NCBI RefSeq assembly: GCF_000767055.1
Contig: NZ_CP006764.1
Span: 1,488,001-1,552,000, forward strand
DNA: 64,000 nt
DNA from: Corynebacterium doosanense CAU 212 = DSM 45436
GTDB lineage: Bacteria > Actinomycetota > Actinomycetes > Mycobacteriales > Mycobacteriaceae
Direction of reading: 5' to 3'
In this document: positions 1-64,000 of the stretch, in pieces
Numbering within the stretch: position 1 is the first letter of the stretch
Layout: each line of letters opens with the position of its first letter
Notes under the pieces: generated by a model
The model's input: only the letters and a program-made list of their open reading frames with translations
Database searches by the model: none
What the model was told of the DNA's origin: nothing
Program-made: the position numbers and the translations under genes

Positions 1-1504
1 CGGCGCCCTTGTAGGTCTTCAGCGCATCGAGGACCTGCTCACGCGAGATGGGGTCGAGGTTGTTGGTGGGCTCGTCGAGAAGCAGCACGTTCGCGCGCGA
101 GGACACCAGGGTGGCCAGCGCGAGGCGGGTCTTCTCACCACCGGAGAGGGTGCCGGCGGGTTGCTCGAGTTTGTCGCCCTGGAACATGAACGCGCCGAGA
201 AGGGAACGCAGGTCCTGCTCGTTGGCGTCGGGACAGGCCTCGATGGTGTTGCGCCAGACGGACTTGTCGCCGTCGATGGTGTCGTGCTCCTGGGCGAAGT
301 AACCCACCTTGAGGCCGTGGCCGGAGACGATTCCGCCCTCGCCGTCGGTGCGCTCCACGCCGGCGAGTAGCTTGAGCAGGGTGGTCTTGCCGGCGCCGTT
401 GGTGCCCAGGACGACGACGCGGGAGCCCTTGTCGATGGCCAGGTCCACACCCGCGAACACCTCGAGCGAGCCGTACATCTTGGTCAGGCCCTTGGCGTGC
501 ATGGGCGTCTTGCCGCAGGGGGCGGGGTCCGGGAAGGAGATGTTGGCGACCTTGTCGTCGACACGCACGTCGTCGAGCTGGTTCATCATCCGGTCCGCAC
601 GGGCGAGCATCTGCTTGGCGGCGGCGGCCTTGGTGGCCTTGGCGCCGAGCTTGGCGGCCTGCTTGTGCAGGGCCGCGGACTTCTTCTCGGCGTTGGCACG
701 CTCGCGGCGGCGACGGGTCTCGTCGAGGGCGCGGGCGTCCTTGTACTTCTGGAAACCCATGTTGTACACGTCGGCCTCGGCGCGCACGGCGTCGAGGTAC
801 CAGATCTTGTTGCACACGTCCGAGAGCAGGTCCACGTCGTGCGAGATGATGATGAGCCCGCCCTCGTGCTTGGACAGGAATCCGCGCAGCCAGGTGATGG
901 AGTCGGCGTCCAGGTGGTTGGTGGGCTCGTCGAGAAGCAACGTCGTCGCTGACTTGCCGGAGCCGTTCGAGGCGGCGAAGAGGATCTGTGCCAGCTCCAC
1001 GCGGCGGCGCTGACCGCCGGAGAGGGTCTTCAGCTGCTGGTCGAGCACCCGGGGCTCGAGGCCCAGGTTGTCGCAGATCTGAGAGAGTTCGGACTCAGCC
1101 TCGTACCCGCCGAGCGACTGGTAACGCTCCTCCAGGTTGGAGAACTTGCGGATGGCCTTGTCTAGCTTGTCGCCCTCCGAGTTGGACATGAGGTCCTGCT
1201 GCTTCGACATCGCGCGGCCGATTTCGTCGAGGCCACGCGCGGAGAGCACCCGCTCGCGGGCGGTCTGCTCGACGTTGCCCTCCTTGGAGTCCTGCGGGAG
1301 GTAGCCGATCTCGCCGGTGCGGGTGACACTGCCGCCGTAGGGCTGCGTCTCCCCCGCGAGGATGCGCATCGTGGTGGTCTTGCCCGCGCCGTTGCGCCCC
1401 ACGAGTCCGACCCGGTCGCCCGCCTGCACACGCAGATGGGCGCCCGGAGCATTGAGCAGGGTCCGGGCGCCGACACGTACTTCAAGATCTTTGGTGGCAA
1501 TCAC
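1..1504 (-). CDS. ABC-F family ATPase (3' end cut by window edge)
   Basis: A soluble tandem-ABC protein of the ABC-F group, which act on ribosomes (translation factors or antibiotic protection), not as transporters. Reading from GTG at 1504, the first nucleotide-binding domain has Walker A GRNGAGKTT, signature LSGGQRRR and Walker B LLLDEPTNHLD; a charged linker rich in Arg, Ala and Lys follows; the second domain has GTNGAGKTT, LSGGEKTR and LLLDEPTNNLD. No membrane segments are seen. About 500 codons lie in the window with no stop, so the C-terminus (perhaps 40 residues by comparison with relatives) is missing. A TAGGGT box lies 8 bases upstream of the GTG. Subfamily (EttA-like or other) is not decided. 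Confidence 0.9.
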   Translation of the reverse strand, partial: MIATKDLEVRVGARTLLNAPGAHLRVQAGDRVGLVGRNGAGKTTTMRILAGETQPYGGSVTRTGEIGYLPQDSKEGNVEQTARERVLSARGLDEIGRAMSKQQDLMSNSEGDKLDKAIRKFSNLEERYQSLGGYEAESELSQICDNLGLEPRVLDQQLKTLSGGQRRRVELAQILFAASNGSGKSATTLLLDEPTNHLDADSITWLRGFLSKHEGGLIIISHDVDLLSDVCNKIWYLDAVRAEADVYNMGFQKYKDARALDETRRRRERANAEKKSAALHKQAAKLGAKATKAAAAKQMLARADRMMNQLDDVRVDDKVANISFPDPAPCGKTPMHAKGLTKMYGSLEVFAGVDLAIDKGSRVVVLGTNGAGKTTLLKLLAGVERTDGEGGIVSGHGLKVGYFAQEHDTIDGDKSVWRNTIEACPDANEQDLRSLLGAFMFQGDKLEQPAGTLSGGEKTRLALATLVSSRANVLLLDEPTNNLDPISREQVLDALKTYKGA

Positions 1505-1576
1505 AAGGTGCCACCCTATCAGCCCTGTCAAACAGGATTAAACCAGCTTATCGACGCTGTTTGCCCAGCGTCCGGC

Positions 1577-1978
1577 TTAGACAGCGAAGCCGAGTGCGCG
1601 CAGCTGTTCGCGGCCTTCCTCGGTGATCATGTGCGGGCCCCACGGCGGCATCCACACCCAGTTGAGCAGAAGCTCTTCGGCGGTGGTGTTGCCGAGGACC
1701 GCGGCGGTGGCCTGGTCCTCGATGACGTCCGTGAGCGGGCAGGCCGGTGAGGTGAGGGTCATGTTGACCACGGCGGTGTCGCGGCCGTTCTCGTCGGTCT
1801 CGATCCAGATGTCGTAGACGAGTCCGAGGTCGACGACGTTGATGCCGAGCTCCGGGTCGATGACGTCGCGGAGGTACTCCTCCACCTCTCCGGCGAGCTT
1901 GAGCTGCTCGTCGGACTGCTCCGGGCGCTCGCGGGCGCCGTCGAAGCTGGAGTTCGGGCTGGGGCTGGGTTCGGTCAT
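1577..1978 (-). CDS. sufT: SufT-like DUF59 (MIP18 family) Fe-S assembly factor
   Basis: 133-residue protein of the MIP18/DUF59 family, last gene of the suf operon, thought to help Fe-S cluster maturation or delivery. Visible family features are the EVEEYLRDVIDPELGINVVD start and the conserved TSPACPLTD motif with its Cys, followed by a VWMPPWGPHMITEEGR stretch. The ATG at 1978 is chosen because an AAGGAG sequence inside the end of sufU precedes it and only 2 bases separate it from the sufU stop; a longer frame starting inside sufU lacks support. The first 20 residues are Ser/Pro/Glu-rich and probably flexible. Confidence 0.88.
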   Translation of the reverse strand: MTEPSPSPNSSFDGARERPEQSDEQLKLAGEVEEYLRDVIDPELGINVVDLGLVYDIWIETDENGRDTAVVNMTLTSPACPLTDVIEDQATAAVLGNTTAEELLLNWVWMPPWGPHMITEEGREQLRALGFAV

Positions 1979-1980
1979 GG

Positions 1981-2433
1981 TTACTGCTCCTTGTTGTTGA
2001 GCGCGTCCGAGGTGGCGGCCTGGAAGGCCTTCCACCCCAGCAGTGCGCATTTGACGCGGGCGGGGAACTTGGACACGCCGCCGAAGGCGACGCCGTCGCC
2101 GATGAGCTCGACGTCGCCCTCGATCTGGCCACGGGAGGTGACCATCTTCTCGAACTCGGCGAGTTTCTCCATCGCCTCCGCCACCGGCAGGCCGACGATC
2201 TCCTCGGTCATCACCGAGGTGGAGGCCTGGGAGATGGAGCAGCCGTCGGCGTCGTAGGAAATGTCCTCGACCACCCGGCCGTCGTCCGAGAGCTTCACCC
2301 GGAGGGTCTGCTCGTCGCCGCAGGACGGGTTGACGTGATGCACCTCGGCGTCGAAGGGATCACGCAGCCCGGCGTTCTTGGGGTTCTTGTAGTGGTCCAG
2401 GATGACCTCCTGGTACATGCCCTCCATGTTCAT
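1981..2433 (-). CDS. sufU: Fe-S cluster assembly scaffold / sulfur-transfer protein SufU
   Basis: 150-residue SufU. It accepts sulfur from the SufS cysteine desulfurase (zinc-dependent sulfurtransferase in Gram-positive bacteria). The three family cysteines are present at about positions 38 (NPSCGD), 65 (DADGCSIS) and 129 (RVKCALLGW), with the zinc-ligand Asp at 40. The stop of sufS and the sufU start are directly adjacent, implying translational coupling. The length is normal for the family. Confidence 0.95.
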   Translation of the reverse strand: MNMEGMYQEVILDHYKNPKNAGLRDPFDAEVHHVNPSCGDEQTLRVKLSDDGRVVEDISYDADGCSISQASTSVMTEEIVGLPVAEAMEKLAEFEKMVTSRGQIEGDVELIGDGVAFGGVSKFPARVKCALLGWKAFQAATSDALNNKEQ

Positions 2434-4469
<2,036 letters not shown>

Positions 4470-4497
4470 ACGTTTATTCCTTCTACAGATAGGGGTG

Positions 4498-5676
4498 CTA
4501 GGACGGCAGCTGGGTGAGCTCTTCGCTCACTCGCTTCTCCAGGTCCTCGCGGATGAACTCGGCGGGAATCTTGTTGATGACCTCGGTGAAGAAGCCGCGG
4601 ATGATCATCCGGCGGGCGCTCTCCTCGGGGATACCGCGCGACTGCAGGTAGAACATGTGCTCGTCGTCGAAACGCCCCACGGTGGCGGCGTGGCCGGCAC
4701 CGGCGATCTCGCCCGTCTCGATTTCGAGGTTGGGGATGGCGTCCGCGCGGGCGTTCTCGGAGAGCACGAGGTTGCGGTTGGTCTCGTAGGTGTCCGTGTT
4801 CTGCGCGTCGGCGCGGATGAGCACGTCGCCCACCCAGCAGGTGCGCGCTTCCTTGCGCGGATCCGAGGGATCAGCCTGGAGGGCACCCTTGTACAGGACG
4901 TGGGAGCGGCAGTTGGCCACCGAGTGATCCACGAGCAGGCGGTTCTCGATGTACTGGCCGGAGTCGGCGAAGTACAGGCCGAGCATCTCGGCGTCGCCGC
5001 CCTGCTCGGTGTAACGCACGCTGGGCGTGATGCGCACGACCTCGCCGCCGAAGGTGACCACGGTGTGGTGGAGCACGGAATCGCGGCCGAGCTGGGCGCG
5101 CTGCGCACCGACGTGCACGGCGTCCTTGTTCCACTGGGCATCGACGATGACCGTCAGCCGCGCGTTGTCGCCGACGATGAACTCGACGTTGTCCGCGTGG
5201 GTACCGGAGCCCTCGTAGCGCAGGTGCACGATGGCCTCGGCGCCGGTCTCCAGCTCGATGGTGGTGGCGCCGAAGGAGGTGACGTCGGAGCCCTTGCCGG
5301 AGATGGTCACGGTGACGGGCTCGGCGAGCTTGGTGTCGCGGGGAATGCCCACGTACTGCGCCTGCGGCATGGAGGTCCAGGCCTGGGCGGCGACACGGTC
5401 GTTGGGTGCGCCGACCCGACCGATGCGCGGGTCATCCTTGGCGACAGTCTCCGAGGTGACGCCCTCCTCGGCGCGGACGTGGATGTCCTGCGCGACGGCG
5501 TCGGCGAACTCGCCGTTGTGCAGCCCGCGCAGCTTGCGCAGGGAGACAAAACGCCAGTCCTCGGAGCGGCCGTGGGGAACGTCGAAGTCGTCGACGTTGA
5601 AGGACGAGAACGCGTCGCCCTTCGTCTGCACGCCGGAGGCGTTGGAGACAGTCTTGTTTTCGGTAGCAGTGGTCAC
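4498..5676 (-). CDS. sufD: Fe-S assembly scaffold component SufD
   Basis: 392-residue SufD, the paralogue of SufB in the SufBCD scaffold. It has the right-handed beta-helix composition (repeated short beta strands) and the C-terminal SufBD core ending [27 protein letters not shown], which parallels the SufB C-terminus. Start is GTG at 5676, only 2 bases after the sufB stop, so the two are likely translated together. Length agrees with actinobacterial SufD. Confidence 0.95.
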   Translation of the reverse strand: MTTATENKTVSNASGVQTKGDAFSSFNVDDFDVPHGRSEDWRFVSLRKLRGLHNGEFADAVAQDIHVRAEEGVTSETVAKDDPRIGRVGAPNDRVAAQAWTSMPQAQYVGIPRDTKLAEPVTVTISGKGSDVTSFGATTIELETGAEAIVHLRYEGSGTHADNVEFIVGDNARLTVIVDAQWNKDAVHVGAQRAQLGRDSVLHHTVVTFGGEVVRITPSVRYTEQGGDAEMLGLYFADSGQYIENRLLVDHSVANCRSHVLYKGALQADPSDPRKEARTCWVGDVLIRADAQNTDTYETNRNLVLSENARADAIPNLEIETGEIAGAGHAATVGRFDDEHMFYLQSRGIPEESARRMIIRGFFTEVINKIPAEFIREDLEKRVSEELTQLPS

Positions 5677-5678
5677 AG

Positions 5679-7124
5679 TTATCCGACCGACCCTTCCATC
5701 TGTAGTTCGATCAGGCGGTTGAGCTCCAGCGCGTACTCCATGGGGAGTTCCTTGGCGATGGGCTCGACGAAGCCGCGCACGATCATGGCCATGGCCTCTT
5801 CCTCGGGGATGCCGCGCGACTGCAGGTAGAACAGCTGCTCCTCGGAGACCTTCGACACCGTGGCCTCGTGGCCGAGGCTCACGTGGTCATTGCGGATGTC
5901 GTTGTACGGGTAGGTGTCCGAGCGGGAGATGTTGTCCACCAGCAGGGCGTCGCACTCGATGTTCGAGGTCGAGTGGTGCGCGTTGGCGTTGATCTGCACG
6001 AGGCCGCGGTAGGAGGTGCGGCCGCCGGCGCGCGCCACGGACTTGGACACGACGTTGGAGTACGTGTGCGGGGCCATGTGGGTCATCTTGGCGCCGGTGT
6101 CCTGGTACTGGCCCTCGCCGGCGAAGGCGACGGAGAGAACCTCACCCTTGGCGTGCTCACCGGTCATCCACACCGCCGGGTACTTCATGGTGACCTTGGA
6201 GCCGATGTTGCCGTCGACCCACTCCATGGTCGCGCCTTCTTCGGCCTTCGCGCGCTTGGTCACGAGGTTGTAGACGTTGTTCGACCAGTTCTGGATGGTG
6301 GTGTAGCGGACGCGGGCGTCCTTCTTCACCACGATCTCCACCACGGCGGAGTGCAGCGAGTCCGACTTGTAGATCGGCGCGGTGCAGCCCTCGACGTAGT
6401 GCACGTAGGAGCCCTCGTCAGCGATGATGAGCGTGCGCTCGAACTGGCCCATGTTCTCCGTGTTGATGCGGAAGTAGGCCTGCAGCGGGATGTCCACGTG
6501 CACACCCTTGGGCACGTAGATGAAGGAGCCGCCGGACCAGACGGCCGTGTTCAGCGCGGAGAACTTGTTGTCGCCCGCGGGAATGACGGTGCCGAAGTAC
6601 TCCTTGAACAGCTCCTCGTGCTCCTTGAGGGCGGTGTCGGTGTCGACGAAGATGACACCCTTCTCCTCCAGGTCCTCGCGGATCTGGTGGTAGACGACCT
6701 CGGACTCGTACTGCGCGGCCACGCCTGCGACGAGGCGCTGCTTCTCCGCCTCGGGGATGCCGAGCTTGTCGTAGGTGTTCTTGATGTCCTCGGGGAGATC
6801 CTCCCAGGAGGTCGCCTGCCCCTCGGTCGAGCGCACGAAGTACTTGATGGTGTCGAAGTCGATGCCGGAGAGATCCGCGCCCCACGTGGGCATGGGCTTC
6901 TTCTCGAAGATGCTCAGCGCCTTGAGGCGCTGGTTGAGCATCCACTCGGACTCGTCCTTGAGCCCGGAGATGTTGCGCACGACGGCCTCGGAGAGGCCTC
7001 GCTGTGCTGCCGCGCCGGCGACGTCCGAGTCGTGCCAGCCGTAGTTGTATGCGCCGATGGAATCGATGATCTCATCGTCGCTCATGGGAGCGTCAAGACC
7101 TGGTTTGGTGTTTGCCTGGGTCAT
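5679..7124 (-). CDS. sufB: Fe-S assembly scaffold SufB
   Basis: 481-residue SufB, the main scaffold on which the new cluster is built. The conserved core includes [34 protein letters not shown] and [10 protein letters not shown], and the C-terminal [17 protein letters not shown]. The ATG at 7124 is chosen over an ATG nine codons upstream because it overlaps the sufR stop as ATGA and is preceded by AAGGAG at good spacing. No intein interrupts the frame, unlike the mycobacterial SufB of Rv1461. Confidence 0.96.
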
Positions 7125-7912
7125 GAGGTTCTCCTTTCGTTGTTGGTCCAAGTGGGAGCAGGTGCCGCTGATTCCGCTGATTCGGCGGAGTGTTCAGGGC
7201 TACCGGGGCTACCGGGGTGGTTCGGGTGATCCGGGGAGTTCTGGTCCGCCCCGGGTTCTGGCTTCCGGTTCAACGGAATGTTGGTCGTGCAGATTCCGTG
7301 CCCGTCGATAATGGTCGCCAATGGCTGCACGTGATGGCCGAGTTTCGACGCGATCACCTCATGCTCCACCTCACACAGCTCGGGATGCTCGGCGGCGACG
7401 GACGCCACCGGGCAGTGGTGCTGGCACAACTGGATGCCGGCCCCCGCGCTGGTGACCGTGGCGGCGTAACCCCCACGGTCGAAGGCCTCCGCGAGGAGGC
7501 GGGTCGTCGTTTCCACCGACCCCTCCTCGGACGTCGCCGGAGCGACGTCCCGGAGAACCGACTCCGCCCGTTGCCGGGCGAATTCCCTGACGGCCTCCGA
7601 CCCACCCACCTGTCGCAGCGTGTCCAGAGCTGCGGAGGCGAGATTGTCGTAGTCGTGCCCGAAATGGGCGCGGCCACGGTCAGTGAGTCGGAAGTGTTTG
7701 GCGGGGCGACCCCGGCCGGAGGTTTTCCGGCTCGTGGTCTCCGCCAACCCGTCGTTCACCAGATTGTCCAGGTGTCTGCGGACACCCGCGGCCGAAAAGC
7801 CGAGACGCTCACCAAGATCGGATGCCGTGACGGGCCCCAGTTTGAGGAGCAGTACCAGTACGTCCTGCCGAGTTTCGCCTTCGTTGGTGCGGGTGACTCT
7901 CGCTTCGGTCAC
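7121..7912 (-). CDS. sufR: Fe-S-sensing transcriptional regulator SufR
   Basis: 263-residue ArsR/DeoR-like winged-helix regulator, the usual repressor of actinobacterial suf operons. The helix-turn-helix lies at about residues 15-65 ([20 protein letters not shown] onward). Candidate Fe-S ligands are Cys at about 163, 167, 180 and 208 ([24 protein letters not shown]). The last 50 residues (Pro, Ser, Glu, Ala rich with HPGSPGSP and SAESAESA repeats) are low complexity. Start is GTG at 7912 with GGAGG nine bases upstream. First gene of the operon, so it should autoregulate through the palindrome at 7972-7981. Confidence 0.93.
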
Positions 7913-7971
7913 TGCTTCTCACCTCCGGTCCCTGCACGTCATCGTCACATCTTTGTGGCTGCCTTTAGACA

Positions 7972-7981
7972 ACACTAGTGT
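7972..7981. promoter_or_regulatory. Candidate SufR operator overlapping the sufR -10 box
   Basis: The divergent sufR/mptB intergenic region contains a perfect 10-bp palindrome ACACTAGTGT. On the minus strand its right part is TAGTGT, a corynebacterial-type TANNNT -10 box, giving a sufR leader of about 50 bases with GGAGG before the GTG. A palindrome sitting on the promoter of an autoregulated suf operon is a natural repressor site. I recall an ACACT half-site being reported for mycobacterial SufR, but could not check it here. Confidence 0.5.
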
Positions 7982-8021
7982 GCCTTAATTCATCCTGTGC
8001 GTCCACCCACCCGGCATGTCG

Positions 8022-8027
8022 TATCAT
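8022..8027 (+). promoter_or_regulatory. -10 box TATCAT of mptB, leaderless start
   Basis: TATCAT is followed by exactly six bases and then GTG at 8034. With transcription starting six or seven bases after the -10 box the mRNA would begin at the start codon. No Shine-Dalgarno sequence is present. Confidence 0.55.
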
Positions 8028-8033
8028 CGACCC

Positions 8034-9659
8034 GTGCCCAAGCGATCGATCCCGGACTTTCCCCGGCTCGGCCGGCCCGGATCCCGCGCAGCCGAACTCC
8101 ACTTCGAGTCCCTCCGCGACGCCTCCCCCGCCGCCCCCGGCCTCCGGCTACAGGACTTTCACCACTTCCTCCTCCTCCGGTGGGTGGGCACGGTCGGCGC
8201 GCTGATGATCGGCATCGGGGGCCTCGGCGCGGGTGCCCTCCCGGTGGTGAACAACCCCTACGGCGGCTTCCCGCTCGGCGACGTGATGAGCCGCATGCTG
8301 CAGACCTCCTCGTCGGTCGTGCTCATCGGCGTGGGCCTGGTCGTCCTGGCCTGGCTGCTCATGTCCCGCTACGTGGGCTCGGCGTCGGTGACCGTCGCCC
8401 AGCTGCTGCGCACCCTGGTGGCCTGGTCGCTTCCCATCTTCTTCACCGCCCCCCTGTTCACCCAGGACATCTACTCCTATCTGGCGCAGGGTTCCGTGGT
8501 CACCCACGGCATGGATCCCTACTCAGCCGGGCCCGTCGAGCTGCTGGGCACGGAGAACCACCTGGCCCGCTCGGTCCCCTTCATCTGGGCACAGTCCCCC
8601 TCGCCTTACGGCCCGGTGGCGCTGGCGATCTCCGCGCTCATCAACGACGTGACCCGGGAGTCCATCGTGCTCGGGGTCCTCGCGCACCGCGGGGTGAGTG
8701 TCCTGGGTATCGCGCTCTCCGCCTGGGCGATCGTGCACCTCGCCCGCCGGTGCGGCGTCCGCCCGCCGACGGCTCTGTGGCTGGGGGTGCTCAACCCCCT
8801 GACGCTGCTGCACCTCATCGGCGGCATACACAATGAGGCGATCCTGCTCGGCCTGGCTCTGGCGGGCATGGAGCTGGGCCTGCGCGGAGTGGATGCCCTG
8901 GATCGCCCGGAACGCTCACGCGGGGTTCTTCTGCTCGCCGCGTCCATCGCCCTCATCTCCAGTGCGGGAATGGTGAAGGTCACCGGCTTCCTGGGGCTGG
9001 GGTTCGTGGGCATGGCGCTGGCCCGGCACCTCAACCGGCGCGAGCACGGCCGCGCCCTCGGGCCGACCCTCTCCGTCCTCGGCGCCGCGCTGGTCATGAC
9101 CGTGGGGCTGGTGGCCACCGTCGCCGCGGTGACGCTCATCTCGGGCATCGACCTGGGGTGGGTCACCGGCCAGGGCGGCGCAGCGACCATCCGCAGCTGG
9201 ATGTCCCTGACCACGGACGTCGGGGTGATCGCCGGGGTCATCGGCATGCTGCTGGGCCTCGGCGACCACACCGAGGCGATCCTCATCATCACCCGCGGCG
9301 TCGGGGTGGTGGTGGCCGTGGCTTTCATCGTGCGCATGCTGTTTGCCACCTTCCGCGGCACGATCCACCCGGTCGGCGGCCTCGGGGTGGGCACGTTCAT
9401 CCTGGTCATCCTCTTTCCCGTGGTGCACCCGTGGTACATGCTGTGGGCGATTCTCCCCCTGGCCACCTGGGCCAACCGGCCGATCTTCCGGATCGCGGTG
9501 ATGATCTATTCAGCGGCGATGAGTGTCTTCGTTCTCCCCCGCGGGCTGGCGCTTCCCGGCACCACCGTGCTGACCATCTACGTCTCCGCGGCCATCTTCG
9601 GCGCGCTGCTCATCGGGCTGGGGTGGCTGGTGCTCCGGCGCGCCCGGGTGGTGGCTTAG
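8034..9659 (+). CDS. mptB: Alpha-(1->6)-mannopyranosyltransferase MptB
   Basis: 541-residue polytopic GT-C glycosyltransferase (about 12-13 hydrophobic segments) that builds the early alpha-1,6-mannan backbone of lipomannan/lipoarabinomannan, using polyprenyl-phosphomannose at the outer membrane face. The first extracellular loop has the QDIYSYLAQG motif with the acidic residue typical of the family and YSAGPVELLG; a PVVHPWYMLWAILP segment lies near the C-terminus. The GTG at 8034 is preferred over an ATG six codons upstream because a TATCAT -10 box lies six bases before it. Location next to sufR matches the C. glutamicum and M. tuberculosis (Rv1459c-Rv1460) order. Confidence 0.92.
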   Translation: MPKRSIPDFPRLGRPGSRAAELHFESLRDASPAAPGLRLQDFHHFLLLRWVGTVGALMIGIGGLGAGALPVVNNPYGGFPLGDVMSRMLQTSSSVVLIGVGLVVLAWLLMSRYVGSASVTVAQLLRTLVAWSLPIFFTAPLFTQDIYSYLAQGSVVTHGMDPYSAGPVELLGTENHLARSVPFIWAQSPSPYGPVALAISALINDVTRESIVLGVLAHRGVSVLGIALSAWAIVHLARRCGVRPPTALWLGVLNPLTLLHLIGGIHNEAILLGLALAGMELGLRGVDALDRPERSRGVLLLAASIALISSAGMVKVTGFLGLGFVGMALARHLNRREHGRALGPTLSVLGAALVMTVGLVATVAAVTLISGIDLGWVTGQGGAATIRSWMSLTTDVGVIAGVIGMLLGLGDHTEAILIITRGVGVVVAVAFIVRMLFATFRGTIHPVGGLGVGTFILVILFPVVHPWYMLWAILPLATWANRPIFRIAVMIYSAAMSVFVLPRGLALPGTTVLTIYVSAAIFGALLIGLGWLVLRRARVVA

Positions 9660-9669
9660 ACTGGGCGTC

Positions 9670-10596
9670 GTGAGTACAACTTTCGACGGATACGCGCTCG
9701 AACTGATCGAGGTGAGCAAGGACTTCGGCGGCACCCGCGCCGTCGACAAGCTGGGCATGACCGTGGATCCCGGTACCGTCCTGGCCTTCCTCGGCCCCAA
9801 CGGCGCGGGCAAGACCACCACCATCGAGATGTGCGAGGGATTCACCCGGCCCACCTCCGGCAGCATCCGTGTCCTGGGCATGGATCCCGCCACCCGGCCG
9901 CAGCAGGTCCGCGACCGCATCGGCATCATGCTGCAGGGCGGCGGCAGCTACTCCGGCATCACCGTCTCAGAGATGATGCGCCTGGCCGCGTCCTACAACT
10001 CCCACCCCCACGACCCCGACTGGCTCATTGACCTGGTGGGTCTCGGCGGGGTGAAAAAGACCACTTTTCGACGCCTCTCCGGCGGGCAGCAGCAGCGACT
10101 CTCCCTCGCCCTCGCGCTCATCGGCCGGCCTGAGCTGGTCTTCCTCGACGAGCCCACCGCCGGCATGGACTCGCAGTCCCGGCACATGGTGTGGGACCTC
10201 ATCTCCTCGCTGAGAAACGACGGCGTGACCGTCATCCTCTCGACCCACCTCATGGACGAGGCGGAGTCACTGGCGGACAAGGTGGTCATCATCGATCACG
10301 GGCGTCTCGTCGCCCAGGGCTCCCCCGCCGAGCTCACCGCTAGCGATACCCACCGGCTGAGTTTCACCACCGACCGGCCGCTGGACCTGCAGGCCTGGAC
10401 CGACGGCGGGCGCAGCGGCCTCAGCGAAGTGCGGGACTGCGCCTATCTTCTCGACGCCGCCCCCTCGCCCTCCCTGGTCGCCGCCGTCGCCGACCTCGCC
10501 GCCTCCCAGCAGGTGCTCATCCGCTCCCTCGACGTCTCCCGCCGCGACCTGGAAGACGTCTTTCTCGATCTCACCGGCCGCGAACTCAGGAGCTGA
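9670..10596 (+). CDS. ABC transporter ATP-binding protein
   Basis: 308-residue ATPase of the exporter (DrrA/CcmA-like) type. Walker A GPNGAGKTTT, signature LSGGQQQRLSLALAL, Walker B LVFLDEPTAGMD and a switch His in STHLMDEA are all present; about 90 C-terminal residues form an accessory domain. It pairs with the permease 8 bases downstream. The substrate is unknown; the same pair sits beside mptB and sufR in mycobacteria (Rv1456c-Rv1458c region), and the adjacent ctaA makes a link to heme or respiratory assembly conceivable but unproven. GTG start is seven bases after TAGACT, whose TAG is the mptB stop codon. Confidence 0.9.
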   Translation: MSTTFDGYALELIEVSKDFGGTRAVDKLGMTVDPGTVLAFLGPNGAGKTTTIEMCEGFTRPTSGSIRVLGMDPATRPQQVRDRIGIMLQGGGSYSGITVSEMMRLAASYNSHPHDPDWLIDLVGLGGVKKTTFRRLSGGQQQRLSLALALIGRPELVFLDEPTAGMDSQSRHMVWDLISSLRNDGVTVILSTHLMDEAESLADKVVIIDHGRLVAQGSPAELTASDTHRLSFTTDRPLDLQAWTDGGRSGLSEVRDCAYLLDAAPSPSLVAAVADLAASQQVLIRSLDVSRRDLEDVFLDLTGRELRS

Positions 10597-10604
10597 CCGC
10601 CCTC

Positions 10605-11369
10605 ATGACCACCATTGCCCCCGGGACCTTCACACCCGCGCCTGCCCGGGCGAGCCGTCGACAGATGATCGCCGCCCAGGGCCGCATCGAGTCCCTGCTC
10701 ATGCTCCGCCACGGCGAGCAGCAGTTGCTCAACCTGGTGATCCCCGTCGCGGTGCTCATCGTCTCGTCCCTCATGCCCGTGCTCGGCGACGACACCGGAG
10801 TCTCCGAAATCTTCCCGATGGTCCTCGCGGTCGCCGCCACCAGCTCGGGGTTCACCGGGCAGGCGATCGCGCTGGCCTTCGATCGTCGATACGGCGCCCT
10901 CAAACGATCGGGGGCCTCCGGCGTGCCGGCGGCGACGATCATCGGCGGCAAGGTCATCGGGGTGGGCACCATGGTGCTGCTTCAGCTCGTGGTGCTCACT
11001 GCGCTGGCGCTCATCCTCGGTTGGCGGACCGGTGTCGTCGGCGTGGCCTTCGGACTGCTCACGCTGCTGGTGGGCATGGCCGCGTTCACCTCGCTGGGTC
11101 TGCTCATGGGCGGCACCCTCAGTTCCGAGCTGGTGCTCGGGCTGGCGAACCTGGTGTGGCTGATCCTCGTCAGCGTCGTCGGCTGGGTGGTCTACTCCCA
11201 GGGGCTCGCCGACGCGGGCTGGTGGAACCTCGTGCCCTCGGTGGCGCTCGCGTCCGGGCTCACCGCGGCCTTCGAGGGGACCATTCCCTGGGCGCAGCTG
11301 CTCATCCTCGCTGGATTCGCGGCGCTCGCGTCGGCCGGCGCCGTGAAATGGTTCCGCTTCGAATCGTGA
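10605..11369 (+). CDS. ABC transporter permease (ABC-2 type)
   Basis: 254-residue membrane protein with six predicted hydrophobic segments (for example LNLVIPVAVLIVSSLMPVLG, MVLLQLVVLTALALILGW and GLLTLLVGMAAFTSLGLLMG), the pattern of ABC-2 exporter permeases. It follows the ATPase gene by 8 bases and should form a homodimer or heteromeric exporter with it. The N-terminal 30 residues are cytoplasmic and basic. Substrate not identifiable from sequence. Confidence 0.88.
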   Translation: MTTIAPGTFTPAPARASRRQMIAAQGRIESLLMLRHGEQQLLNLVIPVAVLIVSSLMPVLGDDTGVSEIFPMVLAVAATSSGFTGQAIALAFDRRYGALKRSGASGVPAATIIGGKVIGVGTMVLLQLVVLTALALILGWRTGVVGVAFGLLTLLVGMAAFTSLGLLMGGTLSSELVLGLANLVWLILVSVVGWVVYSQGLADAGWWNLVPSVALASGLTAAFEGTIPWAQLLILAGFAALASAGAVKWFRFES

Positions 11370-11427
11370 GATAGTCCACCTCCCGTGCTTGCCAGATGTT
11401 CCGCGACCCCGCGTTAGGATTCACCCC

Positions 11428-12423
11428 GTGTCAGTTACCTCCTCCCCCGCAACCGCCTCCGCCGACCGTCCGACGTGGTCGGGCCGTTGGAAGGCCTGGG
11501 TTCCGACCCTGAAGACCCAGCGGGCGCTCGCGCTCGTGCTGCTGCTCTGCCAGGGCGGCATCACCGTGACCGGCTCCATCGTCCGTGTCACCGGGTCGGG
11601 CCTGGGCTGCGACACGTGGCCCAACTGCCACGAGGGGTCGCTCGTCCCCGTGGCCGGCGCTGCGCCGCTGGTCCAGCAGCTCATCGAGTTCGGCAACCGC
11701 CTGCTCACCTTCGTGGTCGCCGCCGCCGCACTGCTGTTGTGCATCAGCATCTACAAGGCGCACCGGCGCTCCGAGCTCAAGCTCTACGCCTGGCTCTCCG
11801 GGCTGGGCATCATCGCGCAGGCCGTCATCGGCGGCGTGTCCGTCCTGCTCGATCTGCGCTGGTGGGCAGTGGCGGTGCATTTCCTGCCGTCGATGATCCT
11901 CGTGTGGATCGCCGCTCTGCTCTACATGCGCATCGCCGAGCCCGATGACGCCGAACCCCTGCGGGTGTTCAGCCCCGCGATCCGGGGAGCGGTGCTCGTG
12001 GCTGCGATCGCGCTCAGCGCGGTGCTGGTCACCGGCACCATGGTCACCGGTTCCGGCCCGCACCCGGGTGACCATGGGGTGGGTCTCGATGGCCGCCTCG
12101 AGCTGGACACCCGGATCCTCACCTACGTGCACGCGTTCTGCATGTACGTCTACCTGGCGCTCACCGCACTGGCCACGTTCGGCCTCTTCCGCAAGCGGGT
12201 GCCCGCCGACGCCCGCAAATCCGCCATCGTGCTGCTGTGCATGATCGTGGTGCAGTGGGCGATCGGCCTCACGCAGTACCACCTGGGCGTGCCCCGGTGG
12301 ACGGTTCCGGCGCACATCGCCATGTCGTCGGTCGTGGTGGCGCTCTCCGCCTTCCTGTGGGCGCACGGCCGTCGCCGGATCGCCGTCGACGCCGCTCACC
12401 AGCGCGAGTCCGCCACGGTCTAA
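11428..12423 (+). CDS. ctaA: Heme A synthase CtaA (COX15)
   Basis: 331-residue, eight-helix membrane enzyme that oxidizes the C8 methyl of heme O to give heme A for cytochrome aa3 oxidase. Family features: QGGITVTGSIVRVTGSGLGC with a Cys pair in the first extracellular loop (CDTWPNCHEG), EFGNRLLT with heme-ligand-region His/Glu equivalents, and the duplicated four-helix half with HPGDHG and HIAMSS. The GTG at 11428 is seven bases after a TAGGAT -10 box, implying a leaderless transcript; an in-frame ATG 13 codons upstream would precede the promoter box. Confidence 0.94.
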   Translation: MSVTSSPATASADRPTWSGRWKAWVPTLKTQRALALVLLLCQGGITVTGSIVRVTGSGLGCDTWPNCHEGSLVPVAGAAPLVQQLIEFGNRLLTFVVAAAALLLCISIYKAHRRSELKLYAWLSGLGIIAQAVIGGVSVLLDLRWWAVAVHFLPSMILVWIAALLYMRIAEPDDAEPLRVFSPAIRGAVLVAAIALSAVLVTGTMVTGSGPHPGDHGVGLDGRLELDTRILTYVHAFCMYVYLALTALATFGLFRKRVPADARKSAIVLLCMIVVQWAIGLTQYHLGVPRWTVPAHIAMSSVVVALSAFLWAHGRRRIAVDAAHQRESATV

Positions 12424-12448
12424 CCCCCGCTCGGCTACCGTGGACGGC

Positions 12449-13420
12449 ATGAAAGCCATCCTTGTGACCCGACACGGCGGACCCGAGGTCCTCACCTACG
12501 CCGAGGACATCACCCGGCCCACCCCGAAAGAGGATGAGCTCCTCGTCGAGGTGCTGGTCGCGGGCGTCAATTACATCGACACGTACTTCCGCGAGGGTGT
12601 CTACCACTCCGCCCTCCCCTTCATCCCCGGCCAGGAGGGTGTGGGCCGCGTCGTCGAGGATCCGCGCGGCGAGATCGCCGAGGGCACCAAGGTCGCGTGG
12701 AGTGACGCGTTCGGCTCCTACGCGGAGTTCGTCTGCGTCGCCCGCGACCGGGTGGTCGCCGTGCCGCAGGACGTGGGCGACGAGGAGGCGGCGTCCATGC
12801 TGCTCCAGGGCATGACCGCCCACTATCTCACCCACTCCGTCTACCAGCTCGGCGCGGACGACACCTGCCTCATCACCGCGGGCGCGGGCGGTGTCGGGCT
12901 GCTGGCCACGCAGTTCGCCGTCTCGCTGGGGGCCACGGTCTTCTCCGTCGTCTCGTCGGACGAGAAGGAGGAGCTGGCCTACCAGGCGGGCGCCTCCGAG
13001 GTCTTCCGCTACTCCGAGGGCCTCGCGGAGTCGGTGCGTCGCCGCAACGGCGGGCGCGGGGTCGACGTGGTTTACGACGGCGTGGGTCAGGCCACCTTCG
13101 ACGAGTCGCTCGAGGCGGTCCGCCCGCGCGGCCTGGTGTGCCTCTTCGGCGCGGCGTCGGGTCCCGTCGATCCGGTCGACCCGCAGCGCCTCAACACCCA
13201 CGGTTCGATCTATCTCACCCGCCCCTCACTGGGCGCGTACACCGCAGACGCGGAGGAGTTCACCATGCGCGCGCAGGCCGTGGCGCAGGCGCTAGTGGAG
13301 AAAAAGATCAGCATCCGCGTGTCGGACTCCTACCCGCTCGCCGAGGCCGCGCAGGCCCACCGCGACCTGCAGGAGCGCCGGACCACCGGCTCGATCGTCC
13401 TGCGGATCAGCAACACGTAG
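12449..13420 (+). CDS. qor: NADPH:quinone oxidoreductase, zinc-free MDR family
   Basis: 323-residue medium-chain dehydrogenase/reductase of the QOR type. The catalytic N-domain starts MKAILVTRHGGPEVLTY and has the family motif VAGVNYIDTYFREGVY; the Rossmann domain has AGAGGVGLLATQFA. No structural zinc cysteine cluster is present. It probably reduces quinones or enones with NADPH. The ATG at 12449 is chosen over a GTG three codons upstream because it gives the family N-terminus and because TACCGT lies seven bases before it. The ctaA-qor-ctaB neighbourhood is conserved in Corynebacteriales. Confidence 0.9.
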   Translation: MKAILVTRHGGPEVLTYAEDITRPTPKEDELLVEVLVAGVNYIDTYFREGVYHSALPFIPGQEGVGRVVEDPRGEIAEGTKVAWSDAFGSYAEFVCVARDRVVAVPQDVGDEEAASMLLQGMTAHYLTHSVYQLGADDTCLITAGAGGVGLLATQFAVSLGATVFSVVSSDEKEELAYQAGASEVFRYSEGLAESVRRRNGGRGVDVVYDGVGQATFDESLEAVRPRGLVCLFGAASGPVDPVDPQRLNTHGSIYLTRPSLGAYTADAEEFTMRAQAVAQALVEKKISIRVSDSYPLAEAAQAHRDLQERRTTGSIVLRISNT

Positions 13421-13460
13421 AAGGGCGTCGCTTATCGACGCTCCCTCGCAGCCGACTCGC

Positions 13461-14375
13461 CTAGGTCAGCAGCTCGAGGATGGTGGGCCAGTTGACCACC
13501 GCGTCGATGGACAGGGCCAGGAACAGCACCGCGAGGTAGTTGTTCGACAGGATGAACAGCTTGAGGGGCTTGACCTCCTCGCCGCGGACCACGTCGCCGT
13601 GTAGGCGGGTGGCCATGACGATGAACACCGCACCGGAGATCAGCGCGCCGGCCAGGTAGATCCAGGACGTTGCCGGGATGAGCAGCAGGGACACGGCGAC
13701 GGTCAGCCAGGTGTAGATGAGGATCTGCCGGGTGGTCTGCGCCGGGCTGGCGATGACCGGCAGCATGGGCACCTCCGCCTTGGCGTAGTCGTCGCGGTAC
13801 TTCATGGCCAACGCCCAGGTGTGCGGCGGGGTCCAGAAGAAGATGATGAGGAACATGATGATGGCCTGCCACCACATGCCCGGCTCCCCCTCCGGGGCAT
13901 GGGCGCGGATGGCCGCCCAGCCCACGAGCACCGGCATGCAGCCTGCGGCTCCGCCCCAGATGACGTTCTGCCAGGTGCGGCGCTTGAGCCACTTGGTGTA
14001 GACGAAGATGTAGAACACGTTGGTGATGAGGATGAACAGTGCCGCCAGCGGCGAGCCGATGACCAGCCACAGCCAGAGCACACTGAGCACGAGCAGCGTC
14101 CAGGCGAAGGCGGTCGCCCGGCCCTTGGTGATCTTGTGCCGGACCAGCGGGCGGGCGCGGGTGCGACCCATCTTCTGGTCGATGTCGTAGTCCGCCACCA
14201 TGTTGAAGGTGTTGGCCGCTGCCGCGCCGGCCCAGCCGCCCACGAGCGTTCCCAGGATGAGGAGAATGTCCACGCTGCCCCGGTCCGCTTGGAGCATGGC
14301 CGGAATGGCGGCGACGAGGAGAAGTTCAATGACCCTCGGCTTGGTCAGCGCGAAATAGGCTTTGATGGTCTCCAC
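13461..14375 (-). CDS. ctaB: Protoheme IX farnesyltransferase CtaB
   Basis: 304-residue UbiA-family prenyltransferase converting heme B to heme O, the step before CtaA. The two Asp-rich motifs are [19 protein letters not shown] and [16 protein letters not shown], and several membrane helices follow. GTG at 14375 is chosen because GGAGG lies eight bases upstream; an ATG 14 codons earlier (14417) has no ribosome-binding site and is the alternative. It is convergent with qor, and only 40 bases separate their ends. Confidence 0.92.
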
Positions 14376-14693
14376 GTGTTGTTCCTCCAAAAACGAGCCC
14401 GAAAAAGCGTGATCCATCGGATACCAGGGACGGCGTAATCCGGGCTATGACCGCATCCCTGTCACTAGTGGTCGGCCACGGGCACGGATTAGTTCCCGTG
14501 CGCCGGAAGACCAGCAAACTTTCACCATGCTACCGAGGCACCGCGGTAGGTGGGTAATTGGTTCCCCGGCCGATTTTTTAGATGTGACTTTTTTGCCCAG
14601 AGAAAACACTAGTATGGGCGATGACCTACGGGCCGGGTCGCGCCGCGCGCGCGACCACGGGCCAAACAACGACGTAGAAGTGAGGATTGCGCC
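14376..14693. promoter_or_regulatory. Divergent ctaB/tkt control region
   Basis: 318 bases without a gene. On the plus strand a TAGTAT -10 box (14610-14615) would start the tkt operon with a leader of about 73 bases. That leader holds a GC-rich hairpin, arms GGTCGCGC (14636-14643) and GCGCGACC (14649-14656) with a five-base loop, about 38 bases before the tkt ATG. Two ACTAGT-containing sites occur: CACTAGTG at 14463-14470 and ACACTAGTAT at 14606-14615, the second overlapping the tkt -10 box and resembling the sufR palindrome. A weak hairpin (GCACGG 14482-14487, CCGTGC 14496-14501) is also present. No clear ctaB promoter is seen. Confidence 0.5.
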
Positions 14694-16805
14694 ATGTCCC
14701 CTAAGTCTCTGACTCCTGATCAGCAGGCCCGCACCCAGAGCCGTTACCCCGGTGACTGGAGCGATATAGACACCCGTGCGGTCGACACCGTGCGTGTCCT
14801 CGCCGCCGACGCCGTCCAGAACGTCGGCTCCGGCCACCCCGGCACGGCCATGTCCCTCGCGCCGCTGGCGTACACGATCTACCAGCGCACCATGAACCAC
14901 GACCCTTCGGACGTCGAGTGGACTGGCCGCGACCGCTTCATCCTCTCCCCCGGTCACAGCTCGCTGACCCTCTACATCCAGCTCTTCCTCGGCGGCTTCG
15001 GCCTGGAGATCGAGGACCTCAAGGCCCTGCGCTCCTGGGACTCGAAGACCCCGGGGCACCCGGAGTACCACCACACCGACGGCGTGGAGATCACCACCGG
15101 CCCCCTCGGCCAGGGCCTCGCCTCCGCCGTGGGCATGGCCATGGCGGCGCGTCGGGAACGTGGCGTCTACGACCCGGAGACCCCCGCGGGTGAGTCCCCC
15201 TTCGACCACTACATCTACGCCATCGCCTCCGATGGCGACCTCCAGGAGGGCGTGACCGCCGAGGCCTCCTCGTTGGCCGGAACCCAGGAGCTGGGCAACC
15301 TCATCGTCTTCTGGGACGACAACTCCATCTCCATCGAGGACGACACCAACATCGCGTTCACCGAGGATGTGGTCAAGCGCTACGAGGCCTACGGCTGGCA
15401 CGTCCAGGAGGTCGAGTCCGGCGAGGACGTCGTCGCCATCGAGGAGGCCATCGCCAATGCCCAGCAGGAGGCGGGTCGCCCCTCCTTCATCCGCGTGCGC
15501 ACCATCATCGGTTACCCGGCGCCCAACAAGATGAACACCGGCGCCTCCCACGGTTCTGCCCTGGGCGACGACGAGGTCGCCGCCGTCAAGGAGATCCTCG
15601 GCTTCGACACCGAGCGCACCTTCCAGGTCGACGAGGACGTTCTCACCCACACCCGTGGCCTGCGCGATCGCGCCGCGGAGTTCCGCGCTGGCTGGGAGAA
15701 GAAGTTCGACGCGTGGGCCGAGGCCAATCCGGAGAACAAAAAGCTCTTTGACCGGCTCCGCGCCGGCGAGCTCCCCGAGGGTTACGACGCCGAGCTGCCC
15801 TCCTGGGAGCCCGACGCCAAGGGCGTGGCCACCCGTAAGGCCTCCGAGGCCGTTCTCCAGGCGCTGGGCAAGACCCTGCCGGAGCTGTGGGGCGGCTCGG
15901 CCGACCTCGCGGGTTCGACCAACACCATCATCAAGGACTCCGACTCCTTCGGACCCGAGCACCGCTCCACCGACATGTTCGAGCTGCGTCCCTACGGCCG
16001 CAACCTGCACTTCGGCATCCGTGAGCACGCCATGGGCGCGATCCTCAACGGCATCGCCCTGCACGGCCCGACCAAACCCTACGGCGCAACGTTCTTTGTC
16101 TTCTCCGACTACCTGCGCCCGGCCGTGCGCCTCGGCTCGATCATGCGCTCGGACACCTACCACGTGTGGACCCACGACTCCATCGGCCTGGGCGAGGACG
16201 GCCCGACCCACCAGCCCGTTGAGCAGCTCGCCGCTGTGCGTGCCATCCCCGGCGTAACCCTCATCCGTCCGGCCGACGCCAACGAGACCGCAGCGGCCTG
16301 GGCCAACGCCATCGAGACCGACGCCGGCCCCAAGGCCCTGGTGCTCACCCGCCAGAACCTCCCCGTGCTCGAGGGCACGAAGGAGAAGGCCCGCGAGGGC
16401 GTGGCCAAGGGCGGCTACGTCCTGGTGGAGGGCTCCAAGGAGACCCCCGACGTCCTCCTCCTGGCCACCGGCTCCGAGGTCCAGCTCGCCGTCGAGGCGG
16501 CGAAGACCCTGGAGGCCGAGGGCACCGCGGCGCGAGTCGTCTCCCTGCCCAGCTTCGAGTGGTTCGAGCAGCAGGACGAGGCCTACCGCGAGTCCGTCAT
16601 TCCCTCCCAGGTCCGCGCGCGTGTCTCCGTCGAGGCCGGCATCGCCATGCCGTGGCACAAGTACACCGGCGACAAGGGCCGCAACGTCTCCCTCGAGCAC
16701 TTCGGCGCATCGGCGGACTACGAGACGCTGTTCGAGAAGTTCGGCATCACCGCCGAGGCCGTGGTGACCAAGGCCCGCGAGTCCATCGCCGCCGCCAACC
16801 GGTAG
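14694..16805 (+). CDS. tkt: Transketolase
   Basis: 703-residue thiamine-diphosphate enzyme of the non-oxidative pentose phosphate pathway, transferring two-carbon units between sugar phosphates. Visible features: VGSGHPGTAMS at the N-terminus, thiamine-binding SDGDLQEGV near 178, FREHAMGAILNG in the pyrimidine domain, and the C-terminal domain with the ATGSEVQLA motif. Length is normal. Start ATG has GAGG nine bases upstream. First gene of the tkt-tal-zwf-opcA-pgl cluster, separated from tal by 27 bases. Confidence 0.97.
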   Translation: MSPKSLTPDQQARTQSRYPGDWSDIDTRAVDTVRVLAADAVQNVGSGHPGTAMSLAPLAYTIYQRTMNHDPSDVEWTGRDRFILSPGHSSLTLYIQLFLGGFGLEIEDLKALRSWDSKTPGHPEYHHTDGVEITTGPLGQGLASAVGMAMAARRERGVYDPETPAGESPFDHYIYAIASDGDLQEGVTAEASSLAGTQELGNLIVFWDDNSISIEDDTNIAFTEDVVKRYEAYGWHVQEVESGEDVVAIEEAIANAQQEAGRPSFIRVRTIIGYPAPNKMNTGASHGSALGDDEVAAVKEILGFDTERTFQVDEDVLTHTRGLRDRAAEFRAGWEKKFDAWAEANPENKKLFDRLRAGELPEGYDAELPSWEPDAKGVATRKASEAVLQALGKTLPELWGGSADLAGSTNTIIKDSDSFGPEHRSTDMFELRPYGRNLHFGIREHAMGAILNGIALHGPTKPYGATFFVFSDYLRPAVRLGSIMRSDTYHVWTHDSIGLGEDGPTHQPVEQLAAVRAIPGVTLIRPADANETAAAWANAIETDAGPKALVLTRQNLPVLEGTKEKAREGVAKGGYVLVEGSKETPDVLLLATGSEVQLAVEAAKTLEAEGTAARVVSLPSFEWFEQQDEAYRESVIPSQVRARVSVEAGIAMPWHKYTGDKGRNVSLEHFGASADYETLFEKFGITAEAVVTKARESIAAANR

Positions 16806-16832
16806 TTCCATCCCCACTTCAAGGAGAATTCC

Positions 16833-17912
16833 ATGACCCATATTGACGATCTCTTCGACATCGGCACCTCCACCTGGCTCGACGACCTGTCCCGCGAGCG
16901 CATCACCTCGGGCAACCTCACACAGGTCATCAACGAGAAGTCCATCGTCGGCGTCACCACCAACCCCTCGATCTTCGCCGCGGCGATGAGCAAGGGCAAC
17001 GCCTACGACGAGCAGATCACCGCGCTCAAGGAGGCCCGCAGCGCCGTCGACGACGCCGTCTACGCCATGAGCATCGACGACGTGCGCGACGCCTGCGACG
17101 CCTTCACCGGCATCTACGAGAGCACCGGCGGCAAGGACGGCCGGGTCTCCATCGAGGTCGACCCGCGTGTCTCCGCCGACTACGACGCCACCCTCGCCCA
17201 GGCGAAGGAACTCTGGGCCAAGGTCGACCGCCCCAACGTCATGATCAAGATCCCCGCCACCGACGAGTCGCTCCCCGCCATCACGGACGCGCTCGCCGAG
17301 GGCATCAGCGTCAACGTCACGCTGATCTTCTCCGTCGACCGCTACCTGCAGGTGGTCAAGGCGTTCAAGGAGGGTATCGCCAAGGCAGCGGAGAACGGCC
17401 ACGACGTGTCCACCATCCACTCCGTCGCGTCCTTCTTCGTCTCCCGCATGGACACCGAGGTGGACAAACGCCTCGAGGCCCTCGGCACCGACGAGGCCCT
17501 GGCCCTGCGCGGCAAGGCCGGCATCGCCAACGCCCGCCTGGCCTACGCCGAGTTCCTCGACGCTTTCCCCGGCGATCTTCCCGCCGGCGCCAATCCGCAG
17601 CGTCCGCTGTGGGCGTCGACAGGCGTGAAGAACCCGGAGTACCCCAAGGCCATGTACGTCACCGAGCTGGCCGGCCCGGAGACCGTGAACACCATGCCCG
17701 AGGGCACGATCGACGCCTTCCTCGCCGAGGGCGGCCTGCACGGCGACACCCTCACCGGCACGGCCGACGACGCCCGCGAAGTCTTCTCCCAGCTGGAGAA
17801 GGTCGGCATCGACATCGCCGACGTGGTCAAGGTGCTGGAGACCGAGGGAGTGGACAAGTTTGTCGCCTCCTGGTCTGAGCTCCTCGAGTCGATGGAATCC
17901 CGACTCCGCTAG
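16833..17912 (+). CDS. tal: Transaldolase
   Basis: 359-residue transaldolase transferring a dihydroxyacetone unit between sedoheptulose 7-phosphate and glyceraldehyde 3-phosphate. The Schiff-base lysine is in the NVMIKIPATDESL motif near 138; SIVGVTTNPSIFAAAM is the conserved N-terminal motif and SVASFFVSRMDTEVDKRL follows the barrel core. Length fits the longer actinobacterial type. AAGGAG lies six bases upstream of ATG. Part of the tkt operon. Confidence 0.97.
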   Translation: MTHIDDLFDIGTSTWLDDLSRERITSGNLTQVINEKSIVGVTTNPSIFAAAMSKGNAYDEQITALKEARSAVDDAVYAMSIDDVRDACDAFTGIYESTGGKDGRVSIEVDPRVSADYDATLAQAKELWAKVDRPNVMIKIPATDESLPAITDALAEGISVNVTLIFSVDRYLQVVKAFKEGIAKAAENGHDVSTIHSVASFFVSRMDTEVDKRLEALGTDEALALRGKAGIANARLAYAEFLDAFPGDLPAGANPQRPLWASTGVKNPEYPKAMYVTELAGPETVNTMPEGTIDAFLAEGGLHGDTLTGTADDAREVFSQLEKVGIDIADVVKVLETEGVDKFVASWSELLESMESRLR

Positions 17913-17942
17913 CAAATTCCAGATTCCCGCACCGCCCGGCAT

Positions 17943-18011
17943 TATGATCGGGTGGTGCGTTGTCTTTCTCAGCAGCCACGCCATTCCTTTTTCACGGGCA
18001 AAGAAAGTTAA
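17943..18011 (+). promoter_or_regulatory. Possible internal zwf promoter with leaderless short upstream frame
   Basis: Within the 107-base tal-zwf gap a TATGAT box (17943-17948) is followed after six bases by GTG (17955). That GTG opens an 18-codon frame (VRCLSQQPRHSFFTGKES) ending TAA at 18009-18011, eight bases before the zwf ATG. The layout matches the leaderless starts seen elsewhere in the window and would permit reinitiation at zwf, but a chance frame is possible. Confidence 0.35.
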
Positions 18012-18019
18012 CGACCATC

Positions 18020-19558
18020 ATGCCGACTCGCCGCATCGCCTGGACAAACCCCCTGCGCAATCCTCTGGACAAACGACTCCCGCGCATCGCCGGACCCGCA
18101 GGAATGGTGCTCTTCGGGGTGACGGGTGACCTCGCCCGCAAGAAGATCCTCCCGGCCATCTACGACCTGGCCAACCGCGGCCTGCTGCCGGCCGGATTCA
18201 CGCTGGTGGGGTTCGGGCGCCGGGAATGGTCCAAGGAGGATTTCCAGGACTACGTGCGTAAGGCCGTCGAGGAGCGGGCCCGGACCACGTGGAACGAGCA
18301 CGTCTGGGAGCGCCTCGCCGAGGGCCTCAACTTCGTCACCGGCAACTTCGACGACGACGCCGCCTTCGACGCCATGGCGCAGACGCTCAGCGAGCTGGAC
18401 GCTACGCGCGGCACCGGCGGCAACTGGGCGTTCTACCTGTCCATCCCCCCGGAGAGTTTCGCCGATGTCTGCCACCAGCTCGACCGCACCGGCATGGCCG
18501 AGGCGAAGGGTGAGAGCTGGAGGCGCGTGGTGATTGAGAAGCCGTTCGGCCACGACCAGGAGTCCGCCCGCGAGCTCAATGCCATCGTCAACGCGGTCTT
18601 CCCGGAGGACGATGTGTTCCGCATCGACCACTACTTGGGCAAGGAGACGGTGCAGAACATCCTCGCGTTGCGTTTCGCCAACCAGCTCTTCGACCCGATG
18701 CTCAACTCGCACTACGTCGACCACGTGCAGATCACCATGGCCGAGGACATCGGCCTGGGCGGTCGTGCCGGCTACTACGACGGCATCGGCGCCGCCCGCG
18801 ACGTCATCCAGAACCACCTGCTGCAGCTGCTGGCGCTCGTGGCCATGGACGAGCCGTTCTCCTTCTCCCCCAGGGACATGCAGGACGAGAAGGTCAAGGT
18901 GCTGCGGGCGGTCAAACCCGTGGAGCCCTTCGAGCTCACCACCGCGCGCGGGCAGTACACCGCCGGCTGGCAGGGTTCGGAGAAGGTCGTCGGCCTGCGC
19001 GAGGAGGAGGGTTTCGACGCGGAGTCACGCACCGAGACCTACGCCGCGTGCACGGTGGAGATCACCTCCCGTCGCTGGGCGGGCGTGCCCTTCTACCTGC
19101 GCACGGGCAAGCGACTGGGCCGCCGGGTGACGGAGATCGCCATCGTGTACAAGGACGCCCCGCACCAGCCGTTCACCCGCGGGGAGATCGGCTCGCTGGG
19201 TCAGAACGCCATGGTCATCCGCGTCCAGCCCGACGAGGGCATGCTCATGCGTTTCGGCTCCAAGGTGCCGGGCTCGACCATGGAGGTCCGCGACGTCAAC
19301 ATGGACTTCTCCTACGCGGAGGCCTTCACCGAGCAGTCTCCCGAGGCCTACGAGCGGCTCATCCTCGATGCGCTTCTCGACGAAGCGAGCCTCTTCCCCA
19401 CCAACGAGGAGGTGGAGCTCAGCTGGGAGATCCTCGATCCCATCCTAGCGCACTGGGCGGAGAACGGCCGCCCCGACGAGTACCCGGCCGGATCGTGGGG
19501 CCCGCCGAGCGCCGACGCCATGCTCGCCCGCGACGGCCGCACCTGGCGGCGTCCCTAA
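18020..19558 (+). CDS. zwf: Glucose-6-phosphate 1-dehydrogenase
   Basis: 512-residue enzyme for the first oxidative pentose phosphate step, making NADPH. NADP-binding GVTGDLARKK is near 36-45, the active-site motif RIDHYLGKE near 210, and a C-terminal DYPAGSWGP-like end (DEYPAGSWGPPSAD) is typical. The ATG at 18020 gives a short N-terminus MPTRRIAWTNPLRNPLDKR, where WTNPLR aligns with what I know of the C. glutamicum protein; a TTG at 17960 would add 20 residues. The ribosome-binding site (GAAAG) is weak. Followed by opcA, its partner protein. Confidence 0.95.
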   Translation: MPTRRIAWTNPLRNPLDKRLPRIAGPAGMVLFGVTGDLARKKILPAIYDLANRGLLPAGFTLVGFGRREWSKEDFQDYVRKAVEERARTTWNEHVWERLAEGLNFVTGNFDDDAAFDAMAQTLSELDATRGTGGNWAFYLSIPPESFADVCHQLDRTGMAEAKGESWRRVVIEKPFGHDQESARELNAIVNAVFPEDDVFRIDHYLGKETVQNILALRFANQLFDPMLNSHYVDHVQITMAEDIGLGGRAGYYDGIGAARDVIQNHLLQLLALVAMDEPFSFSPRDMQDEKVKVLRAVKPVEPFELTTARGQYTAGWQGSEKVVGLREEEGFDAESRTETYAACTVEITSRRWAGVPFYLRTGKRLGRRVTEIAIVYKDAPHQPFTRGEIGSLGQNAMVIRVQPDEGMLMRFGSKVPGSTMEVRDVNMDFSYAEAFTEQSPEAYERLILDALLDEASLFPTNEEVELSWEILDPILAHWAENGRPDEYPAGSWGPPSADAMLARDGRTWRRP

Positions 19559-19601
19559 GTTCTGTCCGTCATTCCCCCCCGCTAGGAAGTAGCACCCCAC
19601 C

Positions 19602-20528
19602 GTGATCATCACGCTGCCAGACACGAGCACGCACGAGATAACCAAGAACCTGCTGAAGACGCAGGAAGACTATTCCATGGCCACCGGCCGAGTGCTCACG
19701 CTCATCGTCGTCGCCGACGCGGACGACGACATCGAGGCGATCCTCGCCCCGGTGCGCGAGGCGTCCCGGGAGCACCCCTCCCGCGTGCTCGTCGTCCTCG
19801 GCGCCCCGGAGAGCGAGCCCGCGCGCCTCGACGCGAAGATGCTCTTCCTCGGCGACTCCGGCTCCTCGGAGACCGTCATCATGACCCTGCACGGGCCGAT
19901 GGCTAACCATCCCGCGGAGATCGTCACCCCGCTCATGCTCCCGGACACCCCGATCGTGGCGTGGTGGCCGACCACGGCCCCGGCCAACCCCTCCGAGCAC
20001 CCCATCGGTGCGATGGCCCAGCGGCGCATCACCAACGCCCGGCACAACGTGTCCGGCAACGCGCTGCTGCGGGTGAGCTCGGGTTACACCCCGGGTGACT
20101 CGGACATGATGTGGTCGCGGATCACCAGCTGGCGGGGCATCGTGGCCTCGGCGCTGGATCGCCCGCCGCACGACGAGATTCTCCGGGCGCAGCTCATCGG
20201 CCCCGCGGACAATCCCTCCGTGGACATCGCCGCGGGCTGGCTCGCCGACCGCCTCGGAGTCCCCGTGGAGCGCGCGGCCACCAACGACGACATCGAGGAC
20301 CACTTCCCCATACGCAAGCTCACCATCACCCGGGCCAGCGGCGAGGTGACCATCGAGACGCGGGGCACCCGCACCATCAAGGTCGGTGTTCCCGGCCACC
20401 CGGAGGCGCTCGTCGCCATGGATCCGCGCAGCGACACGGACTGCCTGGCCGAGGAGCTGCGTTACCTCGACGCCGACCAGGCCTATGCCTGCGCGCTCAC
20501 CGGGCTCGGCCGGGTCGTCGTCCGCTAA
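19602..20528 (+). CDS. opcA: Glucose-6-phosphate dehydrogenase assembly protein OpcA
   Basis: 308-residue OpcA, required for full activity and redox control of the oligomeric Zwf in cyanobacteria and actinobacteria. Recognizable stretches are GRVLTLIVVADADDDIE, LPDTPIVAWWPTTAP, and the C-terminal EELRYLDADQAYACALTGL. Start is GTG at 19602 with AGGAAG about 17 bases upstream, so the start is only moderately supported. It lies between zwf and pgl, as in C. glutamicum. Confidence 0.92.
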   Translation: MIITLPDTSTHEITKNLLKTQEDYSMATGRVLTLIVVADADDDIEAILAPVREASREHPSRVLVVLGAPESEPARLDAKMLFLGDSGSSETVIMTLHGPMANHPAEIVTPLMLPDTPIVAWWPTTAPANPSEHPIGAMAQRRITNARHNVSGNALLRVSSGYTPGDSDMMWSRITSWRGIVASALDRPPHDEILRAQLIGPADNPSVDIAAGWLADRLGVPVERAATNDDIEDHFPIRKLTITRASGEVTIETRGTRTIKVGVPGHPEALVAMDPRSDTDCLAEELRYLDADQAYACALTGLGRVVVR

Positions 20529-20553
20529 CACCCCACCGAGAAAAGGAGCCGTC

Positions 20554-21264
20554 ATGGTCACCGTAGAACGCACCGCCACTCTTGATTCGCTTGTCGACGC
20601 CGCTTCCCAGCGCTTCGTCGACGTCGTCGAAAATGCCCAGTCGGGTGGTGCCGATGCCCGCGTCGTGCTCACCGGCGGCACCGCCGGCATCCGGGTGCTT
20701 CAGGCGCTGCGCGAAGATTCCGGCCGGATCGACTGGCAGCGCATCCACGTCTTCTTCGGCGACGAGCGCAACGTGCCCGTCTCCCACGAGGACTCCAACG
20801 AGGGCCAGGCCCGCGCCGCGCTGCTCGATCACGTGGACATTCCCACCGACCGCATCCACGGCTACCGCCTCGGCGAGCTGGACATGGAGTCCTCCGCGGA
20901 GTTCTACGCCGGCGAGCTGGAGAAGTTCGCGCCCGAGGGGTTTGATCTCCACCTGCTGGGCATGGGCGGCGAGGGGCACATCAACACCCTGTTCCCCGGC
21001 ACCGATGCGGTGCGCGAGACGGAGAAGCTGGTGGTGGCCGAGTACGACTCCCCCAAGCCGCCGTCCGAGCGTGTCACGCTGACCCTGCCCGCGGTCGCCC
21101 GAGCCCAGCGCGTGTGGCTGCTCGTCTCCGGGGTGGAGAAGGCCGAGGCCGCAGGGCACGTCGTCCGCCGCTCAGACCCCGCGCAGTGGCCCGCCGCCGG
21201 GGCCGAGGGAAAGCTCGAGACCGTGCTGTTTGTCACCGACGACGCGGCGACCGAGATCGACTGA
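20554..21264 (+). CDS. pgl: 6-phosphogluconolactonase
   Basis: 236-residue lactonase (DevB/SOL family) hydrolysing 6-phosphogluconolactone made by Zwf. Motifs: VLTGGTAGI near 43, VFFGDERNVPVSHEDSN near 66-82, and the catalytic LLGMGGEGHINTLFPG. Start ATG at 20554 follows AAAAGGAG at ideal spacing; an in-frame upstream extension overlaps opcA and is rejected. Last gene of the cluster, ended by the terminator at 21276-21315. Confidence 0.95.
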   Translation: MVTVERTATLDSLVDAASQRFVDVVENAQSGGADARVVLTGGTAGIRVLQALREDSGRIDWQRIHVFFGDERNVPVSHEDSNEGQARAALLDHVDIPTDRIHGYRLGELDMESSAEFYAGELEKFAPEGFDLHLLGMGGEGHINTLFPGTDAVRETEKLVVAEYDSPKPPSERVTLTLPAVARAQRVWLLVSGVEKAEAAGHVVRRSDPAQWPAAGAEGKLETVLFVTDDAATEID

Positions 21265-21275
21265 CCCCACGCACG

Positions 21276-21315
21276 AAAAAAACCGCCTCCCTGTGGAAGG
21301 GAGGCGGCTCTTTTC
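21276..21315. terminator. Bidirectional intrinsic terminator between pgl and secG
   Basis: A perfect 10-bp stem, CCGCCTCCCT (21283-21292) and AGGGAGGCGG (21298-21307), with a five-base loop. The plus strand continues CTCTTTTCT, and the minus strand continues with seven T residues (A run at 21276-21282), so both convergent operons can end here. Confidence 0.9.
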
Positions 21316-21323
21316 TGCGCGGG

Positions 21324-21557
21324 CTAGGTCAGCGCGGTCATGAGGTTCAGCGCGATGATGCAGGCGATCCAGATGATGGCCATGACCACGGTGTAGCGGT
21401 CCAGGTTGCGCTCCACGACGGTGGAACCGGAGAGGTTGGACTGCACGCCGCCGCCGAAGAGGCTGGACAGGCCGCCACCCTTGCCCTTGTGCAGCAGGAC
21501 GAACACGGTGAGCATCACCGAGGTGAGAACCAGAATGACCTGGAGGGCGAGAACCAT
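21324..21557 (-). CDS. secG: Preprotein translocase subunit SecG
   Basis: 77-residue SecG with two membrane helices (about 3-20 and 55-74) and the cytosolic loop HKGKGGGLSSLFGGGVQSNL between them, diagnostic of the family. It assists SecYE during protein export. ATG at 21557 is chosen by homology; a longer frame upstream is not SecG-like. It is the last gene of gap-pgk-tpiA-secG and ends at the bidirectional terminator. In C. glutamicum ppc follows; here it does not. Confidence 0.95.
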   Translation of the reverse strand: MVLALQVILVLTSVMLTVFVLLHKGKGGGLSSLFGGGVQSNLSGSTVVERNLDRYTVVMAIIWIACIIALNLMTALT

Positions 21558-21627
21558 GGGTACCTCTTCGCGGGGGGATCGTTGTGCGTGACTCCTGGGC
21601 AGTCTACACCACCCGGGAGCCGGTTCC

Positions 21628-22407
21628 TCAGACCGCCTGCGCCGCGGCGGCGGCGAGTTTGGCGAACTCCTCGCCGTCGAGGGACGCGCCGCCGACCAGG
21701 CCGCCGTCAACGTCGGGCTGGCCCACAATCTCACCGACGGAGTCCGTCTTCACGGAACCGCCGTAGAGGATGCGGATGCCCGCGGCGACGTCCTCACCCG
21801 CGAGCTCGATGATGAGGTCGCGGATGGCGCGGCACACCTCCTGCGCGTCGGCGGCGGACGCGACCTTGCCCGTGCCGATGGCCCACACGGGCTCGTAGGC
21901 GATGACGGTGTTGGCCAGGTCCTCGGCGCTCAGCCCGGCGAGGGACTCGCGGGTCTGGGCGGTGACGTAGTCGACGTGCTCGCCGGACTCGCGGACCTCG
22001 AGGGGCTCGCCGACACAGACGATGGGGCTGATGCCCTTGCCCAGCGCGGCCTTGGCCTTCGCGGCGACCTGCTCGTTGGTCTCGTTGTGGTACTCGCGGC
22101 GCTCCGAGTGGCCGACGACGGCCCAGCTGCAGCCCAGCCGGGCGAGCATGCTGGCGGAGATCTCACCGGTGTAGGCGCCCTTCTCGTGCGCGGAGACGTC
22201 CTGCGCGCCGTAGGTGAACAGGTACTTCTCGGCCTCCACGACGGTCTGCACGGAGCGGAGGTCGGTGAACGGGACGGTGACGGCGACGTCGACCTTCTCG
22301 TAGTACTCCTTGGGCAGGGCGAAGGCGAGCTTCTGCACGGTGCTGATGGCCTCGAAGTGGTCGAGGTTCATCTTCCAGTTACCGGCGATGAGCGGGGTGC
22401 GTGCCAT
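21628..22407 (-). CDS. tpiA: Triose-phosphate isomerase
   Basis: 259-residue TIM-barrel enzyme interconverting dihydroxyacetone phosphate and glyceraldehyde 3-phosphate. Catalytic residues are visible: Asn/Lys in GNWKMN (10-15), His in GHSERREY (near 99) and Glu in [11 protein letters not shown] (near 169), plus the phosphate loop YGGSV. GAAAGATC precedes the ATG. It follows pgk by 24 bases on the minus strand. Confidence 0.97.
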
Positions 22408-22431
22408 GATCTTTCCTCTCAGTGGGGGTTT

Positions 22432-23652
22432 CTAGGACTCGAGAACCGAGACGCCGGGCAGGTCCTTGCCCTCGAGCAGCTCGAGGGAGGCGCCGCCGCC
22501 GGTGGAGATGTGGCTGAAGCCGTCCTCGTCGAGGCCGAGGGTGCGCACGGCCGCGGCGGAGTCGCCGCCGCCGACGACGGTGAAGGAGCCGTTGTTCTTC
22601 GTGGCGTCGATGAGTGCCTGGGCCACGCCGCGGGTTCCCTCGGCGTAGGCCTCCTGCTCGAACACACCCATGGGTCCGTTCCAGAACACGGTCTTGGACT
22701 CGGCGAGGATGCCGGCGAACTTCTTCACCGTCTCCGGGCCGATGTCGGTGGACAGCCAGCCCTCGGGGATGCCGTCGAGGCCGACGACCCTGGTCTCCGC
22801 GTTCGAGGAGTCGAACTCGGAGGCCGCGAGGAGGTCCACGGGGAGCACGATCTTCTCGCCGTACTTCTCCAGGAGATCCTTGCAGGTGTCCACCATGTCA
22901 TCCTGGAGCAGGGACTTCTGCACGTCGTAACCCTGGGCGACGAGGAAGGTGTAGCACATGCCGCCGCCGATGAGCAGGGAGTCGGCCTTCTCCGCCAGCG
23001 CCTCAATGACGCCGAGCTTGTCGGAGACCTTGGAACCGCCGAGCACGACCACGTAGGGGTGCTCCGGCTCCGAGGCCACCTTGCCCAGCCGCTCGATCTC
23101 CTTCTCCACGAGGGTTCCGGCGTATGCCGGAAGAAGCTTGGCGACGTCGTACACCGACGCCTGCGCCCGGTGCACCACTCCGAATCCGTCGGAGACGTAG
23201 GCACCGTCGTCCGCCGCGAGTGCGGCCAGCTGCCGGGCGAACTCCTCGCGCTCGGCGTCGTTCTTGGAGGTCTCCCGCGGGTCGAAACGCACGTTCTCCA
23301 CCAGCAGGATCTCGCCCTCGGTGAGGCCGTTCGCACGCTCGTGCGCGTCCTCGCCCACGACGTCCGCGGCGAGCGCCACGTACTGGCCGAGCTCCTCGGA
23401 CAGCGCCTCGGCGACGGGCTTGAGGGAGTACTTCTCATTCGGCTCGCCCTCGGGGCGGCCGAGGTGTGCCGTGACGATGACCTTGGCACCGCCGTCGATA
23501 AGCGCCTTCAGCGTGGGCAGTGACGCGGTGATCCGGCCGGGGTCGGTGATCTCGCCGGCGTCGTTGAGCGGGACGTTGAAGTCGGAGCGGACGAGGACGT
23601 GGCGGCCGTCGACGCCGGCGTCGAGAAGATCCTGGAGGTTCTTGTAGGTCAT
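22432..23652 (-). CDS. pgk: Phosphoglycerate kinase
   Basis: 406-residue glycolytic kinase making ATP from 1,3-bisphosphoglycerate. Features: RSDFNVPLN near 22, [10 protein letters not shown] near 62, [13 protein letters not shown] near 200, and the nucleotide loop GGGDSAAAV near 366. Start ATG at 23652 with AGAAAGTGAG upstream. It is separated from gap by 94 bases that hold a strong 15-bp hairpin. Confidence 0.97.
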
Positions 23653-23679
23653 GATGACTCACTTTCTGGGTGTCTCGAG

Positions 23680-23721
23680 CCAGTGGCCCGGAGCATGCCT
23701 GGGCACGCTCCGGGCCACTGG
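23680..23721 (-). other. Strong 15-bp hairpin between gap and pgk
   Basis: Left arm CCAGTGGCCCGGAGC (23680-23694) and right arm GCTCCGGGCCACTGG (23707-23721) form a perfect inverted repeat with a 12-base loop. On the minus-strand RNA it lies 25 bases after the gap stop codon and 27 bases before pgk. No T-run follows, so it is not a classical intrinsic terminator; partial termination, processing or protection of the gap mRNA 3' end are the likely roles. Confidence 0.85.
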
Positions 23722-23746
23722 GCGGGATACGGGTGGGGCCGGAGAA

Positions 23747-25062
<1,316 letters not shown>

Positions 25063-26061
25063 TTATTCGTCGTCGAGCAGTTCGTCGGTGACCACGGCGC
25101 CCGTGTCCGGCTGGCCCATCTCCTCGGCGCGTTTGTCGGCCATGGACAGCAGCCGGCGGATCCGGCCCGCCACCGCGTCTTTGGTCATCTGCGGATCGGC
25201 CAGCCGGCCGAGCTCCTCCAGCGACGCCTGCCGGTGCTGCACCCGGAGCTGGCCGGCCTCCGCGAGATGCTCGGGCACGTCGTCGCCGAGAATCTCCATG
25301 GCCCGCTCGACCCGGGCTGCGGCGGCCACGGCCGCCCGGGCCGAGCGGCGCAGGTTGGCGTCGTCGAAGTTCGCCAGCCGGTTCGCGGTGGTGCGCACCT
25401 CCCGGCGGCGGCGTTTGTCGTCCCATTCCAGGCGAACCTGGTGCGCACCCATCCGGGTGAGCAGCGCGCCGATACCGTCCCCGTCGCGGATGATGACCCG
25501 GTCGATCCCCCGGGTCTCCTTGGTTTTGGCGCTGATGCCCAGTCGGCGGGCACAACCCACCAGGGCGAGCGCGGCCTCGGCGCAGGGACAGGTCACCTCG
25601 AGTGCGGAGGTGCGGCCCGGCTCGGTGAGGGATCCGTGGGCGAGAAACGCGCCCCGCCAGGCCGCCTCCGCGTCGGCCACTCCCCCGGAGATGACCTGCG
25701 GCGGGAGCCCGACCACGGGGACTCCGGAGCGGGTGATCAGCCCCAGCCGGCGGATGACCTCCGCGGCGCCGTCGGTCACCTTGAGGTGGTGGCGGGTCGT
25801 CTTGGACATGCCGCCGGGACCGATGGTGTGCAGGGCGGTGCGCACGGAGAACTGCTCGTTGAGCAGGGTGTCCAGCCGCCGGGCCACGTCGAGGCTGTCC
25901 ACGTCGACCTCGATGGTCAGCACCCCTCCCGCGGTGTCGGTGACCCCGGCGAAGCGGATGAGTGCCGCGGCCTCGGAGCAGCGCGCGGTCTGCCGTGAGA
26001 TGGATACCTCGGCGAGTTCGCTCTTGACCTTGTCCGTCAACGTTGTCGCAGTCACAGTCAC
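25063..26061 (-). CDS. whiA: WhiA DNA-binding protein
   Basis: 332-residue WhiA, an actinobacterial and Gram-positive DNA-binding protein with an N-terminal LAGLIDADG-like fold and C-terminal helix-turn-helix (about 250-310, [24 protein letters not shown]). In Streptomyces it controls sporulation septation with WhiB; in corynebacteria it has been tied to growth and cell division. The start is a GTG; two GTGs six bases apart (26061 and 26055) are possible. It follows yvcK and rapZ, the standard trio. Confidence 0.94.
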
Positions 26062-26135
26062 AGTGTGGGTCCGGACCTTTCTAGGGGAGAACTCGGAGGG
26101 GGGAGAATCACGGGGCGCGCGGGGATCGCGTCAGT

Positions 26136-27116
26136 CTATCGTCCGCGCCACACGCGGCTCAGGGCCGCCGACAGTTTCTCCGGGTCGTGGATGTCGGTGG
26201 CCCGGCCGTCGGCACTTACGGCGCGGATGTCGTCGTAGACCACCGTGGCGCCGAGCTTGCCCGCGGTGGCTTCGAGGTAACGGCGTTCGCCCGCGGAGGG
26301 TAACACGGAGGCGTCGACCAGCACCCGGTCCAGGCGGAGGCCGTCGGCGTGCTGCGCGAGCATGTGGATGTGGCGTTCGTGGGAGAACCCGGCGGTCTCC
26401 CCCGCTTCCGCGGTGAGGTTGAGCACCACCACGCGCAGGCCCCGCGATTCCCGGATGGCGTCGGCGATCCCCGGGACCAGCAGGTGCGGGATGACCGAGG
26501 AGAACCACGATCCCGGGCCGAGGGTGATCATGTCGGCGTCGCGGATCGCCTCGACCGCGGCGGGGTTGGCGGCGGGGCGCTCGGGAACGAGCCGTACCCG
26601 CCGGACGGTGCCGGGGGTGGAGGCCACGGCCACCTGGCCACGCACCTCCCGCATGATGCGGGGATCGTCGTCGAGCCCGGCGACCTCCGCCTCGATCTCC
26701 AGCGGCTCCAACGCCATGGGCAGCACCCGGCCGAAGGAATTGGTCAGGCCGGCGACGTGGTCGAGGGCCTGCTGCTCGTCGCCGATGAGTTCCGTGAGCC
26801 CAGCGATGAGCAGGTTGCCCACGGCGTGCCCGGCAAGCGCGCCGTTGCCGCCGAAGCGGTGCTGGAGCACGGAGGCCCAGAACTGGCTCTCCTCGCTGTC
26901 GCCCGCGAGCGCCGAGATGGCCATGCGCAGGTCACCGGGGGGAATCTGGCCGAGCTCGCGGCGCAGCCGGCCGGAGGAGCCGCCGTCGTCGGCCACGGTG
27001 ACGATTGCCGTGATCCGGTGCGGGCTGGCCAGCCGGGCAGCCTTGAGGGTCTGGTAGAGGCCGTGGCCGCCGCCGAGGCAGGCGAGGGAGACCTCCGGTG
27101 CTGGATTCGCTGTCAT
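26136..27116 (-). CDS. yvcK: YvcK/CuvA-family gluconeogenesis factor
   Basis: 326-residue member of the CofD/YvcK family. In mycobacteria and Bacillus the protein binds UDP-sugars and supports cell-wall synthesis on non-glycolytic carbon; no transferase activity is proven. Motifs: CLGGGHGLYQTL near 13, VTVADDGGSSGRLRRE near 40-55, GNLLIAGL near 105, and LGPGSWFSSVIPHLLV near 190. It is 8 bases after rapZ and 74 before whiA. Confidence 0.92.
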   Translation of the reverse strand: MTANPAPEVSLACLGGGHGLYQTLKAARLASPHRITAIVTVADDGGSSGRLRRELGQIPPGDLRMAISALAGDSEESQFWASVLQHRFGGNGALAGHAVGNLLIAGLTELIGDEQQALDHVAGLTNSFGRVLPMALEPLEIEAEVAGLDDDPRIMREVRGQVAVASTPGTVRRVRLVPERPAANPAAVEAIRDADMITLGPGSWFSSVIPHLLVPGIADAIRESRGLRVVVLNLTAEAGETAGFSHERHIHMLAQHADGLRLDRVLVDASVLPSAGERRYLEATAGKLGATVVYDDIRAVSADGRATDIHDPEKLSAALSRVWRGR

Positions 27117-27124
27117 CTCCGGTC

Positions 27125-28027
27125 CTAGTCGCGTTCGATGTCGCGGTGGATGACGTTGACCTCGAGGTCCTCGCGACCCGAGAGTCGCCGGCCGATCTCC
27201 TCGGACACGGCGACGGAACGGTGGTGTCCGCCGGTGCAGCCGATGCCCACGGTGATGAAGGCCTTGCCCTCGTGGCGGTAGCCGGCCAGCATCGACTCCA
27301 GCATGGCCTCGAAGTTGGTGATGAACTCGCCCGCCGCCGGGCGGGAGAGCACGTAGTCGGACACCGGCTCGTCGGTGCCGCGGTATCCGCGCAGCTCCGG
27401 GATCCAGAATGGGTTGGGCAGGAAACGCACGTCGAGCATGAGGTCGGCGTCGCGGGGCGCACCGTGTTTGAAGCCGAAGGACTTCAGCGTGATGTGCTGC
27501 TTGTCGGTGGCCATGGTGCCGAAGCTGGCCTCCACCGCGCGACGCAGGTCGTGCACGGAGAGGTTGGAGGTGTCGATGACGATGTCCGCGCCCGCCTTGA
27601 TGTCGGCAACGGCCTCGCGCTCCCGGGCGATGCCGTCCTCCAGCGAGTCACCCGCCTGCAGCGGGTGGGTGCGCCGCACGCTGTCGAATCGTCGGATCAG
27701 GACGTCGTCACGCGCGTCCATGAACAGGATCGTGGGTTCCATGCCACGTTCCGCGAGTTCCGCCTTGGTGGCCAGGAGGCTGCCCTCGAACATGCGCGTG
27801 CGCACGTCGGAGACCACGGCAAGCTTGTCGACGGGCGAGTCCTCCGCCGCGCAGAGCTCGAAGAGGTCCACGAGGATCTTGGCGGGGATGTTGTGGGCGA
27901 CGTAGAAACCCTTGTCCTCGAGCACCTTCGCGGCGCTGCTCAGTCCGCCGCCGGACATGCCGGTGATGAGGACGGGAGGCGTTTCCCACCGCTGCTTCAG
28001 GGGCTGGCTGGTCGGCGCGTCAGTCAT
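27125..28027 (-). CDS. rapZ: RapZ-like RNase adapter / nucleotide-binding protein
   Basis: 300-residue RapZ (YvcJ) family protein. The P-loop is atypical, [14 protein letters not shown] with Leu at the usual Lys position, which I recall as common in corynebacterial members. The C-terminal domain has [14 protein letters not shown] and DVRFLPNPF. In E. coli RapZ targets small RNAs to RNase E; the actinobacterial role is unclear. ATG at 28027 lies six bases after TAGGAT (28039-28034), so it probably starts a leaderless mRNA. Confidence 0.9.
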
Positions 28028-28049
28028 ACCGCCATCCTAAACGCTCGGC

Positions 28050-30071
28050 TCACCCACGGTGCAGATGGTCATACACCTGCTGGGCGAGCTTGGGCCCGAA
28101 GCCCTTGACCTCGGAGATCTCCTCGGTGGTGGCGGCCTTGAGTTTCTTCACCGATCCGAAGTGTTTGACCAGGTCGGCGCGTCTCGACGGCCCGAGACCG
28201 GGTACCTCGTCCAGCTCACTGCGTCTCATGCGCACGGAGCGCTGCTGCCGGTGATAGGTGATGGCGAAACGGTGGGCCTCGTCGCGGATCTGCTGCAGCA
28301 GGTAGAGGGCCTGGGAGTTGCGCGGGAGGATGACCGGCTCGTCATCACCCGGCACCCAGATCTCCTCCAGGCGCTTGGCCAGGCCGACGAGGGTGACGTC
28401 GACGATGCCCAGCTCGTCGAAGACCGCCTGCGCCGCGTTGACCTGCGGGGCGCCGCCGTCGACGATGAACAGCTGCGGCGGGTAGGCGAAACGTTTGTTG
28501 TCGGTGGATTCCTCGACGATGTTCTCGTCCTCGAAGACGGTGTCGTCCTCCTCCGGGTGGGCGAGTTTGTCCTCCTGATAACGCTTGAACCGGCGGCGGG
28601 TGATCTCCGCGATGGAACCCACGTCGTCGGAGCGCCCCTCCCCCGCGGCCTCCTTGACGCGGTAGCGGCGGTAGTCACTCTTCTTGGGCAGGCCGTCCTC
28701 GAACACCACCAGGGACGCCACCACGTCGGTGCCCTGGATGTGCGAGATGTCCGTGCACTCGATGCGCAGCGGCGACTGCTCCATGCCCAGCGCCTCCTGG
28801 ATGTCCTGCAGCGCGGCGGAGCGGGCGGTGAGGTCACCGACCCGTTTGAGTTTGTGCTGGCGCAGCGCGTCCTTGGCGTTGCGTTCGACGGTCTCCATGA
28901 GTGCGCGTTTGTCGCCGCGCTGGGGAACCCGCAGGTCAACGGGGCCGTCGCGAAGCTCACTGAGCAGCGCGGTGACCTCGTCGGCCTCGTCGGGCAGGGA
29001 CTGCACGAGGATCTCGCGTGGCAGCACCTTCACGGCGCGGGCCTCGGCATGGGAGAACTGGTCCACCCCGCGGCGCTCGACCTGGGCGTTCTCCTCCGCC
29101 TCTTCCAGGTGTTCGCGCTCGACGGCGTCGGAATAGAACTGGATGAGGAAGTTCTGCATGAGCGTGGGCAGCGCGTCCGCACCCGCCTGGTCGCCGACCT
29201 TCTCCACCACCCAGCCGCGCTGGCCGCGGATCCTGCCGCCGCGCACGTGGAAGATCTGCACCGCGGCCTCGAGCTCGTCGGAGGAGAAGGCGATGAAGTC
29301 GGCGTCGGTGGCGTCGCCCAGCACGACGGCCTGCTGCTCCATGACCTTGTTGATGGCCCCGAGGTCGTCGCGAAGTTTCGCGGCACGTTCGAAGTCGAGA
29401 TCCGCGGCCGCGGCGTTCATCTCCTCCGTCAGCCCGCGCACCACCTTGTCGGTGTTGCCGGCGAGGAAGGAGACGAAACCGTCGACGATCTCCCGGTGCT
29501 CCTCCTTGCTCACCTTGCCCACGCACGGCGCGGAGCATTTGTCGATGTATCCGAGCAGACAGGGCCGGCCCAGGCTCTCGTGGCGGTTGTACACGCCCTT
29601 CGTGCAGGAGCGCATGGGGAAGACCCGGATGAGCGAGTCGAGGGTCTCGCGCACGGCCCAGGCGTGGGAGTACGGGCCGAAGTAACGCACGCCCTTGCGC
29701 CTGGGACCGCGGTAGAAGAACGCGCGGGGAACCGTCTCGCCCGTGGAGACCGCGAGCATGGGATAGGTCTTGTCGTCGCGGTACTTGACGTTGAAGCGCG
29801 GGTCGAAACGTTTGATCCACGTGTACTCGAGCTGGAGCGCCTCGACCTCGCTGGCCACCACGGTCCACTCCACCGAGGAGGCGGCGAAGACCATCTGACG
29901 CGTGCGCGGGTGCAGCTGGGTGACATCCTGGAAGTAGTTGCCCAGGCGCGCACGCAGGTTCTTCGCCTTGCCCACGTAGACCACCCGCCGGTTCTCGTCC
30001 CGGAACTTGTACACGCCGGGGTCGGTGGGGATGGTGCCCGTGGCGGGGCGGTAGGTGGTGGGATCTGCCAT
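28050..30071 (-). CDS. uvrC: Excinuclease ABC subunit C (UvrC)
   Basis: 673-residue UvrC, the dual-incision nuclease of nucleotide excision repair acting with UvrA and UvrB. Domains in order: GIY-YIG nuclease (about 16-95, DPGVYKFRD and [13 protein letters not shown]), a CLLG...C.APC Cys region near 170-183, UVR helix pair near 205-240, RNase H-like endonuclease ([21 protein letters not shown] near 410), and helix-hairpin-helix at the C-terminus ([23 protein letters not shown]). GGAGAA precedes the ATG. Confidence 0.97.
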
Positions 30072-30086
30072 GTCCGGCTAGTTCTC

Positions 30087-30638
30087 CTAGTCCTCGGGCA
30101 TGTACTGGGCTTCGAGCTCGCGGAACTCGGACACGGCCTTCACCGTGGAGGCACCGTCGGCGGACTGCATGGCCCACACGGGCACGTACTCAAATTCCGG
30201 GAGCTCGATGCGCGCCATGCGCGAGCCCTGCGGGAAGGAGAGGCCGTAGACGACGTACCAGGGATAGAAACGGGTGCCGACGATGTTCTGCACCTCTACG
30301 CCGTCGGCGTTCGCCCGCAGACGGGGCCGGTTCAGCGCCCACCAGGAGAGCAGGGAGATGATGAGGCCGACACCCGGGAAGGCCCACTTGTCCAGGCCGG
30401 TGATGGCCGCGCCCGTGTACTCGATGTCCACGGTGAGTCCGACCCAGATGTGGATGGCCAAGACGAGGATGACCCAGCCGATGGCCAGGCGGCGCAGGAA
30501 ACTCGAGCGGGTCTCGAACTCCCAGGGTTTGGTGCTGACCACGGCGTGGGGATCCAGCGCGTTGAATTTCGCGCGGTCCTCGTCGCTCAGCTGCCGGGGG
30601 GTGGCCGGGGTGCTGGTGCTGTCATCGATGTCAGCCAC
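30087..30638 (-). CDS. PH-domain membrane protein
   Basis: 183-residue protein with a polar N-terminus, two hydrophobic segments (about 52-70 and 87-103) and a C-terminal PH-like domain (RLRANADGVEVQNIVGTRFYPWYVVYGLSFPQ). This layout matches a conserved actinobacterial family located between uvrC and ribH in C. glutamicum. Function unknown; the PH fold suggests lipid or protein binding at the membrane. It is 15 bases from uvrC. Confidence 0.85.
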   Translation of the reverse strand: MADIDDSTSTPATPRQLSDEDRAKFNALDPHAVVSTKPWEFETRSSFLRRLAIGWVILVLAIHIWVGLTVDIEYTGAAITGLDKWAFPGVGLIISLLSWWALNRPRLRANADGVEVQNIVGTRFYPWYVVYGLSFPQGSRMARIELPEFEYVPVWAMQSADGASTVKAVSEFRELEAQYMPED

Positions 30639-30706
30639 GGTGCGTAACGCCTGTCCTCTTCTGGGGTGATGCGGGGTGATGCCAGATAATGCTCTACCGG
30701 GCCACT

Positions 30707-32471
<1,765 letters not shown>

Positions 32472-32507
32472 AGCGGCTGAGTTTAGCCCTCCCCTAGCGC
32501 ACGTCCG

Positions 32508-33101
32508 TCATTGCCGGTTGCCCAGCATCTTTTCCACGTACTTGGCCATGACATCGACCTCGAGGTTCACCTCGTCGCCCACCTCCAGCGAGCCGTGGGT
32601 CGTCTCCGCGAGGGTGGTGGGGATGAGCGAGACCTCGAAGAAGTCTTCTCCAACGGAGCTGACGGTGAGCGACGTGCCGTTGACCGCGATGGATCCCTTC
32701 TCCACCACGTAGCGGTTCAGCTCGGCGGGCAGGCTGAAGCGCAGCACCTCCCAGTGTTCGGAGACGGTCCTGCTGAGAAGTGAGGCGGTGCCGTCGACGT
32801 GGCCCTGCATGATGTGGCCGCCGAGGCGATCGCCCACGGCCATCGCACGCTCGAGGTTCACCTTCGTGCCCTTCGTGAGCGCGCCCAGCGCCGAGCGGTC
32901 GAGGGATTCCTGCATGACGTCGGCGGTGAAGCTGGCGTCATCGCGGGTGGCCACGGTCAGGCACACGCCGTTGACGGCGATGGAGTCCCCGAGCCTGGCG
33001 TCGGAGAGCACGGTCGACGCGCCGATGGTCAGGCGCACGGCGTCGCCCTGCGGCTCCAACGCCGTCACGGTGCCCATTTCTTCCACGAGTCCGGTGAACA
33101 T
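32508..33101 (-). CDS. ribC: Riboflavin synthase, alpha chain
   Basis: 197-residue riboflavin synthase dismutating two lumazines to riboflavin. The protein shows the two-fold internal repeat: MFTGLVEEMGTV with SIAVNGVCLTV in the first half, GHIMQGHVDGTA with SIAVNGTSLTV in the second. It starts 3 bases after the ribD stop. The gene is called ribE in some species. Confidence 0.96.
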   Translation of the reverse strand: MFTGLVEEMGTVTALEPQGDAVRLTIGASTVLSDARLGDSIAVNGVCLTVATRDDASFTADVMQESLDRSALGALTKGTKVNLERAMAVGDRLGGHIMQGHVDGTASLLSRTVSEHWEVLRFSLPAELNRYVVEKGSIAVNGTSLTVSSVGEDFFEVSLIPTTLAETTHGSLEVGDEVNLEVDVMAKYVEKMLGNRQ

Positions 33102-33104
33102 GAT

Positions 33105-34067
33105 TCAGACCTTTCTGGTCAGGTTGATGACGATGTCCTCGCCCACCTGCCGGTGATTCACGAGGCTAAATCTCTGAGCTTCTGCAAGCGTCGTGGCCAA
33201 CCCGCCGCCGATGGTGGACAGGCCGGATCCGAGCAGCATCGGCGCGACATACGCGCGCACGGCGTCGACCTTGTCCTCGCGCAGGAACGACGCGGCGAGT
33301 CCGGCCCCGCCCTCGACCAGCACGTCCCGCGCGCCGTCCTCCCACAGTGCGTCCAGCGCGGTGTCGATGTCCGGATACTGCACCAGATGGCTGGCGTTCA
33401 CTTCTCGACGCCCGATCACCACCCCCCTGGGCTGACGCGCCAACAGATTCCCGTCGGCGTCCCGCGCGGTCAACGAGGGGTTGTCCGCCAGGGCGGTGCC
33501 GGTGCCGACGATGATGGCGTCGCGCAGCTGCCGGTCCTCGTGCACGTGGCGGCGCGCCTCCGACCCGGTGATCCACTTGCTCGTGCCGTCCTCGGCCGCC
33601 GTGAACCCGTCCAGAGTCTGGGCGAACTTCAGCGTCACATGTGGCCGGCCGAGCCTGGTGGCCGCGAGCCACGGCTCGAGTGCCTCCACGCGCTGGTTCA
33701 GGAACTCGACCTCGACGCCGCGCTCGCGGAGGTAGTCGGCGCCGCCGGCGGCCTGCGGGAAGGGGTCGCTGTTGAGGTAGAGGAGGCGGTTGATTCCGGC
33801 GTCGATAAGCGCCCTCGAGCATGGTCCGGTCCTGCCGGTGTGGTTGCAGGGCTCCAGCGTGACCACGGCCGTGGCGCCGCGGGCCCGCTCGCCTGCCTGG
33901 CGCAGGGCCATGACCTCGGCGTGCGGGCCGCCTGGTGGCTGGGTGGCACCAACGCCGGCGATCTCATCTCCGGAGACGATTGCCGCACCGACCGACGGGT
34001 TCGGGCTGGTGGTGCCGCGGACGGAGTCGCCGGCGGCGATGGCTGCGGCTAGCGCGTTGTCGTTCAC
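33105..34067 (-). CDS. ribD: Bifunctional diaminohydroxyphosphoribosylaminopyrimidine deaminase / reductase
   Basis: 320-residue RibD (ribG). Deaminase domain has the zinc site in PPGGPHAEVMAL and TLEPCNHTGRTGPCS; reductase domain starts near 145 (PHVTLKFAQTLDGFTA) and has VEGGAGLAASFL. It catalyses the second and third steps from GTP. Start and rpe stop are directly adjacent. No FMN riboswitch is evident upstream of the operon. Confidence 0.95.
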   Translation of the reverse strand: MNDNALAAAIAAGDSVRGTTSPNPSVGAAIVSGDEIAGVGATQPPGGPHAEVMALRQAGERARGATAVVTLEPCNHTGRTGPCSRALIDAGINRLLYLNSDPFPQAAGGADYLRERGVEVEFLNQRVEALEPWLAATRLGRPHVTLKFAQTLDGFTAAEDGTSKWITGSEARRHVHEDRQLRDAIIVGTGTALADNPSLTARDADGNLLARQPRGVVIGRREVNASHLVQYPDIDTALDALWEDGARDVLVEGGAGLAASFLREDKVDAVRAYVAPMLLGSGLSTIGGGLATTLAEAQRFSLVNHRQVGEDIVINLTRKV

Positions 34068-34724
34068 CTAGCGGGTGGCCAGCTCGCGAAGCTTGGCGAT
34101 CGCCGCCGCCGGGTCGCCGAACTTGTACACCGCAGAACCGGCGACGAAGGCGTCCACGCCGGCCTCGGCGGCCTGCGCAATGGTGTCGGCGCTGATGCCG
34201 CCGTCGATCTCGATGATCACGTCGAGGTTGTTCTCGTCGATGTACGTGCGCAGCGTGCGCACCTTGTCCAGCTGCTCCGGCATGAAGGACTGCCCGCCGA
34301 AACCGGGTTCCACACTCATGACCAGCACCTGGTCGAACTCGGCGAGATCCTCGAGGTAGGGCTCGATCTGGGTGCCGGGCTTGACGCTGAACGCGGCCTT
34401 GGCAGCGAGCCCGCGGATCTTCCTCGCCAGCGCGACGTGGTCCTCGGTGGCCTCGATGTGGAACGTGATGATGTCCCCGCCCGCATCGATGTACTGCTCG
34501 ACCCACTGCTCGGGATTCTCGATCATGAGATGAATATCCAGCGTCTGATCAGACAGGCGGTTGACCGTCTCGGTGATCGAGGGGCCGAAGGACAGGTTGG
34601 GCACAAAATGCCCGTCCATGATGTCCACGTGAATGCCGTCGGCGGTGGCGATCGCGGCGATCTCCTCCCCGAGTCGGGCGAAGTCGGCGTTGAGGATCGA
34701 GGGGAAGATGAGCGGTGCTGACAT
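34068..34724 (-). CDS. rpe: Ribulose-phosphate 3-epimerase
   Basis: 218-residue TIM-barrel metalloenzyme interconverting ribulose 5-phosphate and xylulose 5-phosphate. Motifs: FPSILNADFARLGEE, HVDIMDGHFVPNLSFGP, VEPGFGGQSFMPEQL and IDGGIS. ATG at 34724 is preferred over in-frame starts upstream because of homology and because TAGTCT (34737-34732) lies seven bases before it, implying a leaderless transcript that runs into the rib genes. Ribulose 5-phosphate is also the RibBA substrate. Confidence 0.95.
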   Translation of the reverse strand: MSAPLIFPSILNADFARLGEEIAAIATADGIHVDIMDGHFVPNLSFGPSITETVNRLSDQTLDIHLMIENPEQWVEQYIDAGGDIITFHIEATEDHVALARKIRGLAAKAAFSVKPGTQIEPYLEDLAEFDQVLVMSVEPGFGGQSFMPEQLDKVRTLRTYIDENNLDVIIEIDGGISADTIAQAAEAGVDAFVAGSAVYKFGDPAAAIAKLRELATR

Positions 34725-34761
34725 GCCCCTCAGACTACCGCGTCGTGGTTCAATGAGTGCC

Positions 34762-35505
34762 ATGTCTGCAGACCTCGTGTCCACACTTGTCGACGGCTCC
34801 GTCGCCACCCTCACCCTCACCCGCGACCACAAACGCAACGCACTGGATCAGGACATGTGCCGCGCCATCGACGCCGCCCTCGACGAAGTTGTCGACGCCG
34901 GCGCCCGAGCCATCGTCATCACCGGCGACGGAAGCGCCTTCTGCGCCGGCGCAGACCTCGGCGGCGGCGTCTACGCCGACGGCTTCTTCGACGCCCTGTT
35001 CTCCATGCTCGGCCACATTCAGCGCGTGCCCGCCGTGGTCATCGGCGCCATCAACGGCCCGGCCGTCGGCGCCGGAACCCAGCTGGCCATGGCCTGCGAC
35101 CTGCGCGTCGTCGCCGATTCCGCCTACTTCCGCGTTCCGGTGGTCGACGTCGCGATCGCCCTCGACGACGTCACCGTGCGCTCGTTGGAACGCCTTGTCG
35201 GCGGCGCCCGCGCGCGAACGATGCTGCTCACCGGCGCGACGCTGTCTTCCGAGGAAGCAGTAACGTGCGGGTTTGCCGCGATGTCGGGGACGCTTGACGA
35301 CGCCCTGGCCCTCGCCTCCGTCTGCGCCACCAAAGCCCCACTGACCATCCGCAACCTCAAGGCCGAATTCGCCTGGGGCGGCTACCGCCCGTTCAGCGAC
35401 GAGGAGCGGCAGGAATTCCAGCTCGCGGCGTGGAACTCGGAGGACGTGCAGGAGGCGCGGGCCGCGCGTTCGGAGAAGCGGGAGGCCGAGTTTCGGGGGC
35501 GGTAG
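34762..35505 (+). CDS. EchA6-like non-catalytic enoyl-CoA hydratase family protein
   Basis: 247-residue crotonase-fold protein. The CoA/oxyanion loops are intact (SAFCAGADLGGG near 58-69, GAINGPAVGAGTQLAMACD near 95-113), but both catalytic glutamates of active hydratases are absent: Gln107 lies where Glu144 of rat hydratase would be, and P126-V127 replaces the PE motif. Pattern and C-terminal WNSEDVQEARAARSEKRE strongly resemble mycobacterial EchA6, an acyl-CoA binding protein linked to mycolic acid synthesis. An ATG three codons upstream is an alternative start. It points against the flanking operons and is followed by nested palindromes. Confidence 0.82.
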   Translation: MSADLVSTLVDGSVATLTLTRDHKRNALDQDMCRAIDAALDEVVDAGARAIVITGDGSAFCAGADLGGGVYADGFFDALFSMLGHIQRVPAVVIGAINGPAVGAGTQLAMACDLRVVADSAYFRVPVVDVAIALDDVTVRSLERLVGGARARTMLLTGATLSSEEAVTCGFAAMSGTLDDALALASVCATKAPLTIRNLKAEFAWGGYRPFSDEERQEFQLAAWNSEDVQEARAARSEKREAEFRGR

Positions 35506-35518
35506 CGGACGGGCCGTT

Positions 35519-35578
35519 ACTAACTCCACCCAAACTCAGCTCGAGCGGTCAATTTTAGCTCGATTGGGTGGAGTTAGT
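35519..35578. repeat. Palindrome 1: 15-bp inverted repeat
   Basis: Arms ACTAACTCCACCCAA (35519-35533) and TTGGGTGGAGTTAGT (35564-35578) are perfect complements around 30 bases; inside, TCGAGC (35541-35546) can pair with GCTCGA (35558-35563). It lies 13 bases after the echA-like stop codon. No T-run follows either arm. Confidence 0.9.
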
Positions 35579-35588
35579 GCACACCGAG

Positions 35589-35612
35589 GGGAGTCCACAC
35601 GTGTGGACTCCC
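35589..35612. repeat. Palindrome 2: 24-bp perfect palindrome
   Basis: Twelve-base half GGGAGTCCACAC followed immediately by its complement. The inner 18 bases (35592-35609 without the outer GGG/CCC) are identical to palindrome 4 at 35703-35720. Confidence 0.92.
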
Positions 35613-35682
35613 GCCGTTCTAGCCACTCACAAACTACCGTCAAACCACCGAATTTCGTTGGTTTGTGAGTGCTCCGAACGGC
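35613..35682. repeat. Palindrome 3: 70-base interrupted inverted repeat
   Basis: Outer arms GCCGTTC (35613-35619) and GAACGGC (35676-35682); inner arms CACTCACAAAC (35624-35634) and GTTTGTGAGTG (35661-35671), with four-base internal loops between them. A competing inner hairpin joins CAAACCA (35641-35647) to TGGTTTG (35659-35665) around CGA-ATT-TCG, so two folds exclude each other. Confidence 0.88.
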
Positions 35683-35702
35683 CCCCAATACCTGTCCCCG
35701 CC

Positions 35703-35720
35703 AGTCCACACGTGTGGACT
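35703..35720. repeat. Palindrome 4: 18-bp palindrome, copy of palindrome 2 core
   Basis: AGTCCACAC followed by GTGTGGACT. It ends two bases before the rsmB stop codon (35723) and repeats the core of palindrome 2, so the two copies bracket palindrome 3. Confidence 0.92.
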
Positions 35721-35722
35721 TC

Positions 35723-37132
35723 CTACCCCCTCCGCAGCACCGCGAAGAACATTGCGTCCGTGCCGTGACGGTGCGGCCACATCTGCACGCTGAGCTCCTC
35801 GCCCGTGTCGGACATGCCCGGGACCAGCGCGTGCGCGTCCTCCTCCACCGCACCGAGTTCACGCACCGCACGATCCACCACCCCGCGGGTCTCCCGCACA
35901 TCGGGTGAACACGTGGAGTACACAACCACGCCGCCCGGCTTCACCAGGGACAGCGCCGAGCGCAGCAGCTCGAACTGCAACACATTCAACGAAGCGAGGG
36001 CGGCGTCGGTCTTTCGCCAACGGGCTTCGGGCCTGCGCCGAAGGGCGCCGAGGCCGGAGCAGGGGGCGTCGAGAAGCACACGATCGAAGCCGGGCTCCAG
36101 GCCCGGGTCGCGGCCGTCGGCGACGTGGATCGTCACGGGGAGGCCGACGACGGACTTCCGAATGAGTTCGGCGCGGTGCTCGGAGATTTCGACGGCGTCG
36201 ATGTGCGCGCCGTCGATACGCGCGAGCGAGCCCATGAGCGCGGCCTTACCGCCGGGGCCGGCCGCGAGGTCGAGCCAGCGGCCCTGGTCATCCGCGACGG
36301 GGGCCTCGACGACCGCGCGGGCGATGAGCTGGGAGCCCTCGTCCTGCACGCCGGCCAGCCGGTCGCGCACGGGCTCGAGCTGGCCGGGGTCGCCGCCGTC
36401 GAGGTAGACGGCGTAGGGCGAGTACTGGCCCTCATCGCCGCCGACCGACAGAGCGAGTTCCTCAGCGGAGATCTCTCCAGGCCGGGCCACGAGGTGCACC
36501 TTGGGGCGTTCCGAGTCGGCCTCGAGCGCGGGGAGTAGCTCGTCGGCGGGCAGCACCTGGAAAAAGGACTCGGCGATCCACGTGGGGTGCGCGGTCTGGA
36601 AGGCGGCCGCCGCGATGGGGTCTGCGGGGGTCAGCTTCTCCAACAGGTCCGGAGAGCGCGTGATGGTACGCAGAATCCCGTTGGTGAAGCCCTTGGCGTG
36701 CTCCATCCCCGCGGCCTCGACGAGGCGGACGGAGGTGTCCACGGCCGCGTGGTCCTCGACGCGGGTGTAGAGCAGCTGGTAGGCGCCGAGGCGCAATGCG
36801 TCGAGCACCTCCGGCGCGATGTCGCTGAGCGGGCGCGAAGAGCATTCGGCGATGACGGCGTCGAGCACGCCGGAGACGCGCAGCGTGCCGTAGGTGAGCT
36901 CGGTGGCGAAGGCCGCGTCACGCTCGGTGATGCGGCGCTGCTTGAGCAGGCCCGGCAGCGTGAGGTTGGCGTAGGCGTCGTCCGAACTCACCCGGCGCAG
37001 CGTGTCGTAGGCCGTCTGGCGCGCGGCGTCGATGCCCGGAACGGGTCGGAACTGTTCCTCCCGGCGTTTGACCTGCTTCTTCGGCGCGGGTTTGTCGCTG
37101 CCCCTGGACCTGGACCTGAATCCGCCGCTCAT
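35723..37132 (-). CDS. rsmB: 16S rRNA m5C967 methyltransferase (RsmB/Fmu)
   Basis: 469-residue protein with an N-terminal NusB-like RNA-binding domain (about 28-165) and a C-terminal SAM methyltransferase. SAM motif [16 protein letters not shown] near 291; catalytic cysteines in [18 protein letters not shown] and VVYSTCSPD. The first 25 residues are Arg/Lys rich ([18 protein letters not shown]). It overlaps fmt by four bases. Confidence 0.95.
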
Positions 37133-38070
37133 GAGAGAACCTTTCCGTTGATGTCTTCCGCCAGCCCGCGCGCCCAGTCGGCCGCGTTCATGCGCTTCTT
37201 GCCCGGCGCCTGGAGCTCGCCCAGCTGCACCGCCGTGGTGCCCGTGCCCACCAGCACGGACGTCTTGCTCACCTGGATTTCCCCGGGTTCAAGACGCGTA
37301 TCGACGACCGTTGCCGGCCCCACCTTCAACCGCTGCTCTCCCAGCATGCTCCACGCGCCGGGGCCCGGAGTGTGCGCCCGGATGTGCCGGTCGATGGCAT
37401 CGGCGTCGCGCGCCCAGTCGATGCGCGCATCCTCGGTGCTGATCTTGGCGGCGTAGGTGGCCTCGCCCTCCTGGGGCTGCGGGTTGGCGGCGCCGGAGGC
37501 GAGATCGTCCATGGTGCTCACGAGGAGGTCCGCACCGGAGTAAGCCAGGCGGGTGAGCAGGTCGTCCGCGGTGTCGGTGTCGCGGATCTCCTCCCTGATC
37601 CCGCCGAGGATCTCGCCGGTGTCCAGCCCCTCGTCGATGCGGAAGGTCGTGGCTCCGGTGACCTCGTCCCCGGCATTGATGGCGGCCTGCACGGGGGCGG
37701 CGCCGCGCCACGCGGGCAGCAGCGAGAAGTGCAGGTTGACCCAGCCGTGGGTGGGCAGATCCAGCAGGTCCTTGGGCACGAGGTTGCCGTAGGCCACCAC
37801 GGGGATGGCCTCGGGGGCGAGCTCGGCAAGCCGGGTGCGGATGGCGTCGCCGTCCTCGGTGCCAGCTTTGAGCGTCGAGGGCTTGAGCGTCTCGATGCCG
37901 TGCTCGACCGCGAGCTCCGCCACCGGCGAGGGGTGCAGCGAACGGCCCCGCCCCTTACGTGCATCCGGGCGGGTGAGCACGGCGATGACCTCGTGCTCGG
38001 AGTCGATGAGCGCCTGCAGCGCCACGACGGCGGGTTCCGGTGTTCCGGCAAAAATGAGGCGCATGGTCAC
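37129..38070 (-). CDS. fmt: Methionyl-tRNA formyltransferase
   Basis: 313-residue enzyme formylating initiator Met-tRNA with 10-formyltetrahydrofolate. Motifs: [16 protein letters not shown] at the N-terminus and the hallmark [18 protein letters not shown] near 131-148 with the SLLP loop, followed by the ETGEI-like DTGEILGG. It overlaps def and rsmB by four bases each, indicating translational coupling of formylation and deformylation genes. Confidence 0.96.
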
Positions 38071-38570
38071 GGCCTTTCTTCGTTAAGTATTGCGTTGGCT
38101 TCCCTGCGCAGCTCGGGGCTGAGGCGTTTGAGGAAGAGGATGCCGTCCAGGTGGTCGATCTCATGTTGGAAACAGCGTGCGAGCAGTCGGGAGGCCTGGA
38201 TTGCCACCGGTCGCCCGTCCACGTCCCGGCCGCGGACCAGAACCTGCATGTGGCGTTCGGTGTCCATGGAGATGCCCGGGATGGAGAGGCAGCCTTCCTT
38301 GCCGATCTGCGTCTGGTCGCCAATCGGCACCCACGAGGGGTTGATGAGGTGCCCACGCAGTCCGCCGGGCTGGTGAGAGGTGTCGAAGACAATAACCCGG
38401 TTGAGCAGCCCGATCTGGTTGGATGCCAGCCCGACTCCCCCGGCCGAGTCCATGGTCTCCAGCATGTCGGTGACCTGCGCGCGCAGGCCCGGCGTGCCGA
38501 ACTCCGTCACCTCGGAGGCACGGGTCTTGAGCACGGGGTCCCCGTACATCCTGATCGGCCTGACTGTCAT
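38067..38570 (-). CDS. def: Peptide deformylase
   Basis: 167-residue metal-dependent deformylase removing the N-formyl group from new proteins. All three signature motifs are present: [10 protein letters not shown] (48-57), EGCLSIPG (near 101), HEIDHLDG (near 142). ATG at 38570 with GAGGGAG upstream is preferred over an in-frame ATG nine codons earlier. Confidence 0.96.
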
Positions 38571-38586
38571 TGCACTCCCTCGTTTG

Positions 38587-40617
38587 TTAACCCACATGCA
38601 CCGGATCGACCTGCACCCTCAGCGCCAGGTCGTCCTTGCGCGTGGCCCGGGCCACCATCCCGCGCCGCAGCGCCCTGCCCAGTTCCGAACGGGGGCCGAG
38701 CGGGGTGCGGATGAGCAGGCGCTGGGCCGGGCCAAACCGGGATTCATCGTAGTCACCCGGCAGTTTGGCTGACGCAGGCAGGTCGACGGGCCCGAGCACC
38801 TCGGCGCCAGCGGGAAGTTCCGTGAGTTCGAGGAACAGATCCAGCGAGGCATTCGCCCCGTCGACGGCGGCCATGTGCACGGCGGGTGGGAAACGCACGG
38901 CACGTCGCTCGGCAAGCTCGCGTTCTGCCGCGCCGACCATGTCCCAGCGCAGCAGCTCCTGGACCACGGTGAGGCCCGGATCGGCGACCACGATGACTTC
39001 GCCGTCGTCGCGCCGCGGCGACACCTGAGCCGCCACCGCCGCCCATTTCGCCAGCGTGTCCTCGGTGGCGCGCAGGTCCTGCCGGCCGAGCAGCGCCCAG
39101 GTGTCCAGCAGCAGTGCGGCGCCGTAGTGCCCGCCGGTGACGCGGGGTTCGGCACCCGGCGTGGCGACGACCAGTCCAGCCGCGCACCCGACTTCGTCGA
39201 TGACCCGGCTGCCCCCGGACGTGATCACCCGGGTCGACGGGAACGCCCGCCCGAGCTCCTCGGCGGTGCGTTCGGTGCCGAGCACCACCGCGCGGGTCTT
39301 CACCGAGCCGCATTCGGAACAACGGTGCTGCGGGTCGGGTCGCCCGCACCAGCGGCACGTGGGCACGGAGCCGTGCTCGCCGGTTCCGGGCGGGAGCCCC
39401 AACGGCCCGTTGCACACCCGGCAGCGCGCGGGTGCGCGGCAGTTGCCGCAGGCCAGCGTGGGCACATACCCCTTGCGCGGCACCTGGATGAGCACCGGCT
39501 GGTTGCGGTCCAGGGCCTTGCGCGCCGCCTCGAAGGCCACGAGCGGCAGGCGGGCGGACTGCGCACGCGGGTCGCGGACCAGCTCGAACTCGCTGTCTCC
39601 GGCGGCTCGGATGAGTGGCATGCGGGTGCGCAGGGTCTCGCGCGGGGCGACCAGGCCGTGCGCCCACCCGGCCTCGACAAGTAGCTGCGCCTCGGCGCTG
39701 CGGGTGTAGCCGGCGACGATGAACGAGCTCGATTCGATGCTCGAGCGGGTGGTCAACACCTCCCGCGCATGGGCGTAGGGGGCGCGCGGGTCGACGAGGT
39801 TGTCGTCGCCGTCGTGAAGCACGACGGTCAGGGCGAGCTTATCGACGGGCGCGAACGCCGCGGAGCGCGTGCCGATGACCAGGCGGGCCTGCCCGTGGAG
39901 GATCGCCAGGTACCGCCGGTAACGCGCCTGCTGGCCCAGCCCGGCGGTGAGCACCGTGACCTGTTTGGCGGAGACAAGCTCGCGCAGTGCGGCCTCGAGC
40001 GCGTCGACGTCGCGCTGGTCGGGCACGACGATGAGCGCGCCACGGCCGCCGAGGGCGACCTTGACGGCCAGGGCGGCGAGCGCTGCGGCCCAGTCCTCCC
40101 CCGGCGCCATCTGCCAGGCGGCGCGCGCGGGGGTGCCGGAGACCACGGCGTCGACGAAGGACTCCCCGTGCTCGTAGGCGGACCACGGGGAGAGGTCGGG
40201 CTCGGTCACCTCGCCGAGGCCCTCCCAGGCGGTGTCGGTGTCCGAGGACTCCGCCCCAGCGTGGCGCGGGGGGATCGCGGAGCGCAGGAGATCGGAGCGC
40301 ACGCCGGCGTAGCGGTCGGACAGGGCGTCGACAAGCTTTTTTACCCGCTCGGGATAGACGACCTCCGGGGAGATGACGCGGTCGATGAAACGCAGCTTGC
40401 CGTCGTGGTCCGAGGCGGAGCGGCGCTCGAGGACGAGGGCGTCGACGAGGCGGCCGGCGAAACGCACCCGCACGCGGACCCCGGGCTGCGCGTCGGCGGA
40501 ATGCTCCTCGGCGACGAGGTAGTCGAAGGGGCGGTCCAGATGCGCCAGGCCCAACAGCGGAAGCACCGCAGCAACCGGCTTGTGCTGCGCGGTGTCTGCG
40601 GTGCTTCTGCTGGCCAT
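38587..40617 (-). CDS. priA: PriA-like replication restart protein lacking helicase motifs
   Basis: 676-residue PriA homologue. The eight zinc cysteines are intact (about 390, 393, 399, 402, 421, 424, 433, 436), and the N-terminal DNA-binding domain is recognizable (FDYLVAEEH, GVRVRVRFAGR). The helicase core is degenerate: the Walker A position reads APGEDW (171-176) in place of GSGKT, and the DEEH box reads LHDGDD (267-272). Known actinobacterial PriA proteins share this loss, so the protein probably assembles primosomes without unwinding DNA. TAGTAT, using the metK TAG stop, lies ten bases before the ATG. Confidence 0.92.
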   Translation of the reverse strand: MASRSTADTAQHKPVAAVLPLLGLAHLDRPFDYLVAEEHSADAQPGVRVRVRFAGRLVDALVLERRSASDHDGKLRFIDRVISPEVVYPERVKKLVDALSDRYAGVRSDLLRSAIPPRHAGAESSDTDTAWEGLGEVTEPDLSPWSAYEHGESFVDAVVSGTPARAAWQMAPGEDWAAALAALAVKVALGGRGALIVVPDQRDVDALEAALRELVSAKQVTVLTAGLGQQARYRRYLAILHGQARLVIGTRSAAFAPVDKLALTVVLHDGDDNLVDPRAPYAHAREVLTTRSSIESSSFIVAGYTRSAEAQLLVEAGWAHGLVAPRETLRTRMPLIRAAGDSEFELVRDPRAQSARLPLVAFEAARKALDRNQPVLIQVPRKGYVPTLACGNCRAPARCRVCNGPLGLPPGTGEHGSVPTCRWCGRPDPQHRCSECGSVKTRAVVLGTERTAEELGRAFPSTRVITSGGSRVIDEVGCAAGLVVATPGAEPRVTGGHYGAALLLDTWALLGRQDLRATEDTLAKWAAVAAQVSPRRDDGEVIVVADPGLTVVQELLRWDMVGAAERELAERRAVRFPPAVHMAAVDGANASLDLFLELTELPAGAEVLGPVDLPASAKLPGDYDESRFGPAQRLLIRTPLGPRSELGRALRRGMVARATRKDDLALRVQVDPVHVG

Positions 40618-40630
40618 AAGACCGCCGATA

Positions 40631-41875
40631 CTACAGGCCGGCGGCGGCGCGCAGGGCGGGCGCCTTGTCCGTGGACTCCCACGGCAGATCCAGGTCCGTG
40701 CGGCCGAAGTGACCGTAGGCGGCGGTCTGCGCGTAGATGGGGCGCAGGAGGTCGAGCTCGCGGATGATCGCGCCCGGTCGGAGGTCGAAGACCTCGGAGA
40801 CGGCCTGCTGGATCTGCTCGTCGTTAAGCCCGTTCTGGGCGGTGCCGAAGGTCTCCACGTAGAGGCCCACCGGCTGCGCGCGGCCGATGGCGTAGGCCAC
40901 CTGCACCTCGGCGCGCTCGGCGAGATCTGCGGCGACGATGTTCTTGGCCACCCAGCGCATGGCGTAGGCGGCGGAGCGGTCCACCTTGGACGGGTCCTTG
41001 CCGGAGAAGGCGCCGCCGCCGTGGCGGGCCATGCCGCCGTAGGTGTCCACGATGATCTTGCGGCCGGTCAGGCCCGCGTCGCCCATGGGACCGCCGAGGA
41101 CGAAGGAACCCGAGGGGTTGATGAGCACGTCGAAGTCCTCGGTGACGTACTGCTCCAGGCCGGCGTCGGCGATGACCCAGTCGATGACATGTTTCCGCAG
41201 CTCCAGTTTCAGCTCATCCTGGGTGATGTCGCTGTCATGCTGCGTGGAGATGACCACGGTGTCGAGGTGGCTCGGACGGTCGCCGTCGTAGGCGAAGGTG
41301 ACCTGGGTCTTGCCGTCCGGGCGCAGGTGGTCGACGATGCCCTCCTTGCGCACCTGGGTCAGCCGGCGCGAGAGCCGGTGCGCCACCGCGATGGGCAGCG
41401 GCATGAACTCCGGGGTCTCGTTGGTGGCGTAGCCGAACATCAGGCCCTGGTCGCCGGCGCCGGCCTGGTCGTCGACGTCGACGCTGCCGTTGTCACGCAC
41501 CTCCATGGCGGTGTCCACGCCGATGCCGATCTCCTGGGACTGCTCGCCGATGGCGATGTTCACGCCGCAGGTGTGGCCGTCGAAGCCGACCTCGGAGGAG
41601 ATGAATCCGATCTCGACGAGCTTGTCCCGCACGAGCTTGGGGATCTCCACGTAACCCGTGGTGCGTACCTCGCCCACAACGTGCACCTGACCGGTGGTCA
41701 CCAGCGTCTCCACGGCGACGCGTGATGCCGGATCCTGCTCGAGCATGGCGTCGAGGATCGTGTCCGAGATGGCGTCGCAGATCTTGTCCGGGTGGCCCTC
41801 GGTGACCGATTCGCTGGTGAACAGGCGCGTGGCCGTGCGGGCGGCCTGGGAGGTGGCCGGGTTGCTTTCCGTCAC
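40631..41875 (-). CDS. metK: S-adenosylmethionine synthetase
   Basis: 414-residue enzyme making SAM from methionine and ATP. Motifs: [16 protein letters not shown] near 22, [13 protein letters not shown] near 133, and the P-loop [19 protein letters not shown] near 270. Start GTG at 41875. The upstream region has a McbR-type operator 70 bases from the start, so expression should respond to sulfur-amino-acid status. Confidence 0.97.
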
Positions 41876-41944
41876 TGGGGTGTCCTCACTGTGGAAGTTT
41901 CGGGGAGCGCTTTAATCGCTAATGCGCCCCACCCTACCCCCAAA

Positions 41945-41960
41945 TAGACCAAGCTGTCTA
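41945..41960. promoter_or_regulatory. McbR-type operator TAGAC-N6-GTCTA upstream of metK
   Basis: TAGAC (41945-41949), six bases CAAGCT, GTCTA (41956-41960): an exact match to the 16-bp inverted repeat known for McbR, the C. glutamicum repressor of methionine and cysteine genes, whose regulon includes metK. The last three bases are the coaBC stop codon. The site is 70 bases upstream of the metK GTG, close to AT-rich sequence that could hold the promoter. Confidence 0.85.
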
Positions 41961-43229
41961 ATCGCGGTCGTGGGCGAGCTCGTCGACGCCCTCGAGGATC
42001 TGCACCGCCACGTCCAGCTTGGTGCCGTCGGCGATGTCGCGGACCTCGCCCTCCCGGTTGAGCAGCCAGCCCGCGTTGCGCGCCTGGCCGAACACCCCGC
42101 CGCCGGAGACGTCATTGCACATGAGCAGGTCGCAGCCCTTGCGCTGAATCTTTTGCTGGGCAAGCTCGAGCGGGCTGTGCCCGTCCCCACCGGTCTCGGC
42201 GGCAAAACCCACGATCACCGTGTCGGCCGGGATCTCCCCCTCGTCGCGTGCGGTGACGCTCCACCGGAGAATGTCCGGGTTCTCCACCAGTTCGACGCGG
42301 CTGAGCGCCCCGTCGTCGCTGCCCTTCTTCATCTTCGACGTGGCCTGGGTGGCGGGTCGGAAGTCCGACACCGCGGCCGCCATGATGATCAGGTCCGATG
42401 CCGCGGCCCGCTCCTGCACCGCGCGGTACATCTCCTCGGTGCTCACCACGGGCACGATCTCCGCGCCCGCAGGAGTCGGCAGGGCCACCGTGTTGCCCGC
42501 GACGATGGTCACCTGCGCCCCACGCTGCGCGGCCGCCTCTGCCAGGGCGAATCCCTGTCGCCCCGAGGAGCGGTTGCCGATGTAACGCACCGGGTCGATG
42601 TTCTCCTGGGTGCCGCCGGCGGTGATGAGCACGCGCCTGCCGTCCCAGTCGTGCTCCAGACGACGGCCGGCGAGCAGCGTGCGGCTCAGCTCGGCGATCT
42701 GCTCGGCGTCCGGAAGCCTGCCCGCGCCGGTGTCCGGCCCGGTGAGCCGCCCGTGCGCCGGCTCCATGACGGTGATGCCGCGGCTGCGGAGGATCTCCAC
42801 GTTGGCCCTCGTCGCGGCGTTGTTCCACATCTCGGTGTGCATGGCCGGGGCGACGAGCACGGGGCAGGTGGCCACCAGCACGGTGGCGGTGAGCAGGTCG
42901 TCGGCACGCCCGTGGGCGAGGCGGGCCATAAGGTCGGCGGTGGCCGGGGCGATGACCAGCAGGTCCGCCTCCTGGCCGATGCGCACGTGCCGGACCTCGT
43001 CCACCCCGTCGAACACGGTGGTGGACACCGGGTGGCCGGAGAGCGCCTCGAAGGTGGCCGAACCGACGAACCGCAGCGCCGACTCGGTGGGCACAACCCG
43101 GACGCCGTCGCCCCCCTCGGCGAAGTTACGCACCAGCTGGCAGGCCTTGTACGCGGCGATCCCGCCGCCCACTCCGACGACGATGCGGGCGGTGCGGTCG
43201 GTGCTCTGGTTCGGGCAAGGATCTGACAC
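41958..43229 (-). CDS. coaBC: Bifunctional phosphopantothenoylcysteine decarboxylase / phosphopantothenate-cysteine ligase
   Basis: 423-residue CoaBC (Dfp), two successive steps of coenzyme A synthesis. The flavin-binding CoaC domain starts RIVVGVGGGIAAYKACQLV and has LVAPAMHTEMWNN; the CoaB domain has RRVLITAGGTQENIDPVRYIGNRSSG-type sequence from about 190. GTG at 43229 has GGGGGAA eight bases upstream and is preferred to upstream in-frame starts. A TAGACT -10 box (43281-43276) gives a 40-base leader starting just after the rpoZ terminator. Confidence 0.94.
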   Translation of the reverse strand: MSDPCPNQSTDRTARIVVGVGGGIAAYKACQLVRNFAEGGDGVRVVPTESALRFVGSATFEALSGHPVSTTVFDGVDEVRHVRIGQEADLLVIAPATADLMARLAHGRADDLLTATVLVATCPVLVAPAMHTEMWNNAATRANVEILRSRGITVMEPAHGRLTGPDTGAGRLPDAEQIAELSRTLLAGRRLEHDWDGRRVLITAGGTQENIDPVRYIGNRSSGRQGFALAEAAAQRGAQVTIVAGNTVALPTPAGAEIVPVVSTEEMYRAVQERAAASDLIIMAAAVSDFRPATQATSKMKKGSDDGALSRVELVENPDILRWSVTARDEGEIPADTVIVGFAAETGGDGHSPLELAQQKIQRKGCDLLMCNDVSGGGVFGQARNAGWLLNREGEVRDIADGTKLDVAVQILEGVDELAHDRD

Positions 43230-43275
43230 GGTGGTGATTCCCCCAGGGGTGAGAAGGCGGTGGCTAAGGCTTCCG

Positions 43276-43281
43276 AGTCTA
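43276..43281 (-). promoter_or_regulatory. -10 box TAGACT of coaBC
   Basis: TAGACT on the minus strand, about 47 bases before the coaBC GTG and 15 bases after the rpoZ terminator T-run. The position explains transcription of coaBC-metK separate from the upstream mihF-gmk-rpoZ unit. Confidence 0.5.
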
Positions 43282-43296
43282 GCCACCTCCACACAC

Positions 43297-43344
43297 AAAA
43301 CCGCCCCCACTTCGTCGCACGGTGTGCGTCAGGGGTGGGGGCGG
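43297..43344 (-). terminator. Intrinsic terminator of the mihF-gmk-rpoZ unit
   Basis: Arms CCGCCCCCAC (43301-43310) and GTGGGGGCGG (43335-43344) are perfect complements around 24 bases; on the minus strand the stem is followed by TTTTGTGTG. It lies 24 bases after the rpoZ stop. Confidence 0.85.
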
Positions 43345-43367
43345 CCTCAGAGGAAAAAGACTCGGAC

Positions 43368-43655
43368 TTACTTGCCTTCTTCGTGCTCGAGCAGTCCGGC
43401 CTCGATCTCGCGCAGCGCGATCGAGAGCGGCTTCTCGCCGGGTTCCGGGGTCACCAGCGGGCCGATGAACTCGAAGACGCCGTCGTCCGGCTGCTGGTAG
43501 TAGCTGTTGATCTGGCGCGCGCGCTTGGCGGCGAAGATCGACAGGGCGTACTTGGAGGACACGGTGTCCAACAGGTCGTCGATCGGCGGACCGGTGATGC
43601 CTGACGGCGGGTCATAGACCGGCTCGGGCTTGGTCTCGTTGTTCGGGTTGGTCAC
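43368..43655 (-). CDS. rpoZ: RNA polymerase omega subunit
   Basis: 95-residue omega subunit, stabilizing beta-prime in RNA polymerase. The family core [35 protein letters not shown] begins near residue 20. Two GTGs six bases apart could start it; the downstream one (43655) has AGGAG nine bases before it, while the upstream one (43661) is too close. Follows gmk by 19 bases. Confidence 0.93.
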
Positions 43656-43674
43656 TTGCACCTACTCCTGATTG

Positions 43675-44286
43675 TCATTCATTTGAGTCACGGGGTCCCA
43701 GCGTCTCAGCGTCGAAGCTTCCCAGCAGGATTGCGCTGATGTCTCCGACGGCGGCATCGACGTCGTCGTTGACCACCACGTGGTCGAACTCGTCCTTGTG
43801 GGCGAGCTCCTCCTCCGCTGTTCGCAGGCGCCGGGAGATGACCTCTTCCGACTCGGTCCCCCGCCCGGTGAGGCGCTCCACGAGCTCCTCCCAGGACGGC
43901 GGGGCGAGAAAGACGGTGACCGCGTCCGGCTTGAGTTCCTTGATGGCGCGGGCGCCTTCAAGGTCGACCTCCACCAGGACGGGTCGGCCCTCGTCCAGCG
44001 CTGCGTTGACCGGATAAGCCGGTGTGCCGGAGCGTTGGAGTCCGCCGTGGATGTCGGCCCATTCCAGCATCTCGCCGTTCTCGATCCGCTGCTGGAACAG
44101 TTCGGGAGTGACGAAGAAATAGTCCACCCCGTCACTTTCCCCGGGACGAGGCGAACGAGTGGTCATGGAGACGCTGAAATAGAGATTGTCCACGGCAGCG
44201 CGCAGCCGAGATACCACTGTGGATTTCCCGACGGCCGAGGGTCCGGCTAGGACGATCAGGCGACCCCGGGGGTTGTCGCCAGCCAT
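43675..44286 (-). CDS. gmk: Guanylate kinase
   Basis: 203-residue GMP kinase. P-loop [11 protein letters not shown] near 15-25, GMP-binding [20 protein letters not shown] near 40-59, and [13 protein letters not shown] near 100. It starts 3 bases after mihF. About 12 C-terminal residues extend beyond the typical fold. Confidence 0.96.
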
Positions 44287-44289
44287 AAA

Positions 44290-44613
44290 TTAATCCTCGG
44301 AGAAGCCGAAGCGCTCGAGCAGAGCGCGACGCTGGCGCTCGCCGAGGCCGCGCAGGCGGCGGGTCTGGGCAATCTCGAGCTCGTCCATGATCTCCTTGGC
44401 CTTGACCTTGCCGACCTTGGGGAGAGCTTCGAGGATCGCGGAGACCTTGGTCTTGCCGATGATCTCGTCGGTCTCAGCCTTGTCCAGGACCTCTTTGAGG
44501 TTGGTTCCGCCGCGCTTGAGCTCAGCCTTGAGTTCAGCGCGGGCCTTGCGAGCCTCAGCAGCCTTAGCGAGCGCGGCCTTGCGCTGCTCGTCGGTCAACT
44601 TGGGAAGGGCCAC
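44290..44613 (-). CDS. mihF: Integration host factor, actinobacterial type (mIHF)
   Basis: 107-residue nucleoid-associated protein. A long basic N-terminal helix (TDEQRKAALAKAAEARKARAE) is followed by a helix-hairpin-helix/H2TH domain (LEALPKVGKVKAKEIMDELE, RLRGLGERQRRALLERFG). It binds and bends DNA. GTG at 44613 has GGAGG before it; a longer upstream frame is excluded by family length. The mihF-gmk-rpoZ order is conserved in Actinobacteria. Confidence 0.95.
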   Translation of the reverse strand: MALPKLTDEQRKAALAKAAEARKARAELKAELKRGGTNLKEVLDKAETDEIIGKTKVSAILEALPKVGKVKAKEIMDELEIAQTRRLRGLGERQRRALLERFGFSED

Positions 44614-44817
44614 GGGGTTCCTCCGTTTTCGATTCTTGAGTAGTGGTCTGTTGGACGTTACCGCCCGGTGCTCAGCAGCCGTCTGACCTGCAACTACGGA
44701 TAGTTTTAGGATCTTTCGGCACTGACTCCGGGCAAGTCTAGCACCGTGGTCGGCCAACGCGGCATTCCCCACCCGTAAACTGCCACGTCAGGGCACTAAG
44801 GCGGGGAAACTGCCTGG
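44614..44817. promoter_or_regulatory. mihF upstream region and pyrF 3' repeats
   Basis: 204 bases without a gene. On the minus strand TAGACT (44740-44735) is a plausible mihF -10 box with a leader of about 115 bases. At the pyrF end, CGTAAACTG (44774-44782) is the complement of CAGTTTACG (44819-44827), and AAACTGCC-N2-GTCAG occurs twice as direct repeats 30 bases apart (44777-44791 and 44807-44821). These could form a weak terminator for pyrF, but no T-run follows. Confidence 0.45.
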
Positions 44818-45638
44818 TCAGTTTACGTCGGTCGCCGGGAAGTCCCGGGCCGCCTCCAGAGCCTGTTTCCGCAGGGAGACGGGGTCCGGACCAGCGCCGA
44901 GCACGGAACGTGACACATTGGCGATGGCGAGGTGCTCCACCCCTGCCGCAATCCGCGCCACGTCCGCCGCCCCGGCGCCCTGGGCACCGACTCCGGGCAT
45001 GAGCACCGGACCGGCGAGACGGGAGAGATCGGGGGGCGTATCGACGGTCGCGCCAACCACCACCCCTATCGACCCGGTCGTCTGCCCGGCGTTGAGCTCC
45101 GCGCAGCGATCCACTACTGACTGGGCGATGCTCCGCCCGTCCGGACCCGCGGTGTTCTGCAGACCGGGCGCCTCCGGGTTGGAGGTGGCGGCGAGCACGA
45201 ACACTCCCCCGCCGGTGCGCCGGGAGGCCTCGAACACCGGGGCCAGCGAATCCACGCCGAGGTAGGGCGAGACGGTGACGGCGTCGCTACGCAGCGGCGA
45301 GGTCTCCCCCAGCCACGCGTCGGCGTAACCGGCCATCGTGGAGCCGATGTCGCCGCGTTTGGCGTCGGCCACGGTGAGTGTCCCCGCCTCGCGCAGGGCG
45401 GCCAGGGTCTCCTCGAGCACCACAAACCCCGCGGAGCCGAAGCGCTCGAAGAACGCCACCTGGGGTTTGACCAGGGCGACGTGGCCGGCGAAGGCCTCGA
45501 CGCACCGCTGCGAGAACTCGCGCAGGCCGGCGACGTCATCGCCCAGCCCCCAGGAATCCAGCAGCGCCGCGTGGGGGTCGATGCCCACGCACAGCCGGCC
45601 ATGTTCCCGGGTCGCTGTCAGCAGCCGCTCGCCGAAGC

Positions 45639-45642
<4 letters not shown>
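44818..45642 (-). CDS. pyrF: Orotidine 5'-phosphate decarboxylase
   Basis: 274-residue OMP decarboxylase of the actinobacterial (type 2) group; last step to UMP. Catalytic motif [12 protein letters not shown] near 97, N-terminal [16 protein letters not shown] near 17, and C-terminal [13 protein letters not shown]. It overlaps carB by four bases and ends the pyr cluster. Confidence 0.95.
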
Positions 45643-48980
<3,338 letters not shown>

Positions 48981-49001
48981 GTGGTGAGTGATCCTTCGTG
49001 C

Positions 49002-50150
49002 TTACTTGGCGTTCGGCGAGTGGTTGCTCATCAGGTCGATGAACTGGTCAAACAGGGGGTTCGCGTCGTGGGGTCCGGCGGCGGACTCGGGGTGGTACTG
49101 CACCGAGTAGGCCAGGCCGCTGTCCAGGGCGACGCCCTCGACGCAGTCGTCGTTGAGGCAGGAGTGGGTGACCGTGGCGGGTCCGAAGTCGGTGTCGAAC
49201 TGCTCGCCGGGCTTGCCGCTGAGCGCGAAGCCGTGGTTCTGCGAGGTGATGTCGATCTTGCCGGTGACGTGGTTGATCACGGGCACGTTGATGCCGCGGT
49301 GGCCGAACTTGAGTTTGTAGGTGTCCAGGCCCAGCGCGCGGCCGAGGATCTGGTTGCCGAAGCAGATGCCGAACAGCGGGATCTTCTCCTCGATGATGTC
49401 GCGCGTGACGGCGACCATCTCGTCCGCGGTGCCGGGGTCGCCGGGGCCGTTGGAGATGAACACGCCGTCGGGCTGGTACTCGCGCACCTTCTCCAGCGAG
49501 GTGCCGGCGGGCACGACGACCGTCTCGATGCCGCGCTGGGCGAAGTGCCTCGGCGTGGCGGACTTGATGCCCATGTCGTAGGCGACGACGGTGTACTTCT
49601 TCTCCCCCTCCGCGGGGATGGTGTACGGCTCGTCGGTGCTCACCTCGGCGGCGAGGTCGAGGCCGGCCATGGAGGGCTGGGCCCGCACGATCTCGATGAG
49701 CTTCTCGACGGGCTGGTCAGCGTCCTCGCCGGAGAACAGCCCGGCGGCGACGGAGCCGAAGTTGCGCAGGTGGCGCACGATGGTGCGGGTGTCCACGCCC
49801 TCGATGCCGATGACGCCCTGCTTCTCCATCTCCTCGGCCAGCGTGCGCTCTGCACGCCAGTTGGAGACGCGCTTGGACAGGTCGCGCACGGCCAGGCCGG
49901 CGACCCAGATCTTGCCGCTGACGGACTCGGAGTCCTCGTCGTTCCAGCCGGTGTTGCCGATCTGCGGCGCGGCGGCGACGACGATCTGGCGGTGGTAGGA
50001 GGGGTCGGTCATCGTCTCCTGGTAGCCGGTCATGGCGGTGGTGAAGACGGCTTCACCGAGCGATGTGCCCCTGGCGCCGAAGGGGCGGCCGACGAAGGTG
50101 CGTCCGTCGGCGAGGACGAGGACGGCCCGGGGGCGGGTGGAGGTGCTCAC
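49002..50150 (-). CDS. carA: Carbamoyl-phosphate synthase small subunit
   Basis: 382-residue glutaminase subunit supplying ammonia to CarB. The class I amidotransferase triad is visible: Cys in PLFGICFGNQILGRA near 276, His/Glu in QYHPESAAGPHD near 360. N-terminal LVLADGRTFVGRPFGA is typical. GTG at 50150 with GAAAGG upstream is chosen; a longer frame would run into the gap after pyrC. Part of pyrR-B-C-carAB-pyrF. Confidence 0.96.
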   Translation of the reverse strand: MSTSTRPRAVLVLADGRTFVGRPFGARGTSLGEAVFTTAMTGYQETMTDPSYHRQIVVAAAPQIGNTGWNDEDSESVSGKIWVAGLAVRDLSKRVSNWRAERTLAEEMEKQGVIGIEGVDTRTIVRHLRNFGSVAAGLFSGEDADQPVEKLIEIVRAQPSMAGLDLAAEVSTDEPYTIPAEGEKKYTVVAYDMGIKSATPRHFAQRGIETVVVPAGTSLEKVREYQPDGVFISNGPGDPGTADEMVAVTRDIIEEKIPLFGICFGNQILGRALGLDTYKLKFGHRGINVPVINHVTGKIDITSQNHGFALSGKPGEQFDTDFGPATVTHSCLNDDCVEGVALDSGLAYSVQYHPESAAGPHDANPLFDQFIDLMSNHSPNAK

Positions 50151-50193
50151 TTGATGTTGGCCTTTCGGTGCAGGTTGTTCAGCATGAGGTGTT

Positions 50194-51482
<1,289 letters not shown>

Positions 51483-51486
<4 letters not shown>

Positions 51487-52430
51487 GGTGTGAGCTCCTT
51501 CGGGCTGGCGATGAGGGTGAACAGCACGGCCATGCGCACATGCACGCCGTTGGCGACCTGGCGCAGGATCTGTCCGCGTTCGGAGTCGGCCACGCCATAG
51601 TTGATCTCCATGCCGCGCAGCATCGGGCCCGGGTGCATGATGATCGCTCCCGGCTTCAGCGCGCGCTCGCGCTCACGACTGAGGCCGAAGTAGGTGGCGT
51701 ATTCGCGTTGCGACGGAAAGAATCCGCCGTTCATGCGCTCCGCCTGAACCCGCAGCATCATGACCACGTCAGCGCTCTTCACCTCAGTATCGAAGTCCTG
51801 CGAGACGCGTACCGGCCACTGCTGCATACCGGTGGGCAGCAGGCTGTTGGGCGCCACCAGCACGACCTCAGCGCCGAGCTTGGTCAGCAGGTCAACGTTC
51901 GAACGCACCACCCGAGAATGCAAGCAGTCGCCGACGATGAGCACCTTGCGGCCGTTCAGGTCGCCGAGCTGCTGGCGCATGGTCACGGCGTCGAGAAGCG
52001 CCTGCGTCGGGTGCTGGTGCTGGCCGTCGCCGGCGTTGATCACGCTGGGACCGTTGCCACCCGGGGCAACCCACTCGGCCAGGAGGTTCGCCGCGCCCGA
52101 GGACGGGTGGCGCATGATGATCGCGTCCGCGCCGATTGCCGAGAGAGTCAAGCCCGTGTCCTTGAGCGATTCGCCCTTCTTCACCGAGGAGGTCGACGCC
52201 GACAGGTTGATCACGTCCGCGCTCATCCACTTGCCCGCGACCTCAAAGGAGGACCGGGTTCGGGTGGAGTTCTCATAGAACAGGGTGAAGATCGTCCGCC
52301 CACGCAGGGTGGGCAGCTTCTTGATCTCCCGGTCGAGCAGCGTCTCCCGGAAACGATCCGCCTCGTCCATGAGGCCGACGATCTCGTTCCTGGACAGGCT
52401 CGCGATATCGAGCAGATGTTTCATGGGCAT
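51483..52430 (-). CDS. pyrB: Aspartate carbamoyltransferase catalytic subunit
   Basis: 315-residue transferase for the first committed pyrimidine step. Carbamoyl-phosphate motif [11 protein letters not shown] near 53-63, and HPTQALLD near 137. No regulatory pyrI follows, as usual outside enterics. It begins directly after the pyrR stop. Confidence 0.97.
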
Positions 52431-52997
52431 TTATCCTTCCGCCCGGACGAGTTCGACGCCGTCGCGGCCATCTATGGCTTCGAAGTACACCCGCACGTCC
52501 TCCGCGCGGGCCGTGGGAATATTCTTGCCCACATAGTCGGCGCGGATCGGCAGCTCCCGGTGGCCGCGGTCGACGAGGACAGCGAGCTGGATCTTCGCGG
52601 GGCGTCCCAGGTCGGCGAGAGCGTCGAACGCCGCGCGGATGGTGCGGCCGGAAAACAGGACGTCGTCGACAAGCACGACCACCGCCCCGTCGACGCCGCC
52701 GGCCGGAATGCGGGTGGGCAAGAGGGCGCGGTGTGGCTTGCTGCGCAGGTCATCGCGGTAGAGCGTGATGTCCAGCGAACCTGTGGGGATGGTTTGGCCG
52801 GAGAATTCCTCGATCCGGGCCGCGAGCATCTCCGCCAGCGGGACACCGCCCGAGGGGATGCCCAGGAGAACTACAATCGGCGCCTCTTCCGAGTCGAGCG
52901 CAGTGTTCTCGATGATCTGGTGCGCGATGCGTGCGACCGTGCGTGCGACGTCGTCGGAACTGAGCAGTTCCGTCGGATGCGCTGGTGCTTCACTCAT
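52431..52997 (-). CDS. pyrR: PyrR bifunctional regulator / uracil phosphoribosyltransferase
   Basis: 188-residue type I phosphoribosyltransferase that also binds pyr mRNA when UMP is high. PRPP loop [18 protein letters not shown] near 106-123. ATG at 52997 follows a strong AAAGGAGG; longer frames upstream lack support. First gene of the pyr cluster; the leader 52998-53054 contains a candidate PyrR-binding hairpin that can mask the ribosome-binding site. Confidence 0.95.
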
Positions 52998-53066
52998 CGT
53001 GGCCTCCTTTCCCGCCTCACTGTGCGGTCCGTTAAAGGATGGTGAATCGAAGTCCCGAAGAATATA
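52998..53066 (-). promoter_or_regulatory. pyrR promoter and candidate PyrR-responsive RNA element
   Basis: On the minus strand TATATT (53066-53061) is a -10 box giving a leader of about 57 bases. In this leader, UCCUUU (complement of 53034-53039) can pair with AAAGGA of the Shine-Dalgarno sequence (53005-53010). Inside, CCGC (53024-53027) pairs with GCGG (53012-53015) around an eight-base loop, producing CAGUGAGGC, which fits the CNGNGAGGY part of known PyrR binding loops. PyrR binding would favour the fold that hides the ribosome-binding site. Confidence 0.6.
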
Positions 53067-53081
53067 GCACGTCTGCTTACG

Positions 53082-53087
53082 TAGTGT
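53082..53087 (+). promoter_or_regulatory. -10 box TAGTGT of the epimerase-like gene, leaderless start
   Basis: TAGTGT followed by six bases and ATG at 53094, with no Shine-Dalgarno. Divergent from the pyrR -10 box 16 bases away, so the two promoters share upstream DNA. Confidence 0.55.
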
Positions 53088-53093
53088 GGGGCT

Positions 53094-54425
53094 ATGTCGT
53101 TCACTGCGGATCAGCTCATCAATTTTCCTCGCGACCTCGTCTGGAACTACCACACTCGTTCCGGAGCGGTCACCCGCCTGACCCCTGGGTTCCTGCCGAT
53201 GCGCCCGGTTACCGAGGCAAACAGCCTGCGCGGTGGGATGACGGTGTTTTCTCTTCCCGGCGGGCTGCGGTGGAACGCGCAGCACCTCCCAGAGGGTTAT
53301 GTCGAGGGGTCCTCATTCCGGGATATCTGCGTAAATTCCCCGCTGAGGCAGATCACTCAATGGACACACACCCACAACTTCTCGGATGATCCTTCGGGAG
53401 GCACACGAATCACCGACGAGGTGTCCACGCGCATCCCCGAGCGGCTGCTCCGCCCAGCCTTCGCCTACCGGCAGCACCAGCTCGAGCAGGACCTGGCGTT
53501 CCTCGCCCGTCAATCCTCCACTCCCCTGACCATCGCCATGACGGGCTCGTCGGGCACCGTCGGCTCGGCGCTGTGGGCGCTGCTCACCGTCGCGGGGCAC
53601 ACGATAATACCGCTCGTGCGGGGCGAGGCTTCAGACGGCGAGCGGCACTGGGACATGAACAGCCCTGCACCGGAGCTTCTCCACGGCGTCGACGTCCTCG
53701 TCCATCTCGCCGGCGAGCCGATCTTCGGCCGGTTCAACGACAGCCACAAAGCAAAGATCTACGCCTCCCGAGTCGGGCCGACCCGGCGACTGGCCGAGAT
53801 CGTGGCCTCGAGTCCCCAGGTGAGCGCCATGATCAGTGCGTCTGCCATCGGCTACTACGGTGCCGAGCGCGGAGACGAGCCGCTCGACGAGGACTCCGCA
53901 CCCGGCGAGGATTTTCTCGCCCACGTGGTCACCGACTGGGAAAACGCGACCGCCCCTGCCGAAAGGGCCGGCAAGCGGGTGGTTACGGTGCGCACGGGGA
54001 TCGTCCTGTCCGGCGGAGGCGGGATGCTTCCGCTGCTGTCTGCGGCTATATCTACCGGGCTCGGCGGTCCGTTCGGGGACGGCCGCATGTGGATGTCCTG
54101 GATCGCGCTCGATGACCTCACCGACATCTATGCCACGGCGGTCGTCGATTCCGGGCTGACAGGCCCGGTCAATGCCGTCGCACCACACCCGGTGCGCAAC
54201 CGGGGCTTGGTCAAGGCGCTGGGCCGGGAGCTGCACCGCCCGGCTTTCGTGCCGCTGCCCAAGTTTGCCCCGGCCGTGCTGCTCGGCCGCGACGGCGCGC
54301 GGGAGCTGGCGCTCGCCGACCAGCGGGTGTCGAACACGGCCCTGGCTGCCCGTGGACACTTTTACCGCTATCCCGATTTGGCAGGCGCACTGGCGCACGA
54401 GTTGGGCGGCCAGTCCCTGGCCTAG
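53094..54425 (+). CDS. TIGR01777-family epimerase with N-terminal SRPBCC-like domain
   Basis: 443-residue two-domain protein. Residues 1-140 resemble an SRPBCC/START-type ligand-binding fold (aromatic-rich beta sequence); residues about 145-440 form an atypical NAD(P)-binding epimerase with [15 protein letters not shown] (Rossmann), [19 protein letters not shown] and a C-terminal DUF1731-like end ([35 protein letters not shown]). Such fusions occur in Corynebacteriales; substrate unknown. The stop codon lies inside a 9-bp tandem repeat array. Divergent from pyrR. Confidence 0.88.
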
Positions 54426-54479
54426 CTGGCCTGGCTGGCCTGGCTGGCCTGGCTGGCCTGGCTGGCCTGGCTGGCCTGG
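54417..54479 (+). repeat. 9-bp minisatellite containing the stop codon
   Basis: Seven tandem 9-bp units. The first is CTGGCCTAG and encodes Leu-Ala-stop, ending the epimerase-like gene; the next six are perfect CTGGCCTGG and would read Leu-Ala-Trp if translated. Only one base (A versus G) separates the stop unit from the others. Unit length is a multiple of three, so copy-number change keeps frame. Confidence 0.95.
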
Positions 54480-54637
54480 GACTCGATGGCCGGTGCCCCG
54501 GGAGTCGGTCTTGAGCACACCTTCCGAAAGCTCGACGACTTAAGGGCGCGCCGTTAAGACCAACGCGTGGGAGGGAGGCCAACCACCCGCGACCGCATAG
54601 GGTGAGTATCAGACTGCCCCGACCGAGGAAAGGCACC

Positions 54638-55075
54638 ATGGAAAACGACGACATCGCCGAGGTCACCCTCGAGCGCATCGAGGAGATCCTCCTTACCGAG
54701 GGCATCGAGTGCGTGCAGGAGGGCCGGGTCCTGCGCACCGGCTACTCCAACTCCGCCATCGCGCTGACCATCGACAACGACCGCCTCGTCTGCGACTCAC
54801 TGTGGCGCGGGCAGGTGGCTCTCAGCGACGGAGCTGGCCTCATGCACGCGCTCAATCAGTGGAACCAGAACCAGATCGCACCGACGCTGCGCTTCTTCGA
54901 GCAGGAGGGCTCGCACCTCGTGGTCAGCGCGTATCGCCAAGCCAACGTCAGCGAGGGCCTGAGCCACGACCAGCTCGGCGCCTTCGTCCTCTCCTGCCTG
55001 GAGACCATCGACGCGGCGTTCTCCTACGTCGAGCAGCAGTTCCCCGAACTCGTTACCTGGAGGTACCAGTCATGA
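54638..55075 (+). CDS. YbjN-domain protein
   Basis: 145-residue protein of the YbjN/type III chaperone-like fold: beta-rich N-terminal half (LERIEEILLTEGIECVQEG, SAIALTIDNDRLVCDSLWRG) and helical C-terminal part (SHDQLGAFVLSCLETIDAAFSYVEQQFPEL). GAGGAAAGG precedes the ATG at 54638. It overlaps the next gene as ATGA. Two adjacent YbjN genes occur at this position in C. glutamicum. Function unknown, perhaps a chaperone-like partner. Confidence 0.82.
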   Translation: MENDDIAEVTLERIEEILLTEGIECVQEGRVLRTGYSNSAIALTIDNDRLVCDSLWRGQVALSDGAGLMHALNQWNQNQIAPTLRFFEQEGSHLVVSAYRQANVSEGLSHDQLGAFVLSCLETIDAAFSYVEQQFPELVTWRYQS

Positions 55076-55494
55076 ATCCCGTGGACCAGCCACGAGTCAT
55101 CGACGCGATGGCCCGCCTCTGCGTGACCCTCGAATCCGAGGAAAACTCCCCCGCCGCGACCGCCAACCTCAACGGCTTCCCCGTCACCTTCGCCGCCATC
55201 GGCTCGGTGGTCATCGTCCGCGCCGACAGGCTCTCGGACACTCCGTCCTCGGCTGGCGACGCCACGCTGTATCTGGCCGCCAACCACGTCAACAGCATCC
55301 AGATGGAGGCTTCGGCCGCCGTCCTCGACTACGCCGACACCCTCATCGCCCGCACGGAGCACGAGATCTTCTCCGCCGCCGGCATGAGCGACGCGCAGCT
55401 CGACGCCGCGCTCGAGGTGGCCGTCGACGGCGTTCTGCACATCCAGGACACCCTGCAGGTCGTGGCGGAGCAGTTCGCCGCTAGCTCTTCTTGA
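55072..55494 (+). CDS. Second YbjN-like protein
   Basis: 140-residue protein, likely paralogue or partner of the preceding gene: PRVIDAMARLCVTLESEE at the start and a C-terminal amphipathic helix (DAALEVAVDGVLHIQDTLQVVAEQF). Start ATG overlaps the upstream stop (ATGA), so translation is coupled. Its last 14 bases overlap the 3' end of the convergent ppk2 gene. Function unknown. Confidence 0.8.
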   Translation: MNPVDQPRVIDAMARLCVTLESEENSPAATANLNGFPVTFAAIGSVVIVRADRLSDTPSSAGDATLYLAANHVNSIQMEASAAVLDYADTLIARTEHEIFSAAGMSDAQLDAALEVAVDGVLHIQDTLQVVAEQFAASSS

Positions 55495-56314
55495 GCTTCT
55501 CCAGCTCCTCGTCGGCGTCGACACCCTCGCCGAGCCCGGGCCAGGGACGTTCGAGATCGCGCAGCGCGTCGACCAGCAGGTGTTTGACCACCATGCGGGC
55601 GTAGGTCTTGTCGTCTCCGGGGATGACGTACCAGGGTGCGTCATCAGTCGACGTGCGTTCCATGGCGATCTGGTAGGCGGTCATGTACTCCTCCCACTTG
55701 CTGCGCGCGACCAGGTCGGCGGGGTCGTACTTCCACATCTTCTCGGGGTTCGTCAGCCGCTCCACGAGGTTCTCGTACTGGAACTCGCGCGAGATGTGCA
55801 GGAACACCTTGATGATGGTTGTCCCCGACGCGGCGATCTCCGACTCGAAGTCGCTGATGGCGGCGTATCTACGCTCGATTTCCGCCGGATCCGCCATGGA
55901 CTCGACCTTCTGGATGAGTACGTCCTCGTAGTGCGAGCGGTCGAAGACGGCGATCTCTCCGGCCTTGGGCAGGTGCGGGCGCACGCGCCAGAGGAAGTCC
56001 TGCTCGCGCTCCTCCTTCGTCGGCGCGCCGAAGGCCACCACGCGGGTGCCCAGCGGGCTCATCGGTTTGAGCAGGCGCTCGATCATGCCGCCCTTGCCGG
56101 AGGTATCCATGCCCTGCAGGATGACGAGGACGGATCCTGCCTTGCTGGCGAAGAGGTTCTCCTGGAGCTCACCGAGTTCGTCGTCGTGCTGAGCGAACTC
56201 CTTGTCCAGGTTGTCGTCAGCCGAAAGACCCGGCGTGGTGGCCGGGTCCAGGTCGGACAGGTGGAAACCCTCGGAGACTTTGGGGGCGAGTGCGTCGTCG
56301 GTGCTGAATCCCAT
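55481..56314 (-). CDS. ppk2: Polyphosphate kinase 2 family protein
   Basis: 277-residue PPK2 that moves phosphate between polyphosphate and nucleotides. P-loop VILQGMDTSGKGGMIERLL near 67-84, lid/Walker B region FDRSHYEDVLI near 124, and YVIPGDDKTYARMVV near 232. Which nucleotide (AMP, ADP or GDP) it uses is not clear. ATG at 56314; TAGGGT, whose TAG is the nusB stop, lies eight bases upstream. Its 3' end overlaps the YbjN gene on the other strand. Confidence 0.9.
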   Translation of the reverse strand: MGFSTDDALAPKVSEGFHLSDLDPATTPGLSADDNLDKEFAQHDDELGELQENLFASKAGSVLVILQGMDTSGKGGMIERLLKPMSPLGTRVVAFGAPTKEEREQDFLWRVRPHLPKAGEIAVFDRSHYEDVLIQKVESMADPAEIERRYAAISDFESEIAASGTTIIKVFLHISREFQYENLVERLTNPEKMWKYDPADLVARSKWEEYMTAYQIAMERTSTDDAPWYVIPGDDKTYARMVVKHLLVDALRDLERPWPGLGEGVDADEELEKLKKS

Positions 56315-56325
56315 GACGCTAAACC

Positions 56326-56811
56326 CTACTCGTCGTCGGAAACCACGTTCATCGGGTTGTCCGCGGACATCGACTGCGCGATGTCGTCGAGCACGGCGTG
56401 GATGTACGGGGCGGCGACGTCGGTGGAGTATTCGCTGGCGATCTCCACGCCGTCGACCACGCTGACGGGCGCGTCGACCTCGTCGTTGAACACGATCTCC
56501 CAAGCCAGCACGCGCAGCACGGCTCGGTCGACGGCCGGGAGGCGGCGCAGCTGCCACGTCTCGGAGAGGTAGCGCGAGATGGTGTCATCGAGCTCGTCGA
56601 GACGCTCCGCCACGCCGGTGACCAGCTGCCGGGTGTAGTCGGCGACGGGCGCGACCTCGGCGTCGCGGTCATCGGCGAGCGCGACGCGCTGCTCGACCAC
56701 GGAGACCGGGTCGACGTCGCGGAACTCCGCCTCGAAGATGATGTCCACGGCGCGGCGGCGGGCCCGGTAGCGGGAGCCGCGGCGGCGATAGTTGATGTCG
56801 GTGTTGCTCAA
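56326..56811 (-). CDS. nusB: Transcription antitermination factor NusB
   Basis: 161-residue all-helical RNA-binding protein that joins NusE on boxA RNA during rRNA antitermination. Motifs: [21 protein letters not shown] near 13-33, [16 protein letters not shown] near 98, and [13 protein letters not shown] near 122. TTG at 56811, 7 bases after the efp stop, is the only start giving the family N-terminus; no Shine-Dalgarno is evident, so it is probably coupled to efp. Confidence 0.92.
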
Positions 56812-56818
56812 GGTGGGA

Positions 56819-57382
56819 CTACTGAGCCACGCGGGACTGGTACTCGCCCGTGCGAGTGTCCACGCGAACAACGTTGCCGGTCTCCATGAACAGCGGGACC
56901 TGGATCTCGGCACCGGTCTCCAGGGTGGCGGGCTTCGTGCCACCGGTGGAGCGGTCGCCCTGCAGGCCCGGATCGGTGTGGGAGATGGCCAGCTCCACGG
57001 TGATGGGCAGCTCGGCGAAGAGCGCCTCACCCTCGTTGAAGGAGACCTGCACACGCATGTTCTCCAGGAGGAACTTGGCGGCGTCGCCGAACTTGGACTC
57101 GTCGAGCTCAAACTGCTCGAAGGAGCTGTCATCCATGACGACGTAGTTGGTGCCGTCGTTGTACAGGTAGGTCATGTCGCGGCGGTCCACCTGCGCGGTC
57201 TCGACCTTGACGCCGGCGTTCCAGGTCTTGTCCACGGTCTTGCCGGAGACGACGTCCTTGAGCTTGGTGCGGACGAAGGCCGGGCCCTTGCCGGGCTTGA
57301 CGTGCTGAAACTCGATGATCTGCTGGAGCTTGCCGTCAACCTTGAGCACAAGGCCGTTCTTGAAATCGGCGGTGGATGCCAC
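56819..57382 (-). CDS. efp: Elongation factor P
   Basis: 187-residue EF-P, which rescues ribosomes stalled at proline runs. Three beta domains; the tip loop reads [14 protein letters not shown] (28-41) with Lys32 at the modification position and the Pro-containing loop of Gram-positive type. GTG at 57382 has AGGAG seven bases before it. The -10 box TAGACT overlaps the pepQ stop codon. Confidence 0.96.
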
Positions 57383-57431
57383 GAATAGTCTCCTGGGTGA
57401 ATCTGATTGGGTCAGGGCATAAAACGTGGTC

Positions 57432-57437
57432 AGTCTA
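57432..57437 (-). promoter_or_regulatory. -10 box TAGACT of efp-nusB
   Basis: TAGACT on the minus strand, its TAG being the pepQ stop codon (57437-57435). The efp leader would be about 44 bases and includes AGGAG. Confidence 0.5.
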
Positions 57438-58526
57438 CACCACGAGCAGGTCTTTCCCCGCATTGGTGATGATCTTCGGGCCGCCCGCGCCGATGATGAG
57501 GGTGTCCTCGATCCGCACCCCGCCCCGGCCGGGGACGTAGATTCCCGGCTCGATGGTCAGCGTCATGTTCTCCGCGAGTGTGCCGGTCCCGGACTGCGCG
57601 GCGTACGGGCCCTCGTGCACGTCCAGGCCGATGCCGTGGCCGGTGGAGTGGGAGAAGTACTCGCCGTAGCCGCCGGCGGCGATGATGTCCCGGCAGGCCG
57701 CGTCGACGTCGACAAGCTCTGTACCCACCGTCGCGGCCTCCACCCCGGCGAGCTGCGCCTGCAGCACCAGCTCGTAGATCTCGCGCTCGAACTCCCCCAC
57801 CTCGCCGACCACGAGGGTACGGGTCATGTCGGAGTTGTAGCCGCGCACGTGCGCGCCGAAGTCGATGGTGACCAGGTCTCCGGTCTCGATGACCCGGTCG
57901 GACGCGCCGTGGTGCGGCTTCGCGGAGTTGGGCCCGGAGGCGACGATGGTGTCGAAGCTGGTGTGCTCCGATCCGGCGCGGCGCATGAGGTACTCCAGGT
58001 CCGCGGCGACGTCGCGCTCGGTGCGCCCGGCGGCGACCCCGCCCTGCTCCAGCAGCTCGGTGAAGGCTGCGGTGGCGAGCTGGGCGACGGATTCCAGCTC
58101 GGCCAGCTCACCACCGTCCTTGACCAGGCGCAGCGGCTCCACCAACCCGGAGACCGGGACGAGGGTGATGTCCTCGGGGACGGAGCCCTGCAGCTTCTCG
58201 AAGGCCGCCACGCTGAGGTGCGCCGACTCCACGCCGACCCGGCGAGACTCGTCGATGCCCTCGAGCAGGGCGAGGGTGGTGCGCCGGTCGATGAGCGCGG
58301 CGATGTCCGGGACCTCGGCCGCGATCTGGGTGGTGTACCGGCCGTCGGTGGCGATGCGTGCGCTGCGGTCACTGCCCACCAGCAGGGCCGCGTTCGAACC
58401 GGAGAACCCGGAGAGGTAGCGGATGTTGGTGAGGTCGGTGAGCAGCATCGCGTCCAGGCGCCGCGCGGCGAGCTCCGTGGCCAGCTGACGCCGGCGGGTG
58501 TCAAAGCGGTTGTCTGCGAATACCAT
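57435..58526 (-). CDS. pepQ: M24-family Xaa-Pro peptidase
   Basis: 363-residue creatinase-fold metallopeptidase acting on Xaa-Pro bonds. Metal ligands: Asp in [18 protein letters not shown] near 220-232, His in [15 protein letters not shown] near 295, Glu in TIEPGIYV and [10 protein letters not shown]-terminal creatinase-like domain about 1-130. The ATG at 58526 is six bases after TAGTGT (58538-58533), so it is probably leaderless. Directly upstream of efp, the common arrangement; the link of proline peptides and EF-P is suggestive. Confidence 0.94.
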
Positions 58527-58555
58527 GCACCCACACTACCCAGCCGGGGCGGGCA

Positions 58556-58990
58556 CTAGGGCGTGAAATACCCCAGCGCCGCGAGGTAACCGTAGGAACC
58601 CAGGCCGGCGATGACCCCGCGGGCGATCGGCGAGAGGTAGGAGTGCTGGCGGAACGGCTCCCTGGCGTGCACGTTGGTCAGGTGCACCTCGACGAAGCCG
58701 TCGCCGTCGGCGATCTCCGCGAGGGCGTCGCGAAGCGCCACTGACGTGTGGGTGAAGCCGCCGGGGTTGATGATCACCGGCCAGCCGTGGTCCGCGGCCT
58801 CGTGGACCGAGTCGATGAGTTCGCCCTCGTGGTTGGACTGGCGGAAGTCGACGGTGAGACCGAGCTCGCCCGCGCGCGCGGCGCACGCCTGCTCGACGTC
58901 GGCGAGCGTGGCGGTTCCGTAGACCTCCGGCTGGCGTTTGCCCAGCCGGTTGAGGTTGGGGCCGTTGAGGATCATCACGGTAGTACTCAT
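58556..58990 (-). CDS. aroQ: 3-dehydroquinate dehydratase, type II
   Basis: 144-residue shikimate-pathway enzyme. Signature motifs: [19 protein letters not shown] (7-25, catalytic Tyr), [10 protein letters not shown] near 51, [16 protein letters not shown] near 74, and [17 protein letters not shown] near 99. AAGGAAG precedes the ATG. Clustered with aroB, aroK, aroC and aroE. Confidence 0.96.
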
Positions 58991-59005
58991 TGTCTGCGGC
59001 TTCCT

Positions 59006-60079
59006 TTAGCTAGTGATGCGGTCGTAGGCGGCGCGCAGCTCGTCGAGCCCCGGGCCCTGGATGCGGGTGGTGCGCCCGACCTCGCCGTCGAGGGCGACGA
59101 AACGGAGACGGCCGTCGCGGTTCTTTTTGTCCCGGGTCATCACCCGGTAGAGGTCGTCGAAGCGGCCGGGCTCATAGGTGGTGGGCAGGCCCACGGACTC
59201 CAGCACCGCGCGGTGGCGGGCGAGCAGGTCGTCGTCGATGAGCCCGCGGGCGTGGGAGAGCTCCGCGATGAACATCATGCCCACGGCGACGGCGTTGCCG
59301 TGGCGCCAGCGGTAGTTCTCGAAGTGCTCGACGGCGTGACCGAAGGTGTGGCCGTAGTTGAGAATCTCCCGCTCCCCGGCCTCCTTGAGGTCGGCCGAGA
59401 CCACGCGGGCCTTGACGGCGACGGAACGGTAGATGAGCTCCGCCATCCGCGCCGAGGGCTCGAGGCATTCGCGCACGTTCTCCTCGTAGTGACGCAGGAT
59501 TTCTTCGTCGGCGATGAATCCGGTCTTGATGATCTCCGCCGAGCCGGCGCTGACGTCCTCCTCACCGAGGGTGTAGAGCCGGTCGAGGTCGATGAACACC
59601 GCGTGGGGTTCGTGGAAGGCGCCGACGAGGTTCTTGCCCGCGGCGGTGTTGAAACCGGTCTTGCCGCCGACCGCGGCGTCGACCATGGCCAGCAGCGTGG
59701 TGGGCACGAGGACGACATCCACCCCGCGCATCCACGTGGCGGCCACAAAACCCGCGAGATCGGTGGCCGCTCCCCCGCCGAGGCCGATGATGAGGTCTCG
59801 GCGACCGAACGCCTCCGCACCGAGCGCATCCCACAGCTGGGTGGCGGTCTCGACGGTCTTGCCGTCCTCGGCGTCCGGGGTGGCCAGCAGGTGCACGGTG
59901 GTGCCCGAGGCGCCGATCTCCTCGGCCAGTTCGCGGGCCACGGCCGCCAGCGTGGGCTGGTGGATGATGGCCACCTGCGCCGCGCCGTGCGCGCGCACCT
60001 TGGCGGCCACCGAGCCGGTGAGGCGGTGGCCGATGGTGACTTCGTAGGGATTCGGGCCGGTGACGGTGATCGTCTGCAT
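59006..60079 (-). CDS. aroB: 3-dehydroquinate synthase
   Basis: 357-residue NAD- and metal-dependent enzyme closing the first carbocycle of the shikimate pathway. Motifs: [20 protein letters not shown] near 98, metal ligands Glu in SAEIIKTGF near 181, His in [12 protein letters not shown] near 243, and His in [10 protein letters not shown] near 259. Follows aroK by 23 bases. Confidence 0.96.
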
Positions 60080-60102
60080 GGTTCTCGGTGCTCCTTTACG
60101 TG

Positions 60103-60651
60103 TCAGATGGTCTCGAGGAAACCGAGGATCTCGGCGACCAGGCCGGGGGGCGTCTTTTCGTCGCTACGCACGCGGTAGTCAGACACCTCACGGTAGTAGT
60201 CCTCCCGGCTCTCCAGCAGGCGACGGTAGTGCGCGCGCGGGTCCTCCGCCTGCAGCACCGGGCGGGAATCCTCATTGCGCGTGCGCCGGAATCCCTCCTC
60301 GGCGCTGACGTCGATCCACACGACGGTGTGGTTGAGCAGCTGCGCGCGGGTCGCCGCGGAGAGCACGGCGCCGCCGCCGAGGCTGACCACCCCGCCCGAC
60401 TTCAGCGCGGTGGCCACCGCCTCCTCCTCCAGCGCACGGAACGCCGGCTCACCGAGCTCAGTGAACACCTGGCCGCAGGACTTCTGCTGCGACTGCTCGA
60501 TGATGTGGTCGGAGTCCACCAGCGTGAGGCTCAGGGCCCGCGCCAATCGGCGCCCGATCGACGACTTCCCCGCCCCGGGCGGTCCGACAAGCACGATTAC
60601 GGGCGTGGTGGGACACATGTTCGCCACGGTCTCTACCTCTGTGTTGGGCAT
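60103..60651 (-). CDS. aroK: Shikimate kinase
   Basis: 182-residue kinase. P-loop [16 protein letters not shown] near 20, shikimate-binding DSDHIIE near 43, GGGAVL near 90, and the lid segment SRPVLQ near 128. ATG at 60651, four bases after the aroC stop, has GGAG about ten bases upstream; a further in-frame ATG 12 codons on is an alternative start because the first residues are not conserved. Confidence 0.94.
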
Positions 60652-60655
60652 GTCC

Positions 60656-61864
60656 CTACTCTCCGAAGCGCAGTCGCTGCCGCACGTACGCAGTATACGA
60701 ATCAATGTTGCGCTGGGTCTCCGCGAGCGAGTCGCCGCCGAACTTCTCCAGCACGGCGCGGGCCAGCACGAGCGCGACCATCGCCTCGGCGACCACGCCC
60801 GCCGCGGGGACCGCGCACACGTCGGAGCGCTGGTGGATACCCGTGGCAGCCGAACCGTCCTTCATGTCCACGGTCTTCAGAGCCCGGGGCACGGTGGAGA
60901 TGGGTTTCATGGCCGCGCGCACACGCAGGACCTGGCCGTTGGTCATGCCGCCCTCGAGGCCGCCGGCGCGGTTGCTCAGCCGGTCCACGCCGTCCTCGGT
61001 GCGCACCATCTCGTCGTGCGCCTCGGAGCCGCGGCGCCGGGCCTCCTCGAAGCCGTCGCCGATCTGCACGCCCTTGATGGCCTGGATGCCCATGAGCGCG
61101 GCGGCGAGCTGGGCGTCCAACCGGTCGTCGCCCGAGATGTGTGATCCCAGGCCGATGGGCAGGCCCTCGACCACGACCTCGACGATGCCGCCGAGGGTGT
61201 CACCGGCCTTCTTCGCGGCGTCGATGGCCGCGACCATGGACTCACCCGCCGCGGCGTCGAAAGCGCGGGTGGGGTTGTCGTCGATCGCGTCGATGTCGGC
61301 CGCCGTGGGTGCCGGGCCGGTGTAGGGCTCGGACTCGCCGATGGAGATGACGTGGGAGATGACCTCCACGCCGAGGGTCTCGCGCAGGAAGGACCGCGCG
61401 ACGGTGGCGGCGGCGACCCGGGCGGCGGTCTCGCGCGCGGAGGAGCGCTCGAGGATCGGCCGGGCCTCGTCGACGCCGTACTTCACCATGCCGGCGAAGT
61501 CGGCGTGCCCGGGGCGCGGGCGGGTGAGCTGGGCGCCGCGCCCGGAGTTCATGGCCTGGGCGATCTCGGGATCCTCCAGGTCCACCGCCTCCGGCGACAT
61601 GATGGTGGTCCACTTCGGCCACTCCGAGTTGCCGATGAGAATGGAGATGGGGCTGCCCATGGTCAACCCGTGACGCACTCCCGTAAGCAGGGTCAACTCG
61701 TCGGCCTCGAACTTCATGCGTGCGCCGCGGCCGTAGCCCAGGCGCCGGCGGGCGAGCTGCCGGGAGATCTCCCCGGCATCGACGGGCACGCCGGCGGGCA
61801 TGTGTTCGATCATGGCCACCAGGGCCTGGCCGTGTGATTCCCCTGCGGTAGTCCAACGAAGCAT
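60656..61864 (-). CDS. aroC: Chorismate synthase
   Basis: 402-residue FMN-dependent enzyme making chorismate. Signatures: [18 protein letters not shown] near 8, [14 protein letters not shown] near 119-132, and the C-terminal [15 protein letters not shown] near 345. Full length. The start codon lacks a strong ribosome-binding site (GGGG just before ATG). First of aroC-K-B-Q on this strand. Confidence 0.96.
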
Positions 61865-61915
61865 TACCCCAGTATCCCACGGCCCGCGCCACGCTGCGGA
61901 ATTGACCTCGTCTAG

Positions 61916-62338
61916 TCACCACACCACACCCACCGCGAGCGCGACGGCGGCCACGACGATCATCGGTGGGCCGTGCGCGGTCGCGGGCTGCTTATCGACG
62001 ACCCCTGCCACCACTCCGGCCAGCCCGGCCAGGCCGATGGCGGCGAGAACGCCCGCCACACCCGCCGCCGCGGCCACGAGAATGCCCAGCGTGACGGCCA
62101 GTTTGATATCCCCTCCCCCGACCCCGCCGACGAGCAGACCGACCACCAGGTAGAGCGCCGGCCAGAGCAGCCCGGCGAGCAGCACCCCGGGGGCGAGGAG
62201 CGCTGAAGTGACCAGCGCGGAGGCCGCGACGGGCAGGGTGAGGGGGTCGGGAAGGCGGTGGGAACGGGCGTCGACAAGCATCAGGGACGCACCCCAGCAG
62301 CACAGCACCGGGGCGGAGAGACAGACGGTGACCCACAT
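61916..62338 (-). CDS. A24 (prepilin/type IV leader) peptidase-like membrane protein
   Basis: 140-residue membrane protein with about five hydrophobic segments. Both aspartates of A24 aspartyl peptidases are visible: one in DARSHRLPDPLTLP near 24-37 and one in VGGGDIKLAV (GxGD motif) near 75. The short form lacking the N-terminal methylase domain is usual in actinobacteria. ATG at 62338 is 11 bases after aroE. No pilin gene lies in this window, so its substrate is unknown. Confidence 0.85.
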   Translation of the reverse strand: MWVTVCLSAPVLCCWGASLMLVDARSHRLPDPLTLPVAASALVTSALLAPGVLLAGLLWPALYLVVGLLVGGVGGGDIKLAVTLGILVAAAAGVAGVLAAIGLAGLAGVVAGVVDKQPATAHGPPMIVVAAVALAVGVVW

Positions 62339-62349
62339 GGGGTCTGACG

Positions 62350-63180
62350 CTAGGACACCTGCGCGAGGGACAGGAGGAGGGCGTCCCACATCTGTGGATA
62401 AGGTGCGGCGCGGCCCGTGAAAAGCTCGAACTGTGGATAAGCCTGGTGCGCGAGCATCACGTGTCCACCCACTGTGGGATAACCGTTGCTGGCGGCGCTG
62501 ACGGTCAGCGGCGTGGGCCAGGGATCGTAGATGACGTCGAGGATCGGCGCGTGGCCGAGCGACGATTCATGCCCGGCCAGTCCGGCGGAGGGGACGGTGG
62601 AGACGATGAGATCATTCGCCCTACTCAGGGAGAGGAGGTCGGCCGAGAAGTCGACGTAGGTGACGTTGAGCCCGCGGTGAGCGACGAGGTCGCCGAGCTC
62701 CGCCGAGCGGTCCGAGCGGTTGAGCACGGTGATGTCGGTGACCCCGGCGTCGGCGAGGGCCCACAGCGCGGGCCGGGCCGTCCCGCCGGCGCCGATGATC
62801 ACGGCGGAGGTGACGCGGGAGAGGTCGCCCCGGAAGAGCTCGGAGAGTGCGCCGGTGACCCCGTCGACGTCGGTGTTGTCGGCGAACCATCCCGCACCGC
62901 GGCGCACCAGGGTGTTGGCGGAGCCGATGAGGCGCGCGCGCTCGGAGACCTCGTCGGCGAGCTCCAGCGCCGCGAACTTCCCCGGCATGGTCACGGAGAA
63001 ACCGACGAAGGACGGGTCCGCCCCCCGGACGGTCGCGGCCAGGCCGGCCGCGTCGACCTCGATGCGGGAGTACTCCCAGTCGTCCAGGCCCAGCGCCCGG
63101 TACCCGGAGTTGTGCATCACGGGCGAGCGGGAGTGCTCGATGGGTGAGCCGAGGACGGCGGCGCGGTGGCGGATCTCCAC
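62350..63180 (-). CDS. aroE: Shikimate 5-dehydrogenase
   Basis: 276-residue NADP-type dehydrogenase. Shikimate-binding PIEHSRSPVMHN near 13-24, catalytic Lys in FSVTMPGKFAAL near 68, catalytic Asp in NTDVDGVTGAL near 104, and Rossmann IIGAGGTARPALWAL near 130. It could also be a YdiB/Ael-type paralogue, but location with aro genes favours AroE. It follows mltG by 8 bases. Confidence 0.93.
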   Translation of the reverse strand: MEIRHRAAVLGSPIEHSRSPVMHNSGYRALGLDDWEYSRIEVDAAGLAATVRGADPSFVGFSVTMPGKFAALELADEVSERARLIGSANTLVRRGAGWFADNTDVDGVTGALSELFRGDLSRVTSAVIIGAGGTARPALWALADAGVTDITVLNRSDRSAELGDLVAHRGLNVTYVDFSADLLSLSRANDLIVSTVPSAGLAGHESSLGHAPILDVIYDPWPTPLTVSAASNGYPTVGGHVMLAHQAYPQFELFTGRAAPYPQMWDALLLSLAQVS

Positions 63181-63188
63181 GTCGGCGG

Positions 63189-64000
63189 CTAGCGGTTCGA
63201 GTCCAGCACGCCGCCCTCGATGGCCTGCTGCACGTCGGCGAGGTGGTCCTCGAAGGTGTCGTTGAAGACGGTGGTGCCGTTCTGGTCGACGGTGACGAAG
63301 AAGAGCCAGTTGCCCTCGGCCGGGTTCTCCATCGCGGAGATGGCCTCATCGCTGGGCGAGGCGATGGGGGTCTGCGGCAGGCCGTCCATGGCGTAGGTGT
63401 TCCACGGCGTCACGGCCGCGCGGGCCTCGTCGGTGGTGGCCACCTCGACGTCCTCCAGGCCGTAGTTCACGGTGGAGTCGAACTCGAGGCGCATGGGCTC
63501 GGCGATGCGGTTGAGGATGACCCGGGCGACCTTGTCGAATTCGCCTGCCGGTGCCTCGCGCTCGACGAGGGACGCCGCGGTGAGCAGCTCGTAGGGGCTC
63601 AGGCCGATGGCGCTGGCCCGGTCGACGATGCCGGTGTCGTTGTACTTGCGGGTGCTCCGGCTGATGAGGTCGGTGAGGATCTGCTGGGCGTCCATGCTCG
63701 GGTCGATGACGTACTGGCCCGGGGCGATGAGGCCCTCGATGCGCTTGGCGTCGTTGCCGCGCTCGCGGATCTGCTCGACGGCCCATTCCGGGGCACCGAG
63801 CTCGACCGGGTCGACGGTCGCCGCGACCTGCTGGAGCTGGTCGACGGAGACGCAGCCCTCCTGCTGGCCGTCCTGGCAGGAGACCTGGGAGATCTGGGAG
63901 TAGATGCCGAAGCGGGTGTCGCCGCCGACGACCTTGACGTCGAGCAGCGTGGCTCCGCCGTGGACGTCGAGCAGCTCAACCTGGTTCTCCGGGCTGGTGA
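63189..64000 (-). CDS. mltG: Endolytic murein transglycosylase MltG (5' end cut by window edge)
   Basis: C-terminal about 270 residues of a YceG/MltG protein, open to the right edge of the window. The catalytic Glu is in LTAASLVEREAPAGEF; other family motifs are YELLTAAS, RVILNRIAEPMRLEFDSTVNY, and GLPQTPIASP with NWLFFVTVDQNGTTVFNDTFEDH at the end. It cleaves nascent peptidoglycan strands in the membrane; the N-terminal membrane anchor must lie beyond the window. Upstream of aroE as in other Actinobacteria. Confidence 0.92.
   Translation of the reverse strand, partial: TSPENQVELLDVHGGATLLDVKVVGGDTRFGIYSQISQVSCQDGQQEGCVSVDQLQQVAATVDPVELGAPEWAVEQIRERGNDAKRIEGLIAPGQYVIDPSMDAQQILTDLISRSTRKYNDTGIVDRASAIGLSPYELLTAASLVEREAPAGEFDKVARVILNRIAEPMRLEFDSTVNYGLEDVEVATTDEARAAVTPWNTYAMDGLPQTPIASPSDEAISAMENPAEGNWLFFVTVDQNGTTVFNDTFEDHLADVQQAIEGGVLDSNR

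Follow-up and report, generated by a model that had tools for sequence, protein, structure and literature searches.

In Corynebacterium doosanense CAU 212 = DSM 45436, the 217 bp that separate the stop codon of the EchA6-like gene from that of rsmB form a mosaic made up of four solo palindromic repeats. These belong to three dispersed families and constitute a REPIN-like pile-up, the genes linked to it being predicted to encode nucleases of two families, DUF222-like HNH and DUF559-type. The link to these nucleases goes beyond what had been proposed in the first-pass annotation of the window, i.e., the whole 64,000-nucleotide stretch of contig NZ_CP006764.1 that was analysed. It is moderately probable that the block is an array of non-autonomous repeats that HNH and DUF559 nucleases would recognise and help to spread. 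The system is best read as REPIN/RAYT-like, with an HNH or DUF559 nuclease in the role of RAYT. The repeats are likely selfish and spread by nucleases because they are dispersed and two of the three families bracket predicted nuclease genes.

The block (35506..35722 of the window) is flanked on the left by the EchA6-like ORF, of enoyl-CoA hydratase type (34633..35505, + strand, ECH_1 match; the start is that of the longest listed ORF and the true start may lie downstream), and on the right by the convergent rsmB ORF (35723..37132, - strand, Methyltr_RsmB-F and NusB matches). All four palindromes that had been described there were found again, and so were the borders of their cluster, 13 bases past the stop at 35505 and 2 bases short of the convergent ORF end at 35723. 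IR1 (35516..35581) is a 66-bp element with perfect 15-bp arms (35519-35533/35564-35578) and a 30-base interior. Palindrome 2 (35589..35612) is perfect over 24 bp and contains the core GTCCACACGTGTGGAC at 35593-35608, which it has in common with the 18-bp palindrome 4 (35703..35720; core at 35704-35719). Between them lies IR3 (35613..35682), a two-tier inverted repeat with 27-base arms that are 78% complementary, inner arms CACTCACAAAC (35624-35634) and GTTTGTGAGTG (35661-35671), outer arms CCGTTCT (35614-35620) and CGAACGG (35675-35681) with one mismatch, and the competing inner pair (35641-35652/35654-35665) expected from the alternative fold that had been claimed for it. A tail motif of the GAYAGRWA type, GACAGGTATT, is present on the - strand at 35687..35696. 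The block has a GC content of 57.1% vs 68.8% and 70.6% in the two flanking genes, in agreement with the initial description, and values as low occur in 0.56% of the window's 217-bp stretches. At the inverted-repeat background of 25 per 100 kb (perfect arms of at least 10 and at most 60 bases between them, counted in 464 kb of the genome, window included), about 0.05 would be expected in 200 bp vs the three found in the block (arms 15, 12, and 11). No Rfam match over the gathering score was obtained in 35300-35900 (best 22.5 bits, gathering 57) and blastn of the block against a plasmid collection gave no match.

The 2.70-Mb genome holds 29 exact sites, 13 of the core GTCCACACGTGTGGAC and 16 of its sister core GTCCAGACGTCTGGAC; when up to two mismatches are allowed the core has 40 sites vs 4 for the reversed control. 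Neither exact core occurs in the 241 congeners searched, so that the search which the first-pass annotation had proposed for the core of palindromes 2 and 4 and for the 15-bp arms revealed both to be dispersed in the host and absent from those genomes. IR1 is present in six copies with terminal inverted repeats of 12-18 bp, a MITE feature, in which 12 bp are identical in all copies, while the interior (30 bases in five copies, 31 in one) varies in sequence; it was not found in the 241 congeners. Scanning the GTDB species collection, which may leave out this genome, gave one IR1 match, in a Bacteroidia MAG; it has a 16-base interior and was taken as chance. Relatives of IR3 are located at C1:14.7k, 1570k (two), 1599k (three), and 2057k (two). 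All three families are absent from the congeners searched, bar one unlike IR3-type match, a CTCACAAAC/GTTTGTGAG repeat in genome G036 that was set aside as chance or analogy since its outer arms are others than those of IR3. In G036, a very long inverted repeat between convergent ORFs (L082:1470-1590) shares CTCACAAACCC of its inner arms with IR3-type repeats, its outer arms being unlike theirs.

The order IR1, palindrome, IR3, palindrome is seen again at C1:1599k, with the palindrome-IR3 part in tandem and the exact palindromes 197 bp apart. A GAYAGRWA tail lies at most 22 bases to one side of 11 of the 29 exact palindrome sites, compared with 57 of 40,000 random positions. These recurring cores, arms, order, and tails make the copies look copied, not evolved singly. 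A predicted gene 3' end is at most 31 bp away from 14 of the 15 core loci of this genome, six of these 14 being in short convergent gaps, and the exception is the C1:1599k array. Gene ends were called with a crude ORF picker; it misjudged the left gene in the window, for which the gap was taken from the ORF list, and the row for L251, with wrong bounds, was not used in the counts. Pairing of mirrored bases in the IR1 interiors exceeds that of shuffles (45/90, P 0.008); no RNA function is claimed for IR1 because its single folds are not clearly more stable than shuffles (z -1.92 to 0.74). An in-frame IR1 in the cytochrome-b-like ORF at C1:2362410, considered as an insertion into a gene, was rejected as the catalogue protein P0069 starts within IR1.

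The genome encodes five DUF222-like HNH genes. HNH#1 (C1:466k), with DUF222 (PF02720) and HNH (PF01844) both over the Pfam cut-offs, carries GTCCAGACGTCTGGAC within its 3' coding end, HNH#2 (C1:7.8k) lies between near-identical 20-bp palindromes, and HNH#3 (C1:210k) has ACTATGCCGTGGCATAGT upstream, a palindrome that is also arrayed at C1:2142k; as proteins, HNH#2 and HNH#3 exceed the cut-off for HNH and score 22.2 and 19.8 bits for DUF222 (cut-off 24.4). HNH#4 (C1:1321552-1322862) contains one-mismatch versions of the window's 16-bp palindrome in both coding ends, and HNH#5 (C1:395k) has no palindrome of at least 14 bp; in these two, HNH only is over the cut-off. The HNH#1-#4 proteins are mutually 40-59% identical. 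Solo GTCCAGAC sites cluster around HNH#1 (median 107 kb, P 0.0003), and the same holds for solo GTCCACAC sites and HNH#4 (median 201 kb, P 0.012); neither set clusters around the gene of the other (P 0.76 and 0.92). Site positions were merged loci and the C1:2142k array was counted in both variants. No HNH gene was found beside gyrB in the 13 congeners with gyrB detected (first 15 kb of 20 congeners), and in genomes G013 and G217 gyrB abuts the gene that in C. doosanense lies beyond HNH#2. An ORF with an rve integrase core and a transposase-type HTH (L025:2165-3292, C1:467.7-468.8k) lies end to end with HNH#1.

Across the genus, such HNH and DUF559-type genes are linked with such repeats. HNH genes of the DUF222-like kind occur in 69 of 242 genomes, this one included (E <=1e-30). 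The end windows of 44 of these genes (57.2 kb) hold 31 perfect palindromes of at least 16 bp, where 4.7 would be expected at the rate of this genome and 2.4 at that of genome G075, and the middles of the same genes hold none. Twenty-three of the 44 have such a palindrome at an end, the same one at both ends in five cases, and 21 are without, as are most of the more distant genes (L189-L201). The set includes 16 genes added by choice (12 paralogues from G104, G204, G240, and G232, and four of the own genes) and leaves out L173 and L188, which lie at contig edges, of 30 HNH loci; the strict count misses imperfect copies at the own HNH#3, HNH#4, and the 5' side of HNH#2. In 17 of 27 HNH genes the centre of the palindrome is CACGTG or CAGCTG. 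Moreover, divergence of the HNH protein correlates with divergence of the palindrome; the first test omitted three genes having unlike palindromes and assumed the outer bases of L260 and L262, and a repeat used the real letters, without and with these three genes.

A palindrome family defined by GTSCGCAGCTGCGSAC is present in 18 of the 242 genomes (reversed control 0), of which 13 are HNH-positive, including all nine with 4-25 copies; five genomes without an HNH gene have 1-3 copies and 56 HNH-positive genomes lack the family. The association is significant by Fisher tests uncorrected for phylogeny (P 8e-5 and 8e-6). In G075, all six solo GTCC sites that were listed are no farther than 140 kb from the HNH gene (the list covered 16 of 23 places, and the two sites that flank the gene were left out of the test). 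The conclusion that G075 had no analogous family, drawn from an inverted-repeat word scan of a 400-kb sample, was discarded as the scan was too insensitive: a targeted pattern has 23 sites in this genome, five of them inside the same sample.

The second kind of nuclease is linked to repeats with long interiors. A gene at C1:809894-810823 has an IR1 copy on either side (C1:809792-809845 and 810831-810884); its product matches DUF559 over the Pfam cut-off and AbiEi_4 just below it, and is the only match to the DUF559 model in this genome at E 0.001. IR1 copies do not cluster (P 0.62). A second DUF559-type homologue, 38% identical to the bracketed gene (C1:2030746-2031639), is followed on its 3' side by two tandem CCTACCGAA repeats with a 28-base interior (L251, reverse-complement positions 2813-2981), which constitute a separate family. 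Homologues of the bracketed nuclease are encoded in 121 of 242 genomes (E 1e-10), and an inverted repeat with an 18-36-base interior was detected within 450 bp of 14 out of 27 DUF559-type genes, some of the 14 being near-duplicates from sister species (27 of 30 loci were used, those at contig edges being left out). The density of such repeats near the genes is 0.74 per kb vs 0.065 and 0.04 in genome samples, with 0.175 per kb in the remainder of the same loci. Upstream of DUF559-type genes, CTAACAACTCC is repeated in tandem three times in G217 and twice in G013 (L230, L232), a place where the turnover of repeats might be followed. No linked gene emerged when a few neighbours of IR3 were scanned with Pfam; by likeness alone, IR3 may be assigned to a lost or undetected DUF559-type nuclease because its long-interior architecture resembles that of the DUF559-linked repeats.

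The block was probably gained. Among 40 relatives in which RsmB was searched besides the own genome, the best match (72% identity) is that of G076, where the EchA6-like gene and rsmB are also convergent and their stop codons abut (L087), compared with 217 bp between them in C. doosanense. An EchA6-like match adjoins rsmB only in the own genome, G076, and G075 (30 loci compared), and since in G075 a further ORF separates the two genes, the direction of change is read from G076 alone; confidence in the mechanism is slightly lower for this reason. Between the sister species G013 and G217 (83-91% identity over matched stretches), palindrome number is equal in four of five comparable stretches and 2 vs 3 in the other, three more stretches having no counterpart in the pieces compared. 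These counts fit slow turnover.

A clue to how the palindromes may be read comes from the HNH protein, the N-terminal domain of which models as a ParB/Noc DNA-binding domain in the predicted structure. In the HNH protein the match begins at residue 23-30, vs 118-141 in the ten best ParB/Noc/Spo0J chains, leaving no room for the N-terminal part of ParB/Noc as only about 25 residues precede the domain; accordingly, a CTP-binding domain ahead of the HTH is absent. The parS site spans about 16 bp with the centre CACGTG, and the sites associated with the HNH genes are likewise palindromes of about 16 bp, often CACGTG-centred; they differ in being lineage-specific and scattered, and the protein in having an HNH domain after the predicted DNA-binding fold. 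The palindromic nature of parS is documented in the accessible part of PMC5815017. Based on this model, a dimer of the HNH protein would read the palindrome through its ParB/Noc-like helix-turn-helix domain and the predicted HNH domain would then act on the DNA at that site. Repair or strand transfer after a nick or cut might produce new copies, first near the gene and later farther off, and copies would persist best in gaps behind stop codons, piling into mosaics such as the window block. Recognition and dispersal of the repeats by the nucleases are inferred.

The same domain also speaks for an alternative in which a ParB/Noc-like protein uses the palindromes as fixed operator or nucleation sites, in autoregulation or nucleoid organisation; selection would keep the sites, and HNH would have a secondary role. 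The location of the palindrome 128-144 bp ahead of the start of the ParB/Noc-like domain in eight HNH loci, the frequent CACGTG or CAGCTG centre, and the conservation of most sites between sister species are in line with this proposal. Nevertheless, palindromes can be found at both gene ends, the core loci of this genome lie near gene 3' ends, not promoters, the sequence-coupled tails and tandem arrays suggest copying, the same gap in G076 is devoid of palindromes, and the DUF559-linked families would be left unexplained, all of which makes fixed sites unlikely. Nothing directly supports the nucleoid- or replication-associated cruciform considered in the first-pass annotation, although a role in the nucleoid is conceivable in view of the predicted ParB/Noc-like domain.

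It is still less likely that the block is a compound bidirectional terminator in which convergent hairpins end the ech and rsmB transcripts. This proposal draws on the 3'-end location of the core loci and on a family copy at C1:459963 that forms a perfect hairpin followed by TTTTT. The window block contains no such hairpin with a T-run, and neither T-run terminator-like sites nor sigma-70-like sites were detected in 34500-36800, in keeping with the earlier remark that simple intrinsic terminators are insufficient. Moreover, termination would not account for 29 identical cores, the bracketing of nuclease genes, the arrays, or the tails. Within the nuclease-driven reading, the window repeats would form 3' hairpins on both transcripts that may aid termination or RNA stability, so that a terminator effect is plausible as a by-product of their location.

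That the repeats are MITE-type debris which one of the genome's conventional IS transposases mobilises in trans seems very improbable. With its terminal inverted repeats and variable interior, IR1 does look like a tiny element, and an ORF with transposase-type domains adjoins HNH#1, but no target duplications were seen by eye at the window copies, RAYT is not matched in the genome, and the gene bracketed by IR1 has nuclease, not transposase, domains.

Of the options raised at the outset, the REP/MITE-like mobile palindrome is the one supported, by the recurrence of cores and arms throughout the genome and by the absence of the block from the abutting gene pair of G076, but the repeats are not classical REPs: the Y1 transposase RAYT (PF01797) had no match in this genome at E 0.001, the control being positive in five of 14 genomes. 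IS200/IS605-type elements have hairpin ends and the HNH protein IscB as an accessory; C. doosanense differs in being without a Y1 transposase match. The accessible sections of PMC3116915 describe REP/REPIN sequences as short extragenic palindromes with several families per genome, each with its own (RAYT) gene, and report clusters beside the gene, mosaics, tandem arrays, non-autonomous copies, and a proposed co-evolution of gene and repeat. The palindromes studied here are likewise multicopy and extragenic, with a few copies within HNH coding ends, and the IR1 and palindrome families, IR3 not, are each tied to a gene of their own with copies beside it. They differ in that the linked genes encode DUF222-like HNH and DUF559-type nucleases, in that the HNH palindromes are often perfect over at least 16 bp and share the centres noted above, and in that they can occupy both gene ends, sometimes inside the coding ends. 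Like the DUF222/REP13E12 ('13E12') genes, the HNH genes are multicopy in an actinobacterium and HNH#1 combines DUF222 with HNH, whereas HNH#2-#3 fall below the DUF222 cut-off and HNH#4-#5 have HNH only. REP13E12/HNH endonuclease/DUF222 were grouped among repetitive elements (PMC10589994), the REP13E12 regions of Mycobacterium tuberculosis have no defined biological function according to a 2026 preprint (PMC13061034), and no link to palindromes is stated in the accessible parts of either source. Stem-loop families were surveyed in 2008 across 40 bacterial genomes, C. diphtheriae among them, and the available portion of that paper names no nuclease (PMC2267715). No description of a link between palindromes and HNH, DUF222, or DUF559 was found in the literature, as far as partial texts and a thin coverage of subscription journals allow.

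A broader proposal is more tentative: two unrelated nuclease families, DUF222-type HNH with a ParB-like reader and AbiEi-DUF559-type, would each drive selfish palindromes, lineage-specific palindromes would be copied and re-specified by co-evolution of reader and site, and the window block would represent a pile-up of three systems in a single safe gap. If this is true, these HNH and DUF559 proteins acquire a role and a testable DNA target, REPIN/RAYT gains unrelated counterparts, and recognition can be studied on a natural series of readers, each with its matched palindrome.

Other repeats were observed in this genome. Three 33-bp repeats GTCCAGACGTCTGGACTG..GGCGATAGAAAC with a spacing of 76-77 bp (C1:492022-492207, L026) are CRISPR-like at first sight, a reading that was dropped since solo copies and variants do not fit it. 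A tandem array of ACTATGCCGTGGCATAGT, GTCCACACGYGTGGAC, and GTCCAGACGTCTGGAC palindromes occupies a convergent gap at C1:2142248-2142990 (L022), and a terminator-like 26-bp palindrome, AAAAAGTGCGCACGTGCGCACTTTTT, at C1:234.8k (L118:4834) is close to the GTGCGCAGCTGCGCAC palindromes of other species.
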